Below are positions 1-55,639 of a DNA stretch of 55,639 nt, in pieces. A program made the position numbers and the translations under genes. Positions within the stretch are counted from its first letter, which is position 1; every line of letters begins with the position of its first letter. The stretch comes from an uncultured Bacteroidia bacterium (GTDB lineage Bacteria; Bacteroidota; Bacteroidia; Bacteroidales; UBA932). The notes beneath the pieces were generated by a model. That model worked only from the letters and a program-made list of their open reading frames with translations, made no database searches and was not told the DNA's origin. The DNA lies in the NCBI GenBank assembly GCA_902792815.1, contig CADBAY010000014.1, positions 1 to 55,639 of the forward strand. Direction: 5' to 3'.

Positions 1-1
1 G

Positions 2-343
2 AAAGCATATCAGTATTCCAAGCGTTGCAATGTGCTCCGTGTGGCCTACGAAGCCTGTCGCTGGGCAAAACGCGGTGCCACCATCAACAGCATCTCGCCA
101 GGCATCATCATCACTCCATTGGCTAATGATGAGCTACACGGCCCTCGTGCCAAGGGCTATCTTGATATGATAGCCGGTATGCCAGCCCGGCGTGCAGGAA
201 CGCCTGATGAGGTAGGCGATTTGGCAGAGTTCCTGATGTCCTCTCGCGGTCGTTTCATCAGCGGTGCAGATTTTCTTATCGATGGTGGCTGCACTGCCAG
301 CTACTGGTATGGTGATTTGCAATACTTAAAGGCAACTCACTAA
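2..343 (+). CDS. SDR family oxidoreductase, 3' part (5' end outside window)
   Basis: This is the C-terminal 113 residues of a short-chain dehydrogenase/reductase, an NAD(P)-dependent oxidoreductase. The frame is open from base 2. The catalytic YxxxK motif is visible at the left edge (Y at 8-10, K at 20-22). After it come NSISPG, the usual INxxxPG segment, then PARRAGTPDEVG and FISGADFLIDGG, the standard SDR C-terminal signature where NAD-binding proteins end in a small glycine turn. The Rossmann glycine motif lies outside the window. The substrate cannot be read. The gene ends about 80 bases before the terminator of the opposing tRNA-Leu gene. Confidence 0.9.
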   Translation, partial: KAYQYSKRCNVLRVAYEACRWAKRGATINSISPGIIITPLANDELHGPRAKGYLDMIAGMPARRAGTPDEVGDLAEFLMSSRGRFISGADFLIDGGCTASYWYGDLQYLKATH

Positions 344-420
344 ATTCCTGTTTATCGGTCTCTTTGGTTCTTTGGCCTGAAAGAAAAAGGTGACCAAAAG
401 TGACCAAATTTGGGGGATAC

Positions 421-472
421 AAAAAACAAGACCTTGTAAAATGTTTGAAAATCAACAACTTACAAAGTCTTG
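421..472 (-). terminator. Rho-independent terminator of the tRNA-Leu gene
   Basis: Two arms at 427-439 and 460-472 are complementary over 13 bases with one G-U pair. Read on the minus strand they form a hairpin followed by a run of six T (421-426). It lies four bases past the tRNA-Leu discriminator base. Confidence 0.8.
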
Positions 473-475
473 TTG

Positions 476-865
476 TGCCTCGGATGGGACTCGAACCCAT
501 ACGGCCGTTTCGGGCCAAGGGATTTTCTTACCACTATGGCTTTCGCCACCATTAACGTTTGTGGTCCGGACTATTCCTTCACCATTGGGACTATCCCATT
601 AGGTGTGTCGTGTCTAGTCTCTGCACCTTCCTCCTGTGCGGAGGCTTGGCTCAAGATTACCATCAGCGCTACCTGTTAAGGCTTCCTTGAATTTACGACA
701 TTCTACATCTCTCTTTTCAGAGAGTGCACTCAAGTGCGCTCTTCCTCTATAGTTACTTGTAAGAGCATGACAATTTGGACACAGAAGCTGCAAATATCGT
801 CTCTTACAATAACTATTTCAAAGAACTTTCTAAGTCCCTCGTGTCTACCATTCCACCACCAAGGC
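476..865 (-). tRNA. tRNA-Leu(UAA), interrupted by a group I intron
   Basis: The two exons are 832-865 (34 nt) and 476-526 (51 nt), which join to an 85-nt class II tRNA. The acceptor stem is GCCTTGG with CCGAGGC (one T-G pair) and discriminator A. The D-arm is GTG/CAC and the anticodon stem AGGGA/TCCCT with loop CTTAAAA, giving anticodon TAA. The long variable arm GGCC-CGAAAC-GGCC and the T-arm ATGGG-TTCGAGT-CCCAT are both intact. CCA is not encoded. The exons are split between anticodon bases U34 and A35, the site used by the cyanobacterial and plastid tRNA-Leu(UAA) intron. A TATCTTTG -7 box lies at 902-909 and a terminator at 421-472, so the gene looks expressed. Confidence 0.93.
527..831 (-). 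ncRNA. Group I intron in the tRNA-Leu(UAA) anticodon loop
   Basis: A 305-nt insertion without an ORF separates the tRNA exons. The conserved core reads in order on the minus strand: a P-like element AATCTTGAGCCAAGCC (658-643), a small P6-type hairpin CCTCC/GGAGG, the R element GGTGCAGAGACTAGAC (627-612), and an S element GAATAGTCC ending at 568. P7 forms from GACTA (619-615) and TAGTC (573-569). The 5' exon ends in GGGACTT; AAGTTC just inside the intron can pair with GGACTT as the guide (P1). The intron's last base is G. The P and R elements closely match the cyanobacterial/plastid trnL intron as I remember it, which suggests the IC3 class. It is probably self-splicing with guanosine. Confidence 0.92.
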
Positions 866-901
866 CTGATTTTAAAAAGGGGCGTTTCACAACGCACGGT
901 G

Positions 902-909
902 CAAAGATA
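902..909 (-). promoter_or_regulatory. -7 promoter box for tRNA-Leu
   Basis: The minus strand reads TATCTTTG, matching the Bacteroidota TAnnTTTG -7 element, about 37 bases before the tRNA 5' end. I see no TTTG -33 element at the expected distance. Confidence 0.6.
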
Positions 910-920
910 CGATTTTTATT

Positions 921-928
921 TATCTTTG
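921..928 (+). promoter_or_regulatory. -7 promoter box for the HAD hydrolase gene
   Basis: TATCTTTG ends five bases before the chosen ATG at 934, so the transcript would be almost leaderless. It supports this start over upstream in-frame ones, which lie before the promoter and inside the tRNA gene. Confidence 0.55.
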
Positions 929-933
929 TATCT

Positions 934-1551
934 ATGATAAAAGCAATCTTTTTTGATATGGGAGGGGTCCTGGTGGACCTTTACACAGAGCGCTGCATAG
1001 AGGCATACCGTGACATTGCCGGCTTCAGCACAATCACCGAGTATCTCGATCCGTGCCACCAGCAGGGGTTCATGAAAGATGCGGAAAGGGGCACGATAGG
1101 CTTTGACGAATTCGTCGAACAAATCAAGCTCCACTGCGCACCGGGCACCACCACCGAGACCATCCTCCAATGCCACCGGCAGTTTTACGGCACCCCCGAA
1201 CAAAAGGTCGTCCGCCTTATCCGCGAACTGTCCCAGAAATACGATCTGTACGTTCTCAGCAACAATAACCCGCTGGCAATGAGCATTCTATATCCCCTGT
1301 TCGCCGGGGCCGGAATGCCGTTTGAAACCAGCTTCAAAGGCCTCTTCCTCTCATACGAGATGCACCTTCTCAAGCCCGGAGCCGAAATCTTTCAGAAGGC
1401 TATGGAAGCAAGCGGGTACAAACCCGAAGAGATACTCTTTATAGACGACTCCCCCTCCAACGTGCAGGGTGCGGCCGCCGTGGGCATGCACTCGGCGCTC
1501 TTCAAGCAAGGCAGTTCCCTACGCGCCCTGGTCAAATCAAAACTCGGCTAA
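934..1551 (+). CDS. HAD superfamily hydrolase (subfamily IA-like)
   Basis: A 205-residue cytosolic haloacid-dehalogenase-type phosphatase. Motif I is FFDMGGVLVD with the nucleophile D8. The second acidic position is replaced by glycine, as in the FDxGN/FDxGG branch of the family. Motif II is VLSNNN, motif III lies around LLKPGAE, and motif IV is FIDDSPSNV. The segment between motifs I and II is a helical cap of IA type. The substrate is probably a small sugar or nucleotide phosphate but cannot be read from the sequence. An upstream in-frame extension overlaps the tRNA gene and is rejected. The 3' end overlaps the convergent glycosyltransferase gene by four bases. Confidence 0.88.
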   Translation: MIKAIFFDMGGVLVDLYTERCIEAYRDIAGFSTITEYLDPCHQQGFMKDAERGTIGFDEFVEQIKLHCAPGTTTETILQCHRQFYGTPEQKVVRLIRELSQKYDLYVLSNNNPLAMSILYPLFAGAGMPFETSFKGLFLSYEMHLLKPGAEIFQKAMEASGYKPEEILFIDDSPSNVQGAAAVGMHSALFKQGSSLRALVKSKLG

Positions 1552-2699
1552 GACCTGGTAGCGGCCGCGCAGCGGAACATCTCCACCAAGGCATCGATGG
1601 ACTTGTGTATGTCGTACTCTTCGGTAGAGGCGGCATAGCGCCAGCCCATCTCTTCCCGCTCGGCAGGATGATCGAGCCAGTAATCGATACAGTCGGCAAG
1701 CGCCTTGGGGTCTTTGGTCGGGAAGATGCTGCGATCGTCGAGGGCAAACTGCGACGTTGCTGTCAGCTCCCCCTCGGCAATAATAGGCACCACGGCCTGC
1801 TGGAGGGCCTCCAGCGCAGAAAGTCCCTCAACCTCAACAGTTGCGCAGTGGATGTACAAATCGGCCTGCGCCGCAAGATGCCTCAAGCCGTCACGGTCGT
1901 GAAACTTGAAGATAGGATCGTATTGCAAAACCCCGTCTTCGTATAGCTTGTGCGCCTGCTGCTTGATGCTGTCGGCCTCCGGGCCGCGTCCGGCAAAATA
2001 GAGCTGGATCTGGCGGGCATACTTTGAATACTTCATTGCCTCCAGCAGCGTAGGCTGGTCTTTTTCGACCGCAAGACGCCCGATGCACACCACCAGGAAA
2101 GGCTCCGAAGGGTCTTTAGGTACATTCTCCCGTACAACGGCATCGGGAATGATGCCGTTGGAAATCAGGTGCAGGCGAGACTTGAAGCCGAACTTCTCAA
2201 GGCGCTTAACCACATTTGCAGTGGGGCACTGGATATCGGTGCAATAATTGAAAACAAGGTCCCTCCAGGCACGGAGCATATTGTAATTCAGGCTCTTCCA
2301 TCCCCCAAGGTTAATGGAGCAGAAGAGATTTTCGGGATGCAGATGATACGTAGCGGTGCAGGGAACCCCATAGTGGCGGGCAATGCGCGCAGTAACCATC
2401 TGTATGATAAAAGGCTCCTCAAGATGCACTACATCGGCCCACTGCACAGCCTCCTTGATGATAGAAAAATCGGCCTTGGCAAACTTGTAGCCGTGCGACT
2501 GCACCAGAGTGTCGAACACCGGAACACGGAAGTCGGACAGCACATAGTCGGGCTGCGGCTCTTCGGCCTCATGGTTGCGGCCCGACAGCACACGCACATC
2601 AAGACCTGCCTCTTTCAGATATGTCACGGTACGTCTGGCCGAAGCGGAGAGGCCGTTTCCGGACGCATAGTAATTATTGACAACAAACAGAACTTTCAT
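1548..2699 (-). CDS. Glycosyltransferase family 4 (GT-B fold)
   Basis: A 383-residue retaining glycosyltransferase. The N-terminal acceptor domain starts with MKVLFVVNNYYASGNGLSAS and includes VVHLEEPF. The C-terminal nucleotide-sugar domain has VVCIGRLAVEKDQPTLLEA and the EX7E motif EVEGLSALE. It resembles enzymes that glycosylate lipids or cell-surface polymers (CapM/PimB-like). Donor and acceptor are unknown. It starts two bases after the sulfatase gene, so it is probably the last gene of the mreB-rodA transcription unit, which may tie it to envelope glycan synthesis. That link is inferred from position only. Confidence 0.9.
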   Translation of the reverse strand: MKVLFVVNNYYASGNGLSASARRTVTYLKEAGLDVRVLSGRNHEAEEPQPDYVLSDFRVPVFDTLVQSHGYKFAKADFSIIKEAVQWADVVHLEEPFIIQMVTARIARHYGVPCTATYHLHPENLFCSINLGGWKSLNYNMLRAWRDLVFNYCTDIQCPTANVVKRLEKFGFKSRLHLISNGIIPDAVVRENVPKDPSEPFLVVCIGRLAVEKDQPTLLEAMKYSKYARQIQLYFAGRGPEADSIKQQAHKLYEDGVLQYDPIFKFHDRDGLRHLAAQADLYIHCATVEVEGLSALEALQQAVVPIIAEGELTATSQFALDDRSIFPTKDPKALADCIDYWLDHPAEREEMGWRYAASTEEYDIHKSIDALVEMFRCAAATRS

Positions 2700-2701
2700 A
2701 G

Positions 2702-4093
2702 CTAAAACGGATTCTGGGGAGGAGCAAAATCGTAGAATGTCTTATACGGGAAGCGCCTGGGCGCGCCGGGCTTGTCGGGATAAAAATCAGGCATTTCGTC
2801 AACACGGGCTTTAAGGGGCGCGAGCCTCTCCCGCAACGGCTCCGGAGCATCAGCCCACATAAGAGGCTCCTTAAACTCCGGGTCAAGACGATAATTATAA
2901 ATCCTGCCGTCCCAGAAGTAGGCATAATCGTCATCCATAGCATAACGTGACGCTTTGGGAGAGGGCGTCGTGGGCCAGAGAGGATTGAAATGGACCAGCA
3001 CAAGCGGCTTGGCATAGGGCTCGCGGCCGCAAATCTCGGGATACAGGCTCACGCCGTCCAGATTCCAGTCCGAGGGCACCTGCACGCCGGCAATGTCGGC
3101 GATAGTGGGCAGGATGTCGGTGAGATCGGCAAGATGATCCACCTTGCGCGGAGCTATCTTATCGCCCCAGGTGATAATGAGCGGAACGTGCGTCCCAAGG
3201 TAGGTCGGCTCTCCTTTCCCGCCCCTCCATTCGTGGCCGTCAGCGGTCTTCGAAAGGATGCGCGTGGATGTACCGTTGTCGGTAGAGAAAATGAAGATGG
3301 TATTGTCCCACACACCGCGGTCCTTGAGGTGCTGCACCATAGCGCCCACCTGCTTGTCGAGGTAGCGGACCATGGACTTAAAATAAGCGGTATCGGCGCC
3401 TGCGGCAAACCGCGACTCGTAGCAGTCGTCCCACAAGGCGTCGTCGGGAGTAGTGGTATGGGGCGTGTGCACCAGCGGTTCGGTATAATAGAGAAGGAAC
3501 GGCTCGCCCTCATCAACCTTACGGTCGATATAGTCGAAGGCATAGTCCTGCATGGCGTCGGGGCCGTAAATCGCAAAGTCGTAGCGCTTGCCATTGTTGT
3601 CCCACATGCTGTTGGCATACCGGTCGGTCTGACGCTCCCCTCGGCTCTCGAGATACATCTCCACCTGGCTGCAGAACGACTCCTCGAAGCCTGCGAGCGG
3701 AATCATGGCGCGGCTCCTGCCGAGCTGCCACTTGCCCACGATGGCGGTACGGTACCCGCCTTGGCGGGCGAGCTGCGCGAAGGTATGCTCGTCTTGATTC
3801 ATATAGCCGAACGCCACATAGTTACGGTCGTTGTAAAGGCCTGTCATGACCTGCACCCTCGAGGGCGAACTGAGCGGCTGGGCGTTCATATTGCTGTACA
3901 TCAAACCCACACGCGACAGCGAATCGATACACGGCGTCTGATACTCCACTCCGCCATAGCAGCCGAAGCACTCGGCGCCTATGTCATCGGCAAAGAAAAA
4001 AACAATGTTGGGTTTGGACGGACCCGGATGCGTGCAGCCCGCAATGGCTGCAGCGGCCCCAAGCCCGAAAGTGATTTTTGAAACAGTACGCAT
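2702..4093 (-). CDS. Sulfatase, Ser-type, lipoprotein
   Basis: A 463-residue arylsulfatase-like enzyme of the alkaline phosphatase superfamily. The start at 4093 gives a lipoprotein signal peptide (lipobox AIAGC, Cys20); a longer in-frame start would overlap rodA. PNIVFFFADDIGAECFG supplies the metal-binding aspartates. The formylglycine signature is SSPSR at residues 75-79, so Ser75 is the modified residue and an anaerobic (anSME-type) maturase is needed. IVGKWQLG and STDNG are further active-site segments. It would remove sulfate esters from glycans in the periplasm or at the cell surface. It begins one base after rodA, an unusual place for a catabolic sulfatase. No maturase or SusCD pair is seen nearby. 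Confidence 0.93.
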   Translation of the reverse strand: MRTVSKITFGLGAAAAIAGCTHPGPSKPNIVFFFADDIGAECFGCYGGVEYQTPCIDSLSRVGLMYSNMNAQPLSSPSRVQVMTGLYNDRNYVAFGYMNQDEHTFAQLARQGGYRTAIVGKWQLGRSRAMIPLAGFEESFCSQVEMYLESRGERQTDRYANSMWDNNGKRYDFAIYGPDAMQDYAFDYIDRKVDEGEPFLLYYTEPLVHTPHTTTPDDALWDDCYESRFAAGADTAYFKSMVRYLDKQVGAMVQHLKDRGVWDNTIFIFSTDNGTSTRILSKTADGHEWRGGKGEPTYLGTHVPLIITWGDKIAPRKVDHLADLTDILPTIADIAGVQVPSDWNLDGVSLYPEICGREPYAKPLVLVHFNPLWPTTPSPKASRYAMDDDYAYFWDGRIYNYRLDPEFKEPLMWADAPEPLRERLAPLKARVDEMPDFYPDKPGAPRRFPYKTFYDFAPPQNPF

Positions 4094-4094
4094 A

Positions 4095-5387
4095 CTAGAA
4101 GTATTTCTTTTCCTGCCTATCCAAAGCAATGAAGATGAACAACATAGTGGTAAACGCCCACAACGACGAACCGCCATAGCTGAAGAAGGGCAAAGGGATA
4201 CCGATAACCGGCATTAGCCCTATGGTCATGCCTATATTGATAAACAGATGCATAAAGAGGCACGAGGCCACGCAATAGCCGTAGATACGGGTAAAGGAAC
4301 TTCTGGCCCTCTCGGAATCCTGCACGATCCAGAAAATCATAAGTCCGTAAAGGACAATCACGGCCAGTGAGCCCATGAAGCCCCATTCCTCACCCACCGT
4401 GCAGAAGATGAAGTCGGTGCTCTGCTCGGGCACAAAGCCGAAAGATGTCTGCGTGCCTTGCAGGTAACCCTTTCCGGTCAGACCTCCGGAGCCGATGGCG
4501 ATAAGCGACTGGTGCACGTTGTAGCCAACTCCTTTAAGGTCCTCTTTCATGCCGAGCACCACTTCGATCCTCTCACGCTGGTAGTCTTTGAGCACGTGGT
4601 GGAAAAAGAAGTCGGCGGCGAACACCAGCACCACTCCGGCCACCATAGCTATAAGTCCGTTGCGCACCACCCTGCGGCGCATACGCAGCGACGAAGTGCG
4701 GCGGAGATAATGAATAAAATAATACAAGGCCGCCACTCCCACCACTATGAGCGATATCCACCAATGGGTCTTGATGGTGAGCACGAACAGCAGGATGGCC
4801 ATGCCGATGAGGCCTATGAACCAGCCCGACAGGCCCTCGCGGTACAGCACGAACACGAAGCCGGCGTACACCAGGGCCGAGCCTGTCTCGCTCTCGGCAA
4901 CTATCACCAGCATAGGGATAAGCACTATGAGCGCGGCGATGATGAAATGCCGTATATTGCTCATCTTGAAGCCGGGACGGCTCATAATGGATGCCAGAAG
5001 GAGCGACGTGGTAATTTTGGACAATTCGGCAGGCTGGAACTTGACGGGGCCCAGTTCGAACCAGGAGTGCGAGCCCTTCACATTGTGGCTCATGAAGATA
5101 ACCAGTACCAGCAGCACCAGCACCACCAGATAGGCCGGATTGCTGATGCTCTCCCAGAAATACGAACTGATCACAAAGAGCACCAAGGCTGCCAGCACTA
5201 TGGCGCCCCCCATCCACAGCGCCTGTTTGCCGCTGTTGCAGCTGAGGTCGAAGATGGAAGAAGGCTCCCCCGACTGCACCGCAGCGTAGATATTTATCCA
5301 GCCGAAGAGCATCAGGGCAAGATAGACCACGATGAGCCTCCAGTCCACCGTTTTTTTCAATCCTCTGTCTAGTGCGTCCTCCTGCAT
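4095..5387 (-). CDS. rodA: Rod-shape peptidoglycan glycosyltransferase RodA
   Basis: A 430-residue SEDS-family protein with about ten membrane helices. It polymerises lipid II into glycan strands for the elongasome together with PBP2. Family segments seen are KGSHSWFELGPVKFQPAEL, VAESETGSALVYAGF, IGSGGLTGKGYLQGTQ, FVPEQSTDFIF and FFSYGGSSL near the end. FQPAEL carries the conserved glutamate region and the FVPEQSTDFIF loop is diagnostic for FtsW/RodA. The ATG overlaps the mrdA stop by one base, so translation is probably coupled, and the family is matched to PBP2 here rather than to FtsI, which supports RodA over FtsW. Confidence 0.97.
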   Translation of the reverse strand: MQEDALDRGLKKTVDWRLIVVYLALMLFGWINIYAAVQSGEPSSIFDLSCNSGKQALWMGGAIVLAALVLFVISSYFWESISNPAYLVVLVLLVLVIFMSHNVKGSHSWFELGPVKFQPAELSKITTSLLLASIMSRPGFKMSNIRHFIIAALIVLIPMLVIVAESETGSALVYAGFVFVLYREGLSGWFIGLIGMAILLFVLTIKTHWWISLIVVGVAALYYFIHYLRRTSSLRMRRRVVRNGLIAMVAGVVLVFAADFFFHHVLKDYQRERIEVVLGMKEDLKGVGYNVHQSLIAIGSGGLTGKGYLQGTQTSFGFVPEQSTDFIFCTVGEEWGFMGSLAVIVLYGLMIFWIVQDSERARSSFTRIYGYCVASCLFMHLFINIGMTIGLMPVIGIPLPFFSYGGSSLWAFTTMLFIFIALDRQEKKYF

Positions 5388-7216
5388 TATCGTATCAGTC
5401 TGGTAGTCATTACTCGCCGTTCCATATCAAGCCGGCTCTCGGAAATCTCGCCCCTGAGGTACTTCTCCACCAGCAGCGAGGCTATAGGACAGGCCCAGCT
5501 GGCGCCGAATCCTGCATTCTCGATGTAGGCGGCAACAGCTATCTTGGGATTGTCTTTAGGGGCGAAACATATAAATACGGAATTGTCTTTTCCGTGCGGA
5601 TTCTGCGCCGTTCCGGTCTTGCCGCATATATCCAGGCCCGCCACGTGAGCCACGTTGGCAGTACCTCCCTCGCCGAGGGCATTGACGGCCTTCCACATAC
5701 CTCCCACCACCTTGGGGAACTGAAGAGTATCCACCATGGTATATTGCCTCTGGTAGTAGATGGGATCGATCTCCACGCCTTCCGAGGCCTTGACTACATG
5801 GGGAATGTAATAGTAACCGCGGTTAGCCATGATGGCCGCCAGATTGGCAATCTGGAGGGGTGTAGTGAGGATTTCGCCCTGGCCGATGGAGAGCGACACT
5901 ATGGTGGGAAAGCGCCAGTGACCCTTGTGGTAATAGCGGTTGTAGAAGTCGGCAGAGGGGATATTGCCGCTCAGCTCCGAGGGGAAATCGCTCCCCAGTT
6001 TACGCCCGAAACCGAAGCTCATAACCATCTCCCGCCAGTGCCTGTAGGCCTCTTCGGTTGAATGGTATTCGGGATTCTCGAGGATGGACTTGAATACGTA
6101 GCAGAAATAGCCGTTGCACGACATCATCACAGCGTCTTCGAGATTGAGGGGCGAGCGGTGCGTATGGCAGCCCAGCTTGCGGCCGCTGGATGTATAGACA
6201 TAGCCGTTGTAGCAGGGATACTGCATCCACGGCTGGAGCACTCCGTCTTCGAGGCCTATGAGACCGTTGACCAGCTTGAACACCGATCCGGGCGGATAGG
6301 ATGCCGACACGGCGCGGTTGTACAAGGGCTTGTTCTTATCTTTCGAGAGGGTGCCGTAGTGGCGCCCGAAGTCGGCGAGCACATCAACGTCTATTCCCGG
6401 GCTCGACACCATGGCCAGAATCTCCCCGGTAGAGGGCTCTATAGCCACCACGCTGCCTTTCTTGCCCTTCATCAGTTGCTGGCCGTACTGCTGCAGGTAC
6501 GCATCAATTGTGGTGGTAATATCCTTGCCCGGAACGGCCTGCACGTCATAATCGCCGTCGTGATACGAGTCTTTCTGGCGGCCGCGGGAGTCGCGCCTGT
6601 AGATATGCCATCCTTTGCTGCCGCGAAGTTCTGCCTCGCGCGCCGCCTCCAGACCGGTGCGGCCGTAATAATCGCCGGCCTTGTAGTCTGGATGCTCCTC
6701 CAGAAACTCCGGACTTACCTCGGAGATGTATCCCAGCAGGTTCCCGCCGGCATTGAAAGGATACTCCCGCAGGCTTCTCACCTGCGCCTTGAAGCCCGGG
6801 AACAGGAACTGCTCCTCGGCAAAGCGCATGTAGGTCTCGGAGCTTACCATCTTAAGGAAGGTCAGCGTTTGCCAGCCTATCTTGGAGCGGTAGGTATGGT
6901 AGTAGGCCATCCTCTCGCGCACAAAGTCGGCGGTGGTGTCAAGCGCCGCGGCAAGCGCCAGGGTGTCAAACTCCCGCACCTCCCTTGGAGTGACCAGGAT
7001 CTCGTAGCATATCTTGTTGCCTACCAACAGTTTGCCGTTGCGGTCGTAGATAACTCCGCGGGGCGGATAAATCATTTCTCGGGTAAGCGAGTTATTGTCT
7101 GCGTCGGTTTTATAGCCCTCGTTAAGTATCTGCACATAGAAAAGGCGCCCCAATAGAATGAGAAGCACCACGGCCAGGCCGATGAGCAGTTTGGTGGAGC
7201 GGTTGTTGTTTTCCAT
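5387..7216 (-). CDS. mrdA: Penicillin-binding protein 2 (elongasome transpeptidase)
   Basis: A 609-residue class B PBP. A short cytoplasmic tail and one membrane helix (about 9-30) precede the dimerisation domain, which begins with the PPRGVIYDRNG motif at 51-61. The transpeptidase domain has SVFK with catalytic Ser311, SCN at 365-367 and KTG at 532-534. It cross-links peptidoglycan in side-wall growth in the periplasm, driving RodA polymerisation. It lies four bases after mreD and directly before rodA, the conserved mreBCD-mrdA-rodA arrangement. Confidence 0.97.
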   Translation of the reverse strand: MENNNRSTKLLIGLAVVLLILLGRLFYVQILNEGYKTDADNNSLTREMIYPPRGVIYDRNGKLLVGNKICYEILVTPREVREFDTLALAAALDTTADFVRERMAYYHTYRSKIGWQTLTFLKMVSSETYMRFAEEQFLFPGFKAQVRSLREYPFNAGGNLLGYISEVSPEFLEEHPDYKAGDYYGRTGLEAAREAELRGSKGWHIYRRDSRGRQKDSYHDGDYDVQAVPGKDITTTIDAYLQQYGQQLMKGKKGSVVAIEPSTGEILAMVSSPGIDVDVLADFGRHYGTLSKDKNKPLYNRAVSASYPPGSVFKLVNGLIGLEDGVLQPWMQYPCYNGYVYTSSGRKLGCHTHRSPLNLEDAVMMSCNGYFCYVFKSILENPEYHSTEEAYRHWREMVMSFGFGRKLGSDFPSELSGNIPSADFYNRYYHKGHWRFPTIVSLSIGQGEILTTPLQIANLAAIMANRGYYYIPHVVKASEGVEIDPIYYQRQYTMVDTLQFPKVVGGMWKAVNALGEGGTANVAHVAGLDICGKTGTAQNPHGKDNSVFICFAPKDNPKIAVAAYIENAGFGASWACPIASLLVEKYLRGEISESRLDMERRVMTTRLIR

Positions 7217-7220
7217 GCGC

Positions 7221-7721
7221 TTACGGCCTGAACTGACGGACTACAAACACGCACACCGGAGTACTCACAAGAATCGAAAGCCCGAACCGCAGGGCCGCGG
7301 GCCAGAATGCCACAGTGCCCGCCGAATCCACCAACACGTACACCACGAAGTACACGGCACACAGTATAAGGCAAGTGAGAACCATTTTGGGCACGCCCAG
7401 ACGGTGAACCGATAGTTCATCGCCGCGCGAAGTGAGCTCGTCGCCGAACACTCCGGCAATAACGGCGCTCCGCACAAGGCCGACCGGCACAAGCGCAAGC
7501 GAACTCATGCCCAGCATGCCGTTGGAGAAGAAATCGACCACCAGGCCAAGGGCGAACGAAAGCAGCATGGCCGCGATGGGGCGCGTGTCCACGGGAAGCA
7601 CCAGGATGAGTGCCGGCAGCACCGAAATGAGTACGTAGCGCGACAGGGGGAAGTAATTGTCCAGAAGCACCTGGACAACCACCATTATCAAGTAAACCAA
7701 TATGAAACGGTAGTTCTTCAT
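7221..7721 (-). CDS. mreD: Rod shape-determining protein MreD
   Basis: A 166-residue integral membrane protein with about five or six hydrophobic helices and no catalytic motifs, as usual for MreD. It is assigned from size, hydropathy (start MKNYRFILVYLIMVVVQVLL) and position between mreC and mrdA. It is a membrane component of the elongasome. Its start overlaps the end of mreC by four bases. Confidence 0.9.
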   Translation of the reverse strand: MKNYRFILVYLIMVVVQVLLDNYFPLSRYVLISVLPALILVLPVDTRPIAAMLLSFALGLVVDFFSNGMLGMSSLALVPVGLVRSAVIAGVFGDELTSRGDELSVHRLGVPKMVLTCLILCAVYFVVYVLVDSAGTVAFWPAALRFGLSILVSTPVCVFVVRQFRP

Positions 7722-8536
7722 TCCTCCATCTTTTCGATTATCTGACGGTCGGGATTCTCCGCTATGATGACGTAGCGGAGCGACGAAAAGTCCACGAAGA
7801 GCTTGACGTCCACCACGTTGACCGCTCCGTCAATGAGGCGCGAGCCTGTGGTGACGCCTATGGGGATATCGGGCGGATACACCGCCGATATGCCGCTGGT
7901 TCGGACCGTATCCCCTTCGGCCACGGTAAGGTGCAGGGGAATGTCCTTGAGAATGGCCCGGTCGAAACTGTGGCCGTCCCAGCTGAGCGGCGCCACAAGG
8001 CCTTCACGGCCGATGCGGGCGCTCACGCTGACCTTGTCGTTAAGCAGCGACAGTCCGTAAGAGTAGCGGCGGTCGACGGCATAGATCATACCCACCACAC
8101 CGTTGGGCGTGATGATGGCGCTCTGGGGCTTAACCCCGTGCTCGCTGCCTTTGTCGAGAATGATGTAGTTGTGGCGCGAGTTAGTGCCCATGGCGGTAAT
8201 TTCCGCCGGTATGTAGTTAAAGCGGGAGGGGAGTGATGCCGAGTCGAGGCGGGCCATGGCGTTCATGGTCTTCTCGAGCTCTTTGTAATGCTGCAACTCC
8301 TTGAACAGCTCGTAGTTGCGGCCGGCCAGGATCTCGTTCTGCTCGCGCAGGCCGAAGTAATTGCGCACCTTGGTCAGGCCTCCCCAGCTGGTGGCCATTA
8401 CATTGTGCGAGATGCGGTTGATCCAGATATTCTGCAGGGTGGAAGAGCGCTTCAGCAACGAGATCGCGGCAATCTCCAGAAGTATGAAGATTACCGCGGT
8501 TACAAGGCCCAAGTAAAACTTCCCCGCCCTTGCCAT
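7718..8536 (-). CDS. mreC: Rod shape-determining protein MreC
   Basis: A 272-residue bitopic protein. It has one N-terminal membrane helix (about 9-29), a coiled-coil segment (about 60-100) and a beta-rich periplasmic domain with the family stretches SRHNYIILDKGSEHGVKP, GVVGMIYAVD and VRTSGISAVYPPDIPIG. It forms periplasmic filaments that activate PBP2 and link it to MreB. It starts at the base directly after the mreB stop on the minus strand, so the operon is tightly packed. Confidence 0.96.
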   Translation of the reverse strand: MARAGKFYLGLVTAVIFILLEIAAISLLKRSSTLQNIWINRISHNVMATSWGGLTKVRNYFGLREQNEILAGRNYELFKELQHYKELEKTMNAMARLDSASLPSRFNYIPAEITAMGTNSRHNYIILDKGSEHGVKPQSAIITPNGVVGMIYAVDRRYSYGLSLLNDKVSVSARIGREGLVAPLSWDGHSFDRAILKDIPLHLTVAEGDTVRTSGISAVYPPDIPIGVTTGSRLIDGAVNVVDVKLFVDFSSLRYVIIAENPDRQIIEKMEE

Positions 8537-9559
8537 CTATCGCATAAGGAATGAGTAGCGGTCGGTGTTTTTGAGTGCTTCACAGGTGCCGCGGGCAACG
8601 GCGTGAAGCGGATCGTCGCATACGTGGAACTGGATGTTTACCTTGTCGGTCAGACGTTTGGCCAGTCCGCGGAGCTGCGCGCCGCCGCCGGAGAGCCAGA
8701 TACCGTTCTCGACAATGTCGGAGTACAGCTCCGGAGGAGTATTCTCCAGCACGTGAAGGATGGAAGTCTCTATCTTGGCGATAGACTTGTCGAGGCAGTG
8801 GGCTATCTCCTGGTGGGTGATGGTCGCCTCCACCGGGTGGGCGGTCATGAGGTTCGGTCCGCGCACGATGAAGGGCTCGGGTTCCTCCTCGAGGTCGGGA
8901 ATGACGGCGCCAACGGCAATCTTGATCTTCTCCGCGGTGATCTCGCCCACGCGGATATTGTGCTGCTGGCGAAGGTAGGTCTGGATGTCGGTGGTGAACA
9001 CGTCACCGGCCGTACGGATACTCTCCTGCACCACAAGGCCGCCGAGCGAAATGACTGCGATCTCGGTGGTACCGCCACCTATGTCAACCACCATGTTGCC
9101 GATAGGGGCTTCGACTTCGAGCCCGATACCGAGGGCCGACGCCATAGGCTCGAAAATGAGGTAAACGTCACGGCCGCCGGCGTGTTCGGTGGAGTCACGA
9201 ACGGCCCTGATTTCTACTTCCGTGGAGCCCGAAGGTATGCCGACCACCACTTTGAGGTTGGGGGTAAAGAGGCTGCGGTGCTTGTTGTTTACTTGCTTTA
9301 TGAAGCCGCGGATCATCATTTCCGCAGCGTTGAAGTCGGCAATCACGCCGTCCCTGAGGGGCCTGATGGTACGGATGCCGGGATTATTACGTTCGTGCAT
9401 CAGTTTGGCCTTCTGGCCGATGGCGATGCACTTGCCGCTATTATTGTCGATAGCAACGATACTGGGCTCGTCGAGCACTATCTGGTCATTCTGGTAAATG
9501 ACGGTGTTGGCAGTACCCAGATCGATGGCCAATTCTTGGTTTAGGAATGAAAATGCCAT
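8537..9559 (-). CDS. mreB: Rod shape-determining actin homologue MreB
   Basis: A 340-residue bacterial actin. The phosphate-1 loop is AIDLGTANTVIY, phosphate-2 is MVVDIGGGTTEIAVISLGG, and the adenosine region contains GIWLSGGGAQLRGL. The N-terminal MAFSFLNQEL is a short membrane-binding amphipathic stretch. MreB filaments beneath the inner membrane orient side-wall synthesis. It is the first gene of the minus-strand unit, with a -7 box (TAATTTTG) at 9587-9594. Confidence 0.98.
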   Translation of the reverse strand: MAFSFLNQELAIDLGTANTVIYQNDQIVLDEPSIVAIDNNSGKCIAIGQKAKLMHERNNPGIRTIRPLRDGVIADFNAAEMMIRGFIKQVNNKHRSLFTPNLKVVVGIPSGSTEVEIRAVRDSTEHAGGRDVYLIFEPMASALGIGLEVEAPIGNMVVDIGGGTTEIAVISLGGLVVQESIRTAGDVFTTDIQTYLRQQHNIRVGEITAEKIKIAVGAVIPDLEEEPEPFIVRGPNLMTAHPVEATITHQEIAHCLDKSIAKIETSILHVLENTPPELYSDIVENGIWLSGGGAQLRGLAKRLTDKVNIQFHVCDDPLHAVARGTCEALKNTDRYSFLMR

Positions 9560-9586
9560 AATCTTTCGGTAAAAAGTATATTCCTA

Positions 9587-9594
9587 CAAAATTA
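9587..9594 (-). promoter_or_regulatory. -7 promoter box for mreB operon
   Basis: The minus strand reads TAATTTTG 27 bases before the mreB ATG. The ispD box on the other strand lies 12 bases away, so the two promoters are back to back in a 76-base gap. Confidence 0.55.
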
Positions 9595-9606
9595 AGCAAA
9601 AATCAC

Positions 9607-9614
9607 TACATTTG
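9607..9614 (+). promoter_or_regulatory. -7 promoter box for ispD
   Basis: TACATTTG matches TAnnTTTG and ends 21 bases before the ispD ATG at 9636. Confidence 0.5.
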
Positions 9615-9635
9615 CTAAACGATTTTTAGATTTCG

Positions 9636-10319
9636 ATGATAAAAATTCCAGTATATGCGATATTCGTCGCCGGAGGCAGCGGGAGCCGCATGGGGAGCAC
9701 TACGCCCAAGCAATTCCTTGAGCTGGGAGGCATCCCGATTCTGCAGCGCAGCGTGGAGGGTTTTCTGGAAGCCTGCCCCGAGGCAAAGGTGATAATCGTG
9801 CTGCCGCAAAGGAATATAGGCACGTGGAAGGAACTGTGCCTGAAGTATGCGGCTTCGTTCCCGCAGACCCTGGTCGAGGGAGGAATGACGCGTTTCCATT
9901 CGGTGCTGAACGCTCTGGGCAAGGTGCCCGACGGGGTGATAGTGTCGGTCCACGACGCGGTAAGGCCGCTGGCCACGCCCGCCCTAATCGGCAATATGCT
10001 GGAACAAATGCGTGCTCCCGGCGGGCCTGACTGCCTCATCCCGGTGGTGCCGGTCACTGATACCTTAAGGAGCATGGCGGAAGGAATACCGTCGCCCGAC
10101 CGCAGCACCCTTGCGGCGGTGCAGACCCCGCAGTTGTTCCGCTCCGAAGTTCTGAAAAAGGCCTACAGGCAGCCCTACGATACGTCTTTTACCGACGACG
10201 CTTCGGTGGCGGAGCGGGCCGGCTTCCGCGTCAGTACCACTCCCGGCGAGAGGTTCAACATCAAGATCACCACGCCCGAAGACCTCCGCCTCGCCCGTCT
10301 CCTGCTGAACAACGCATAA
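9636..10319 (+). CDS. ispD: 2-C-methyl-D-erythritol 4-phosphate cytidylyltransferase
   Basis: A 227-residue nucleotidyltransferase of the MEP isoprenoid pathway. It joins CTP and methylerythritol 4-phosphate to give CDP-ME. The N-terminal AGGSGSRMGSTTPKQFLEL is the CTP-binding signature with the conserved Arg and Lys. VSVHDAVRPLA holds the substrate Asp/Arg residues. VQTPQLFR and NIKITTPEDL are the usual C-terminal motifs. The length is typical. The isoprenoids made supply the undecaprenyl carrier used by the neighbouring cell-wall genes. Confidence 0.97.
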   Translation: MIKIPVYAIFVAGGSGSRMGSTTPKQFLELGGIPILQRSVEGFLEACPEAKVIIVLPQRNIGTWKELCLKYAASFPQTLVEGGMTRFHSVLNALGKVPDGVIVSVHDAVRPLATPALIGNMLEQMRAPGGPDCLIPVVPVTDTLRSMAEGIPSPDRSTLAAVQTPQLFRSEVLKKAYRQPYDTSFTDDASVAERAGFRVSTTPGERFNIKITTPEDLRLARLLLNNA

Positions 10320-10334
10320 CTGCCGTCCGGCTGG

Positions 10335-10832
10335 CTACAGGTTGCGGAAAGTTGTACTCTTGAAGTTCTTGACCCAGACCTGACGCTCGAAAGCCTGGTC
10401 GAGCGAGAGCATGGTCTCGGTGGACTGAACGTAAGGGATACGCTGGATGGTATTGAGAATGGTCTCCATAAGGTGGTCGTTGTCGATGCAGTACACCTTA
10501 AGGAACAGAGCGGCGCGGCCGGTCACAAAGTGGCATTCCACAATCTCGGGAATATGCCTTAGCGCCTCGGTAACCTCCTGATACTTATTGTCTTCCGAAA
10601 GAGAAATGCTAATGAAGGCGCACACGTTCAGCCCCAGCGTGCCGGGCTTGACGAGCATCTGCGAGCCGGTAATGACTCCATTGTCTTCCAGCTTCTTGAC
10701 CCTCTGGTGTACCGCCGCGCCGGAGATGCCGCACTCGCGGGCGATCTCCAGGAAAGGCATCCTTGCGTTATTGACCAGGAACGACAGAATCTTCCTGTCG
10801 GTTTCGTCGATGTGATAATTGGAGTTGGCCAT
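10335..10832 (-). CDS. Lrp/AsnC family transcriptional regulator
   Basis: A 165-residue DNA-binding protein. The N-terminal winged-helix HTH (about 8-58) contains DETDRKILSFLVNNARMPFL and EIARECGISGAAVHQRVKKL. The C-terminal RAM/AsnC ligand domain (about 70-150) binds amino acids in this family. It probably regulates amino-acid metabolism. Its start lies two bases after the topA stop, so it is cotranscribed with topA, an arrangement I cannot connect functionally. Confidence 0.93.
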   Translation of the reverse strand: MANSNYHIDETDRKILSFLVNNARMPFLEIARECGISGAAVHQRVKKLEDNGVITGSQMLVKPGTLGLNVCAFISISLSEDNKYQEVTEALRHIPEIVECHFVTGRAALFLKVYCIDNDHLMETILNTIQRIPYVQSTETMLSLDQAFERQVWVKNFKSTTFRNL

Positions 10833-10834
10833 AG

Positions 10835-13147
10835 CTATTTCTTCTTAAACCTTCTGCCGCGGCGCACGGTGGGACTGCCGCCCTCAATAATCTCTTTACA
10901 CTGCTCCTCAGTGAGGCTCTCCGCCGACACATCCTTGGGAATGCGGTAGTTCTTGCCGTCGTGCTTCAAATACGGACCGTAGCGGCCGTTGATTATACTT
11001 ATATCGCTCTCGGGCCACTCTCTGAGCGGCTCCACCATTGCGTCTTTCTTGGCAAGGTCGGCTTCCAGAAGGGCTATGCACTCGGGAAGGCTGATGGTAA
11101 GGGGATCTTTGCCGCGAGGGATCGAAACGTTACGATCGCCGGCCTTGAGGTAAGGTCCGAAACGGCCCTTGGTAGCCACAATGCTCACGCCTTCCCACTC
11201 GCCCACGGTGCGCGGAAGATTGAACAGCTTGACCGCCTCCTCAAGGGTAAGGTTCTCAATGATCTGGCCCTTGTTAAGGCTAGCCGACTGGCGGGAAGGA
11301 CCGTCACCCTTCTGCACGTAGGGGCCGAACTGCCCGAGGCGCGCCACAATCATCTGCCCGTCGGCGGGGTCGATGCCTATCTCCCTCTCGATATGGCTGT
11401 ACTGCTTATTGCTGATGGCAGCGTCAACCTTGCGGTGGAAAGGATTGTAAAAATCGGAGATAACCTTGTTCCACTCCTTGGTGCCGCCGGCGATGCTGTC
11501 GAAATCTTTCTCCACCTTGGCGGTAAAGTCGTAGTCCATTATATCCGCGAAACTGCTTGTCAGATAGTCGGTTACCAGCACGCCCACATCGGTCGGAAGC
11601 AGCTTGCCCTTCTCGGCGCCCACCAGCTCGGTACGCATGCTCTCGCGCACCTGGCCGCCCTTGAGGGAGAGGTCGCACACGGGAACCTTGCGGCCTTCCT
11701 TGTCGCCTTTCACCAAATAGCCGCGGGCCTTGGTGAGGGTGGTGATGGTAGGAGCATAAGTGGACGGGCGGCCTATTCCCAGCTCCTCCATCTTCTTGAT
11801 GAGCATCTGCTCGGAGTAGCGGAACGGAGCCTGGGTGAACTTGCTGACGGCATCAACTGAAGCGCAGGCGAGCGCCTGGCCTATGTTGAACGGAGGCAGC
11901 ACCACATCCTGTCCGTCGGCTTCGTCCTCGTCGTCCAGCCCCTCGCTGTAGAGCTTACGGTAGCCGTCGAAGAGCACCTGGAGCGACTGCAGGGCGTACT
12001 TTTCACTGCGGCGGTCGATGTCGACGCGCACGGTGGTGTTGAGCACGCGGGCGTCGGCCATCTGCGAGGCCACGGTGCGCTTCCAGATGAGCTGGTAGAG
12101 CTTCTTCTCCTGCTGGGTTCCTTCGATGTCGGTATTGGCGATGAATGTGGGGCGTATGGCCTCGTGAGCCTCCTGAGCGCCCTTGGAATGCGTCTTGTAC
12201 TGGCGCGGGCGCGAATACTCGGCGCCGAAATTGTCGATTATGTAGCTCTTGGCCGTGCCCACTGCAAGAGTCGAAAGATTGGTGGAGTCGGTACGCATGT
12301 ATGTGATGAGACCCCTCTCGTAAAGCGCCTGGGCAAGGCGCATGGTGGTGCTCACGGGCAGGTGGAGCTTGCGGGCCGCCTCCTGCTGGAGGGTAGAAGT
12401 GGTGAAAGGGGGCGGGGGGACCTTGAGGCCCTCTTTGCTTTCCACTGCGCCCACTGTATAAACGGCACCGATGCATCCCTCGAGGAATGCACGCGCCTCC
12501 GCGGTGGTGGTAAAACGCTTGTCCAGCAAGCCCTTGACCTTTACGCCGTCAACATCGAACACAGCCTCCACGCGATAGTAGGGCTCTGGCACGAAGGCAT
12601 TGATTTCCCTCTCGCGGTCAACAACCAGACGGAGCACTACCGACTGCACGCGGCCGGCCGACAGGCCCCTCTGGATCTTGCGCCACAGAATGGGCGAGAG
12701 CTCGAAACCTACCAGACGGTCGAGCACGCGGCGGGCCTGCTGGGCGTTGACCAGATCCATATCCAGCGAGCGCGGATTCTGCACTGCGTGCAAAATCGCG
12801 TCCTTGGTAATCTCGTGGAAAACAATGCGCCTGGTCTTGGCGGGGTCAAGCCCCAGAGTTTCGGTAAGGTGCCACGAAATGGCCTCTCCCTCGCGGTCTT
12901 CATCGGATGCGAGCCAGATGACGGAAGCCTTGTCGGAGAGCTTCTTGAGCTCGTTCACAACGCGCTTCTTGTCGGACGGAACTACATATTCGGGTTTGAA
13001 ACCGTGTTCTATATCTATGCTCAGACTGTTATCCTGCAGGTCACGTATATGGCCGAAACTGGATTTCACCACAAAGGCGTCTCCCAGGTACTTCTGAATG
13101 GTTTTCGCCTTGGCGGGCGACTCGACTATCACTAAATTCGATTCCAT
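10835..13147 (-). CDS. topA: DNA topoisomerase I (type IA)
   Basis: A 770-residue enzyme that relaxes negative supercoils. The Toprim domain (about 3-120) has IVESPAKAKTI with the catalytic Glu9 and the DEDREGE acidic triad at 82-88. The central domain carries the active-site Tyr283 in GLITYMRTDSTNLS. The C-terminus has no Cys4 zinc fingers; instead there are topo_C repeats with GxFGPY/GRYGPYLK motifs, as usual in Bacteroidota. It diverges from the PBP1A gene. Confidence 0.98.
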   Translation of the reverse strand: MESNLVIVESPAKAKTIQKYLGDAFVVKSSFGHIRDLQDNSLSIDIEHGFKPEYVVPSDKKRVVNELKKLSDKASVIWLASDEDREGEAISWHLTETLGLDPAKTRRIVFHEITKDAILHAVQNPRSLDMDLVNAQQARRVLDRLVGFELSPILWRKIQRGLSAGRVQSVVLRLVVDREREINAFVPEPYYRVEAVFDVDGVKVKGLLDKRFTTTAEARAFLEGCIGAVYTVGAVESKEGLKVPPPPFTTSTLQQEAARKLHLPVSTTMRLAQALYERGLITYMRTDSTNLSTLAVGTAKSYIIDNFGAEYSRPRQYKTHSKGAQEAHEAIRPTFIANTDIEGTQQEKKLYQLIWKRTVASQMADARVLNTTVRVDIDRRSEKYALQSLQVLFDGYRKLYSEGLDDEDEADGQDVVLPPFNIGQALACASVDAVSKFTQAPFRYSEQMLIKKMEELGIGRPSTYAPTITTLTKARGYLVKGDKEGRKVPVCDLSLKGGQVRESMRTELVGAEKGKLLPTDVGVLVTDYLTSSFADIMDYDFTAKVEKDFDSIAGGTKEWNKVISDFYNPFHRKVDAAISNKQYSHIEREIGIDPADGQMIVARLGQFGPYVQKGDGPSRQSASLNKGQIIENLTLEEAVKLFNLPRTVGEWEGVSIVATKGRFGPYLKAGDRNVSIPRGKDPLTISLPECIALLEADLAKKDAMVEPLREWPESDISIINGRYGPYLKHDGKNYRIPKDVSAESLTEEQCKEIIEGGSPTVRRGRRFKKK

Positions 13148-13166
13148 AATTTCACAATATCGGCTA

Positions 13167-13174
13167 CAAAGTTA
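13167..13174 (-). promoter_or_regulatory. -7 promoter box for topA
   Basis: The minus strand reads TAACTTTG 19 bases before the topA ATG. Confidence 0.55.
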
Positions 13175-13196
13175 AGGTGTTTTTCCAAATTAATAG

Positions 13197-13204
13197 TAAT
13201 TTTG
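13197..13204 (+). promoter_or_regulatory. -7 promoter box for the PBP1A gene
   Basis: TAATTTTG ends 18 bases before the ATG at 13223. This argues against the upstream in-frame TTG at 13202, which falls inside the box. Confidence 0.55.
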
Positions 13205-13222
13205 TGTTTTCAAGCGAAAAAA

Positions 13223-15574
13223 ATGACAGACAAAACAAAACGCACAATAATCAAATGGTTCTGGATCATCCTCATAGCACCGTTCGCCCTGGTGCTGCTC
13301 CTGCTGATTCTGGTGGGCATCTTCGCCAAGATACCCTCGTTCGAGGAGCTGGAACATCCGGACAATAAGCTTGCCACCCAAGTGCTTGCCGAGGACGGAG
13401 AAGTCCTCACCACCTTCCATATCGAGAACCGCACCTACGCCGACTACGACGAGCTGTCGCAAAACCTTGTGCACGCCGCCGTGGCCACCGAGGATGTCCG
13501 CTTCTACAAGCATTCCGGCGTGGACATGAAGGGCCTTGCCCGCGTGGCCGTAAAGACACTGCTCCTTGGTGACTTCAGCCAGGGCGGCGGCTCCACCATC
13601 ACCCAGCAGCTGGCCAAGACGCTCTATCCGCGCGACGAGAAGTCAGGCAAGCTGCGCATAGTCTTCACCAAGCTCAAGGAATGGATAACCGCGGTTAAGC
13701 TCGAGCGCGACTACACCAAAGATGAAATCATGGCTATGTACCTGAATTCCATCTTCTTCGGCAGCGGCGCCTATGGTGTCAAGTCGGCCTCCGAGACTTT
13801 CTTCGCCAAACCCCCGGGAGACCTTAACGTGGAGGAGAGCGCCATGCTGGTGGGCATGGTCAACAAGCCCACCCGCTTCAACCCCGTGCTCAACCCCGAG
13901 AACGCCCTCAGCCGCCGCAACTTCGTGATAGGGCGCATGGCCAAGGCGGGATTCATCACCAAGCACGAAAGGGATTCCCTGCAGGAGCTGCCCATCATCC
14001 TTGACTATCACCTCATGGACCACAACTCCGGGCACGCTCCCTACTTTCGCGACATGCTCAGGCGCGATATGAACGCCAAGAAGCCCCGCCGCGCCGACTA
14101 TGAGTTCGAAGAGGAGTACTCCGCCGACTCTCTGCGCTGGGCCACGGACGCCATCTACGGCTGGCTGAACAAGAACCACAAGCCCGACGGAAGCGCCTAC
14201 AACCTCGACAAAGACGGCCTGCGCATCTACACCACCATCAACTACAAGATGCAGGTATTCGCAGAAGAGGCTGTGGCAGAGCACCTTGGGGGATACCTCC
14301 AGGGAGCTTTCGAGAAGGAACTCAAGTACAAGCGCAACAAGCCTTTCGCTAACGACATCGACCAGAAGACGGTCGACCGCCTGATGGCCCAGGCCCGCAA
14401 ATGGAGCGACCGCTGGAGACTCCAGAAAAGGGCCGGAGTGAGCGAAGACGAGATTGTCAAGCAGTTTGACAAGCCCATCAAGATGCGCGTATTCTCCTGG
14501 GACAAGAAGGGCTACGTGGACACCACCATGACGCCCAACGACTCCATCCGTTACTACAAGTCGTTCATGCGCTGCGGATTTGTGGCCATAGAGCCGCTGA
14601 CAGGCAACGTGAAGGCATACGTGGGCGGGCCTAACTACCGCTATTTCAAATTCGATAACGTAAGCCAGGCCAAGCGCCAGGTGGGCTCCACCATCAAGCC
14701 GTTCCTCTACACCCTGGCCATGCAGGAGGGCATGAGCCCTTGCGACAGGGTTGTCTGCGCCCCGCAGACTTTCATCAACTGGGACGGATCTACCTGGACT
14801 CCGCGCTCTACCGACAAGAAAGAGATGATAGGCCAGACGGTTACGCTCCGCTGGGGCCTTGCCAACTCGTCCAACAACATATCCGCCTTCCTGATGAAGC
14901 AGTTCGGGCCCCAGGCCATGGCTCAGATGATGCACCGTATGGGCATCCACAGCCACGTGGACGAGGTTTACGCCCTGTGCGTGGGTCCCGCCGACATAGC
15001 GCTGTACGAGATGGTGGCGGCCTACAACACCTTCCCCTCGAGGGGAGTTTACGCCACCCCTCTGTACGTAACCCGCATCGAGGACAATCAGGGCAACGTC
15101 ATTACAGAGCACACCAACAGCAAGCGCGAGGCCATCAGCGCATCGTCGGCCTACCTTATGGCCAACCTCATGCAGGGAGTGGTGAACGGAGGTACCGGAA
15201 GCCGTCTGCGCTACGCCTACAACCTTAAGGGCGAGATAGCCGGCAAGACCGGAACCACCAACGACTGCTCCGACGGATGGTTCATTGGCTACACGCCCAA
15301 GATTACCGCGGGAGCCTGGATAGGCGGCGAGGACCGCCAGATCCACTTCAACTCCCTCGACGGCTCGCGTATGGCCCTGCCTATCTGGGGTATATGGATG
15401 AAGAAATGCCTGGCCGCGGGCCTGTTCAGCGAGGACGAAAAGTTCCAGGCGCCGCCCACCATCGATTTCAGCCTCGACTGCGCCAGCACGGGCACCTTCC
15501 TCGGTGGCGACGAAGACCTGACCGACGCTTCCGAGACGGCAAGCAACCAAGAAACAGACTATTATTTCAACTGA
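13223..15574 (+). CDS. Class A penicillin-binding protein (PBP1A-type)
   Basis: A 783-residue bifunctional peptidoglycan synthase. A membrane helix (about 13-35) is followed by the GT51 transglycosylase domain with catalytic Glu90 in ATEDVRFYKHSG and GGSTITQQLAKTLYP at 122-136. The transpeptidase domain has STIK with Ser489, SSN at 549-551 and KTGTT at 675-679. It polymerises and cross-links glycan strands outside the inner membrane. One base separates it from ddl, which makes the D-Ala-D-Ala end it acts on. Confidence 0.97.
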   Translation: MTDKTKRTIIKWFWIILIAPFALVLLLLILVGIFAKIPSFEELEHPDNKLATQVLAEDGEVLTTFHIENRTYADYDELSQNLVHAAVATEDVRFYKHSGVDMKGLARVAVKTLLLGDFSQGGGSTITQQLAKTLYPRDEKSGKLRIVFTKLKEWITAVKLERDYTKDEIMAMYLNSIFFGSGAYGVKSASETFFAKPPGDLNVEESAMLVGMVNKPTRFNPVLNPENALSRRNFVIGRMAKAGFITKHERDSLQELPIILDYHLMDHNSGHAPYFRDMLRRDMNAKKPRRADYEFEEEYSADSLRWATDAIYGWLNKNHKPDGSAYNLDKDGLRIYTTINYKMQVFAEEAVAEHLGGYLQGAFEKELKYKRNKPFANDIDQKTVDRLMAQARKWSDRWRLQKRAGVSEDEIVKQFDKPIKMRVFSWDKKGYVDTTMTPNDSIRYYKSFMRCGFVAIEPLTGNVKAYVGGPNYRYFKFDNVSQAKRQVGSTIKPFLYTLAMQEGMSPCDRVVCAPQTFINWDGSTWTPRSTDKKEMIGQTVTLRWGLANSSNNISAFLMKQFGPQAMAQMMHRMGIHSHVDEVYALCVGPADIALYEMVAAYNTFPSRGVYATPLYVTRIEDNQGNVITEHTNSKREAISASSAYLMANLMQGVVNGGTGSRLRYAYNLKGEIAGKTGTTNDCSDGWFIGYTPKITAGAWIGGEDRQIHFNSLDGSRMALPIWGIWMKKCLAAGLFSEDEKFQAPPTIDFSLDCASTGTFLGGDEDLTDASETASNQETDYYFN

Positions 15575-15575
15575 T

Positions 15576-16586
15576 ATGGGAAAGTACAATTCGATAGCGG
15601 TCATCTACGGCAGCGATTCTTCCGAGTGGGAGGTTTCGTGCCGCAGCGGAGAGTTCGTAGCATCTGCGATAGACGACAGGGAATACGATGTGTATGAGAT
15701 ATTTGCGCGATTCGGTGTGTGGCAGCTCGTTTCCCGCCGCCGCAAGCTCTCGATGCGCGAGACCTTCCCCGAAGGGGCGCGCCCCGAGGTTGACAAGACC
15801 GATTTCTCGGTGAGAATAATGGGCACCAAAGTCAAATTCGACTTTGCCTACATAGTGCAGCACGGCGCTCCCGGCGAGACCGGACAGATGCAGGGCTACC
15901 TCGAGATGCTGGGCATTCCGTTCAGCTCCTGCGGCTCCTACTCCAGTATGATATCGTTCAACAAGTACGCTTGCAAATCATACGTCAAGGACTTTGTCAA
16001 GTGCGCTCCCGACCTGTTCGTGCACCGCGGAGACAATCTGGAGGCTTTCTGCGCCGAAGTGTGCAAAAAGCTTCAGTTCCCCGTGTTTGTCAAGCCCACC
16101 CAGGGCGGTTCCAGCTTCGGAGTGACAAGGGTAGCGGACCCCGTCGACCTTGCATCGGCCGTCCAGTATGCCTTTACGGAGGGGCCGATGGTAATAGTGG
16201 AGCAGGGCATAACGGGCCGCGAGCTCACCTGCGCAGCGTATTTTGACGGCAACTCGGTGAAGGCCCTCCCTCCTATCGAGATTGTGAGCGAAAACGAGTA
16301 TTTCGACTACGACGCTAAATACAACGGACACAGCCGCGAGATCTGCCCGGCGCCCATCAGCCAAGAGCTTACCGACGAGCTCCAGAGCACTACCTGCAAG
16401 CTATACACGCTGCTTGAATGCAAAGGTGTGGTGAGGATGGATTACATTGCCGCCGATGACGGGCTGTACTTCCTTGAAGTCAACACTATTCCAGGTATGA
16501 CCAGCGCCTCGCTCGTGCCCAAGATGGTGCGCGAAGCGGGTATAAGCTTCAGCGATTTCCTGTCGCAAATCATCGAGAGTGCTTAG
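15576..16586 (+). CDS. ddl: D-alanine--D-alanine ligase
   Basis: A 336-residue ATP-grasp ligase making D-Ala-D-Ala for peptidoglycan precursors in the cytosol. The N-terminal lobe has IVQHGAPGETGQMQGYLEMLGIPFSSCG-type sequence, where HGxxGExG is the Ddl signature. The ATP-grasp part includes FVKPTQGGSSFG, VIVEQGITGRELTCA and the metal-binding LEVNTIPGMT near the end. It sits between the PBP1A gene and prmC on the plus strand with almost no gaps. Confidence 0.96.
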   Translation: MGKYNSIAVIYGSDSSEWEVSCRSGEFVASAIDDREYDVYEIFARFGVWQLVSRRRKLSMRETFPEGARPEVDKTDFSVRIMGTKVKFDFAYIVQHGAPGETGQMQGYLEMLGIPFSSCGSYSSMISFNKYACKSYVKDFVKCAPDLFVHRGDNLEAFCAEVCKKLQFPVFVKPTQGGSSFGVTRVADPVDLASAVQYAFTEGPMVIVEQGITGRELTCAAYFDGNSVKALPPIEIVSENEYFDYDAKYNGHSREICPAPISQELTDELQSTTCKLYTLLECKGVVRMDYIAADDGLYFLEVNTIPGMTSASLVPKMVREAGISFSDFLSQIIESA

Positions 16587-17443
16587 TGCTTCTCTCTCAG
16601 TTCATACGTGAGAGCACCGCCGCCCTGGGAGCATTGTACGGGCCCCGGGAGGCGGCGGGTATTGTGTCGCGCCTGTGCGGGGAGTTGCTAAGCGTAAGTT
16701 CTTACGCCCATATCGTTGAGCCCGGGCTGGAGGTAAGTGCGGAGGCTTTGCCCTTGCTGCAAGGGGCTATGGAGCGGCTTTGCGGAGGAGAGCCTTTGCA
16801 GTATGTGACCGGGGTTCAGGAGTTTTGCGGGAGGCGGTTCAAGGTCCGTCCGGGCGTGCTGATTCCCCGTCCGGAGACGGAGGAGCTGGTAGCCACGGCT
16901 GCAGAACGCCTGCGTGGCGGAGGACGGGTGCTGGACCTTTGTACGGGATCCGGCTGCATTGCGTGGAGCCTGGCGCTCGATTGTCCGGAGGCCAAGGTGA
17001 CGGGAGTCGATATTTCCGACGAGGCGCTCGCGGTGGCCCGGGAGCAGTTTTCAGCAGAGGGGGCCTCTGCTGAAGAGCGGCCGACGTTCGTAAAGCAGGA
17101 TGTGCTGCAGGTTCCGGAGAGCTTCGAGGGAGCGCCGTTCGATGTAATAACCGCCAACCCACCGTACATACGCGAGAGCGAAAAAGCCCTGATGCACACC
17201 AACGTACTTGAGTTCGAGCCCTCCCTCGCCCTGTTCGTCCCCGACTCCGACCCGCTGGTATTCTACCGCGCCATAGCCCTCTGGGCCGTGCGCTTCCTTG
17301 CCCCGGGAGGCTTTGGAATAGTCGAAATCAACGAGGCCCTGGGCGCAGAATGCGCGGCGCTTTTTGAAAACGCCGGGCTTGCAAATGTCAAAATACAACG
17401 CGATTTCCGGCAAAAAGAGCGTTTTGTATCCTTCCTGAAATAG
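16586..17443 (+). CDS. prmC: Peptide chain release factor N5-glutamine methyltransferase
   Basis: A 285-residue SAM-dependent methyltransferase that modifies the GGQ glutamine of RF1/RF2. The N-terminal helical domain is followed by the SAM motif VLDLCTGSGCIAWSLA and the catalytic NPPY in ITANPPYIRESE. FRVRP-type sequence (FKVRPGVLIPRPETEELV) is the usual junction. The start is GTG, overlapping the TAG of ddl by one base, which points to coupled translation. Confidence 0.95.
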   Translation: MLLSQFIRESTAALGALYGPREAAGIVSRLCGELLSVSSYAHIVEPGLEVSAEALPLLQGAMERLCGGEPLQYVTGVQEFCGRRFKVRPGVLIPRPETEELVATAAERLRGGGRVLDLCTGSGCIAWSLALDCPEAKVTGVDISDEALAVAREQFSAEGASAEERPTFVKQDVLQVPESFEGAPFDVITANPPYIRESEKALMHTNVLEFEPSLALFVPDSDPLVFYRAIALWAVRFLAPGGFGIVEINEALGAECAALFENAGLANVKIQRDFRQKERFVSFLK

Positions 17444-17506
17444 GCCTCAGGCATCACTCCAAGGGCGTTTTTCAAAAATAAGCGTGGTAAAACTTTTTGC
17501 TACGGC

Positions 17507-17514
17507 TATTTTTG
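17507..17514 (+). promoter_or_regulatory. -7 promoter box for the 17.5-kb lipoprotein gene
   Basis: TATTTTTG matches TAnnTTTG and ends 28 bases before the ATG at 17543. Confidence 0.5.
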
Positions 17515-17542
17515 CGTCACTTTGCACATAAAAAACGGCTCT

Positions 17543-18700
17543 ATGAAAAACTCACTATGCTGCTGCGCCGCTGCGCTGTCCGTCCTCACAGCCTGTATGG
17601 AAAGGGAAACTCCCTCCAGGCAAACACTCCCCTCCGACTTCACACCCCCGGGGCTTGCCAAAATGTTTTCAAACCTGCCACTCGAAGCCACCCATCTCCA
17701 GGAGGTTTACAACGCCGTAGGCCACTCGTCGGGCAACGGCTACGACGAAGAATACACCCTGGGCTGCCTCATTGACAGCCCGGGCGCCGGAGTAGGCGAC
17801 TCTCCCGCATCAAAGGCCGAGTCGGCAAAAGCTTATGCAAGTCCCCTCCGCGACCTTCTGAGAGATTACCTGGCCTCGCAGCCTGTCACCCGCGGGAGCA
17901 GCCCCGACGACCTTCTCCGTCTGCTCTCCAAGACCGATTTCCAGCTCTACTGGCCCTATTCCGACCACTGGGACGGCAAAACCTTTCCGGTCATCACCTT
18001 CGACCCAGGGAGCGGATCCGAAACCAATTACGGCTACCGCATAAGCATCGGCGCCGACGGGCAGAGGAAAGTTGATTCGGTATTCGTCGATGAGGCCCTA
18101 GCCGCCGAGGTGCCGGTGTGGGTATTCAACAGCAACTCCGACGCGCAGTTCTCACCACTGCGTCCCGCAACCCACCAGAGCAGCGTCAGCGAAGACTACG
18201 GGCGAGGCGGCACCGTAACATTCGCACGTCCGCGCAGGCTCCTTCTGAAATCGTTCAAAATGAACCGCAATTTCGATTCGTGGTTCGGGGGAGCGAGCGA
18301 ATTTTGGGTTAAATGCGGCAGCGTGGACGGATTCAACGCCACCACCGACGCCGAACTCAAGCTGTTCTATCCCAGCGTAACCGATTTCATGATAGTGGTA
18401 AAGCGGCGCGATGTAGGTGTGGAACTGCCCTACGAAGCCATTCTTGTGGGCGACTTTACCCCTCAACTCGAAAAGCTGGTATTCATGATAACCGAAGATG
18501 ACGGCGGCACACGTACTAACTGGAAGTGCAATGCCGTAGTGAAAATACAGTCAAAGACCTACGGCTTTGAAGTGGATATGCCATACAACGAAAAAGACGA
18601 TATAGTATGGCGCGGACAGCTTTCTGCCCGCTATTTCGAAGAGGAAGATACTGTTCACGGCCGCTTCGGAGACGTAGAAATCAGCTTCGAACTGGAATAA
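17543..18700 (+). CDS. Uncharacterised lipoprotein
   Basis: A 385-residue exported protein that I do not recognise. The start MKNSLCCCAAALSVLTACM gives a short signal peptide with lipobox LTAC; a start seven codons upstream would lack a clean signal. Residues about 30-130 are polar with repeated Pro/Ser. The rest is beta-rich with aromatic residues (FQLYWPYSDHWDGKTFPVITF) and a C-terminal part that could be a sandwich fold. No catalytic motif is visible. It stands alone between prmC and the vapBC-like pair. Confidence 0.75.
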   Translation: MKNSLCCCAAALSVLTACMERETPSRQTLPSDFTPPGLAKMFSNLPLEATHLQEVYNAVGHSSGNGYDEEYTLGCLIDSPGAGVGDSPASKAESAKAYASPLRDLLRDYLASQPVTRGSSPDDLLRLLSKTDFQLYWPYSDHWDGKTFPVITFDPGSGSETNYGYRISIGADGQRKVDSVFVDEALAAEVPVWVFNSNSDAQFSPLRPATHQSSVSEDYGRGGTVTFARPRRLLLKSFKMNRNFDSWFGGASEFWVKCGSVDGFNATTDAELKLFYPSVTDFMIVVKRRDVGVELPYEAILVGDFTPQLEKLVFMITEDDGGTRTNWKCNAVVKIQSKTYGFEVDMPYNEKDDIVWRGQLSARYFEEEDTVHGRFGDVEISFELE

Positions 18701-18726
18701 GAATGTTATAACATATATAAACTGAT

Positions 18727-18757
18727 TTTGTTATTACAAATGATTGCTATATCTTTG
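18727..18757 (+). promoter_or_regulatory. Complete promoter of the vapBC-like operon
   Basis: TTTG at 18727-18730 and TATCTTTG at 18750-18757 are separated by 19 bases, the full Bacteroidota -33/-7 consensus. The box ends 18 bases before the ATG at 18776, which decides the antitoxin start: the longer in-frame start at 18728 lies upstream of transcription. Confidence 0.75.
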
Positions 18758-18775
18758 CCGGAAATCTATCAAGAT

Positions 18776-19072
18776 ATGATAATCAAGTACGGCAACATCA
18801 TCAAAATCGGCAACAGCAAAGGGGTAATTATCCCGGCTTCCATACTTAAAGAACTTGCTCTCAACGAGAAAGACGAGGTGCATTTCTCTATAGAGGACGG
18901 AAAACTGGTCATCGAAAAAATACCTCCTTTCACCGGTCCGTTCACCGGGATATTCGCAACTCTCCCGCGCCCCAAAGACGGTGAAGCCGATCCGTGGGGA
19001 GACAAGGATTCCGCAGAGATAGAAGAAGAATTAAGAGCCGGCGGCGGAAGTAGAGAAATACCCGAATGGTAA
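18776..19072 (+). CDS. AbrB/MazE-type antitoxin (VapB-like)
   Basis: A 98-residue DNA-binding antitoxin. Residues about 1-45 form a SpoVT/AbrB swapped-hairpin domain (IIKIGNSKGVIIPASIL, the usual GNSxGxxIP signature). The C-terminal half is Pro- and Glu-rich (PRPKDGEADPWGDKD), the toxin-neutralising tail. It would bind its own promoter and the PIN toxin encoded one base downstream. Confidence 0.88.
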   Translation: MIIKYGNIIKIGNSKGVIIPASILKELALNEKDEVHFSIEDGKLVIEKIPPFTGPFTGIFATLPRPKDGEADPWGDKDSAEIEEELRAGGGSREIPEW

Positions 19073-19073
19073 T

Positions 19074-19457
19074 ATGTATTTACTTGACACTTGCTTATTG
19101 ATAGACCTTATCAGAGGCCGCTCATCCGTACAGAATTCACTTTCCAAAATCGGACTTCATAATTGCTGCACAGCCGAGACTTGTATTGCCGAACTGTATG
19201 TGGGCGCATATAAGACTCAGTCGAAGTTGCAATTCCAACAGATAGAATGGCTTGAAAGCAAACTCACCGCACTTCCATTGAGCGGTTCGTTACGCACTTA
19301 TGCTCAAATACGGGCACTGTTGGAACAGAAAGGTATGCGCATTGAAGACACCGATCTGTTCATTGCCGCTGTTGCCCTGGACCATAACCTTACCCTCGTT
19401 ACCCACAACACGCGGCACTACGCACGCATTCCGGGCCTTCGCGTTGAGGATTGGTGA
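19074..19457 (+). CDS. PIN-domain RNase toxin (VapC-like)
   Basis: A 127-residue PIN nuclease. The acidic metal-binding residues are the Asp in YLLDTCLLIDLIRG, the Glu in CIAELYVGA, and the Asp pair in IEDTDLFIAAVAL. THNTRHYARIPGLRVEDW is the usual VapC C-terminus. It would cleave a structured RNA such as tRNA when free of antitoxin. The gene follows the antitoxin stop by one base. Confidence 0.92.
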   Translation: MYLLDTCLLIDLIRGRSSVQNSLSKIGLHNCCTAETCIAELYVGAYKTQSKLQFQQIEWLESKLTALPLSGSLRTYAQIRALLEQKGMRIEDTDLFIAAVALDHNLTLVTHNTRHYARIPGLRVEDW

Positions 19458-19472
19458 CGGCCCCAAGGCAAA

Positions 19473-20861
19473 TTATAGGGTGATTTTGTTTTTATAAACG
19501 GCTGTAAGATACACCGTGCGCGCGGCAAGGTGCACGAAATACGCCGCCAGGAGCAGGTGCAGGCTGGCATCGGCAGCTCCGCCCACGACCGGCCTTGCCG
19601 CAGGCCAGAGCCAAAGCCCCAGATACCAGCAGCCGAAGAATCCGGCCAGAGCCCAGAACATCGACATAAACAGGCCCCGCGTCGCCGTTGCGCCCAGATA
19701 CACCCCGTCCCAAGTGAAAGCGGCGCATCCCAAAGGCGGCATAACGAGCAGCCACGGCAGGAACCTCCGGCAGCTTTCCACCACAGTGGCGTCCGAAGTC
19801 AGCAGCCGTATCATCCCCTCTCCAAGCAAGGCGTACAGCCCCACCGACAGCACCGCGATACCAAGGCTCCATGCAAAAACGTACCGAATAGTACGACGCA
19901 GCAAAGTCTCGTCCCGCGCCCCTATAAAACGCCCCGTAAGCGCCTCTCCGGCGTAGGCGAAGCCATCGGTGAAATAGGAAAACAGCATAAGCAGCTGCAT
20001 CATAATGGACGAGCAGGCCAGCAGCACATCCCCGAAGCCAGACGCTATAAATGTGTACCCTACGTATATGGCTGTCATGCAAAGCGAACGCCCCAGCAGC
20101 TGGGAATTCATCTTAAGGAAGGGAAGCAGAGCGGACAGATTGAACAGCCCCGGCACCTCGCCGAAAGGCAGCGAACGCAGCGTGCCCCGGTATTTGAAAA
20201 TGCACACCAGAGTAACGTACAGCAGGCCGGCGTACTGCGCCACCAGCGTTCCTGCCGGAATGCCGTCGAAGCCAAGTCCTTCCCAGCCGGCGACGCCGAA
20301 AGTCAGCAGTACCGACGCGGCAACATTCACCACGTTCACTACAAGATCGGTCCACATCGAGCTCACCGAATCCTGCATCCCCACAAACCATCCCCTGAAA
20401 CTCATAAGCAGAAGGGTGGCGGGCGCAGCCCAGATGCGTATGCTGAAGTAACGCAGGGCAAGCTCGCTCACCCCGGGCGAAGACTTCACGAGCAGCATTC
20501 CCAGCTGCGAAAAAGGCTTTTGGAGAAGCAGCACAAGCAGCGCCGCCACAAGGGCGAGACCGACGCCCCTCCAGAGTATGCGGGCGCAGTCGGCAGGGTC
20601 CTTGCGTCCGAAAGCCTGTGCCGTGAGTCCGCCCGTACCGGTGCGCAGGAAACCGAAGTTCCAATACAGCAACGTGAGCATCATCGAGCCCACGGAAATG
20701 CCGCCTATAAACGCAGCGGCACCCACTCCACCGTTAAGATGCCCGGCGAGCGCAGTATCCACTATGCCCACCAGGGGCACGGTCAGATTGGCCAGAATAC
20801 TGGGGAGCGACAAGCGCAGGATCTCGCGGTTCAGGGCCCGGTCTCGCAAATGCAGTCTCAT
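19473..20861 (-). CDS. MATE family efflux transporter (DinF-like)
   Basis: A 462-residue transporter with twelve predicted helices. The N-terminal LSLPSILANLTVPLVGIVDTALAGHL is a strong DinF-branch MATE signature; the second half repeats the fold. It exports cationic drugs or other organic compounds using a Na+ or H+ gradient. It overlaps the upstream AGCS gene by four bases, so the two are cotranscribed. The substrate is unknown. Confidence 0.93.
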   Translation of the reverse strand: MRLHLRDRALNREILRLSLPSILANLTVPLVGIVDTALAGHLNGGVGAAAFIGGISVGSMMLTLLYWNFGFLRTGTGGLTAQAFGRKDPADCARILWRGVGLALVAALLVLLLQKPFSQLGMLLVKSSPGVSELALRYFSIRIWAAPATLLLMSFRGWFVGMQDSVSSMWTDLVVNVVNVAASVLLTFGVAGWEGLGFDGIPAGTLVAQYAGLLYVTLVCIFKYRGTLRSLPFGEVPGLFNLSALLPFLKMNSQLLGRSLCMTAIYVGYTFIASGFGDVLLACSSIMMQLLMLFSYFTDGFAYAGEALTGRFIGARDETLLRRTIRYVFAWSLGIAVLSVGLYALLGEGMIRLLTSDATVVESCRRFLPWLLVMPPLGCAAFTWDGVYLGATATRGLFMSMFWALAGFFGCWYLGLWLWPAARPVVGGAADASLHLLLAAYFVHLAARTVYLTAVYKNKITL

Positions 20862-22237
20862 TTCTTGCGAAGGCCGGCCTCGTACTCTTTAAGAGCGTTC
20901 ATTGCCTTTGGACAAAGGATGATAATGGCGACTACGGTTACCCAGGCCATAAGGCCCACGCCGATGTCGCCCAGCTGCCACACCACGTCTGCCTCGCGCA
21001 CTGCACCGAACACAACCGCCGCAAGCATCAGCGTCTGAAGGGCCCTGATGGCAATCTTCTCACCGCGGCCCTCGTGCTTCTGGAACAGGTAGATGATGCT
21101 CGTCTCGGCGTAGAAGTAATACGCCATAATGGTGCTGAACGCAAAGAACACCATAGCCACCGACACGAACTGGCTGCCGAAGCCGCGGAAAACCGAATCG
21201 ACCGCGCTCTGGGTGTATCCCACATAATTGTTGGCGAGTTCGGGAGCTCCGCTGTAAAGCAGCTGCCCGCCTGCGTCGAGAATATTATACGTGCCCGAAG
21301 TCAGAATCATCAGGGCCGTGGCAGTACATACCAGCAGAGTATCCACGTACACCGAGAACGCCTGTGCAAGGCCCTGCTGCGCCGGGTGAGGCACATCGGT
21401 CGCCGCCGACACTATGGCACCGGTTCCCTGTCCCGCCTCATTGGAGAAGATACCCCTCTTAACGCCCATCGCAATGGTCGATCCAAGTATGCCTCCGCAC
21501 ACGGGATTGATGCCGAAGGCATTGGTGACGATGGCTTTGAGCACTGCGGGCACGTCGGCAATGTGGAAGCCCACAACTACCAGAGACAGAATGATATAGC
21601 CAAAGGCCATGAAGGGGGTAATTACGGAGGCTACTTTTGCGATGCGTTTTACCCCTCCGAATACCACCAGCCCGAGCAGCACCGCCAGGGCTATTCCCGA
21701 GGCCAGCGGCGGCACGGGGAAAGAATTGCCCATGGCGCTGGACACTCCGTTGGCCTGTACGGTGGGAAGGAACAATCCGCAAGCGAGCACCGTTATAATG
21801 GCAAAGGCAATCCCGAGCCAGCGAGCCTTGAGGCCGTGTTCGATAAAGCTGAACGGACCTCCGCGATAACCGCTGCTGTGCGAGAACTTAAAAATCTGCG
21901 CCAGGGTAGATTCGACGAACGCAGTGGAAGCGCCGAAGAAGGCCACCACCCACATCCAGAACACCGCACCGGGTCCTCCGAAGGCTATAGCCGTTGCTAC
22001 TCCCACTATGTTACCGGTGCCTACGCGGCCAGATAGAGCTATGCAGAAAGCCTCGAAGGAAGATATCCCCTTGCCGTCCTTGCCGCGGCTGAAAAGCGAG
22101 CGCAGCATGAGGCCGAAACGCCGCACCTGCACCATGCGGGTACGGAACGAGAAATACAGCCCTGCAGCAATGAGAAGCACCACCAGGGCAGGATTCCACA
22201 CTATAGCGTTTACTTGGGAGATTATCTTTTCCAGCAT
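20858..22237 (-). CDS. Alanine/glycine:cation symporter family protein (AGCS)
   Basis: A 459-residue Na+-coupled amino-acid importer with about eleven helices. Family segments are GKGISSFEAFCIALSGRVGTGNIVGVATAI, where GTGNI is the AGCS hallmark, and KRGIFSNEAGQGTGAIV. It takes up alanine or glycine in known relatives. The ATG lies five bases after a TATCTTTG box on the minus strand (22243-22250). Confidence 0.96.
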   Translation of the reverse strand: MLEKIISQVNAIVWNPALVVLLIAAGLYFSFRTRMVQVRRFGLMLRSLFSRGKDGKGISSFEAFCIALSGRVGTGNIVGVATAIAFGGPGAVFWMWVVAFFGASTAFVESTLAQIFKFSHSSGYRGGPFSFIEHGLKARWLGIAFAIITVLACGLFLPTVQANGVSSAMGNSFPVPPLASGIALAVLLGLVVFGGVKRIAKVASVITPFMAFGYIILSLVVVGFHIADVPAVLKAIVTNAFGINPVCGGILGSTIAMGVKRGIFSNEAGQGTGAIVSAATDVPHPAQQGLAQAFSVYVDTLLVCTATALMILTSGTYNILDAGGQLLYSGAPELANNYVGYTQSAVDSVFRGFGSQFVSVAMVFFAFSTIMAYYFYAETSIIYLFQKHEGRGEKIAIRALQTLMLAAVVFGAVREADVVWQLGDIGVGLMAWVTVVAIIILCPKAMNALKEYEAGLRKK

Positions 22238-22242
22238 ACGTC

Positions 22243-22250
22243 CAAAGATA
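22243..22250 (-). promoter_or_regulatory. -7 promoter box for the AGCS-MATE operon
   Basis: TATCTTTG on the minus strand, ending five bases before the ATG at 22237, implying a near-leaderless mRNA. Confidence 0.55.
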
Positions 22251-22272
22251 AAAAAAATTCGTAACTTTTATT

Positions 22273-22280
22273 TAAATTTG
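22273..22280 (+). promoter_or_regulatory. -7 promoter box for the GatD-like gene
   Basis: TAAATTTG matches TAnnTTTG and ends 29 bases before the ATG at 22310. Confidence 0.5.
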
Positions 22281-22309
22281 CATCCGCAAAAATTAGAAGC
22301 TTCAAGTCT

Positions 22310-23338
22310 ATGAAAGCACTGAATCTACACGCTGTGGGCGATCTTCGTTACGAAGAAGTTCCCAATCCCGTAAGGGGCGAGGGTGAGGTCCTGCTCAAAG
22401 TCAAGGCCTGCGGTATCTGCGGAAGCGATATCCCCCGCATCTTCAAAAAAGGCACTTATCATTTCCCTACCATCCCCGGACATGAATTCTCCGGTCAGAT
22501 AGTGGAGGCCGACCGTCCCGAACTTGTGGGCAAGATGGCCGCGGTATTCCCGCTCCTGCCCTGCCGCAAATGCGCTTCGTGCCAGGTGGGCGAGTATGCC
22601 CAGTGCTCCGACTACGACTACTACGGCTCCCGCCGCGACGGGGCTTATGCCGAATACATCGCCGTCAAAGAGTGGAACCTGGTGCCTTTCGAGGGCATCA
22701 GCTACGAAGAAGCCGCAATGTGCGAGCCCGCAGCAGTGGCTCTTCACGCAGTGGGCCTGGCGGACATCAAGATAGGTGACACGGTGGCCGTGTTCGGCGC
22801 CGGTCCCATTGGAGCGATGCTCGGACTCTGGTGCAAGGCTTCCGGAGCCTCCAAAGTGATACTTTGCGATATCGACCCCCTCAAGGTCGATTTTGCCCGC
22901 TCTCTCGGCTTCGACGCCATCAACAGCGCGCAGACCGACGCTTCGGAATACATCCATGAGGTCACTGCCGGACGCGGCGCCGACGCCTGCATCGAGGGAG
23001 CCGGAGCTACGCAGACTTGGGAAAGCTGCATCAAGAGCGTCAAGAGTTTCGGTCACGTGGTGTGCATGGGCAATCCTTTCGGCGACATGACCCTCACCCA
23101 GGGTACCTACAGCCAGCTGCTCCGCAAGCAACTCACCATCCGGGGCACCTGGAACAGCAGCTACAACGACGCCCACAACGACTGGCGTACCGCCCTGGAC
23201 GCCATCAGCAAACGGATCGTAGATGTCAGGCCGCTCATTACCCACAAGTTTGCCCTGGCCGACTACAAGAAGGCCTTCGACATGATCCTTGCCCGCAAAG
23301 AGTTCTACAGTAAGGTAATGTTTATTCCGGAAATGTAG
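22310..23338 (+). CDS. Zinc-dependent alcohol dehydrogenase, galactitol-1-phosphate dehydrogenase-like
   Basis: A 342-residue medium-chain dehydrogenase. Catalytic zinc ligands are Cys37 (in CGICGSD) and His58-Glu59 (in GHEFSG). The structural zinc site uses Cys85, Cys88, Cys91 and Cys99. The cofactor motif is VAVFGAGPIGAMLG. The overall pattern (FKKGTYHFPTIPGHEFSG, PLLPCRKCASCQVGEYAQC) resembles GatD, which oxidises galactitol 1-phosphate, but related sorbitol or threonine dehydrogenases cannot be excluded. No PTS genes are nearby. The stop codon's last base begins the large inverted repeat downstream. Confidence 0.88.
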   Translation: MKALNLHAVGDLRYEEVPNPVRGEGEVLLKVKACGICGSDIPRIFKKGTYHFPTIPGHEFSGQIVEADRPELVGKMAAVFPLLPCRKCASCQVGEYAQCSDYDYYGSRRDGAYAEYIAVKEWNLVPFEGISYEEAAMCEPAAVALHAVGLADIKIGDTVAVFGAGPIGAMLGLWCKASGASKVILCDIDPLKVDFARSLGFDAINSAQTDASEYIHEVTAGRGADACIEGAGATQTWESCIKSVKSFGHVVCMGNPFGDMTLTQGTYSQLLRKQLTIRGTWNSSYNDAHNDWRTALDAISKRIVDVRPLITHKFALADYKKAFDMILARKEFYSKVMFIPEM

Positions 23339-23457
23339 AACATCGGCTGCCGCCTTCCGACCGTCTGCGCCCACGCAGCCGTGAGTGGGAGGGGCCCGGC
23401 CGTCAGGCTGGGAGGGATAGGCCGAAGGCCGTAGTCGGAAGGCGGCAGCCGATGTTC
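23338..23457. repeat. Large hairpin element, copy A
   Basis: A 120-base intergenic element. Arms at 23338-23361 and 23434-23457 are perfectly complementary over 24 bases. Inside are a small hairpin (CTGCG-CCCA-CGCAG, 23365-23378), then GTGA and the core GGGAGGGGCCCGGCCG (23387-23402), TCA and GGCTGGGAGGGAT (23406-23418), and another hairpin GGCC-GAA-GGCC (23420-23430). The same core occurs at 42431-42461 with different stems. It begins on the last base of the upstream stop and fills nearly the whole gap to the DUF486 gene. Confidence 0.8.
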
Positions 23458-23472
23458 ATAGTAATAGAGAAG

Positions 23473-23840
23473 ATGAACGGAATCTGGACCATAGTGATGT
23501 TGGTCTTTTCCAACATTTTTATGACCTTCGCCTGGTACGGGCACCTCAAACTAAGCGAAATGAAAATATCAACAGGATGGCCGCTGATATTGGTCATCCT
23601 GTTTTCGTGGGGTATAGCATTCTTCGAATACTGCCTTACCGTACCCGCCAACCGAATAGGCTTCCAAGGCAACGGAGGCCCCTTCAACCTACTTCAACTC
23701 AAAGTAATACAAGAAGTGATATCACTGACCGTCTTTACCGTCATAGTGATGTTCGTCTTCAAAGGACAGGCCTCCAGTGGAACCACTTCGCCGCCTTCGT
23801 ATGCCTTATTCTGGCGGTATTCTTCGTATTCCTCAAGTAA
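23473..23840 (+). pseudogene. DMT superfamily DUF486 protein, frameshifted
   Basis: A small four-helix membrane protein of the DUF486 family. The first frame (ATG at 23473) encodes MNGIWTIVMLVFSNIFMTFA through VMFVFKGQ and then runs into an unrelated frame. The true C-terminus, LQWNHFAAFVCLILAVFFVFLK, continues in the +1 frame to the TAA at 23838-23840. One base is missing near 23768-23772. With it restored the protein would be about 122 residues, normal for the family. It may be a real mutation or a sequencing error. Its 3' end overlaps the convergent DUF3109 gene by eight bases. Confidence 0.82.
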
Positions 23841-24429
23841 GGTCCTGCTGAGCGGCAATAACGTGCTCCGCGGCGGCGCACAACGCCTCATAGAACTCCT
23901 CCCCGAAGGCCTCGGTCAAAGGCCCCCGCAGGAACTGATAAACCCTCACGCCCTCGCGGCGCCCCTTCTCGAAGGCTGCGGCACAAATAGACCATTTATG
24001 AAGGTTCAAAGCCATTCCGCCGCCCTTGAACCTCTTGACCCTGATGGGATATAAAGAGCACGACTCCGGCTTGGTGCACCCGCACTTCTCGATAGCGCAA
24101 AGGCACGCACCGCTGTCGTCAAAATGCGCAAAAGCACAGGCCGACGACCCGCACACCAGCGGCGTCACCAGCTCCCCCTCCGGATCGATCTCAAAAAAAC
24201 CGTTCAAATCGACGGCATCCCTCCCCGCAGGAAGCATCTCGACGCAATAGCGTGGGTAATCACGCTCCAGGCCGGGCAGCTCCCTCTCCAGCAGCGGCGC
24301 ACCGGCATCACCCTCGATGCAGCACACCCCGCGGCAAGTGGCATAATCGCAAGAAAAAAATTCCAACACCACATCCTCCGACACGAGGATGTCTCCTATC
24401 TGGATAATGGTCCCGAACTGTCCGCTCAT
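23833..24429 (-). CDS. DUF3109 family cysteine-rich protein
   Basis: A 198-residue protein with many cysteines: CDYATCRGVCCIEGDAGAP near residues 28-46, CGSSACAF, CLCAIEKCGCTKPESCSLYPIR and KWSICAAAF. These match DUF3109, related to the YkgJ-type CxxCxxxC proteins thought to bind zinc or an Fe-S cluster. The biochemical role is unknown. It overlaps the M16 gene by four bases and ends the minus-strand operon that begins with the Gfo/Idh gene. Confidence 0.9.
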   Translation of the reverse strand: MSGQFGTIIQIGDILVSEDVVLEFFSCDYATCRGVCCIEGDAGAPLLERELPGLERDYPRYCVEMLPAGRDAVDLNGFFEIDPEGELVTPLVCGSSACAFAHFDDSGACLCAIEKCGCTKPESCSLYPIRVKRFKGGGMALNLHKWSICAAAFEKGRREGVRVYQFLRGPLTEAFGEEFYEALCAAAEHVIAAQQDLT

Positions 24430-26978
24430 TGCACCACGTACTCACAATTGCACTCGGAGAGCTGTATAAACAGCCGCTGGAGCTCATCAGCTCGCACGCT
24501 CTTCACGCGGGAGGCTCGGCCGCTGAGCAAATCGCGCCCCATAGCGTTACGGTACATAAGAGCATCGCGCAGCACTCCAGCGTTACCGTCCTGAGAAGCA
24601 TAGCGGTTGGTGAGCGCCTTCTTGCAACGCGCGAGGGTAGCGGCATCTACCCCGCTCACGGCAAGGCGGTTCACCACCTCGCGCACCGCCGCCAGAGTCT
24701 GCATAGGAGTGGCGGGCGAAACGCTGGAAGGCACCCCCGAAGCGGGGCAGGCCTTGCAGTTCACCCACACGGTAAGCCTTTCGGTAGGCAGCAGATCGGC
24801 AGTGCCCGACACCGTACAGCGCACCCCCCGGCTCACAAGCGAGCGTATCAGCTCCGCTTCAAGCACCTTGCAGGCAAGTTCGAGGGTGGTGGCACTCTCG
24901 GGGCTGAACGGCTGCAGGGCGCACAGCGAGACGCTCACACCGCTCTCGCGCCACGTGCCGTGATCGTACGACGTGGTCCAGCACTCCCGCAGCGGATAAG
25001 GCACGCGAGGCCTTACCACCCTTTGCTGGTTGGTGCGGAAATCGCCCAGCGAGTGCGTGAGGAACTTAAGCACCATGGCCTCATTAAGGTCGCCCACCAG
25101 CACCAGCAGGCCGTTACGGACGGTGTTGCCCTTCTGGGTAAGATACTCGTCGATACGGACCGGGAAATCGCTGCCAGGAAGCGGCGGGAGGCTGCCGACG
25201 GCATACCTGTAACCGGGACACATCGTGCTGTCAAGCACGGCCCGCGTGCCGTCGAGCGAGAACTTGTCACGCACAAGGCGTATGGCGCGCTCGCTACGGT
25301 AGCGGGCAAACGCGGCGGTATCGGGCGCGTGCGAATTGCACACCGAGAGCAACGACTTCAGCAGCAGGGGTAGCCTGTCCTTGGGAGCGCTGCCGGTAAA
25401 ACGGACGTCGGAAAGAGTGACCTGCGGATTGATGTGAATGCCGTTCATGAGCAACAGGTCCTTGAAATGGTCTCCGCTCATTCCGGCCACTTTCTCGAGC
25501 CTCAACACATCTACGGCAAAGGCCGATTCGGCCCCGGTGATGCCCTTTACCTCGGCCCATCCGCCCTTGACCATGAAGCCGTAGCGGAAGGTACCGTCGG
25601 TAGGCATTTTCTTGTAAATCACGCTGATGCCATTTGAGAACGTCCACATCTTGCCTCCGCTCATAGAGTCGGCCGATGTGGTCTTGAGCCTTACCTTGCG
25701 GCGCGGCGAAGCGAGCAACAGCGTATCTTCCATCACCGGAACATCCCCAACCGCCGCCAGCGGATGCTCCCATCCTATACGGAAGGCCTCGCCCAATGTG
25801 GCCTCGTCGGGAAGCGCCGGGGCGGAGAAATGCAGATGCGTATTGCGCTTGGGCGAAAGAGTCGCGGCAATGTAGCGGTTGAGCAGCTCGGTCTCGCGGC
25901 CTATGTCGAGCCTGCGCCCCTCGAAAATAGTCTTGATGGTTGACTCGGAAGCCAGGTTGGAGCCGTACAGATAAGAAGAGATGCACTTGTCAACCCACTG
26001 GGCGTTGGTCATCGTGAGGTTGCGGGCGTCACGCGTGTACGAACCGCTTATGGCGGCACGGGCAAATGCCACTTCCTCTTCCGTCGCCCCGTCTTCATCG
26101 AGCGAAGAAAGCACTCCTGCAAGCACTCCTGCTGCCTGCGGCAACTTGTCGGCGGCTGTGTTGATACGGATTATGAACATCTCGTCACCGGCCGTCTGCT
26201 CGCTTGCTATGTAGCGGAAGCGATAGTCGGCAAGAGGCACTCCGGCAAGCGCGAAAGCGCTGCGCAGACGCCTCTCCAGAATGGTCTGCAGCTCGCCGGC
26301 AAGCACGCGGCTCATCACCGGCTGCACCGTATTCATAAGCGCCCTGTCGGTACGCGGGGCGCGGTAACTTACGCTCACTTCACCAACCGGCCCCCTGGAT
26401 GAAGTGACCACCATATTCTCCTGCTGCTTCCAGCTGTACTGCGAAGGGTCGCCAGCCTCAAGACGCTGGGAGATGGTCATCGAAAGTATGCGGATGCGCT
26501 CCAAAGTGGCATCGATGTCGATATTGCCGCTCACAACCAGGGCCTGTTCGTAAGGCGTGGCCCGGGCTATGTCAAAGAGCATGAGGAGAGTCGAGTCGGA
26601 CACTTCACTGGCAGATACAGGAACATCGGCAAATCGGAATATGGTAGCGCCGCGAGTGTTCTGTATCCAGCCCCTCTCGCCGTATCCTACGCCATTGTCG
26701 GCCAGGAACATATATGGCTTGCGCCCGAAGAAATGCGGAAGGCTCACAAGGTTTTCGCGAGGCGAACTTCCCTTCTCGCGCTTAGGCTGCACAAGCGCAA
26801 AATCGGCGTATCCGGGAGTGGAGGAATTCTTGACCAGATAGAAAGTGATGCCGTTGGGCAGGCGTCCTGTGGTAATCTCGGAAGCCTTGGCTATAGCGGG
26901 CAATTCCTGAGCCGCCATCCTGCCGCAGCTCAGCAGCAGAATGGCGGTCAGAGTGAATATGCACCGCGTCAATTTCAT
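24426..26978 (-). CDS. M16 family peptidase homologue lacking the zinc motif
   Basis: An 850-residue exported protein. The signal peptide is MKLTRCIFTLTAILLLSCGRMAAQ; lipidation at Cys18 is possible because LLSC resembles a lipobox. Two M16-like halves follow, with TGRLPNGITFYLVKN near 38-52 and FSNGISVIYKK in the middle. The HxxEH zinc motif expected after the first strand is replaced by SLPHFFGRKPY, and the second half has none. The fold looks like pitrilysin-type peptidases, but it is probably inactive and may act as a partner or scaffold. It lies three bases after the TlpA-like gene. Confidence 0.85.
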   Translation of the reverse strand: MKLTRCIFTLTAILLLSCGRMAAQELPAIAKASEITTGRLPNGITFYLVKNSSTPGYADFALVQPKREKGSSPRENLVSLPHFFGRKPYMFLADNGVGYGERGWIQNTRGATIFRFADVPVSASEVSDSTLLMLFDIARATPYEQALVVSGNIDIDATLERIRILSMTISQRLEAGDPSQYSWKQQENMVVTSSRGPVGEVSVSYRAPRTDRALMNTVQPVMSRVLAGELQTILERRLRSAFALAGVPLADYRFRYIASEQTAGDEMFIIRINTAADKLPQAAGVLAGVLSSLDEDGATEEEVAFARAAISGSYTRDARNLTMTNAQWVDKCISSYLYGSNLASESTIKTIFEGRRLDIGRETELLNRYIAATLSPKRNTHLHFSAPALPDEATLGEAFRIGWEHPLAAVGDVPVMEDTLLLASPRRKVRLKTTSADSMSGGKMWTFSNGISVIYKKMPTDGTFRYGFMVKGGWAEVKGITGAESAFAVDVLRLEKVAGMSGDHFKDLLLMNGIHINPQVTLSDVRFTGSAPKDRLPLLLKSLLSVCNSHAPDTAAFARYRSERAIRLVRDKFSLDGTRAVLDSTMCPGYRYAVGSLPPLPGSDFPVRIDEYLTQKGNTVRNGLLVLVGDLNEAMVLKFLTHSLGDFRTNQQRVVRPRVPYPLRECWTTSYDHGTWRESGVSVSLCALQPFSPESATTLELACKVLEAELIRSLVSRGVRCTVSGTADLLPTERLTVWVNCKACPASGVPSSVSPATPMQTLAAVREVVNRLAVSGVDAATLARCKKALTNRYASQDGNAGVLRDALMYRNAMGRDLLSGRASRVKSVRADELQRLFIQLSECNCEYVVQ

Positions 26979-26981
26979 TCT

Positions 26982-28082
26982 TTATTCGCCGAAGATCTCT
27001 GCAAGTTTGGAGCCAAGTGCCTTTCCGCGCAGGTCGCGGGCCACTATGACGCCCTCGGGATCGACCAGCAGGCTGGCGGGAATGGCGTTGATGCCGTAGG
27101 TAGATGCGGCCACGGTCTCCCAGCCCTTGAGGTCGGAAAGATGTGTCCAAGGCATCTTGAGCTCGTCGATGGCCTTGAGCCAAGCGTCCTTGTCTTTATC
27201 GAACGACAGGCCGACGATGTCGAAGCCCTTGGCGTGGTACTTCTCGTAAGCGGCCACCACGTTGGGCATCTCGGCGCGGCAAGGGCCGCACCACGAAGCC
27301 CAAAAGTCAACCAGCACCCAGTTGCCCTTGCCCAGATACTCGCTGAGCTTATGGGGCGTACCGTCGGTGCCAGGCTCCTCAAGGTCGGTGAACTTCTTGC
27401 CTATAGACTCTTCCTTTGCCTTCTCGGCCTCGGCGTACTTGGCCTCGGCCTCATCCATCTTCTGCTTGACGCTCTGGGTGTAAGGATGCTTGGCATAGGG
27501 AGCGTCGGAAGCGAAGAACGCCTCCAGCTCTTCTTCTTCCAAGGTCTGGGCGATCTGGGGAGTAAATGCGGCAGGAATGATGTTGTCAGGGTTCTCCTTG
27601 AGTATGGTCTGGACCATATCCTCATAGGCGCCCTGATACCCGTCGATCCTGTTCTCGAACTCTTCCATGCGAGCTTCCTGCTCTTCGGGAGTGAGGGCGT
27701 CAAAGGCCTTGATATCGTCCCTGAAGCGGTTCATGATAGTAGAAAGGAAGCTGTTGTAATAGTTTATCTTCTTGTTCATCTCGGAGCCCTTGAGCTCCTT
27801 GGTGGTAACGTCGATGGATACGGGTGTTCCGTCGTTGAAGAAGAGGAACTGCTGCTGGTTGTCGTCTTCCTTCTGGACAGCGAGCAGGGCGTTCAGATCG
27901 GCCTTGCCCGAAAGAGGAAGTTCATTTTGTCCAGCCAGGCTGGTGATGATTTTGCCGGAGAGCAGGTCTTTTACCTGCATGGTCGCACCGTCGGAGTTAA
28001 GAACGTTGACGGAGAACTTGACCTGGTTTGATGTGCAGGCGCCCAGAACGGTAAGGGCGGCCAGGATTGCTAACTTTTTCAT
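26982..28082 (-). CDS. TlpA-like thioredoxin-fold lipoprotein (DUF4369 N-domain)
   Basis: A 366-residue periplasmic thiol-disulfide protein. The lipobox is LGAC with Cys16. Residues about 20-110 resemble the DUF4369 beta domain found before TlpA domains in Bacteroidota. A helical, Glu-rich linker spans about 130-230. The thioredoxin domain (about 235-366) has WCGPC with Cys265 and Cys268 and a cis-Pro region at INAIPASLLV. It probably reduces or isomerises periplasmic disulfides or supports cytochrome maturation. It starts ten bases after the Gfo/Idh gene. Confidence 0.93.
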   Translation of the reverse strand: MKKLAILAALTVLGACTSNQVKFSVNVLNSDGATMQVKDLLSGKIITSLAGQNELPLSGKADLNALLAVQKEDDNQQQFLFFNDGTPVSIDVTTKELKGSEMNKKINYYNSFLSTIMNRFRDDIKAFDALTPEEQEARMEEFENRIDGYQGAYEDMVQTILKENPDNIIPAAFTPQIAQTLEEEELEAFFASDAPYAKHPYTQSVKQKMDEAEAKYAEAEKAKEESIGKKFTDLEEPGTDGTPHKLSEYLGKGNWVLVDFWASWCGPCRAEMPNVVAAYEKYHAKGFDIVGLSFDKDKDAWLKAIDELKMPWTHLSDLKGWETVAASTYGINAIPASLLVDPEGVIVARDLRGKALGSKLAEIFGE

Positions 28083-28092
28083 ATACTTTGAT

Positions 28093-29523
28093 TTATACTT
28101 TTTCTTTACGTCCGCTGCGACGGCTTCTTTCGGCCGCGAATCCCATAACGTGGCTCTCGATGGATACGTCGATGGTGCTGGAGAGGAGCCCCGGGTCCTG
28201 GGCCGCTACGGCCTCCACGAAGTCGCGGGCAAGGGGATAGTCGCCGCCGCCGTGGCCGGAGCCTTTGTACTCGGGAATCTCGCTCACCTTAAGGTTCCAA
28301 ACCTTGGGAGTGCGGGTCTTGAAGTCCCACAGGGTGAATGTGGTGCCGTCTCCGTCGATATATCCCATGGTGCCCATGATGCGGGTCCTGCGGCCGCCAT
28401 AGGGAGAGAAAGCCTCCATCGAGAATGCCGCCGTCTCGCCGCCCTCGAACACCATTTCGGAGACGTAGTGGTCGGGCTGGTCGTTGTCGCAATGGTACAC
28501 GCAGCGGGCATAACTGTCGTAGGGAGGCGTGTGGAGACGCTGCAGGATGAAGTCCGGATCTTTATTACCTTCGAGGTCAAACACACCCAGGTGCCACTTC
28601 TTGTTGCAGTAAATGTCAATGGCATTGTACGGGCATTCATCGGCGTGCGGGCAGCCGTCGGTGCACTTGAGGGGTGCGCCTTCGGGGGCGTTCTCAGGTT
28701 TGAAGAGGCGCAGCGAGCCGTCCGCCACGATGGTCTTGCAGGGCTTGTCGATAATCCAGCGGAGGATGTCAAGGTCGTGGCACGACTTGGCAAGGATGAT
28801 GGGGGTGGTTTGCTTGGAGTTGCGCCAGTTGCCTCTCACATAGGAGTGAGCCATATGGGCGTACTGGATAGGCTCCATGTGCTGAATGCTCACCAACTCG
28901 CCGATCGCGCCGCTGCGCACCACCTCGCGGAGGGCCAGGAAATAAGGCGCATAACGCAGCACGTGGCACACCGCCACTATCTTATTGTACTTGTGAGCCT
29001 GCTTGAGGATGTTCTTGCATTCCCTCTCGGTAGGCGACACGGGCTTCTCGAGGAGCACGTCGTAGCCCATCTCCAGAGCCTTCATGCAGGGGGCGTAGTG
29101 TACGTCATCCGGCGTGGACACCACCACTGCGTCGGCAAATTTGGGCACCTTGAACACCTCGCTCCAGTCGCCGAAGCGATGCTCGGGTGGTACGCCGTGT
29201 GCATCAGCCATCCTGCGGCAGCGGTGCTCGAGAATATCGGACACGCCCACCACCTTTACAGATTCGGGATACTGCTTGAAGTAGCCGGCATACACGTTGC
29301 CGCGGTTTCCGGCGCCTATAACCACCACTGTTATCTGCCTGGAAGTCCGGGGCTTAAGCGAGCGTATGGGGAGGCGCAGGTCGTTTAGAGACGTCTTTTC
29401 GTCGGGAAGCGCTGCATCGGCTGCAGTTACGGCCGTTTTGGCAGCTGCTTCGGCAGCAGGAAGACCAAGGGCGGCGCCGGCGGTAACGGCACCGATAGTT
29501 TTAAGGAAATCTCTGCGTATCAT
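28093..29523 (-). CDS. Gfo/Idh/MocA family oxidoreductase with Tat signal
   Basis: A 476-residue oxidoreductase. The N-terminus MIRRDFLKTIGAVTAGAALG is a twin-arginine signal, so the folded enzyme with its cofactor is exported. The Rossmann motif is VVIGAGNRGNVYAGYF and the second family motif is LLEKPVSPT, where EKP is the catalytic lysine region. A cysteine cluster (CTDGCPHADECPYNA) in the C-terminal domain may bind a metal. Tat-exported members often act on glycan sugars (for example GH109-like N-acetylgalactosaminidases), but function is not resolved here. It is the first gene of the operon with the TlpA, M16 and DUF3109 genes. Confidence 0.92.
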   Translation of the reverse strand: MIRRDFLKTIGAVTAGAALGLPAAEAAAKTAVTAADAALPDEKTSLNDLRLPIRSLKPRTSRQITVVVIGAGNRGNVYAGYFKQYPESVKVVGVSDILEHRCRRMADAHGVPPEHRFGDWSEVFKVPKFADAVVVSTPDDVHYAPCMKALEMGYDVLLEKPVSPTERECKNILKQAHKYNKIVAVCHVLRYAPYFLALREVVRSGAIGELVSIQHMEPIQYAHMAHSYVRGNWRNSKQTTPIILAKSCHDLDILRWIIDKPCKTIVADGSLRLFKPENAPEGAPLKCTDGCPHADECPYNAIDIYCNKKWHLGVFDLEGNKDPDFILQRLHTPPYDSYARCVYHCDNDQPDHYVSEMVFEGGETAAFSMEAFSPYGGRRTRIMGTMGYIDGDGTTFTLWDFKTRTPKVWNLKVSEIPEYKGSGHGGGDYPLARDFVEAVAAQDPGLLSSTIDVSIESHVMGFAAERSRRSGRKEKV

Positions 29524-29545
29524 GGGCGTTGAGTTGATTAGCTTT

Positions 29546-29553
29546 CAAATATA
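29546..29553 (-). promoter_or_regulatory. -7 promoter box for the Gfo/Idh operon
   Basis: The minus strand reads TATATTTG 22 bases before the ATG at 29523. Confidence 0.5.
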
Positions 29554-29589
29554 CAGAATATCTCCGAAAATGTCAATGGTGCGGGGGGT

Positions 29590-29671
29590 GATGTCATCCC
29601 GAGCGAACGAGGGTTGGCAGTTGCCCGGGGTTGATGTCATCCCGAGCGAACGTAGCGAGCCGAGGGATCTC
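29590..29671. repeat. GTCATCCCGAGCGAACG dispersed repeats, two copies
   Basis: The 20-base string GATGTCATCCCGAGCGAACG occurs at 29590-29609 and 29633-29652, 43 bases apart. The second copy continues as GTAGCGAGCCGAGGGATCTC. It belongs to the widespread intergenic family seen in Bacteroidota. A diverged copy lies at 39801-39838 in the opposite orientation. It separates the Gfo/Idh promoter from the porin 3' end. Confidence 0.7.
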
Positions 29672-30660
29672 TATTTACGTTTATACGCCATAAACCGCCA
29701 GGTGAGGCCAAGGTCGAAGTTGTTGATACGGTCGTGGTTGTCGCGGAAATACGCGGCGTGCAGGCGGAGGATGTCGTTGCCGAGCGGGAAGAACTCGAAG
29801 CCCGCGCCGCCGTACAGATAATCATTGCCGGCAGGGAGCACCAGGTCGTAGGAGATGCCGTCAGCATCGATATTGGCTATGTCGTTGAGTTCGTAGCCCA
29901 CCTTGGTGCAGATATTCCATTTGCCGAGGGTCAGGATGGCCTTTACGATGAACGACCAGTCGCTGAAAAGGTCTTTCTGTTCGAAAGCAAAACGGTCGAT
30001 CATGTCAACATCCACCACCAGCTTGCCCATGTTGAATTTGTTGCCCAGGATCACCCAGTTCATCTTGCGGTGCAGCTCGTCTTCTACCAGATTGTAGCTC
30101 CAGATGGTCTTCCACCAGGGCCAGAAGTGGCCGTTCCAGTACAGGTTGTAGGAGTAGGCGTTCTGGGTGACCGGCGATATGGGCGAGGGTATGAACTGAG
30201 CCGAGATGGCCTGTCCCTCGACGGGCGAGAAAGTGGCGGAGGCGCCGAAGGCATAGTACTGATAGAGCCTTGCGCTGAATGCGCCGTAGTAATATACGTC
30301 GATGGGGGCGGAGTCGATTTCGTAGCCGCCGGCCATGATGGGTTGCTTGCCTGCTGTGAAGGACCACTTGGGCGATGCCTGCCAGGTGAGCCAGAGGAAG
30401 TCGGTGGCGTTGAAGGGGTTAGCGTCTTCGATCTTTTTATTCAGACGCTGGCGTACGCGGAAGGTCAGGCCGTCGGCAAGCTGCCCCTTTATGTGGAGGT
30501 TGAAGTAGTCGCCCTGGAAATGGGAGTCGTACACTCCGGCGGTGGTTTGCTGATGGAATGTGGCGCGGGCGTCGAAGGATATTTCGTCCACGTGGGTTTG
30601 CTGGGCCCCGGCTGCTATGGCAATGGCCAGGAATAGTATTAGTGTGATGGCTCTTTTCAT
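29671..30660 (-). CDS. Outer-membrane porin-like protein (OprP/OprO-like)
   Basis: A 329-residue exported beta-barrel. The signal is MKRAITLILFLAIAIAAGAQQ; a start seven codons upstream would overlap the promoter region. The rest is amphipathic strands with many aromatic residues and ends in FDLGLTWRFMAYKRK, though without the classical terminal Phe. The segment SFTAGKQPIMAGGYEID is typical of phosphate-selective-porin-type families. The transported solute is unknown. It diverges from the DUF819 gene with overlapping -7 boxes. Confidence 0.82.
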   Translation of the reverse strand: MKRAITLILFLAIAIAAGAQQTHVDEISFDARATFHQQTTAGVYDSHFQGDYFNLHIKGQLADGLTFRVRQRLNKKIEDANPFNATDFLWLTWQASPKWSFTAGKQPIMAGGYEIDSAPIDVYYYGAFSARLYQYYAFGASATFSPVEGQAISAQFIPSPISPVTQNAYSYNLYWNGHFWPWWKTIWSYNLVEDELHRKMNWVILGNKFNMGKLVVDVDMIDRFAFEQKDLFSDWSFIVKAILTLGKWNICTKVGYELNDIANIDADGISYDLVLPAGNDYLYGGAGFEFFPLGNDILRLHAAYFRDNHDRINNFDLGLTWRFMAYKRK

Positions 30661-30669
30661 AATCGGGCG

Positions 30670-30677
30670 CAAAGATA
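30670..30677 (-). promoter_or_regulatory. -7 promoter box for the porin gene
   Basis: The minus strand reads TATCTTTG. It forms an inverted pair with the plus-strand box at 30689-30696, 11 bases away. Confidence 0.6.
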
Positions 30678-30688
30678 GCAATATTTAC

Positions 30689-30696
30689 TATCTTTG
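30689..30696 (+). promoter_or_regulatory. -7 promoter box for the DUF819 gene
   Basis: TATCTTTG ends 23 bases before the ATG at 30720, mirrored by the porin box. Confidence 0.6.
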
Positions 30697-30719
30697 CCTA
30701 TGTGTTTTTGAAATAGAGT

Positions 30720-31889
30720 ATGAGTCCGGTGTTGATAGTGATCTGGGTGCTGTTTTACCTGCTGGCACCAGTGGGAGTGATATGGCTGTGCCGCCGGAGC
30801 GCCGCGGCCGGCAAGGTGGGAGCGATTCTGATATTGTACTTCCTCGGCATCATTGTAGCCAACCTGCTGATTTACCCCTTTGATGGCGCCGCCGAAGCCC
30901 TTTTCCCCGTTCAGGACACCCTCTCCAGCCTCACCATCCCCCTGGCTCTGCCTCTCATCCTCTTCGCCTGCGACTTCCGCGGCTGGGGAGCCAAGACAGC
31001 TCTCAAATCGCTGATTATCGGCCTGGTGGCTGTGTGCGTCGCCACCATCGGCTCGTATTTCCTGCTGCGCAAGCACATTTCTCCCGCCGTTGCCGGAATG
31101 GCCGTGGGAGTGTACACCGGAGGCACACCCAATCTGGCAGCTATCAAGATGATGCTGGGGGTGGACGAAGCCACGTACGTGATGATGAACTCGTTCGATA
31201 TGTTGGTGAGTTTCATCTACTTAACCTTTTTGCTGGCCGCCGGAATAAGGCTCGCCCGCAAGATTCTCCCCTTCAAGCCTGAGCAACCCTCTGGCGGCGC
31301 GCCGGCAGAACACTCGTCAGCCATGTCGCGCAGCGAGTCGGAGATGTACCGCGGGATCTTCTCGCGCGCCCATTTTGGCGGCGTGGTCAAAGCAGTCGGG
31401 CTGTCGGTAGTAATCGTCGGCATAGCACTTGGCGTGTCGTTTCTGATCACAGGCGGAATCAACATGATCGCGCTCATCCTCACCCTCACCACGCTCTCAA
31501 TCGGCGCATCGTTCATTCCGGCCGTGCGGCGGTGGGAGAAGAGTTACGACTGCGGGATGTACCTGGTGCTGGTTTTCAGCCTCGTAGTGGCGTCGATGGT
31601 GGATGTGCGGCGGCTGGCACTGGGCGAGGGAGTGTGGCTGCTGGCGTTCATCGCGCTGGTGATTTTCGGCTCGCTGCTGCTGCAGATCGTGCTGAGCCGG
31701 CTGCTGAAAGTGGATGCGGACACGGCTGTCATCACCTCCGTGGCCATGATCAACTCGCCCCTGTTCGTGCCAATGATTGCCGAGGCCATGAAGAACCGCC
31801 GCGTGATTCTCACCGGCATCACCATAGGCATAATCGGCTATGCAGCAGGCAATTACCTCGGGGTATTGATAGCCTCGCTGCTGGGGTGA
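30720..31889 (+). CDS. DUF819 family membrane protein
   Basis: A 389-residue polytopic inner-membrane protein with about ten helices. GVYTGGTPNLAAIKMML and the second-half TSVAMINSPLFVPMIAEAM fit DUF819 (YjcL-like), a transporter-like family of unknown substrate. A polar loop at about 190-215 (GAPAEHSSAMSRSESE) separates the two halves. It diverges from the porin gene. Confidence 0.9.
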   Translation: MSPVLIVIWVLFYLLAPVGVIWLCRRSAAAGKVGAILILYFLGIIVANLLIYPFDGAAEALFPVQDTLSSLTIPLALPLILFACDFRGWGAKTALKSLIIGLVAVCVATIGSYFLLRKHISPAVAGMAVGVYTGGTPNLAAIKMMLGVDEATYVMMNSFDMLVSFIYLTFLLAAGIRLARKILPFKPEQPSGGAPAEHSSAMSRSESEMYRGIFSRAHFGGVVKAVGLSVVIVGIALGVSFLITGGINMIALILTLTTLSIGASFIPAVRRWEKSYDCGMYLVLVFSLVVASMVDVRRLALGEGVWLLAFIALVIFGSLLLQIVLSRLLKVDADTAVITSVAMINSPLFVPMIAEAMKNRRVILTGITIGIIGYAAGNYLGVLIASLLG

Positions 31890-31892
31890 TGG

Positions 31893-32297
31893 TTAGTAGT
31901 TTAAGTACTCCTTGCCCAGCGAATTAATATAGGAAATAATCTCTTTTTCCCGCGCAGGAGATGGTGTTTTGAAGCCGTTAATGTAGCTGCGAAGCAAAGA
32001 TGGATTTAGCCCGAAACGCTTGGCAAAACCACTGACATTTATCTCGGGATGCGTAAGAAAGAATCGCTGCAATTTAGTCGGTTGAGCATCTGGATACTCA
32101 AAGCTCTCAAAACTAATCTGAACATCTATTTTGTTCCAAAAGATTCCACTTGCCCCGAATCTATAGTCTGACTTAACTTCATCCGGCGACTCCAACAACG
32201 GACGATACCACAGCAAGGATTGACACAACTCCCTGCCATCATCAGTCACGCCAACAATCTGGTCCGGCGTAAAAGTAATACTGACGATTTTAGTCAT
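31893..32297 (-). CDS. DUF2442 protein with C-terminal HTH
   Basis: A 134-residue protein. The N-terminal part (MTKIVSITFTPDQIVGVTDDGRELC) is the DUF2442 fold. The C-terminal FAKRFGLNPSLLRSYINGFKTPSPAREKEI looks like an XRE-type helix-turn-helix. Such proteins often accompany DUF4160 proteins in toxin-antitoxin-like pairs, but no DUF4160 gene is seen here. The start at 32297 is chosen because a -7 box lies at 32305-32312; an in-frame start 24 codons upstream would precede it. Confidence 0.82.
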   Translation of the reverse strand: MTKIVSITFTPDQIVGVTDDGRELCQSLLWYRPLLESPDEVKSDYRFGASGIFWNKIDVQISFESFEYPDAQPTKLQRFFLTHPEINVSGFAKRFGLNPSLLRSYINGFKTPSPAREKEIISYINSLGKEYLNY

Positions 32298-32304
32298 CTC
32301 TCCG

Positions 32305-32312
32305 CAAATATA
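32305..32312 (-). promoter_or_regulatory. -7 promoter box for the DUF2442 gene
   Basis: The minus strand reads TATATTTG, seven bases before the chosen ATG, implying a near-leaderless transcript. Confidence 0.5.
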
Positions 32313-32429
32313 GGTAACATTTTTGATACCCACAAGTACATAAGAAGAGTTTTGCCTCAGTTTGTTCAATACTTAAAGAGTGTGGGCGCTAAAGCAACAT
32401 CTGCGGGGGTTTATGCATCTAAATATGAG

Positions 32430-32621
32430 ATGAAACCTAACAGGAAAAAAAAATCGATGCGGATTACTGAAGCCGACTACGTGCTGGCTCAGCGCCGTGC
32501 GGCCCGGCTCGAAGAGATAGCCGCCCACGGCAAGCCCGTGTCGTTCCGCACAGCGCTGCACAAATCCAAAAAGATCTACAGCCGCAAGCGCCTCAAGAAA
32601 ACGGACCTACCGCTCCTCTGA
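32430..32621 (+). CDS. Small basic hypothetical protein
   Basis: A 63-residue lysine/arginine-rich protein. A later start at 32457 (MRITEADYVLAQRRAARLEE) would give 54 residues and is equally possible. The end, HKSKKIYSRKRLKK, is strongly basic, as in small proteins of unknown function I have seen in Bacteroidota. No TAnnTTTG box is evident just upstream. Function is unknown. Confidence 0.5.
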   Translation: MKPNRKKKSMRITEADYVLAQRRAARLEEIAAHGKPVSFRTALHKSKKIYSRKRLKKTDLPLL

Positions 32622-32914
32622 TCGGTTTCTTCCCGCCTCCAGGTGCTGTTTGGCGGTCGCCAGCTGTACACCCAAACCGCATTTCGGGAGCTTTTTGCTG
32701 TTTGCCCGCACAACAAAAAGCCAGCAAACCGCAGTCGCCGTTCGGCGGCCTATCATTTTGCTGATTCTTTAAGAAGTTTTTACGATTCTTTAAGCCTCTC
32801 CCGATTATTTGTCCCATCTTTGCACTACAGGCCGGGCCGATGTGATTGAACGGGCCGGAGGGAGAGATTAGAACGTGTCCGGCCTGCTTCTGAAGGCCTA
32901 AACTATATCGTATT

Positions 32915-33832
32915 ATGGAAAACACCTCTTATGGCAGCGGTCCTGGACGCTATGCCGACATCATGCTTGACCGCTGGTTCAAACGTTCTTTCAAGGAGTA
33001 CGGAAACGCCAGTCGCCTCATGCTACTGTTTCTTCAAGCTCTTATCCCCGAGAGGCGCATTGCCAGCCTCACCTACACCCCAGAAGAAAGCACTAACCAG
33101 AATCAGGACGGCAAATCTGTCCGGGTTGATGTGGAATGTACCGACGAGAACGGACAACGCTTCATGGTGGAAGTGCAGCGCTCCGAGCAGCACGACTTCT
33201 TCGACCGGGCGGTATTCAATTCAACCTTCGCCATCCAGCGACAGCTACGCGAGGGCGCAGAACGGTTTGCCTTCAAACCGGTGTATTTCATCGGAATCAT
33301 GCGATTCTCCCTTCACCCCGATGACAAACGTTTCCTCTACAGTTACTACCTCAAAGAGCAGGAGACGGGAGAGACCATGACTGACGACCTTCACTACATC
33401 TTCCTGGAGGTCGGGAAGTGCAGTTCCGCCCCGGATGCTTCGCTGGTTGAAAAGGTCGGTTACGCGCTGAATCATCTGCCCTCTCTTAACGGCAGGCCGG
33501 CAGGATTCGATGGAGAAATCTTCGACCTATTGTTTTCCTCGGCGGATTTGCATAATTTTGCCCCTGACGACAAAATCAAATATCTAAACGACATGACTAC
33601 AGAACGGGACATACGGAATCAGATTGCTTTTGCAAAGGATAAGGGGTTCGAGGAAGGGCGAGAGGAAGGATTTGAGGACGGGATGGAGAAAGGACGAGAG
33701 AAAGGGATAGAAGAAGGCAGAACAAAGAAACAACTTGACATAGCTGGAGCAATGTTGAAGGACGAGATAGACATAAAGTTTATCTCCAAATACACCGGAT
33801 TGTCAGAAGAGCAGATTGCAGCGTTGAAGTAG
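32915..33832 (+). CDS. Rpn family PDDEXK nuclease/putative transposase, copy 1
   Basis: A 305-residue member of the Rpn / PD-(D/E)XK nuclease family transposase group (PDDEXK_2). The N-terminal ADIMLDRWFKRSFKEYGN and LLFLQALIPERRIASLTY match the family. The nuclease core is VDVECTDENGQRFMVEVQ with Asp and the ExQ motif. The C-terminus has Glu/Gly-rich charged repeats (EGREEGFEDGMEKGREKG) and ends TGLSEEQIAALK. Related Rpn proteins promote RecA-independent recombination. It is 17 residues longer than copy 2, mostly from the charged repeats. Confidence 0.92.
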   Translation: MENTSYGSGPGRYADIMLDRWFKRSFKEYGNASRLMLLFLQALIPERRIASLTYTPEESTNQNQDGKSVRVDVECTDENGQRFMVEVQRSEQHDFFDRAVFNSTFAIQRQLREGAERFAFKPVYFIGIMRFSLHPDDKRFLYSYYLKEQETGETMTDDLHYIFLEVGKCSSAPDASLVEKVGYALNHLPSLNGRPAGFDGEIFDLLFSSADLHNFAPDDKIKYLNDMTTERDIRNQIAFAKDKGFEEGREEGFEDGMEKGREKGIEEGRTKKQLDIAGAMLKDEIDIKFISKYTGLSEEQIAALK

Positions 33833-33861
33833 TTCTAAAACAAATCGCGATACAACGGCAG

Positions 33862-33890
33862 CAGCCACCGCGGGAATACCGGGTGGCTGC
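33862..33890 (+). terminator. Probable terminator hairpin after Rpn copy 1
   Basis: CAGCCACC and its complement GGTGGCTG flank a short loop. The following T-run is weak. The same hairpin follows copy 2 at about 35089-35117. Confidence 0.5.
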
Positions 33891-34192
33891 TTGGTGTATT
33901 TCGGAGCCACACACCTTCAGATTCTGTTTGGCGGTCGCCAGTTGCGCACCCAAACCGCATTTCGGGGCCTTTTTGCTGTTTGCCCGCACAACAAAAAGCC
34001 AGCAAACCGCAGTCGCCGAGCGGCGGACTATCATTTTGCTGATTCTTTAAGAAGTTTTTACGATTCTTTAAGCCTCTCCCGATTATTTGTCCCATCTTTG
34101 CGCTACAGGCCGGGCCGATGTGAATGAACGGGCCGGAGGGAGAGATTAGAGCGTGTCCGGCCTGCTTCTGAAGGCCTAAACTATATCGTATT

Positions 34193-35059
34193 ATGGAAAA
34201 CACTTCTTATGGCGGCCCCGGACGCTACGCCGACATCATGCTTGACCGCTGGTTCAAACGTTCTTTCAAGGAGTACGGAAATGCCAGCCGCCTCATGCTC
34301 CTGTTTCTTCAAGCTCTTATCCCCGAGCGGCGGATTGCCAGCCTCACCTACACGCCCGAAGAGAGCACTAACCAGAATCAGGACGGCAAATCCGTCAGGG
34401 TTGATGTGGAATGTACCGACGAGAACGGACAACGCTTCATGGTGGAAGTGCAGCGCTCCGAGCAGCACGACTTCTTCGACCGTGCGGTATTCAATTCAAC
34501 TTTCGCCATCCAGCGACAGCTACGCGAGGGTGCGGAACGGTTTGCCTTCAAACCGGTGTATTTTATCGGGATCATGCGATTCTCCCTTCACCCCGATGAC
34601 AAACGTTTCCTCTACAGTTACTGCCTCAAAGAGCAGGAGACGGGAGAAACCATGACTGACGACCTGCACTACATCTTCCTGGAGGTCGGGAAGTGCTGTT
34701 CCGCTCCGGATGCTTCGCTGGTTGAGAAGGTCGGTTACGCGCTGAATCATCTGCCCTCCCTTGACGGCAGGCCGGCAGGATTCGATGGAGAAATCTTCGA
34801 CCTATTGTTTTCCTCGGCGGATTTGCATAATTTTGCCCCTGAAGACAAGATAAAGTACGAAAACGACATGACTACAGAACGGGACATACGGAACCAGATT
34901 GCTTTTGCAAAGGATAAGGGATTCGAGGAAGGGCGAGAGGAAGGTATAATAGAAAACCAACTTGAGACAGCGCGAGCGATGTTGGACGATAATTTGGACC
35001 CTAAGCTAATCTCCAAATACACCGGATTGTCAGAAGAACAGATTGCAGCATTGAAGTAG
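34193..35059 (+). CDS. Rpn family PDDEXK nuclease/putative transposase, copy 2
   Basis: A 288-residue near-copy of the gene at 32915. The nuclease core is unchanged (VDVECTDENGQRFMVEVQ). Against copy 1 it lacks one residue near position 8 and 16 residues in the charged C-terminal repeats, and the last part differs (IIENQLETARAMLDDNLDPKLI) before the shared TGLSEEQIAALK end. Both copies look intact, so the duplication is recent or maintained. Confidence 0.92.
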   Translation: MENTSYGGPGRYADIMLDRWFKRSFKEYGNASRLMLLFLQALIPERRIASLTYTPEESTNQNQDGKSVRVDVECTDENGQRFMVEVQRSEQHDFFDRAVFNSTFAIQRQLREGAERFAFKPVYFIGIMRFSLHPDDKRFLYSYCLKEQETGETMTDDLHYIFLEVGKCCSAPDASLVEKVGYALNHLPSLDGRPAGFDGEIFDLLFSSADLHNFAPEDKIKYENDMTTERDIRNQIAFAKDKGFEEGREEGIIENQLETARAMLDDNLDPKLISKYTGLSEEQIAALK

Positions 35060-35086
35060 TTCTAAAACAAATCGCGATACAACCAC

Positions 35087-35118
35087 AGCAGCCACCGCGG
35101 AAGTACCGGGTGGCTGCT
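35087..35118 (+). terminator. Probable terminator hairpin after Rpn copy 2
   Basis: AGCAGCCACC and GGTGGCTGCT form an inverted repeat followed by GTTAATTTTG. It lies between the two convergent genes and may serve both strands. Confidence 0.55.
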
Positions 35119-35133
35119 GTTAATTTTGAGGTG

Positions 35134-36294
35134 TCATTCAAACGTCTTGAAAGAATCCCAGGAACTATTGTCCTCAACAGTCTCCTCGATGCTGTCTGGC
35201 AAGTTGGCGAACAAGTTGAATCCAGTCCAGGCCTCGATCTGGTTCACACTCTTGATGAAGGTTGAATCGGTATACTTTTCGCCATTTTTGTATTCTTTGT
35301 GAGCCAACCAGAATCCGATGGCACAAGCAGACTGAATTTGATTTCCGCTCTTTTTTACCTTTAAGAAAACTTTCCAGTAATAATTTGGAATCGGAACTTT
35401 ATAAGGAACAACGTCCTGACTTCTCCCCGTGAGCTCATAAACTGTCTCATTACCACCCACTGTTTGATAACATGGTCCTGTCACTACATACAGTATGTCC
35501 GTTGTGGTAAACTGTGAGTTGTAGTTGCTCTGATTGCTCGAATCAGTAACCACAAACTGACGCTCGGCGGTCTCTAATGAACTCCAAATACCGCCATTGA
35601 AACTGTTTTGAATTTGCGGCGTCTGGTTAGAGAGGATGTATGTCTGGGCCTTATCAGTCGAATTCTTCCTATCTGCGTCGGGAATCTGATGCCCCCGAGC
35701 AAACAAATTATCGCTGGAGATAGCGAATCCGGAACTAGAGTAGTTTGTTGGATAACTGCTTGAACTAACACTTACCTGATATTCCGGTTTAATGGCCTCA
35801 TTGTAGGACCATGTGGCACGAATTGGAGAGTCCAGCACATCTGCTTCAGTAAGAGTGTATGCTGTCCAAAGCGGAGCACACCGGGAATAACTATAGCAGA
35901 AGGCGTAGTTTCGAGTGGTTCCGGAACGGAAAACGGTTCCTACATAATCTTCATCTCCGGTAGTTGCCGGCAGTTCAAGCCAATCTGAGGGAGCAGATGT
36001 GGCAAAAGTACGAACATCACCATACCGATACTCTCCCCCTTCAATAACATATGCCTTATAATAATATGTCGTGAAGTTCAGCAGACCTGAAAGCACCTTT
36101 GAAAAAGACGAAGACGTACTACCCGACAAGACCTTCGTTCCAAGGTCCCCCGGTTTGGTTCCATAAAAGAACCCCGTTTCGCTAATGGTTTCTGTTGCTC
36201 CCGAAAACGAGCCCAGGAGGGTTGCCCCTCCTGAACTCGGATTTTCAGTCCCTCCGGTAGCTACCTGAGCGGTCGCCTGCGGAGTGGGAGAGCT
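35134..36294 (-). pseudogene. DNA/RNA non-specific endonuclease (NUC1) part, cut off by an in-frame TGA
   Basis: About 387 codons open in the same frame as the 36295-39477 gene and directly after its TGA. The first part has FN3-like wording (ETGFFYGT, YYYKAYVIEGG). The nuclease domain has RGH in FARGHQIPDADR (the first residue of the usual DRGH is Ala here), the metal-ligand segment SNQTPQIQNSFNGGIWSSLE, and LYVVTGPCY. No ATG occurs in this frame upstream of the nuclease; only a TTG at 36129 exists. It therefore reads as the 3' part of one larger gene split by a stop codon. Translation by readthrough or from TTG cannot be excluded. Confidence 0.75.
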
Positions 36295-39200
36295 TCAATT
36301 ACTTACAGTCAAAGAGAAATTTTTAACACGTAAAGCAGCATTTCCTGTAGGATTCACAAGTTTAACAACAACATTACTAGTGTATGTGCTTGTCAATGTT
36401 GTTTGTGCTGACAGGTAGGTACTATTTGTTGGTGCAGTTAAAGTTTTAGACTCTTCCCAAGTTGCTCCTCCATCATAAGAGACATAAAGGATAGCAGCAG
36501 GATTGGTGCCGTTTCCATATTTTGCAACCTCAATTGAAATAATTGCATCAGTGCAGCCTGTTAAATTATAAGCCGGAGATTCCATTGAGCCACCTGAATT
36601 CACTTTAAAATACGCTCCTGTATCGACATTTGTGAAGACCCAGCCTTCCGGAACTGAAGAGTAAGAAGTAAGATTGAAACATGTACCGTCAACAGGAGTA
36701 GCACCGCTATTAGACCTAACAATAATAGACAATGATGTTGACTTCCCTCGATATGTAATTAAAACAGAAGTATTATCAACTGTTAAAGCATCTGACAAAC
36801 TCGGATTGAATGAGAAATCAGACTCGTTATTTGCATAAGCAATGGTATCACCATCTTTGAAAATACTATCATCAGCAGCATCTTCAACAATAGTAGAAAT
36901 AACCAACCCTGTAGGATTAAAGTTCTCTCCAACTGAATAAATGCTCTTTGTGGGTTGCGTGGCAACATCAATTGATTTGAGCTGCCATGTGATAGGTGTT
37001 TCCGTTATTTTCCCTGTCTCTATAATTACAATTTCATTTGTTCCATCGTATTTAGCAGGGTAACCAATAACATCATAATAACCATCCTTCAACACTGTAT
37101 TAGGTTCATACGAAGCTCGCGTAAACAGTTTAATTGAATTTTCACCTTGAGCGATATTGATACTCTTGTTGGTTCCAGACGCCAGTGTTGCTGCTGCTTT
37201 AGATTTTACGATTTTGCACAGACTGCCATCATATGATGCCATATCTGCGTTCAGTTGAGCAATAGTAACAACAACCGGTTCAGGGATAGTAACACCTGGC
37301 GTTTTTGTGGCTTGACTGACATCAACAGAAGTGAGCTCGGGCTGATTCTTATATGTTGTCATATTGCCGCTAATACGTCCAGTATATGAATCTCCGACTT
37401 CAAAACTTGAAGCTCCTTGAATTAAGATACCCGCAGTTGCGTCTTGAATATAGGCATAAACGGTAGAAGATGCTGTATATTTTCCGGTAATGATGGCGTT
37501 TGTAACATTTGCTTCATAAGTATTAGCGCCATTAGCAAGTTCAGTTTTAATCTCAGCTATTGAACCAAGTGCGGCTTTAAGAGTCTTTTGTGTTTGCACA
37601 CCAAAATCTGAAGTAATAAAAGGATCTTCACCTATTGACTTGATTTTGAAGGTGTAGGTCGTATTCTCAGTGAGACCGCTAGCCGTGAATGTGAGACTTT
37701 CTGTGTTTGTTTCTTCCACTACAACAGTATCTCCATTCAAGACTGTATATGTATAGCTAGACGCATTAGGAACTGCCGTCCAGTTTACAACAATATTGTC
37801 TTCTCCGGCAACGAATGTCATAGTCGGAGCGGGGAGATTATAATTAAGAATTTCAAGGCTAGCTTCATCAGATGTAGTAGCAGTATTACGATTTGTATTT
37901 GCAGGATTAGCGGTTACAGTAACGGTATAAGTGCCAGGTTCAAGGTTGGAGAACTCGGCAGTCTGGACACCTGGAGCTATCGTTTTTGCCGTCTGGCCTG
38001 TGCAAGCAACTGTATAATTAGCGGCCTTGGTCACATCGGACCAGGTGACAATGATACCCTTCAGATTCTCAGTCTTAGAAAGAACAATGACCGGCTTGGC
38101 AAGAGGAGATTTCGTTGAACCACCTTCATCCAGTTTATATAATTGGACAAAGTCATAGCCACTCTCATCATCTTTAGGTGTCTGACCCGCATAGCAAGCA
38201 AAACGAGGGCTAGCACAATTTCTTAAAAGAATTCGGGTTTCATCAGCGACATTAGCTATAGTCGCATTGCCTGATGAAATTGTAATTGTCCAATTAGTAT
38301 TCTGGCTTTCTGATGATGCCACATTAAGGGAATTACCGCTAGTCCAAGTTAGATACTTCTCTCCAAGCATGAACGCATACTTCCCTGTCGTAACGGTCGC
38401 ATCAACTAATTCTAGTACCTGCGCTCCGCTAGCAGAAGCAGCTTCAGGTGTAATCGAGTGCTCTGAAATCGTGACTTCTGCCTCAATACCATATTTGGTG
38501 TTTGTAGAGCTAATCCCAGTAAATACCTTGCCTGTATACTCTGACACTAACAGATACTGACCTGGAGTCAGTCCGCCATTCGAATCAACTCTAACATAAT
38601 TGTTTGTGCCGGGCTGTTCTATCACTTCACTATTAGCAACAGTCGTTGCAAAAGAGGTAACGGTATTAGCAGCAAAAGAGATGGTCTTGGTAAAATCCTT
38701 TTCGTACTGGTGCTTGTCCGTGACAACATAAATGGAAAGCGTTGCGTCAGAGACCGGAGCAGTGATAAACCAAAGAGACACTTCGCCATTAGCGGGGACA
38801 GTTATGGGCTCCGAAGTTGCATTCAGATTCAATTCATTTCCGCTATTGGTCCAAGCATCACTAATCATGTTATAAGAACCAAGGAATGGCTTGTTAGAAC
38901 TGATGGTCACAGAGGAAATCTTGTCACCTTCAGTCATTCCCTTGATTTTGATTTTGTTTACGGCCACAACTCGCTTGTACTGCATCGTGAATTCTTTCAT
39001 GCTCTGAGTAGCGTCAAATTCTTCAGGATTTGCCACGAGGATATCAGCGTCAGGGTCAAATGTTCCATCCAGAATAACCTGAGCGTCTGCAAGAGTCGCA
39101 TTCTTATCTGCATCAAGATCAGATGCGAGAATGGAAGTATAAACAAATTTATCAGCAGATGTGTTCGCAAACTCGGCCATAATGGTCAGTTCAGTTTCAT

Positions 39201-39477
39201 CTGAATTAAGAGAGACAGCCAAATCGCTCGGATCCGGAGCAATACCATTCTCAAAGAAATGCATGTTGTCAACATCTCCAGAGGTCCATTTTGTCTGATC
39301 ACCAGAACTAAGCATTACGGTCTTTGTGTCGGCGGAGATGCCTGCCTTAACCTTTACGCTATGTTTGGTAACGGCAGGAAGCTCAGTAATAACCTCAGTT
39401 TCAATTTCCTTATTGCAGGCTACGGTGGCGAGACCGACTATCGACAGGCCACATATGATTTTAAATAAACCCTTCAT
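36295..39477 (-). CDS. Large secreted lipoprotein with FN3, DUF5689 and Ig-like domains (fimbrillin-like N-terminus)
   Basis: A 1060-residue surface protein. The signal ends at lipobox TVAC (Cys21). The domains I read, roughly: fimbrillin-like (30-290), two FN3 domains (about 470-660, TYTVTVTANPAN and NTTYTFKIKSIG), DUF5689 (about 665-850, AYIQDATAGILIQG), a Big_3-type Ig domain (about 855-955) and a C-terminal jelly-roll-like domain ending RVKNFSLTVSN before TGA. It is probably an adhesin or an anchor for the nuclease encoded in frame beyond the stop. DNA here is clearly AT-richer than the flanks. It begins 11 bases after a small peptide gene. Confidence 0.85.
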   Translation of the reverse strand: MKGLFKIICGLSIVGLATVACNKEIETEVITELPAVTKHSVKVKAGISADTKTVMLSSGDQTKWTSGDVDNMHFFENGIAPDPSDLAVSLNSDETELTIMAEFANTSADKFVYTSILASDLDADKNATLADAQVILDGTFDPDADILVANPEEFDATQSMKEFTMQYKRVVAVNKIKIKGMTEGDKISSVTISSNKPFLGSYNMISDAWTNSGNELNLNATSEPITVPANGEVSLWFITAPVSDATLSIYVVTDKHQYEKDFTKTISFAANTVTSFATTVANSEVIEQPGTNNYVRVDSNGGLTPGQYLLVSEYTGKVFTGISSTNTKYGIEAEVTISEHSITPEAASASGAQVLELVDATVTTGKYAFMLGEKYLTWTSGNSLNVASSESQNTNWTITISSGNATIANVADETRILLRNCASPRFACYAGQTPKDDESGYDFVQLYKLDEGGSTKSPLAKPVIVLSKTENLKGIIVTWSDVTKAANYTVACTGQTAKTIAPGVQTAEFSNLEPGTYTVTVTANPANTNRNTATTSDEASLEILNYNLPAPTMTFVAGEDNIVVNWTAVPNASSYTYTVLNGDTVVVEETNTESLTFTASGLTENTTYTFKIKSIGEDPFITSDFGVQTQKTLKAALGSIAEIKTELANGANTYEANVTNAIITGKYTASSTVYAYIQDATAGILIQGASSFEVGDSYTGRISGNMTTYKNQPELTSVDVSQATKTPGVTIPEPVVVTIAQLNADMASYDGSLCKIVKSKAAATLASGTNKSINIAQGENSIKLFTRASYEPNTVLKDGYYDVIGYPAKYDGTNEIVIIETGKITETPITWQLKSIDVATQPTKSIYSVGENFNPTGLVISTIVEDAADDSIFKDGDTIAYANNESDFSFNPSLSDALTVDNTSVLITYRGKSTSLSIIVRSNSGATPVDGTCFNLTSYSSVPEGWVFTNVDTGAYFKVNSGGSMESPAYNLTGCTDAIISIEVAKYGNGTNPAAILYVSYDGGATWEESKTLTAPTNSTYLSAQTTLTSTYTSNVVVKLVNPTGNAALRVKNFSLTVSN

Positions 39478-39488
39478 AATACTACAGA

Positions 39489-39647
39489 TTAATAGAGATC
39501 ATCATCACCCTCTCCAAGGTTATTGACAGTCATAATGCCACCAGCTGATCCAGCTGTACCATATTGGCTCTGGCAAAGCATTCCCTCGAATCTTACCACG
39601 AGGATTTTTGTTGTGGGTGAGCTGTAGAGCTCTTTGATTTTGTTCAT
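39489..39647 (-). CDS. Small peptide, 52 residues, upstream of the large lipoprotein
   Basis: This short gene starts MNKIKELYSSPTTKILVVRF and ends NNLGEGDDDLY. A Gly/Ser-rich middle holds one Cys. It resembles the 45-60-residue Bacteroidota peptides that precede surface-protein loci and typically have a PxxxxLxV start, a Cys/Gly/Ser middle and an acidic end with a terminal aromatic residue. There is no signal peptide. Its stop lies 11 bases before the lipoprotein ATG, so both are in one transcript. A complete promoter lies 102 bases upstream. Function is unknown. Confidence 0.72.
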   Translation of the reverse strand: MNKIKELYSSPTTKILVVRFEGMLCQSQYGTAGSAGGIMTVNNLGEGDDDLY

Positions 39648-39748
39648 AATTGTATTATTTTGATTATTAATATTTTCCGTTCGTTTTGGCGTTTGCGGGG
39701 GGCCGAGTGGTTCGGGGCCGCTTTATACCATGTAAATATAATAGCCCG

Positions 39749-39780
39749 CAAAATTAGATATTATTTCATTGTTTTGCAAA
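39749..39780 (-). promoter_or_regulatory. Complete promoter for the small peptide/large lipoprotein operon
   Basis: On the minus strand TTTG (39777-39780) and TAATTTTG (39749-39756) are 20 bases apart, the full -33/-7 pattern. It implies a leader of about 95 bases. Confidence 0.65.
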
Positions 39781-39800
39781 CTTCTGAGAGGGTTTTTTGG

Positions 39801-39838
39801 GGATTTCTCGACTCACTGCGTTCGCTCGAAATGACAGG
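39801..39838. repeat. Dispersed GAGCGAACG repeat, inverted copy
   Basis: The minus strand reads CTGTCATTTCGAGCGAACGC, continuing AGTGAGTCGAGAAATCC. It is a diverged member of the family at 29590-29671. Confidence 0.65.
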
Positions 39839-39853
39839 AGGGTGCTGGGATAA

Positions 39854-40057
39854 GCGCACAAAAAACAGGTTTCTGTGTCAATCCGGGCTGTTAAAAGCCA
39901 AAAAGCGCACAGAAACCTGAATATTGTGTCAATTTTGCTCCGGAAGAACGGAAAACCGCACAAAAGCCGGAGATTTGTGGCAAAAGCTGCTCCGGACAAG
40001 CAAAAAGCGCACAAAAGCCGGAGAAGTGTGTCAATCGGCCGGAAAGAGCCCACAGGG
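39854..40057. repeat. 51-bp tandem repeat array A
   Basis: Four units begin at 39854, 39905, 39956 and 40007, exactly 51 bases apart. Each starts G/C-CGCACA, has a variable centre, then TTGTGTCAA (or a close variant) about 20 bases in, giving a CACAA/TTGTG dyad, followed by about 23 variable bases. It lies just downstream of clpB and is homologous to array B. The 448-base gap 39648-40095 holds this array, the GAGCGAACG repeat, and the promoter of the small peptide gene. Confidence 0.85.
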
Positions 40058-40095
40058 CAGGCCCCGGGCAAGGGGCACCCGCCGCTATAAGGGCG

Positions 40096-42153
40096 TTACT
40101 TTTGCGTAATCACTATCCCGCTCGGGCAGGCGTCCACAATGATGGTTGACTCTTTGTGGATGCGGCCTTCGAGGATCTCTCGGGCGAGGCGGTTGACCAG
40201 CTCGCGTTGAATGAGCCTCTTGACGGGACGGGCGCCGAACGAAGGATCGTAGCCGTTGCGCACAACATAGTCCTCGAACGCAGGACTGTACTCCAGCCGC
40301 ACGTTGTCGTCTTCCAACTTCTTCTGCAGCAGGCTCATCTGTATCCGCACTATCTGCCTGATATCCTCGGGAGTCAGAGGATCGAACTTCACGATCTCGT
40401 CGATACGGTTGATGAACTCGGGCCTCATACGGAGCCGCAGTTCCTCCTCTTTAAGGTTCGACGTCATGATGAGAATCGTGTTCTTGAAATCGACCGTGCG
40501 CCCCTTATTGTCGGTCAGACGGCCGTCGTCGAGCACCTGCAGGAGGATGTTGAACACATCGGTGTGAGCCTTCTCGATCTCGTCGAGCAGCACCACGGAA
40601 TAGGGCTTGCGCCGCACCGCCTCGGTGAGCTGTCCGCCCTCGTCGTAACCCACATATCCCGGGGGCGCACCCACCAGACGCGACACAGTGTGCGCCTCCT
40701 GGTACTCGCTCATATCGATACGCGTCATCATATTCTCGTCGTTGAAGAGGAACTCCGCCAGAGCCTTCGCGAGCTCGGTTTTACCCACGCCGGTGGTGCC
40801 CAGGAAGAGGAAGCTCCCGATGGGACGGTGCTCGTTGCTCAGGCCCGCACGCGAACGCCTCACGGCATCGGACACGGCGCCTATGGCTTTGTCCTGGCCG
40901 ACGACTCTCTTGTGCAACTGCTCCTCCATTCGCAGGAGCTTCTCTTTCTCGCTCTCGAGCATACGGTTGACGGGGATGCCGGTCCAGCGCGCCACCACCT
41001 CGGCGATGTCGTTGGGTGTGACGGACTCGGTGATGATGGGGTCTTTGATGGCGGCCTGCTTGGCGCTAAGTTCCGAGAGCCTCTGCTGGGCGGCGGCAAG
41101 TTTGCCGTAGCGGATTTCAGCCACGCGGCCGTAGTCGCCGGAGCGTTCGGCAATGGCCGCATCGCGCTTATAATCTTCGATTTGCGAGCGCAGGTTGTTA
41201 AGCTCCGTCACGATGCCTTTCTCCTCGTTCCAGCGCTTCTCGAGCGCCGCTTTCTTCTCTTTGGCCTCGGCGAGTTCGGAGTCGATCTTCTCACTCTTGA
41301 GCGACGTGCCTTCGCGCTTGATGGCCTCCTTCTCGATCTCCAGCTGACGTATGCGGGAGTTCAGGTCGTCGATGGGTTCGGGCACCGAATTCATCTCCAG
41401 ACGCAACTTGCTGGCCGCTTCGTCCACCAGGTCGATGGCCTTGTCGGGGAGGAAACGGTTGTTGATGTAACGATGGCTGAGGTTCACCGCAGCTATAAGG
41501 GCGTCGTCTTCGATGCTCACACGGTGGTGCGTCTCGTACTTCTCTTTGAGGCCACGGAGAATGGCGATGCTCTCGGCGGGCGAGGGTTCGTCCACCATTA
41601 CCTTCTGGAATCGGCGCTCAAGGGCCTTGTCTTGCTCGAAGTATTTCTGGTACTCGTCGAGGGTTGTGGAGCCTATGGTGCGGAGCTCACCCCTTGCAAG
41701 GGCAGGCTTTAGAATGTTGGAGGCGTCCATAGCGCCGCTCGTACGGCCTGCGCCCACGAGGGTGTGAATCTCATCGATGAAGAGGATGATTTCGCCGTCC
41801 GATTCGACGACTTCTTTGACGACTCCTTTGAGGCGTTCCTCAAATTCGCCCTGGTATTTTGCACCGGCTATCAGGGCGCCCATGTCGAGCGAGAAGACCT
41901 TGCGGTCTTTCAGGTTCTCGGGCACCTGGCCGTTGACTATTTTCATTGCTATACCCTCGGATATGGCGGTTTTGCCCACGCCGGGCTCGCCAACGAGGAT
42001 AGGGTTGTTCTTGGTCCTTCGGGACAGAATCTGGAGGACCCGTCGTATCTCGTCGTCCCGGCCTATCACCGGGTCGAGTTTTCCTGCTGCCGCGGCCTGG
42101 TTAAGGTCGATGGCGTACTTGCTTAAGAATTCGTATTTGTTTTCCATAATCAA
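40096..42153 (-). CDS. clpB: ClpB-type AAA+ disaggregase lacking the N domain
   Basis: A 685-residue ClpB. NBD1 starts at once with [14 protein letters not shown] and Walker A GEPGVGKT (55-62). The coiled-coil middle domain spans about 250-390, which identifies ClpB rather than ClpA/C. NBD2 has [17 protein letters not shown] and [16 protein letters not shown]. It unfolds and rescues aggregated proteins with DnaK. The usual N-terminal Clp-N domain (about 150 residues) is missing and is not encoded upstream, where array B lies. A short NBD2 segment between MTSNL and [12 protein letters not shown] is also reduced. Start could be Met1 or Met3. Confidence 0.92.
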
Positions 42154-42233
42154 TCAGCTGGGCCCCACTTGTGAGACCCGTTTTGCTTTAGGTCAAATTA
42201 TATTCCACTGACAATTTGTCAGCCCCGGCCCGG

Positions 42234-42363
42234 GCGCACAAAAAAGTGTTTTTTGTGTCAAAAGCAGCGTTCTACGGGCCAAAAGCGCACAAATACCGGG
42301 TTTTTGTGTCAAAACAGCTGGTTCAAAGTCACTTTTGCCACAAATCAGCTGTTTTTGTGCGCT
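42234..42363. repeat. 51-bp tandem repeat array B
   Basis: Units begin at 42234, 42285 and 42336, 51 bases apart; the last is partial and merges into hairpin element B. Units have GCGCACAAA (TGCCACAAA in the third) and TTTTTGTG, forming CACAAA/TTTGTG dyads. The sequence is related to array A, in the same plus-strand orientation. It occupies the clpB upstream region. The 415-base gap 42154-42568 holds this array, hairpin element B and the secG terminator. Confidence 0.85.
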
Positions 42364-42372
42364 TGGGGCCCT

Positions 42373-42504
42373 GCTGCCGGCCGGGGAGGGAGGGGGCGCC
42401 GGAGCCGTGGCCGCCCGTGGCCACGTGAACGGGAGGGGCCCGGCCGAAGGCTGGGAGGGATGAGCGCAGCGAAGCTCCGGCCCCCTCCCTCCCCGGCCGG
42501 CAGC
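42373..42504. repeat. Large hairpin element, copy B
   Basis: Arms at 42373-42404 (32 nt) and 42475-42504 (30 nt) are complementary apart from a two-base bulge. Inside are the hairpin GTGGCC-GCCCGT-GGCCAC (42407-42424), GTGA, the core GGGAGGGGCCCGGCCG (42431-42446), AA and GGCTGGGAGGGAT (42449-42461). The core is identical to copy A at 23387-23418 while the stems differ. Confidence 0.8.
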
Positions 42505-42511
42505 AAGGCAC

Positions 42512-42543
42512 AAAAAATCCTGCGGGCCGGAGCCTGCAGGATT
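42512..42543 (-). terminator. Terminator of the sigma54 activator-lptE-TPR-secG operon
   Basis: AATCCTGC (42516-42523) and GCAGGATT (42536-42543) form an 8-bp stem; the minus strand then has a run of six T. It lies about 26 bases after the secG stop. Confidence 0.8.
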
Positions 42544-42568
42544 AAACGATTTCCAAACGGGGCCGAGA

Positions 42569-42919
42569 TTACTCGGTGGCGGGAGCCTCGGTGCTGGGCT
42601 CTGTCTGATCGACGGGAGCTGCAGGGAATGAAGGCTGCTCGGTAGTGGTGTTCTCGATCTTGTCGGTAACGTCGATGCCGGTGCCGTTGGTACCGGTGGT
42701 GAAAGAAGCCACTATGGAAACTACAATGATGAAGGCCACGAGGCCCCAGGTAATCTTCTCGAGGATATCAGCGGTCTGGCGGACACCGAAAGTCTGGTTG
42801 CCGGCCACAAAGTTGCTGGCCAGGCCACCGCCCTTGCCATTCTGCAGCAACACCACAAGAATCAGCAAGATAGATGCAACAACCACGAGAATGGTCAATG
42901 TTGTGAATAATGCGTTCAT
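42569..42919 (-). CDS. secG: Preprotein translocase subunit SecG
   Basis: A 116-residue inner-membrane protein with two helices: LFTTLTILVVVASILLILVV (about 4-23) and WGLVAFIIVVSIVASF. Between them are LLQNGKGGGLASNF, the SecG signature, and a conserved cytoplasmic loop. The C-terminus is an acidic, Thr/Pro-rich tail. It assists SecYE/SecA protein export. It is the last gene of the lptE operon. Confidence 0.95.
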   Translation of the reverse strand: MNALFTTLTILVVVASILLILVVLLQNGKGGGLASNFVAGNQTFGVRQTADILEKITWGLVAFIIVVSIVASFTTGTNGTGIDVTDKIENTTTEQPSFPAAPVDQTEPSTEAPATE

Positions 42920-42922
42920 ATC

Positions 42923-43528
42923 TCAGTTTTTGTCTAATTTTTCAATAAGGGCTGCAAAGTAAACACTTTTTTCCGGATATCGCAAACTTAGTTTGGAATA
43001 AATTTGCTTTGCCTCATTAATATAGCCCTGTTCAGCGTATATTCCGGCAAGCGTTTCGGTGCACAGATCAAAGCCCTCTTCTGGCTCCTCGAACACCAGT
43101 CCTTCCTTGTCGGCCGAAGCAAAAGACGAGAACATCGAATCTTCGCTCCGGCGCACCTCGCGGTACTGCGAGGCCGAGAAATAATCCCCTCCCACCACAA
43201 ATATGCGGGGCGGAGCTTCGGCGGGAGCCTCAACGGGAGCCTCCGCAGGGGTGTCCCCGCTCTTGCCGCCGCCCAGCACACGCTCGAGAAGGGTGCTGAC
43301 TTCACTGTCGGAATAGTCGGAGCCGGCCGAATTGACAAGCTTGTATAGCAAGCTGCGCGACTCCACATAAAGGGCCGCCTGGCTCACCAGCTCGGGGCTC
43401 AGAGGGCCCGACTCGGCAAGCCTGCGGCACAGCTCCATACGGGCGCCGCCGTACCAGGGATAGATGCTCACCACCCCCAGTAACTCGTCCATATTCAGGC
43501 GCTTGATGTCTATGGCCCCTTTTACCAT
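42923..43528 (-). CDS. TPR-like protein of the lptE-secG operon
   Basis: A 201-residue protein that I recognise by position rather than catalytic motif. The N-terminal helical part is followed by a Pro/Ala-rich linker (APVEAPAEAPP) and a C-terminal TPR-like repeat (CTETLAGIYAEQGYINEAKQIYSKL). It overlaps lptE by seven bases and precedes secG by three. A role in envelope assembly or regulation is inferred from context. Confidence 0.8.
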   Translation of the reverse strand: MVKGAIDIKRLNMDELLGVVSIYPWYGGARMELCRRLAESGPLSPELVSQAALYVESRSLLYKLVNSAGSDYSDSEVSTLLERVLGGGKSGDTPAEAPVEAPAEAPPRIFVVGGDYFSASQYREVRRSEDSMFSSFASADKEGLVFEEPEEGFDLCTETLAGIYAEQGYINEAKQIYSKLSLRYPEKSVYFAALIEKLDKN

Positions 43529-44019
43529 TGTGCTACCGCAGCGTTGAAAATATCTTCGACCAACTTTTCTATGATTTCGGCGCAGAGCGAGCTCTCCACC
43601 GCATCGAGCGTACTGGTGGAGTCGTACTCGGAGTATGCCGTAAAGCTCTTGTCAAAATCTTCTTCCGGGTGCTTCTTGTCGGTAAACTGCACCTTGACCG
43701 TGATGGTGAGCTTGTTTCGGGCGGCAACTTCGTCGGCGGTAACGGCGGCCGGCGTAACATCGTAACCGGTAATCTGGCCGCTGAGCTCCATATCACCGTC
43801 GAGCTCCACCTGCTCAAGGCGCGTCATACGGCGGAACTGGTTGCGTATGGCCTCCGTAAGATCGTTACTCAACGACGGATTGACCTTCAGCGCCCTGTAC
43901 TCGAAGAAGTTGATGGTAATGGTGTTGACGTCCGGCTGGATGGAGGTCCCGGAGAACGAATAAATGCCGCAGGAACTGAGAGTCAGAAGGGCGGCAAGCA
44001 GTGGAATGAGCCGTTTCAT
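43522..44019 (-). CDS. lptE: LPS assembly lipoprotein LptE
   Basis: A 165-residue outer-membrane lipoprotein. Lipobox LSSC has Cys17. GIYSFSGTSIQPDVNTITI is the typical Bacteroidota LptE start, and residues about 25-150 form the expected mixed alpha/beta domain. It plugs and assists LptD in inserting LPS. It overlaps the sigma54 activator by four bases. Confidence 0.9.
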   Translation of the reverse strand: MKRLIPLLAALLTLSSCGIYSFSGTSIQPDVNTITINFFEYRALKVNPSLSNDLTEAIRNQFRRMTRLEQVELDGDMELSGQITGYDVTPAAVTADEVAARNKLTITVKVQFTDKKHPEEDFDKSFTAYSEYDSTSTLDAVESSLCAEIIEKLVEDIFNAAVAQW

Positions 44020-45209
44020 TTCTTTTTCTTTTCTGCCAGTTTGCGATAAATGGTACGCTCCGAGATGCCCAGCTCGCGGGCGGCCTCCTTGACCTTGCCG
44101 CCGTGCCTTATAAGAGCACGTTCGATGAGCTCCTCGCCCATCTGGCGCATATTCATATCGGCCTGCGGAGACTCCTCCACGGAGGCTATCTGCTCCTCGG
44201 GCTCGTCGGCCACGGGAGGCATCACCACGCCATGCGAGGGCGGGGGCACCGCGGCGGCGGAATGTACCAGGTTCTTAAGCGTATCAACCTCCTGCTTGAG
44301 GTCAAGTATCGCCTTGATTATCATCTTCTTGTCCTCATCGGCAAAGGGGCTTCCGGAGGCACCTGCGGCGGGTGTGGCGGGCAGCAGCGAATCCTGCTCG
44401 TCGGGCAGGTAGCGGCTGAGCACCTCGGGGCCGATCTCCACCTTGTCGGAGCCTCCCCTCGACGGGTGGCTCTCGATGGCGCTGATGGTCTCGGCCACGT
44501 TCTTGAGCTGGCGTACGTTGCCGGGCCAGCGATACGACGAGAGGCGCGAGATGGCGTTAAGGTCGAGGGTGACGCGGCTGCAGCCGTACTTCTGCGCAAA
44601 GTCGGCGGCGAACTTGCGGAACAGCAGGTAGATATCGCTCTTGCGCTCACGCAGGGGCGGCATCACTATCTGTATGGAGTTGATTCGGTAGTAGAGGTCC
44701 TGGCGGAACTTGCCGGCCGCCACGGCGTACGAAAGGTTGACATTGGTGGCGCAGATGACGCGCACGTCGGTCTTTTCGACTTTGGACGAGCCCACCTTCA
44801 TATATTCGCCGTTCTGCAGCACGCGGAGCAGCATCGCCTGCGTCTCCTTGGGCAGTTCGCCTATCTCGTCGAGGAAAATCGTGCCGCCGTTGGCCTCTTC
44901 AAAGTAGCCCTTGCGCTCGCCCACGGCGCCGGTGAACGCTCCCTTCTCGTGGCCGAACAGCTCGGCGTTGATGGTGCCCTCGGGAATGGCTCCGCAGTTG
45001 ACAGCGAGGTAGCGTCCCGTGCGCCTGCGGCTGTGCTGGTGTATTATTTGCGGTATATTCTCTTTGCCCGTACCGCTCTCACCCTCAATGAGAACCGTCA
45101 GATCCGTGGGAGCTATGGCCACGGCGGTTTCGAGAGCCCTGTTAAGAGCGGGGTCGTTGCCAATGATGTCGTATCTGTTTTTTAATGTTTGAAGCTCTTG
45201 TGCGTCCAT
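44016..45209 (-). CDS. Sigma54-dependent transcriptional activator without receiver domain
   Basis: A 397-residue AAA+ activator of RpoN. The AAA+ domain starts almost at the N-terminus: Walker A GESGTGKE (43-50), GAFTGA sigma54 loop (90-95) and Walker B GGTIFLDEIG. The C-terminal Fis-type HTH is VKEAARELGISERTIYRKLAE. There is no response-regulator, GAF or PAS input domain, so activity is set by amount or by a partner. It is the first gene of the lptE-secG unit, with a -7 box at 45217-45224, and diverges from the OmpA-like gene. Confidence 0.94.
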   Translation of the reverse strand: MDAQELQTLKNRYDIIGNDPALNRALETAVAIAPTDLTVLIEGESGTGKENIPQIIHQHSRRRTGRYLAVNCGAIPEGTINAELFGHEKGAFTGAVGERKGYFEEANGGTIFLDEIGELPKETQAMLLRVLQNGEYMKVGSSKVEKTDVRVICATNVNLSYAVAAGKFRQDLYYRINSIQIVMPPLRERKSDIYLLFRKFAADFAQKYGCSRVTLDLNAISRLSSYRWPGNVRQLKNVAETISAIESHPSRGGSDKVEIGPEVLSRYLPDEQDSLLPATPAAGASGSPFADEDKKMIIKAILDLKQEVDTLKNLVHSAAAVPPPSHGVVMPPVADEPEEQIASVEESPQADMNMRQMGEELIERALIRHGGKVKEAARELGISERTIYRKLAEKKKK

Positions 45210-45216
45210 ATCCGTG

Positions 45217-45224
45217 CAAAGTTA
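45217..45224 (-). promoter_or_regulatory. -7 promoter box for the sigma54 activator operon
   Basis: The minus strand reads TAACTTTG, seven bases before the ATG at 45209. Confidence 0.5.
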
Positions 45225-45235
45225 TGAAAAAATCT

Positions 45236-45243
45236 TATCTTTG
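45236..45243 (+). promoter_or_regulatory. -7 promoter box for the OmpA-like lipoprotein gene
   Basis: TATCTTTG ends 31 bases before the ATG at 45275, divergent from the box at 45217-45224. Confidence 0.55.
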
Positions 45244-45274
45244 CATTTCTGCAATGCAACATTTAATAATAAAT

Positions 45275-46921
45275 ATGAAAAGGATTCTTACATACGCAGC
45301 GCTTGCAGCGCTCGCACTTATCAGCTCGTCCTGCGCCAAATCGAGGCTCGAGCAAATGCAACTCGCCAAAGACGTTGACATCAAGTGCACCCCGGAAGTG
45401 CTTGAAATAGTGAGCGGAAAGATCCCCGCCACCGTGAGTGTCACCTGCCCCAAGGGCTATTTCCACCCCAAGGCCACCATGGACGTTACCCCCGTGCTGG
45501 TGTATGAAGGCGGCGAGATAGAAGGAAGGCTCCTCCAGTACCAGGGCGACAAGGTCAAAGACAACTACAAGACCGTTTCGTCTCAGGGTGCCACCATCAC
45601 CGAGAAACTCTCCTTCCCCTACAAGCCCGGGTGCGAAAAAGCCCGCCTGGAGCTGCGCAGCGTCATCCATTACAAAGATAAAGACTATCCCGTCGATGCC
45701 ATCAAGGTTGCCGACGGCTGCCTGGCCACTTATATGCTGGCCGACCTCGACGGCGTCTATGAGTTCAAGCCCGACGGCTATCAGCCCATCCTGTACCGCA
45801 CCACCGAGGGAAGGATCCTTTACGATGTGAACTCCGACCGCGTGAACCAGGAGCAGTTCGAGACCAACTCGATGGTCAACTACAAGAACTCGCTGGACTA
45901 CCTCAAAGAGGATGAGCGCACCACCATAAAAGGCACTCAGATAGTAGCTTACGCATCACCCGAGGGCGGCAAGGACTACAATGCCAAGCTCTCCGACAAG
46001 CGCGCCGACACCGCCCAGAAGGCTCTCGACAAAGTGGCCGGCGACGTGGAGTTCACCGGCACCGAGGTGAAGAGCGTGGGCCAGGACTGGGAAGGCTTCC
46101 AGGAGGCTGTGTCCAAGTCGAACATAGAGGACAAGGACCTCATCCTTCGCGTCCTTTCGATGTACAGCGACCCCGCCGTGCGCGAGAGCGAGATCCGCAA
46201 CCTCTCGCAGATCTACTCCGAGATCAACAAGAAGGTGTTCCCCGCACTGCGCAGGGCCCGCCTCGTGACCAATCTTGAGTGGCGCAACTACGACGACGAG
46301 GAGCTTATCAAGCTTGCCGACCAGAAGGGTATCGAGCGCTTTGACGAGCCTTCCATCCTCAGGCTCGCCTCCCTTGCCGAGACCACTTCCGACAAGGAGA
46401 CCCTCTACAAATACGCCATCAGCAAGTTCAACTCCGACACCGCCCGCTACAATCTGGCAATGCTTTACCTCAACGAGGGCCGCACCTCGCTGGGCGGAGC
46501 TTACCTGAGCAAGATCAAGGAGCCCGACGAGCAGGTGCTCGACGCCACCGGCGTGGTGGCAATGCGTAACGACGACTACGAGCTCGCAGCCGACTGCTTC
46601 GAGAAGGCCGGAAGCATCTCCAGGGAGAACGAGACCATCATGGCCATACGCAAGGGCGATTATGCCGCAGCAGCTGCCGCAGCAAAGGGCCTCAAGGGCG
46701 ACAACGCCGCCATTGCAATGCTGCTTAACGGCGATGTGGACGGAGCCGCAGCCGCCCTCGAGGGAGACGGCGCCCGCACCGAATATCTGCGCGCCATCGT
46801 GGCCGCCCGCAAGGGCAATACGGCCGAGGCACGCAAGCATCTGAACGCAGCAAAAGAGGCCGACAAAGCCCTCGCCGACAGGGCCGCGTCAGATATTGAG
46901 TTCGCCACGCTTGCGAATTAA
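45275..46921 (+). CDS. OmpA-like/TPR lipoprotein
   Basis: A 548-residue cell-envelope lipoprotein. MKRILTYAALAALALISSSC gives a lipobox at Cys20; longer in-frame starts lie over the promoter. An N-terminal beta domain spans about 25-170. An OmpA-like peptidoglycan-binding domain lies around 170-310 (YASPEGGKDYNAKLSDKRA). The C-terminal part (about 340-548) is TPR-like and very Ala-rich (AAAAAAKGLKG). It probably links the outer membrane to peptidoglycan. It lies upstream of the str operon. Confidence 0.85.
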   Translation: MKRILTYAALAALALISSSCAKSRLEQMQLAKDVDIKCTPEVLEIVSGKIPATVSVTCPKGYFHPKATMDVTPVLVYEGGEIEGRLLQYQGDKVKDNYKTVSSQGATITEKLSFPYKPGCEKARLELRSVIHYKDKDYPVDAIKVADGCLATYMLADLDGVYEFKPDGYQPILYRTTEGRILYDVNSDRVNQEQFETNSMVNYKNSLDYLKEDERTTIKGTQIVAYASPEGGKDYNAKLSDKRADTAQKALDKVAGDVEFTGTEVKSVGQDWEGFQEAVSKSNIEDKDLILRVLSMYSDPAVRESEIRNLSQIYSEINKKVFPALRRARLVTNLEWRNYDDEELIKLADQKGIERFDEPSILRLASLAETTSDKETLYKYAISKFNSDTARYNLAMLYLNEGRTSLGGAYLSKIKEPDEQVLDATGVVAMRNDDYELAADCFEKAGSISRENETIMAIRKGDYAAAAAAAKGLKGDNAAIAMLLNGDVDGAAAALEGDGARTEYLRAIVAARKGNTAEARKHLNAAKEADKALADRAASDIEFATLAN

Positions 46922-46932
46922 CGAATTTTTTG

Positions 46933-46940
46933 TATCTTTG
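46933..46940 (+). promoter_or_regulatory. -7 promoter box for the str operon
   Basis: TATCTTTG ends 51 bases before the rpsL ATG at 46992. The leader contains a weak CCCC/GGGG hairpin at about 46944-46960. Confidence 0.6.
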
Positions 46941-46991
46941 CAGCCCCTTTTTAATAGGGGAACTGTATATTTTATTTATTAACAAACACTT

Positions 46992-47366
46992 ATGCCAACA
47001 ATTCAACAATTGGTCCGCAAAGGACGCGAGATGACTGAAGTAAAGAGCAAGTCTCGCGCGTTGGATGCTTGCCCTCAGAAGCGTGGCGTATGCCTTAGGG
47101 TTTACACAACCACCCCTAAGAAACCTAACTCAGCAATGCGTAAGGTTGCCCGTGTACGTCTTACCAACACTAAAGAGGTCAATGCCTACATCCCCGGCGA
47201 GGGTCACAACCTCCAGGAGCACTCCATCGTGCTCGTACGTGGCGGTCGTGTAAAAGACCTTCCGGGTGTACGTTACCACATCCTTCGTGGCGCATTGGAT
47301 ACCGCTGGCGTAGAGGGAAGGACCCAGTCCCGTTCCCTTTATGGCGCCAAGAGGCCCAAGAAGTAG
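46992..47366 (+). CDS. rpsL: 30S ribosomal protein S12
   Basis: A 124-residue protein of the decoding centre. [27 protein letters not shown] and [29 protein letters not shown] are diagnostic; the KPNS region carries the usual streptomycin-site lysine. It is the first gene of the str operon. Confidence 0.99.
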
Positions 47367-47400
47367 CCCGGGGTGTTTTAATCTTTAATTTTTCACAACA

Positions 47401-47877
47401 ATGAGAAAGTCAAAGCCTAAGAAGAGGATTCTACTTCCTGATCCTAAGTTCCACGACACGATGGTTACACGTTTCGTGAACAACCTTATGTTGCAGGGGA
47501 AGAAGAGTATCGCGTATTCTATTTTTTACGATGCCATTGATATGGTAGGCGAGAAGATGAAAGATTCTGACAAGGCTCCTCTCGATATTTGGAGGAAGGC
47601 TCTCGAGAATGTGACCCCTCAGATCGAGGTCAAGAGTCGCAGGATCGGTGGCGCCAACTTCCAGGTGCCGACAGAGTTGCGCCCGGAAAGGAAGATTTCG
47701 CTCTCGATGAAGAATATGATCAACTTCGCCCGCAAGCGTTCCGGCCGCTCTATGGCAGAAAAACTTTGTGCAGAAATCGTCGCTGCGTACAACAACGAAG
47801 GCGGTGCCTTCAAGCGCAAGGAGGATATGCACAGAATGGCAGAGGCCAACAAGGCATTTGCACACTTCCGCTTTTAG
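47401..47877 (+). CDS. rpsG: 30S ribosomal protein S7
   Basis: A 158-residue rRNA-binding protein that nucleates the 30S head. It starts [19 protein letters not shown] and contains [22 protein letters not shown], the universal S7 signature. It is preceded by an A/T-rich 34-base gap from rpsL and followed by fusA after ten bases. Confidence 0.99.
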
Positions 47878-47887
47878 TTAACTCCGG

Positions 47888-50005
47888 ATGGCCAAGAGAG
47901 ATCTCAAATACACGAGGAACATCGGCATTATGGCCCACATTGATGCGGGCAAGACCACTACGTCCGAACGTATCCTCTACTACACCGGCAAGACCCACAA
48001 GATCGGCGAGGTCCACGAGGGTGCAGCCACCATGGACTGGATGGTCCAGGAGCAGGAGCGTGGTATTACCATCACGTCCGCTGCTACCACGGCCTTCTGG
48101 CACTATGGCGGCCAGACCTATCAGATCAACCTCATCGACACTCCCGGCCACGTGGACTTTACGGTGGAGGTAGAGCGTTCGCTGCGCGTACTGGACGGGA
48201 CGATCGCCACATTCTGTGCGGTCGGCCGCGTACAGCCGCAGAGCGAGACGGTGTGGCGTCAGGCCGACAAGTACGGCGTTCCCAAGATCGCGTACGTCAA
48301 TAAGATGGATCGCGTGGGCGCCGACTTCCTCGCCTGTGTAGAAGAGATCAAAACCAAACTCGGCGCGACCGCGGTGCCCGTCTGCCTCCCCATTGGGGCG
48401 GAAGAGAATTTCAAGGGCCTCGTGGACCTTATTTCGCGCAAGGCTATCTTCTACAACAACACCGACGAGCTGGTGAACTACGAGTACGGCGACATTCCCG
48501 CAGACATGCTGGATGAAGTCGAGGAGTACCGCGCCAGCCTTGTCGAGAAGGCCGCCGAATTCGATGACGACTTGATGGAGAAGTTCTTCGCAGATCCCGA
48601 CTCCATCACCGAGGAGGAAATTGTAGCCGCCCTGCGCAAAGGTACCATCTCTATGCAGATAGTGCCCGCGTGCTGCGGTTCTTCCTTCAAGAACAAGGGC
48701 GTCCAGTTCCTGCTGGACGCTGTGATGCGCTATCTGCCTTCACCCCTTGACGTCAAAGAAGTACGGGCCACCAATATGGCAGTAGACCAGGAAGTGCTCC
48801 TGCCCCCTTCGGAGACGGCTCCGTTCTGCGGTCTTGTGTTCAAGATTGCAACGGATCCGTACGTCGGGCGGCTCGCATACATCCGCGCCTACTCCGGCCA
48901 CCTGGATTCCGGCAGCTATGTGATGAATTCCCGCACGGGGCGCAAGGAAAGGGTGTCACGCCTCTTCCAGATGCACTCCAACCATCAGAATCCCATCGAT
49001 TTTGTGGAAGCGGGAGACATCTGCGCCGCCGTGGGCTTCAAGGATCTCCGCACCGGTGACACCGTGTGCGCCGAGAACCACCGCTACAGTCTCGAGTCGA
49101 TGGACTTCCCCGATCCGGTCATCGGTATCGCCGTGGAGCCCAAGACCCAGCAGGATCTTGACAAGCTCGATATCGCGCTTGCCAAGCTTGCCGAGGAAGA
49201 CCCTACCTTCACCGTCAAGTCAGATGCCGAAACCGGCCAGACCGTTATCAGCGGAATGGGCGAGCTGCATCTCGACATTATCGTTGACCGCCTGCGCCGC
49301 GAGTTCGGCGTAGAAATCAACCAGGGCGCACCCCACGTCAACTACAAGGAGGCCATTACCACCAGCATTCAGCACAGGGAGGTCTTCAAGAAGCAGACGG
49401 GCGGCCGTGGCAAGTATGCGGACATCGTAGTGGAGATAGGTCCTGCAGACGCCGGAGTTACCGGACTGCAGTTCGACAACCAGGTGAAGGGCGGCAACGT
49501 GCCCAAGGAATTCGTCCCGAGTGTACAGAAGGGCTTCGAATCGGCTATGGCCAACGGCGTACTCGCCGGATTCGAGGTGCAGTCTCTCAAGGTCACCCTT
49601 CTGGATGGTTCATACCATCCGGTGGATTCTGATCAATTGTCTTTCGAAATGGCCGCACGCATGGCTTTCCGCCACGCCTGCCGCAAATGCTCCCCGGTGC
49701 TGCTCGAGCCCATCATGGACCTCGAAGTAGTGACTCCCGAGGAGTATATGGGAGAAATAGTCGGTGATCTGAACCGCCGTCGCGGCCAGATCACGGCTAT
49801 GGATTCCACGTCCAACGGCGCGAGGATAGTCAAGGCGTTCGTACCGCTCGCCGAGCAGTTCGGCTATGTGACCGTGCTCCGCACCCTTTCTTCGGGAAGG
49901 GCCGCCAGCACAATGTCGTTCGACCACTATGCCGAGGTGCCCCCGGCACTGGCCAGGGATATCGTTGAAAAGAGCGGTTACCGCTTCATTTCGGACGATG
50001 AATAA
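47888..50005 (+). CDS. fusA: Elongation factor G
   Basis: A 705-residue translocation GTPase. G1 is [10 protein letters not shown]2 RGITI, G3 DTPGHVDF, and G4 NKMD. Domains II-V follow with typical motifs such as GMGELHLDI and RRGQI. It moves tRNA and mRNA through the ribosome. The arrangement after rpsG is standard. Confidence 0.98.
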
Positions 50006-50032
50006 TCAAATGATTTTAAATTAGTTATTTAT

Positions 50033-50293
50033 ATGAGTCAGAAAATTAGAATTAAACTCAAGTCTTTCGATCACATGCTAGTCGACAAGTCGGCCGCCAA
50101 GATCGTCGACACGGTGAAAGCTACAGGCGCGAAGGTGAATGGACCTATTCCTCTCCCTACCAACAAGAAGATCTTCACCGTCAACCGCTCGACCTTCGTC
50201 AACAAGAAGGCCCGCGAGCAGTTCGAGCTCGATTCTTACGAAACTCGAGCTGCCCTCCGGCGTAGAAGTAGAGATCAAAGTGTGATAGCATAA
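50033..50293 (+). pseudogene. rpsJ: 30S ribosomal protein S10 gene with an internal deletion
   Basis: The first 69 codons match S10 ([16 protein letters not shown] to REQFELDSY). The frame then changes: the proper end, [14 protein letters not shown] and TGA (50283-50285), is present in the +1 frame from about 50241. The 18 residues between (about 70-87 of the usual 101) are absent. Counting codons implies a 53-base deletion whose two borders would both read CTTAC if the missing codons were typical. As read the protein is 86 residues with an unrelated tail. S10 is essential, so an intact copy elsewhere or an assembly error is likely. Confidence 0.8.
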
Positions 50294-50342
50294 GTTTTTT
50301 TGCTATATTTGCACTGCCATCCCCGGCCCGCCGGGGATTATC

Positions 50343-50416
50343 GGTCCCTTAGCTCAGTTGGTTAGAGCACCTGACTCATAATCAGGGAGTCGTAGGATCA
50401 TGCCCTACAGGGACCA
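50343..50416 (+). tRNA. tRNA with CAT anticodon, tRNA-Ile2- or Met-like
   Basis: A 74-base cloverleaf: acceptor GGTCCCT/AGGGACC, D-stem GCTC/GAGC, anticodon stem CCTGA/TCAGG with loop CTCATAA, variable GAGTC, T-stem GTAGG/CCTAC, discriminator A, no encoded CCA. The body resembles E. coli tRNA-Ile2, whose C34 is made lysidine, more than elongator tRNA-Met. The T-loop is ATCATGC instead of TTCRANY. It follows rpsJ and precedes a strong terminator. Confidence 0.88.
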
Positions 50417-50417
50417 C

Positions 50418-50450
50418 AAGAGGCCATCGGCAATTGCCGGTGGCCTCTTT
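50418..50450 (+). terminator. Terminator after the CAT-anticodon tRNA
   Basis: AAGAGGCCA...TGGCCTCTT with CGGCAATTGCCG inside forms an almost perfect 15-bp hairpin ending in a short T-run. Confidence 0.85.
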
Positions 50451-50560
50451 GTGGCCCCAAGGGGCTACTATCCCCCTGCACCCCCAGGGGACTGAGGGGC
50501 GGTCCCCTCAGACACCCCCAAGTCGCGCCGCTCCGAAGGGATTGCGATTATTCGTCGAGC
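50451..50560. repeat. GC-rich intergenic hairpins
   Basis: The stretch has CTGAGGGG-CGGT-CCCCTCAG, a perfect 8-bp hairpin, and other C/G runs (CCCCAAGGGG, CCCCCAGGGG). No gene is seen in 50451-50619. It looks like an intergenic repeat type, but no second copy occurs in this window. Confidence 0.5.
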
Positions 50561-50619
50561 TCTTCGCGTGCCCTGCATGGCATAACTCCAATTCCGTCGA
50601 ACCCTTTCAGGGAGAAGAC

Positions 50620-51417
50620 CTAGTCTGTTACTGGGCGGATGGAGAGACCTTCGCAGCGAAGCACACTCCAGATATTCACACCGCCGAAATGGAAATGAAC
50701 CGCTCTTGCATTTCCTGCCGAAGATGCGGTAGAAGACCAGTAGTAGCCCAAAGATCCAACATACAATAATTCGTCTTTATACTTTTCTTCGTTATACTGA
50801 TAATTGCCGGCAGCAGGGAGAAAGATATTCGCACCGTTAATTTTACTGGTAACCCGATATCCTTCCAATTGAATATTCCTCATCGGGTTTTGAGGGTCTG
50901 GTATATATTTACCTCTCTCCCATTTCCAGGTACAATTATCTACAAGTTCTTTCCATTCCGCCTCCGTAGGAATACGCCATTTGCCGCCTAGATACGCCCT
51001 GGCGGCGTCATCTTCATAATTATAGTCTTTAAGCTCTTTCTTATTATCAACTTTTCCGTATTCTTTTTCGCTGTTGTATCTGGTCATTTTTTTTACTGAG
51101 CCTTGACACAACCTGTAATGCGACCAATTGAATGTGGTTTGATAATAACCGCCCCAGGCCAAATGACCCTTGATAGAATAAGGCTCGTCGGAAAATAAAT
51201 TGATTGATGCCCATTTTACGGAAAGGCCCAAATCCACGGCCTCGGGAATGGTATTTTCATACATCTCGGGGGTTGGTTTTTTCTCATTTTTCCCATTGCC
51301 GCTTTCCTGCGGGTCGGATTCATCTGGATTAACGGCAGAGCATGCAGTTCCAAGCATTACGGCGATGACCAGCAGGCCGGCCATTTTGACAAAAGAATTT
51401 ACGATAGTATTTTTCAT
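50620..51417 (-). CDS. FISUMP/DUF1566-like lipoprotein
   Basis: A 265-residue exported protein. The start at 51417 gives MKNTIVNSFVKMAGLLVIAV with lipobox GTAC. The frame stays open upstream through the 51-bp repeats to 51885, but no signal would be possible there. The domain VDLGLSVKWASINLF, GGKWRIPTEAEWKELVDNCTW and YYWSSTASSAGNARAVHFH is the FISUMP (major paralogous) fold, a lectin/SUMF-like surface domain. It ends LSIRPVTD. Its ligand is unknown. Confidence 0.88.
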   Translation of the reverse strand: MKNTIVNSFVKMAGLLVIAVMLGTACSAVNPDESDPQESGNGKNEKKPTPEMYENTIPEAVDLGLSVKWASINLFSDEPYSIKGHLAWGGYYQTTFNWSHYRLCQGSVKKMTRYNSEKEYGKVDNKKELKDYNYEDDAARAYLGGKWRIPTEAEWKELVDNCTWKWERGKYIPDPQNPMRNIQLEGYRVTSKINGANIFLPAAGNYQYNEEKYKDELLYVGSLGYYWSSTASSAGNARAVHFHFGGVNIWSVLRCEGLSIRPVTD

Positions 51418-51486
51418 GCCGGTAAAATTAGTAAAAGAATCAGAAATAAACCATTGGCCACGGAAAATATATCCGGCGGGACAAGG

Positions 51487-51683
51487 CCGTGTGCAGGGAG
51501 GGCTGTTTTGCACACGGGAGGCGGCAGCGGGCCGGTCCCGGGGGCAGGATGGGCCGTTTTGCACACGAGAGGCCGCAGCAGGCAGGTCCCGGGGGCAGGA
51601 AGGGCCGATTTGCACACGAGAGGCCGCAGCTGGCAGGTCTCGGGGGCAGGAAGGGCCGATTTGCACACGAGAGGCGGCGGGAG
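51487..51683. repeat. 51-bp tandem repeat array C
   Basis: GCACAC starts units at 51510, 51561, 51612 and 51663, exactly 51 bases apart. The three full units are nearly identical (few changes each); flanking partial units extend to 51487 and 51683. The unit is G-rich with CCCGGGGGCAGGAAGGGCCG. It ends 15 bases before the -7 box of the PstS-like gene. It fills most of the 307-base gap 51418-51724. Sequence similarity to arrays A and B is limited to the G(C)GCACA box. Confidence 0.88.
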
Positions 51684-51698
51684 ACCACGAATAATTAT

Positions 51699-51715
51699 TA
51701 TCTTTGGCCCAAAGA
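51699..51715 (+). promoter_or_regulatory. -7 box and palindrome upstream of the PstS-like gene
   Basis: TATCTTTG at 51699-51706 overlaps the palindrome TCTTTGGCCCAAAGA (51701-51715). The ATG is at 51725. The palindrome could be an operator; that is an inference. Confidence 0.55.
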
Positions 51716-51724
51716 CATAGCAAC

Positions 51725-52726
51725 ATGATACAGGACATAGACACCCAAAGATTCGCCACCCGCCTGATTGCCACCCTAGCCGGTTTAATCCTATTCTCGG
51801 CTTGCGGCAAAACCGACGATACCGCTTTTACCCTCTCCAGCATTTCTTTCGAAGATTGGCCGCTGACTGACTGTTCAACAAGCACCCGCCCCGTACGGGA
51901 CCTCGTCGCCTATAAACTACTTGGCATACCCTATCAATGGGAAGAAGACTGGATGGGAAGCCCGACCTACATCATCACGCCCAAATTCCAAGAAAAAGAG
52001 ACATCGTTCTCTTACAATGACTACCTCGCCCGAAACCTCTGCAGCGGCACCCACGATGCCTATATGAATCTCATAGATGGCAAGACCGACGTCATCATCG
52101 CCAGCCGCGACATATCCAGGAATGAAAAGACGGCTTGCGCAGAGCTGGGGGTAGAACTGAAAACGGCTCCGCTGGCCATCGATGCGCTGGTATTCATCGT
52201 CAACCCCAAGAATCCTGTCAAGAATCTGACCAGCGACCAGGTGCGGAAGATATATACAGGCGAGATAACCAACTGGAAAGATGTCGGAGGTGTCGACCAC
52301 GCTATCACCCCGTATATCCGCAATGCGGATTCCGGCAGTCAGGAGAAGATGGAGACGCTGGTAATGAACGGACTGAAAATGATTGACGGAACCGAAGAGA
52401 CCTATATGTTCGAAATCATCGGCTCCCAGATGGCATCGCCATACCTGCAGCTTGAAAACGACGAATACGGTATAGGCTACACGCCATTCTTCTACTGCAC
52501 GGCGATGGTCCGCGATTTAATGAGGGTGAATATGCTTTCAATCGACGGCGTGGCACCTTCCAAGGAATCCCTTAGAGCGAACAAATATCCTTTTGTATCA
52601 AGCATTTACGCCGCGGTCCGCAAGACCGAAGACATAGAGAGCACGGCATACAAACTCTACCGCTTCCTCTTCACAAAGAAGGGTGAGGACATAATTGACG
52701 AAAGCGGTTATATCGCTATAAGGTAA
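51725..52726 (+). CDS. PstS-like phosphate/substrate-binding lipoprotein
   Basis: A 333-residue periplasmic binding protein-like lipoprotein (lipobox LFSAC). Family segments are DGKTDVIIASRDISRNEK, PLAIDALVFIVNPKNPVKNLTSDQVRKIYTGEITNWKDVGG, and RNADSGSQEKME, where the last contains the Ser-Gly-x loop that binds phosphate in PstS. No pstCAB genes are adjacent, so it may be a sensor or a stand-alone binder. Start is set by the promoter at 51699. Confidence 0.9.
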   Translation: MIQDIDTQRFATRLIATLAGLILFSACGKTDDTAFTLSSISFEDWPLTDCSTSTRPVRDLVAYKLLGIPYQWEEDWMGSPTYIITPKFQEKETSFSYNDYLARNLCSGTHDAYMNLIDGKTDVIIASRDISRNEKTACAELGVELKTAPLAIDALVFIVNPKNPVKNLTSDQVRKIYTGEITNWKDVGGVDHAITPYIRNADSGSQEKMETLVMNGLKMIDGTEETYMFEIIGSQMASPYLQLENDEYGIGYTPFFYCTAMVRDLMRVNMLSIDGVAPSKESLRANKYPFVSSIYAAVRKTEDIESTAYKLYRFLFTKKGEDIIDESGYIAIR

Positions 52727-52795
52727 CTACCTGCCGAGGATTTCCGCAAGCGTGGCCAGGCCTGCCGAACGAATAAAGCGTAGAATCTTATTCAT
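52727..52795 (-). CDS. Possible 22-residue mini-ORF overlapping the GH31 stop
   Basis: MNKILRFIRSAGLATLAEILGR starts at an ATG overlapping the GH31 stop by four bases (ATGA), which would allow coupled translation. It is amphipathic and basic. Such a short frame could be chance. Confidence 0.25.
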   Translation of the reverse strand: MNKILRFIRSAGLATLAEILGR

Positions 52796-54348
52796 ATCTT
52801 TTCAAAGTAAGGGAGCCTGCTGACAGGCACATCGATGGTATGCGTGCCGCCTTCATAGATGGTGCCGTCGTCGGCCTTCCACGAGCCTTCGGGAAGAATA
52901 ACGGTGCGGCTGTCTTCCGGAGTGACTACGGGGGCCACGAGGATATTGTCACCAAGCATGAATTCGTCCGTCACGCCCGCAAGGCCCTGGTGAGGGAAGC
53001 AGTATTCCAGGGGCGCGACAATGGGTTCTCCGGTAGCTGCGGCCCTCTTGTAGAGGCTTTCAATAAGGGGCATGAACCGGTTTCTAAGTGCAACAGCATC
53101 AAGCACTGCTGCATATTCTTGAGGATTGAGCACCCTCCATGGAGCCAGAGAGAACTGCATCATTGGCATAAGGGCATGGATCTGGGCGCTCCTGACAATG
53201 AGACGGGTGTCTGTTTCACCCTTAAGGAAGGTCTCGAAGCTGCCGCCTCCCACCATATCGGGGCAGGAGAAAGAGAATCCCATGAGGGCCTCGGCCATCA
53301 TCTCGGGTATAAGCTTTTGGAGGTCTTCCCAGTTGTGGCTCTTGTCATGTAGGCGCTGCACAACAGATTCGCCTGCGTGACGCCAGCCCGCACGCAGCTC
53401 GTTGTAGGGGTATTTTGACGCCAGCTGCACAAAGAGCGAGCACTGCTCATAACCGGGCACGGTGCCGCCTGCGGCAACCGCGGCTGAAGGATAGTATTCA
53501 AAGTCGGCGGCGTCGAACTTGAATCCGTCAACGCCGTAATCGTCCATAAGGCGATGGAGCTCACCGTCAAACCATTCTACCGACTTGGGGTTGGAAAAGT
53601 CCAGCACGGCCGAGGTGCCGTTCCACCAACGCACGGGGTAGGGAGTATGGCCGTCGGCCTCGTTGAGGAAGCCTCCGAATGACTCTATCTTATGGCAGAT
53701 CTGGTACTGGTCCATGCTCACGAAGGGGCATATCCACAGCATTACCTTAAACCCCATACGATGGAGTTCGTCGCACATGGCCTTGGGGTCGGGGAAGCGG
53801 CCGGGATGGAAGTTCCATTTGCCGTAGTCTTCCTGCCAGGTATCGTCAATCATTATTATGCCGGCGGGTAAGCCGTTTGCGAGAATCCCGCGGGCGTAAT
53901 TGAGCACGCCTTCCTGGTTCTGGTTGTACATCAACTCTATCCAGGTATTGTACTGCGGGACCCTGTAGAACTCTGCGGGAGGCATCTCCCCGTTGGCGGG
54001 GAAATGAGCCGCCGAAGCAGCCTTAAACGCATCGGAGAGGCTGTCTCCGGCCTTTTCGACCGTAACCTTTCCCTCGGTGATGACAATGGATTTATCAGTA
54101 ATGCGGAAGCTGAACGGGGCATCGCTCCAGACATATCGGCCGTCAGAAGTAAGAAGCAACGGGGCCACCTGATTCGAGCGGTTGTCGTCGAGCGATGCTT
54201 CAAAACCGGCGGCAAAAGGCATCTTGCTACCGTCTTTAATCCGTCCGCCCCATACAGAAACGCCTTCCGGAAGCGGGATGGAGACATTGTTGCCACACGC
54301 GACGAGCGAGAGGGCCGTGATGACAAGGAGGAGGGGGTTATTCTTCAT
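52792..54348 (-). CDS. Glycoside hydrolase family 31 lipoprotein
   Basis: A 518-residue exported glycosidase. Lipobox LVAC has Cys18. The TIM barrel contains IIMIDDTWQEDYGKWNF near 164-180, MLWICPFVSMD, and GVDGFKFDAADF where KFD (Asp279) is the nucleophile position of GH31. A C-terminal beta-sandwich begins about 430 (LGDNILVAPVVTPEDSRTVILPEGSW). It probably cleaves alpha-linked glycans; known relatives include alpha-xylosidases and alpha-glucosidases. It diverges from the second TlpA gene. Confidence 0.92.
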   Translation of the reverse strand: MKNNPLLLVITALSLVACGNNVSIPLPEGVSVWGGRIKDGSKMPFAAGFEASLDDNRSNQVAPLLLTSDGRYVWSDAPFSFRITDKSIVITEGKVTVEKAGDSLSDAFKAASAAHFPANGEMPPAEFYRVPQYNTWIELMYNQNQEGVLNYARGILANGLPAGIIMIDDTWQEDYGKWNFHPGRFPDPKAMCDELHRMGFKVMLWICPFVSMDQYQICHKIESFGGFLNEADGHTPYPVRWWNGTSAVLDFSNPKSVEWFDGELHRLMDDYGVDGFKFDAADFEYYPSAAVAAGGTVPGYEQCSLFVQLASKYPYNELRAGWRHAGESVVQRLHDKSHNWEDLQKLIPEMMAEALMGFSFSCPDMVGGGSFETFLKGETDTRLIVRSAQIHALMPMMQFSLAPWRVLNPQEYAAVLDAVALRNRFMPLIESLYKRAAATGEPIVAPLEYCFPHQGLAGVTDEFMLGDNILVAPVVTPEDSRTVILPEGSWKADDGTIYEGGTHTIDVPVSRLPYFEKI

Positions 54349-54412
54349 GACCGCAAGATACGGAATTTTTATAGAGATTTTGTATCTTTAGGCCGGATAA
54401 TCGTCATTAGCA

Positions 54413-55450
54413 ATGAATCTAAAACACTATTTTTTAGCGGTTTGGGGGCTTGCCATCTGTCTTGGCGCATGCCAGCCCCAGGGAGATTACTGCACGGTCA
54501 AGGGCTCGGTCAAAGGGCTCAAGGATGGAACCAGGCTTGAATTGGTAGATGAGTACGACCATTTCAAGGCGATAGCCACAACCCGCGTCAAAGACGGAGC
54601 CTTCGAGTTCCGGCCGGACATTTCAGCTCCAACCCACGTTTATTTATATACTGCGAACGGAAGACAATTGAAGGACTTTTTCCTGGAACCGGGGACCATA
54701 ACCGCCGATGTGGATGCTACGGACGAGAATGATTATCTTGTCTGCGGTACAGGAACGCCTTCCAACGATATGCGTTTCAAAATCAGGCAGTTGCAGCAAA
54801 GCGGAACGCACCCGTCCCTTATGGATGAAGTGCTCGACGCCCAAGAGACCGGCATTCTGGCTCTTTATTATGCCGACGGCCACGGTCCCTCCGCCGTCAA
54901 GTCGCTGGGCGTGCTCGACCGGCTCTCCGAGGATATTGCCTCCAAGCCATATGTCGCCTCTTTGCGGGAGGAACTGACGCGCCGCGCAAAAACGGAGCCC
55001 GCTCCAGAAGGCAGCGGCAGCGAGAACCATTACATCGATATGGAGTACCCCGATGCCGACGGGAACCTTATCAGCCTGAGTTCCGTTGTAAACAATCCGG
55101 CAAACCGCTATGTCCTGCTCGACTTCTGGGCCGTCTGGTGCGACCCCTGCAGGGATGCCGTTCCCGAATTGAGGGCCCTGTATGAAAAGTATCACGAGAA
55201 AGGACTTGAGATTTACTCCGTATCGGAAGATCAAAGTGAAGCGCGGTGGAAAGCTTTCATCGCGGACAACGACATGACCTGGATAAATGTCCTTGACGAT
55301 AATGGCGGGCGTAAAAACAGCAAGGCCTGGTTCGATTATGCCCTCCACGGTATTCCCACCACAATACTCATCGACGGGCAGACCGGAGCAATCCTTCTGC
55401 GAGGCAATATGAGTGAGATGGAGGCAGTAATTTCTTCTCTGCTTAAATAA
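54413..55450 (+). CDS. TlpA-like thioredoxin-fold lipoprotein with DUF4369
   Basis: A 345-residue periplasmic protein. Lipobox LGAC has Cys20. DUF4369 spans about 25-115 (VKGSVKGLKDGTRLELVDE). After a helical linker the thioredoxin domain has LLDFWAVWCDPCRDAVPE with Cys243 and Cys246; WCDPC is less common than WCGPC. GIPTTILIDGQTGAI carries the cis-Pro. It is a second member of the class seen at 26982 and precedes the CocE-like gene by four bases. Confidence 0.93.
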   Translation: MNLKHYFLAVWGLAICLGACQPQGDYCTVKGSVKGLKDGTRLELVDEYDHFKAIATTRVKDGAFEFRPDISAPTHVYLYTANGRQLKDFFLEPGTITADVDATDENDYLVCGTGTPSNDMRFKIRQLQQSGTHPSLMDEVLDAQETGILALYYADGHGPSAVKSLGVLDRLSEDIASKPYVASLREELTRRAKTEPAPEGSGSENHYIDMEYPDADGNLISLSSVVNNPANRYVLLDFWAVWCDPCRDAVPELRALYEKYHEKGLEIYSVSEDQSEARWKAFIADNDMTWINVLDDNGGRKNSKAWFDYALHGIPTTILIDGQTGAILLRGNMSEMEAVISSLLK

Positions 55451-55454
55451 AGCC

Positions 55455-55639
55455 ATGAAAAAGTTACTGCTATTCTTTACCACGCTTGCCTTGCTCTGTG
55501 GGAGCGAGATATGCTCAGCCAACGTAATAGCGCCTACCGACGAGTGGCTGCACGACAATTACTCCAAGCGGGAAGTGTACATACCGGCCAGGGACGGCGT
55601 GCGGCTGCATACAGCTGTGTATGAACCCAAAGACTCGCT
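55455..55639 (+). CDS. CocE/NonD family hydrolase, 5' part (3' end outside window)
   Basis: The first 61 codons of an exported protein. The signal is MKKLLLFFTTLALLCGSEIC. After it NYSKREVYIPARDGVRLHTAVYEP is the N-terminal motif of the S15/CocE serine hydrolases (X-Pro dipeptidyl peptidase-like). The catalytic triad lies beyond the window. It is four bases after the TlpA gene and probably cotranscribed. Confidence 0.85.
   Translation, partial: MKKLLLFFTTLALLCGSEICSANVIAPTDEWLHDNYSKREVYIPARDGVRLHTAVYEPKDS

Follow-up and report, generated by a model that had tools for sequence, protein, structure and literature searches.

The intron of the tRNA-Leu(UAA) gene (trnL) is the textbook ancient group I intron. 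It was inherited with plastids and is held to be immobile. Another group I intron is carried by the tRNA-Ile of Azoarcus. For bacteria in general, the available passages of PMC4033280 list tRNA group I introns in cyanobacteria and in alpha- and beta-proteobacteria. A cyanobacterial tRNA-fMet intron has an ORF of 150 codons (excerpts of PMC5733544), and the reference list of PMC3984707 includes a title on the endonuclease I-Ssp6803I. The archaeal group I introns in the accessible text of PMC6125680 are all in rRNA.

Endonuclease genes also lie beside phage tRNA genes, as do T4 SegB and others (passages of PMC6409571 and PMC13096335). Phage group I introns with HNH genes are described for Bastillevirinae (PMC11878797) and for jumbo gut phages (PMC12363816), in the portions available of both papers. 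The portion on jumbo gut phages reports many group I introns, and the word 'tRNA' is absent from it. According to excerpts of a 2014 review (PMC3984707), every phage intron known by then was in a protein gene, and some intron ORFs overlap the core. The accessible parts of PMC11835236, PMC6125680, PMC5733544, PMC7162821 and PMC11878797 contain nothing on Bacteroidota trnL introns or phage tRNA introns. Likewise, among the open-licence PMC papers listed by full-text searches, none was recognisable as a report of Bacteroidota trnL introns or of group I introns in phage tRNA genes.

Here we describe a trnL intron from an uncultured Bacteroidales bacterium (UBA932 family; contig CADBAY010000014.1). 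The window is the whole stretch of DNA that was analysed, 55,639 nucleotides. Compared with the cyanobacterial and plastid trnL intron (PMC4476775, in part), it shares the gene, the U34/A35 site and a related core with the AAGGTGYAGAGACT element. However, the core identity of the Bacteroidales introns to its cyanobacterial form is below their identity to proteobacterial or phage introns. Besides, an endonuclease gene or its remains occupy loop L1 here, and the intron is patchy within one genus. With the other bacterial tRNA group I introns (PMC4033280, available passages) it has in common a small core in the anticodon loop, and by core identity its closest bacterial counterparts outside Bacteroidales are the alphaproteobacterial trnL introns. 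The cyanobacterial tRNA-fMet intron and I-Ssp6803I (excerpts of PMC5733544 and PMC3984707) resemble it in having an intron-borne endonuclease aimed at the anticodon region, although the tRNA differs. T4 SegB is also encoded near phage tRNA genes, but outside any intron, and is of the GIY-YIG kind, being listed beside GIY-YIG enzymes (passages of PMC13096335). Finally, the phage introns with HNH genes in the portions seen of PMC11878797 and PMC12363816 are in protein genes, whereas here the host is a tRNA and the ORF runs through the core.

The split tRNA-Leu(UAA) gene

On the minus strand of the window, tRNA-Leu(UAA) is interrupted between U34 and A35 by a group I intron of 305 nt. Exon 1 (832..865) has the 3' end ...GACUU (U34). 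The intron (527..831) ends with G, and exon 2 (476..526) begins with AAAAUCCC (A35). The Rfam group I model RF00028 matches positions 746-546 over model positions 1-253, the full model, with 46.4 bits (E 9.4e-11). This is just under the Rfam gathering score of 50, so a default Rfam scan has no match at this gene. ARAGORN without its intron option calls no Leu tRNA at the locus. When the exons were joined in a script, the product was called tRNA-Leu(taa). Both exons are intact and paired.

Upstream of the tRNA, positions 902..909 (minus strand) hold TATCTTTG, a putative promoter element that resembles the Bacteroidota -7 consensus. An inverted repeat followed by a T run comes directly after the tRNA (421..474, minus strand). 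It is a likely intrinsic terminator, as predicted from the sequence.

The genome assembly (2.37 Mb, 48 contigs, 97.44% complete) has a single RF00028 match. It has 41 matches to RF00005 above cut-off, and among the Leu tRNAs ARAGORN names CAA, CAG and GAG. A contiguous tRNA-Leu(UAA) was sought, and none appeared among the 41 matches. The sole other GACTTAAAATC in this genome falls outside any tRNA. The split gene is the only Leu(UAA) source found in this 97.44% complete assembly; therefore splicing would be needed if the gene is to work.

Two other tRNAs, tRNA-Leu(UAG) and tRNA-Asp, are also absent from the 41 above-cut-off matches. They are either missing from the assembly or also interrupted. 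In addition, the split gene lies a few hundred bases from a contig end in the window (1-865) and in five relatives (L012, L020, L028, L030 and L004). Perhaps strain mixtures with and without the intron, or tRNA-integrated elements, break the assembly there.

Fold and covariation of the ribozyme

The letters of the window contain P1 with its U.G pair, P2, P3, P7 and the P9 hairpin, all on the minus strand. The internal guide sequence is at 726..734, where GAGU (731-728) pairs with the exon letters ACUU (835-832) to form P1, with U.G at the splice site. The P2 hairpin is at 709..724. The 5' strand of P3 (695..700) pairs with its 3' strand (611-606). P7 is formed by the R element (615..619) and by the S element, UAGUC (569..573). 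The P9 hairpin, with a GAAA loop, is at 537..548. P2, P7 and P9 were placed from these letters together with the structure counted on relatives. The core may resemble those of the Azoarcus and cyanobacterial introns (putative IC3 subgroup).

The structure was drawn by hand on one relative and consists of P1, P2, P3, P4, P6, P6a, P7, P8, P9 and a P9 extension, 46 pairs in total. It was counted on 22 relatives without a homing endonuclease gene (HEG), leaving out the window intron and the HEG-bearing introns. Over the 46 pairs, 99.1% of the cells were paired, and 14 pairs were changed on both sides, two of them in P3. No shuffle out of 500 equalled the real alignment in paired cells, in double changes or in covariation score, and 63 of 500 did so in the number of further pair types. 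With the partners shifted by 1-3 columns, the pairing fell to 34-43%. P7 gives no covariation because it is invariant in the 22 relatives. The U.G at the 5' splice site was present in 22/22, and the window intron has the same letters and the terminal G. The fold energy of the 391-nt gene has a z value of -4.56. The covariation in the relatives thus supports a group I fold.

The original prediction, made from the letters of the window, had named a 305-nt group I intron in tRNA-Leu(UAA), inserted at the U34/A35 site of the cyanobacterial and plastid intron, with the P, R and S core elements and the P7 pairing. The RF00028 match, the covariation and the joined exons agree with the intron, the exon calls with the site, and the window letters together with the structure of the relatives with the core. 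The covariance model that it had proposed as a check does match in full, below the gathering score. It had also called the intron ORF-less. This is right in that no intact ORF is present, and holds only because an endonuclease gene in L1 has decayed, of which 53 residues are left.

Remains of an HNH endonuclease gene in loop L1

In the set analysed, the introns without HEG measure 211-243 nt. The window intron is long because its enlarged loop L1 (735..831, minus strand) contains the remains of a decayed HNH homing endonuclease gene, as the alignment with intact relatives indicates. I-Ssp6803I belongs to another family than this HNH endonuclease. A leader piece, GUUCUUUGAAAUA, remains at 826-814. 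The C-terminal part of the gene is retained in frame at 641..799 (minus strand) and overlaps the ribozyme core. It covers query residues 131-183, and these 53 residues are 89% identical to an intact relative, inside an open frame at 817-614. The N-terminal two thirds of the endonuclease are missing, and the paired histidines of the HNH motif align upstream of the retained piece. With a remnant only and no full endonuclease gene, the window intron would be a decayed descendant and not a mobile member.

Of 44 loci examined for exon ends, 39 yielded an intron; five named loci were at an edge or gave no exon. In 8 of the 39 introns (705-731 nt), loop L1, which extends from the 5' exon to the guide sequence, contains an open HNH ORF. 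One of the proteins (L075) matches Pfam HNH (1.7e-6) and PHROGs phrog_10822 (5.4e-46). Other pieces of the HNH gene are retained in L026, L110, L122 and L004, according to the alignment. From these sequences, the introns appear to form a series from an intact HNH gene, through a trace, to none.

We compared the substitutions among 12 distinct HEG copies (66 pairs) outside the core. The pS value was 0.81 and pN was 0.22, so the endonuclease protein is under purifying selection in the relatives. Synonymous sites were saturated in 62 of the 66 pairs, and the four usable pairs gave dN/dS values of 0.06-0.18.

A protein search of 299 genomes of the family found 44 that match the HNH protein. In more than half of these, the match is confined to a stretch of 30-40 residues whose coding sequence is the ribozyme core. 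Eleven genomes match at nearly full length, with 68-77% identity. Some arrangements differ from the common one. In G293 (L281, 1020-2120), the trnL intron has no HEG, and a second copy lies 3' of the tRNA. This copy is composed of a piece of the 5' exon, the intron leader and a long HNH ORF, and looks like a recombination by-product. In G246 (L022, about 1180-1470), a degenerate HEG lies between runs of N just upstream of a HEG-less trnL gene, which could reflect two alleles joined during scaffolding. In G254 the HEG is at a contig end.

Distribution in the family and beyond

RF00028 matches 39 of the 299 family genomes, in 5 of 25 genera, and 19 of the 299 exceed the cut-off. All 30 loci that were read from the 39 genomes are tRNA-Leu(UAA) with the same U34/A35 site (30/30). 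Another 67 of the 299 genomes, which do not overlap with the 39, have a contiguous anticodon loop. The other 193 genomes have neither state, in part because the pattern was strict and many bins are incomplete. Within the genus of the window (62 genomes with its own), 20 have an RF00028 match, 33 a contiguous loop and nine neither. Among these nine are G254, with its HEG at a contig end, and G107, G177 and G288, with a different intron.

Group I matches occur in 30 of 395 genomes sampled from the phylum, in various tRNAs where ARAGORN gave names. A motif scan of named genomes found at least 119 loci; 110 were kept, and 71 of these resemble tRNA-Leu(UAA). Among the matches listed, the trnL(UAA)-like ones belong to Pseudomonadota (46), Cyanobacteriota (12), Bacteroidota (8), Acidobacteriota (3), Chloroflexota (1) and Ca. 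Altimarinota (1). Such introns are thus found in at least six bacterial phyla, so the present case is more than a peculiarity of this contig. Since the ambiguous boundary leads ARAGORN to give some trnL(UAA) introns a wrong name (Ser, Phe and others), the counts per host tRNA are approximate. The named introns within the clade of the window (L059, L066, L075, L110, L112, L122 and L145) all come from records titled Bacteroidales (7/7).

The scans also gave group I motifs within genes that ARAGORN names tRNA-Asn or tRNA-Arg, in two records titled Pacearchaeota (L034, L042) and two of Omnitrophota (L063, L080). In a bin titled Tatlockia (L146), the trnL intron falls inside the cyanobacterial clade, by recent transfer or because the contig was misbinned.

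A second intron type was observed at the same tRNA-Leu(UAA) site (L290, 1395-2228; L291, 1042-1405; L292, minus strand; and the phage loci L310 and L319). It has P1- and P7-like pairings by eye, and RF00028 has no match to it. A related HNH gene is in its L1 or free-standing 3' of the tRNA (L291). In G288, a relative of the endonuclease is free-standing 3' of a second intron type. Judging from these arrangements, one endonuclease family appears to serve two intron types at one site.

Relatives in phage tRNA genes

When IMG/VR was searched with the endonuclease, 32 loci were obtained, of which 22 are distinct. By raw count, 19 of the 22 are inside a tRNA-Leu gene or less than 400 nt from one. 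Five of the 19 are inside a tRNA-Leu(UAA) intron and 14 are beside a tRNA-Leu gene. The large terminase was present in 8 of 11 viral records tested.

The motif scan of viral contigs, which were taken as viral and may not all be phages, gave at least 120 loci. Of the 119 kept, ARAGORN places 50 in tRNA-Leu(UAA) and 34 in no tRNA. Among the viral matches listed, another 14 of the 119 are in a gene that it names tRNA-Tyr(ata), a name that may be wrong (for example L336, L346, L350, L354 and L362). These introns group as a family of their own in the intron tree.

Nucleotide searches of named phage genomes returned 12 and 59 records, with at most 50% query coverage. Where a feature was given, the matched phage records were mostly annotated protein genes. 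By ARAGORN, the deposited phage record LR756511 (595 kb) has a tRNA-Leu(taa) with a 700-nt intron and an HNH ORF, and the deposited record OU509535 (347 kb) has a tRNA-Met(cat) with a 228-nt intron. In LR756511 (L449, 2368-3154), the HNH ORF lies outside L1, just before P7, with its end at the R element. Perhaps this is an independent endonuclease insertion into a related tRNA-Leu(UAA) intron.

With the cores cut before L8, the mean identity of the Bacteroidales introns was 73% to seven HEG-bearing phage introns. It was 62% to acidobacterial, 61% to pseudomonadotal, 61% to other viral and 57% to cyanobacterial trnL introns. This cut was chosen after a comparison with L8 had given the phage introns no lead (other viral 0.659, HEG-bearing phage 0.649, Acidobacteriota 0.644, Pseudomonadota 0.640, cyanobacteria 0.585). 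The lead is lost with L8 because L8 is coding in most phage introns. For the window core cut before L8, the best phage intron has 75.2% and the best alphaproteobacterial one (L098) 73.7%.

In a tree of trnL rows only, with up to nine long rows left out, 37 Bacteroidales and five phage rows are on one branch (support 96/97). Two of the seven phage rows (L297 and L300 by name) are outside it, and three phage rows are near-copies. As far as these alignments indicate, the best-supported kin outside Bacteroidales would be the introns in phage tRNA-Leu(UAA) genes.

The read-through ORF of the long phage form

In four phage loci (L297, L298, L301 and L302), one ORF of 277-287 residues runs from the HNH part in L1 through the core into L8, so catalyst and endonuclease would share bases. 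In all four, which are distinct phage introns, the ORF terminates on the UAG within the P7 strand UAGUCC. RF00028 matches the L301 intron with E 9.7e-10. The L8 of the long form encodes a Cys-rich and helix-turn-helix-like stretch, with weak Pfam matches below the cut-offs. A free-standing phage relative (L312) has both ends, and most of the core-coded stretch is missing from it.

The AlphaFold model, which rests on a six-sequence alignment, has a pLDDT below 50 for the core-coded residues 148-197 and block means of 69-91 for residues 201-277. The HNH parts 55-85 and 124-131 are also low, and the mean is 63.4. Among the Bacteroidales HEG introns reported, four of nine end on the same P7 UAG despite their short L8, and five of nine stop in the P6 region. 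The endings on the P7 UAG suggest that the bacterial copies may come from the long form.

Gain, loss and descent of the intron

Intron-bearing and intron-free sites were compared in related hosts. L005, with a 705-nt intron, and the intron-free L152 are 90% identical over 1018 nt to the junction and 100% over the 52 nt beyond it, in hosts separated by 0.0145 RpoB changes per site. The empty-site pattern recurs in L009 and L153, at 78% and 84%. RpoB could be retrieved from 21 of 30 genomes with the intron and from 29 of 30 without it. On the tree of these 50 genomes, the intron state switches 11 times or more, and at least nine of these switches are forced by starred branches. Clustering of the state on the host tree exceeds chance (1-2 of 500 shuffles as low), and in G195 and G084 host and intron agree (96.4% and 99.1%), so there was some vertical inheritance. 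An intron already present in the tRNA-Leu(UAA) of the Bacteroidales ancestor, or earlier, with many later losses and with phages acquiring their copies from bacteria, would fit these two observations. It would fit as well the single Bacteroidales intron clade at one site, and the change counts cannot separate losses from gains. Nevertheless, we consider this history unlikely. Intron identity was uncorrelated with RpoB identity in 19 genomes (171 pairs, rho -0.14, Mantel p 0.87, 2000 permutations), and the closest host to the window among them (G294), with 97.3% in RpoB, has an intron core only 84.7% identical. Moreover, endonuclease genes under selection need ongoing mobility, and a HEG-bearing intron and an empty site occur in hosts as near to each other as those of L005 and L152.

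A direct descent by transfer from the cyanobacterial or plastid trnL intron has in its favor the same gene and the same site, and is very unlikely in our judgment. The window core has at most 64% identity to 14 cyanobacterial trnL cores, compared with up to 76% to 39 alphaproteobacterial ones, and the cyanobacterial mean to the Bacteroidales introns (57%) is below that of the phage introns (73%, over a shorter stretch). When Bacteroidales and cyanobacteria were held together as a clade, the trees were 38 log-likelihood units worse (AU p 0.14; 92 of the 134 rows of the thinned set) and, with phage rows, 51 units worse (AU p 0.07). These p values do not reject the grouping, although the best trees of both analyses, which cover cyanobacterial rather than plastid introns, do not group the two. 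The intron alignment had dropped 15 of 178 loci, and the thinned tree left out 15 more and cut the family from 30 to 16. Two trees draw both groups near each other: the thinned one places Bacteroidales beside an Omnitrophota/Pacearchaeota cluster and cyanobacteria, with weak support, and in another tree with phages the fork around Bacteroidales and phages (support 85) also includes cyanobacterial introns. Conversely, the intron tree without phages has the Bacteroidales introns among alphaproteobacterial ones. The deep placement of the Bacteroidales introns thus looks unstable in these trees. Least probable of all, to the point of being highly improbable, is an error of assembly or binning, or a dead tRNA pseudogene beside a working Leu(UAA) gene absent from the assembly. 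The 48 contigs, the 97.44% completeness, the lack of tRNA-Leu(UAG) and tRNA-Asp and the position less than 900 nt from the contig end would permit it. Against it, both exons are intact and paired, the 39 family genomes with an RF00028 match have no contiguous loop, and the same intron is in named records from other projects.

Discussion

The intron is probably an endonuclease-decayed descendant of a mobile trnL intron common to phage tRNA genes and bacterial chromosomes. The tRNA-Leu(UAA) would be transcribed with the intron, which would remove itself by two transesterifications started by GTP. P1 would fix the 5' site through its U.G pair, P7 would bind the guanosine, and the terminal G of the intron would fix the 3' site. 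The intron may represent a late stage of a homing cycle. An ancestral HNH endonuclease encoded in L1 would have cut intron-free tRNA-Leu(UAA) genes, and the intron would have been copied in by repair. After fixation, the endonuclease gene would have decayed. In the window, a deletion would have removed the start and most of the HNH gene, leaving the short leader and the C-terminal piece. Phage tRNA arrays, which hold the same intron and endonuclease family, would be the likeliest vehicles between hosts. We infer the splicing, the DNA cutting, the homing and the direction from phage to bacterium.

The original prediction had also claimed a close likeness to the cyanobacterial and plastid trnL intron. 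This was not sustained, since the cyanobacterial cores reach at most 64% and the alphaproteobacterial and phage ones up to 76% and 75% (the last over the shorter stretch). Its proposal of a transfer into a distant phylum was partly right. A transfer between distant groups is likely from the sequence comparisons, with phages and other bacteria as the partners to which the evidence points. The intron tree that it had suggested, run with cyanobacterial and other bacterial introns, does give a Bacteroidales clade, and leaves the cyanobacterial grouping at the AU values above. The Bacteroidales host is supported by the titles of the nearest named intron relatives, and the patchy distribution by the 39 of 299 genomes with RF00028 matches and by the intron-free sister species.

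A wider reading joins these parts, and we give it even chances. Phage tRNA arrays would ferry the intron and its HNH endonuclease, aimed at tRNA-Leu, into bacterial chromosomes, where the intron would become fixed and shed the gene. In the long form, the core would be coding, as a disordered linker between the HNH part and a DNA-binding-like domain in L8, with the stop at the P7 UAG. The cyanobacterial and plastid trnL intron may be a fixed branch of the family.

The intron itself belongs to a known kind. What is new is a Bacteroidales clade with the HNH gene in all stages of decay, its relatives in phage tRNA genes, and the read-through ORF. At the textbook trnL site, introns appear and disappear within a single genus. 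They carry endonuclease genes that are under selection, and relatives of theirs occupy tRNA genes of phages. The split gene explains why standard callers seem to miss tRNA-Leu(UAA) in such genomes. The long phage form offers an RNA whose catalytic core may double as a protein-coding linker. Finally, the finding gives a testable route by which tRNA introns may travel.
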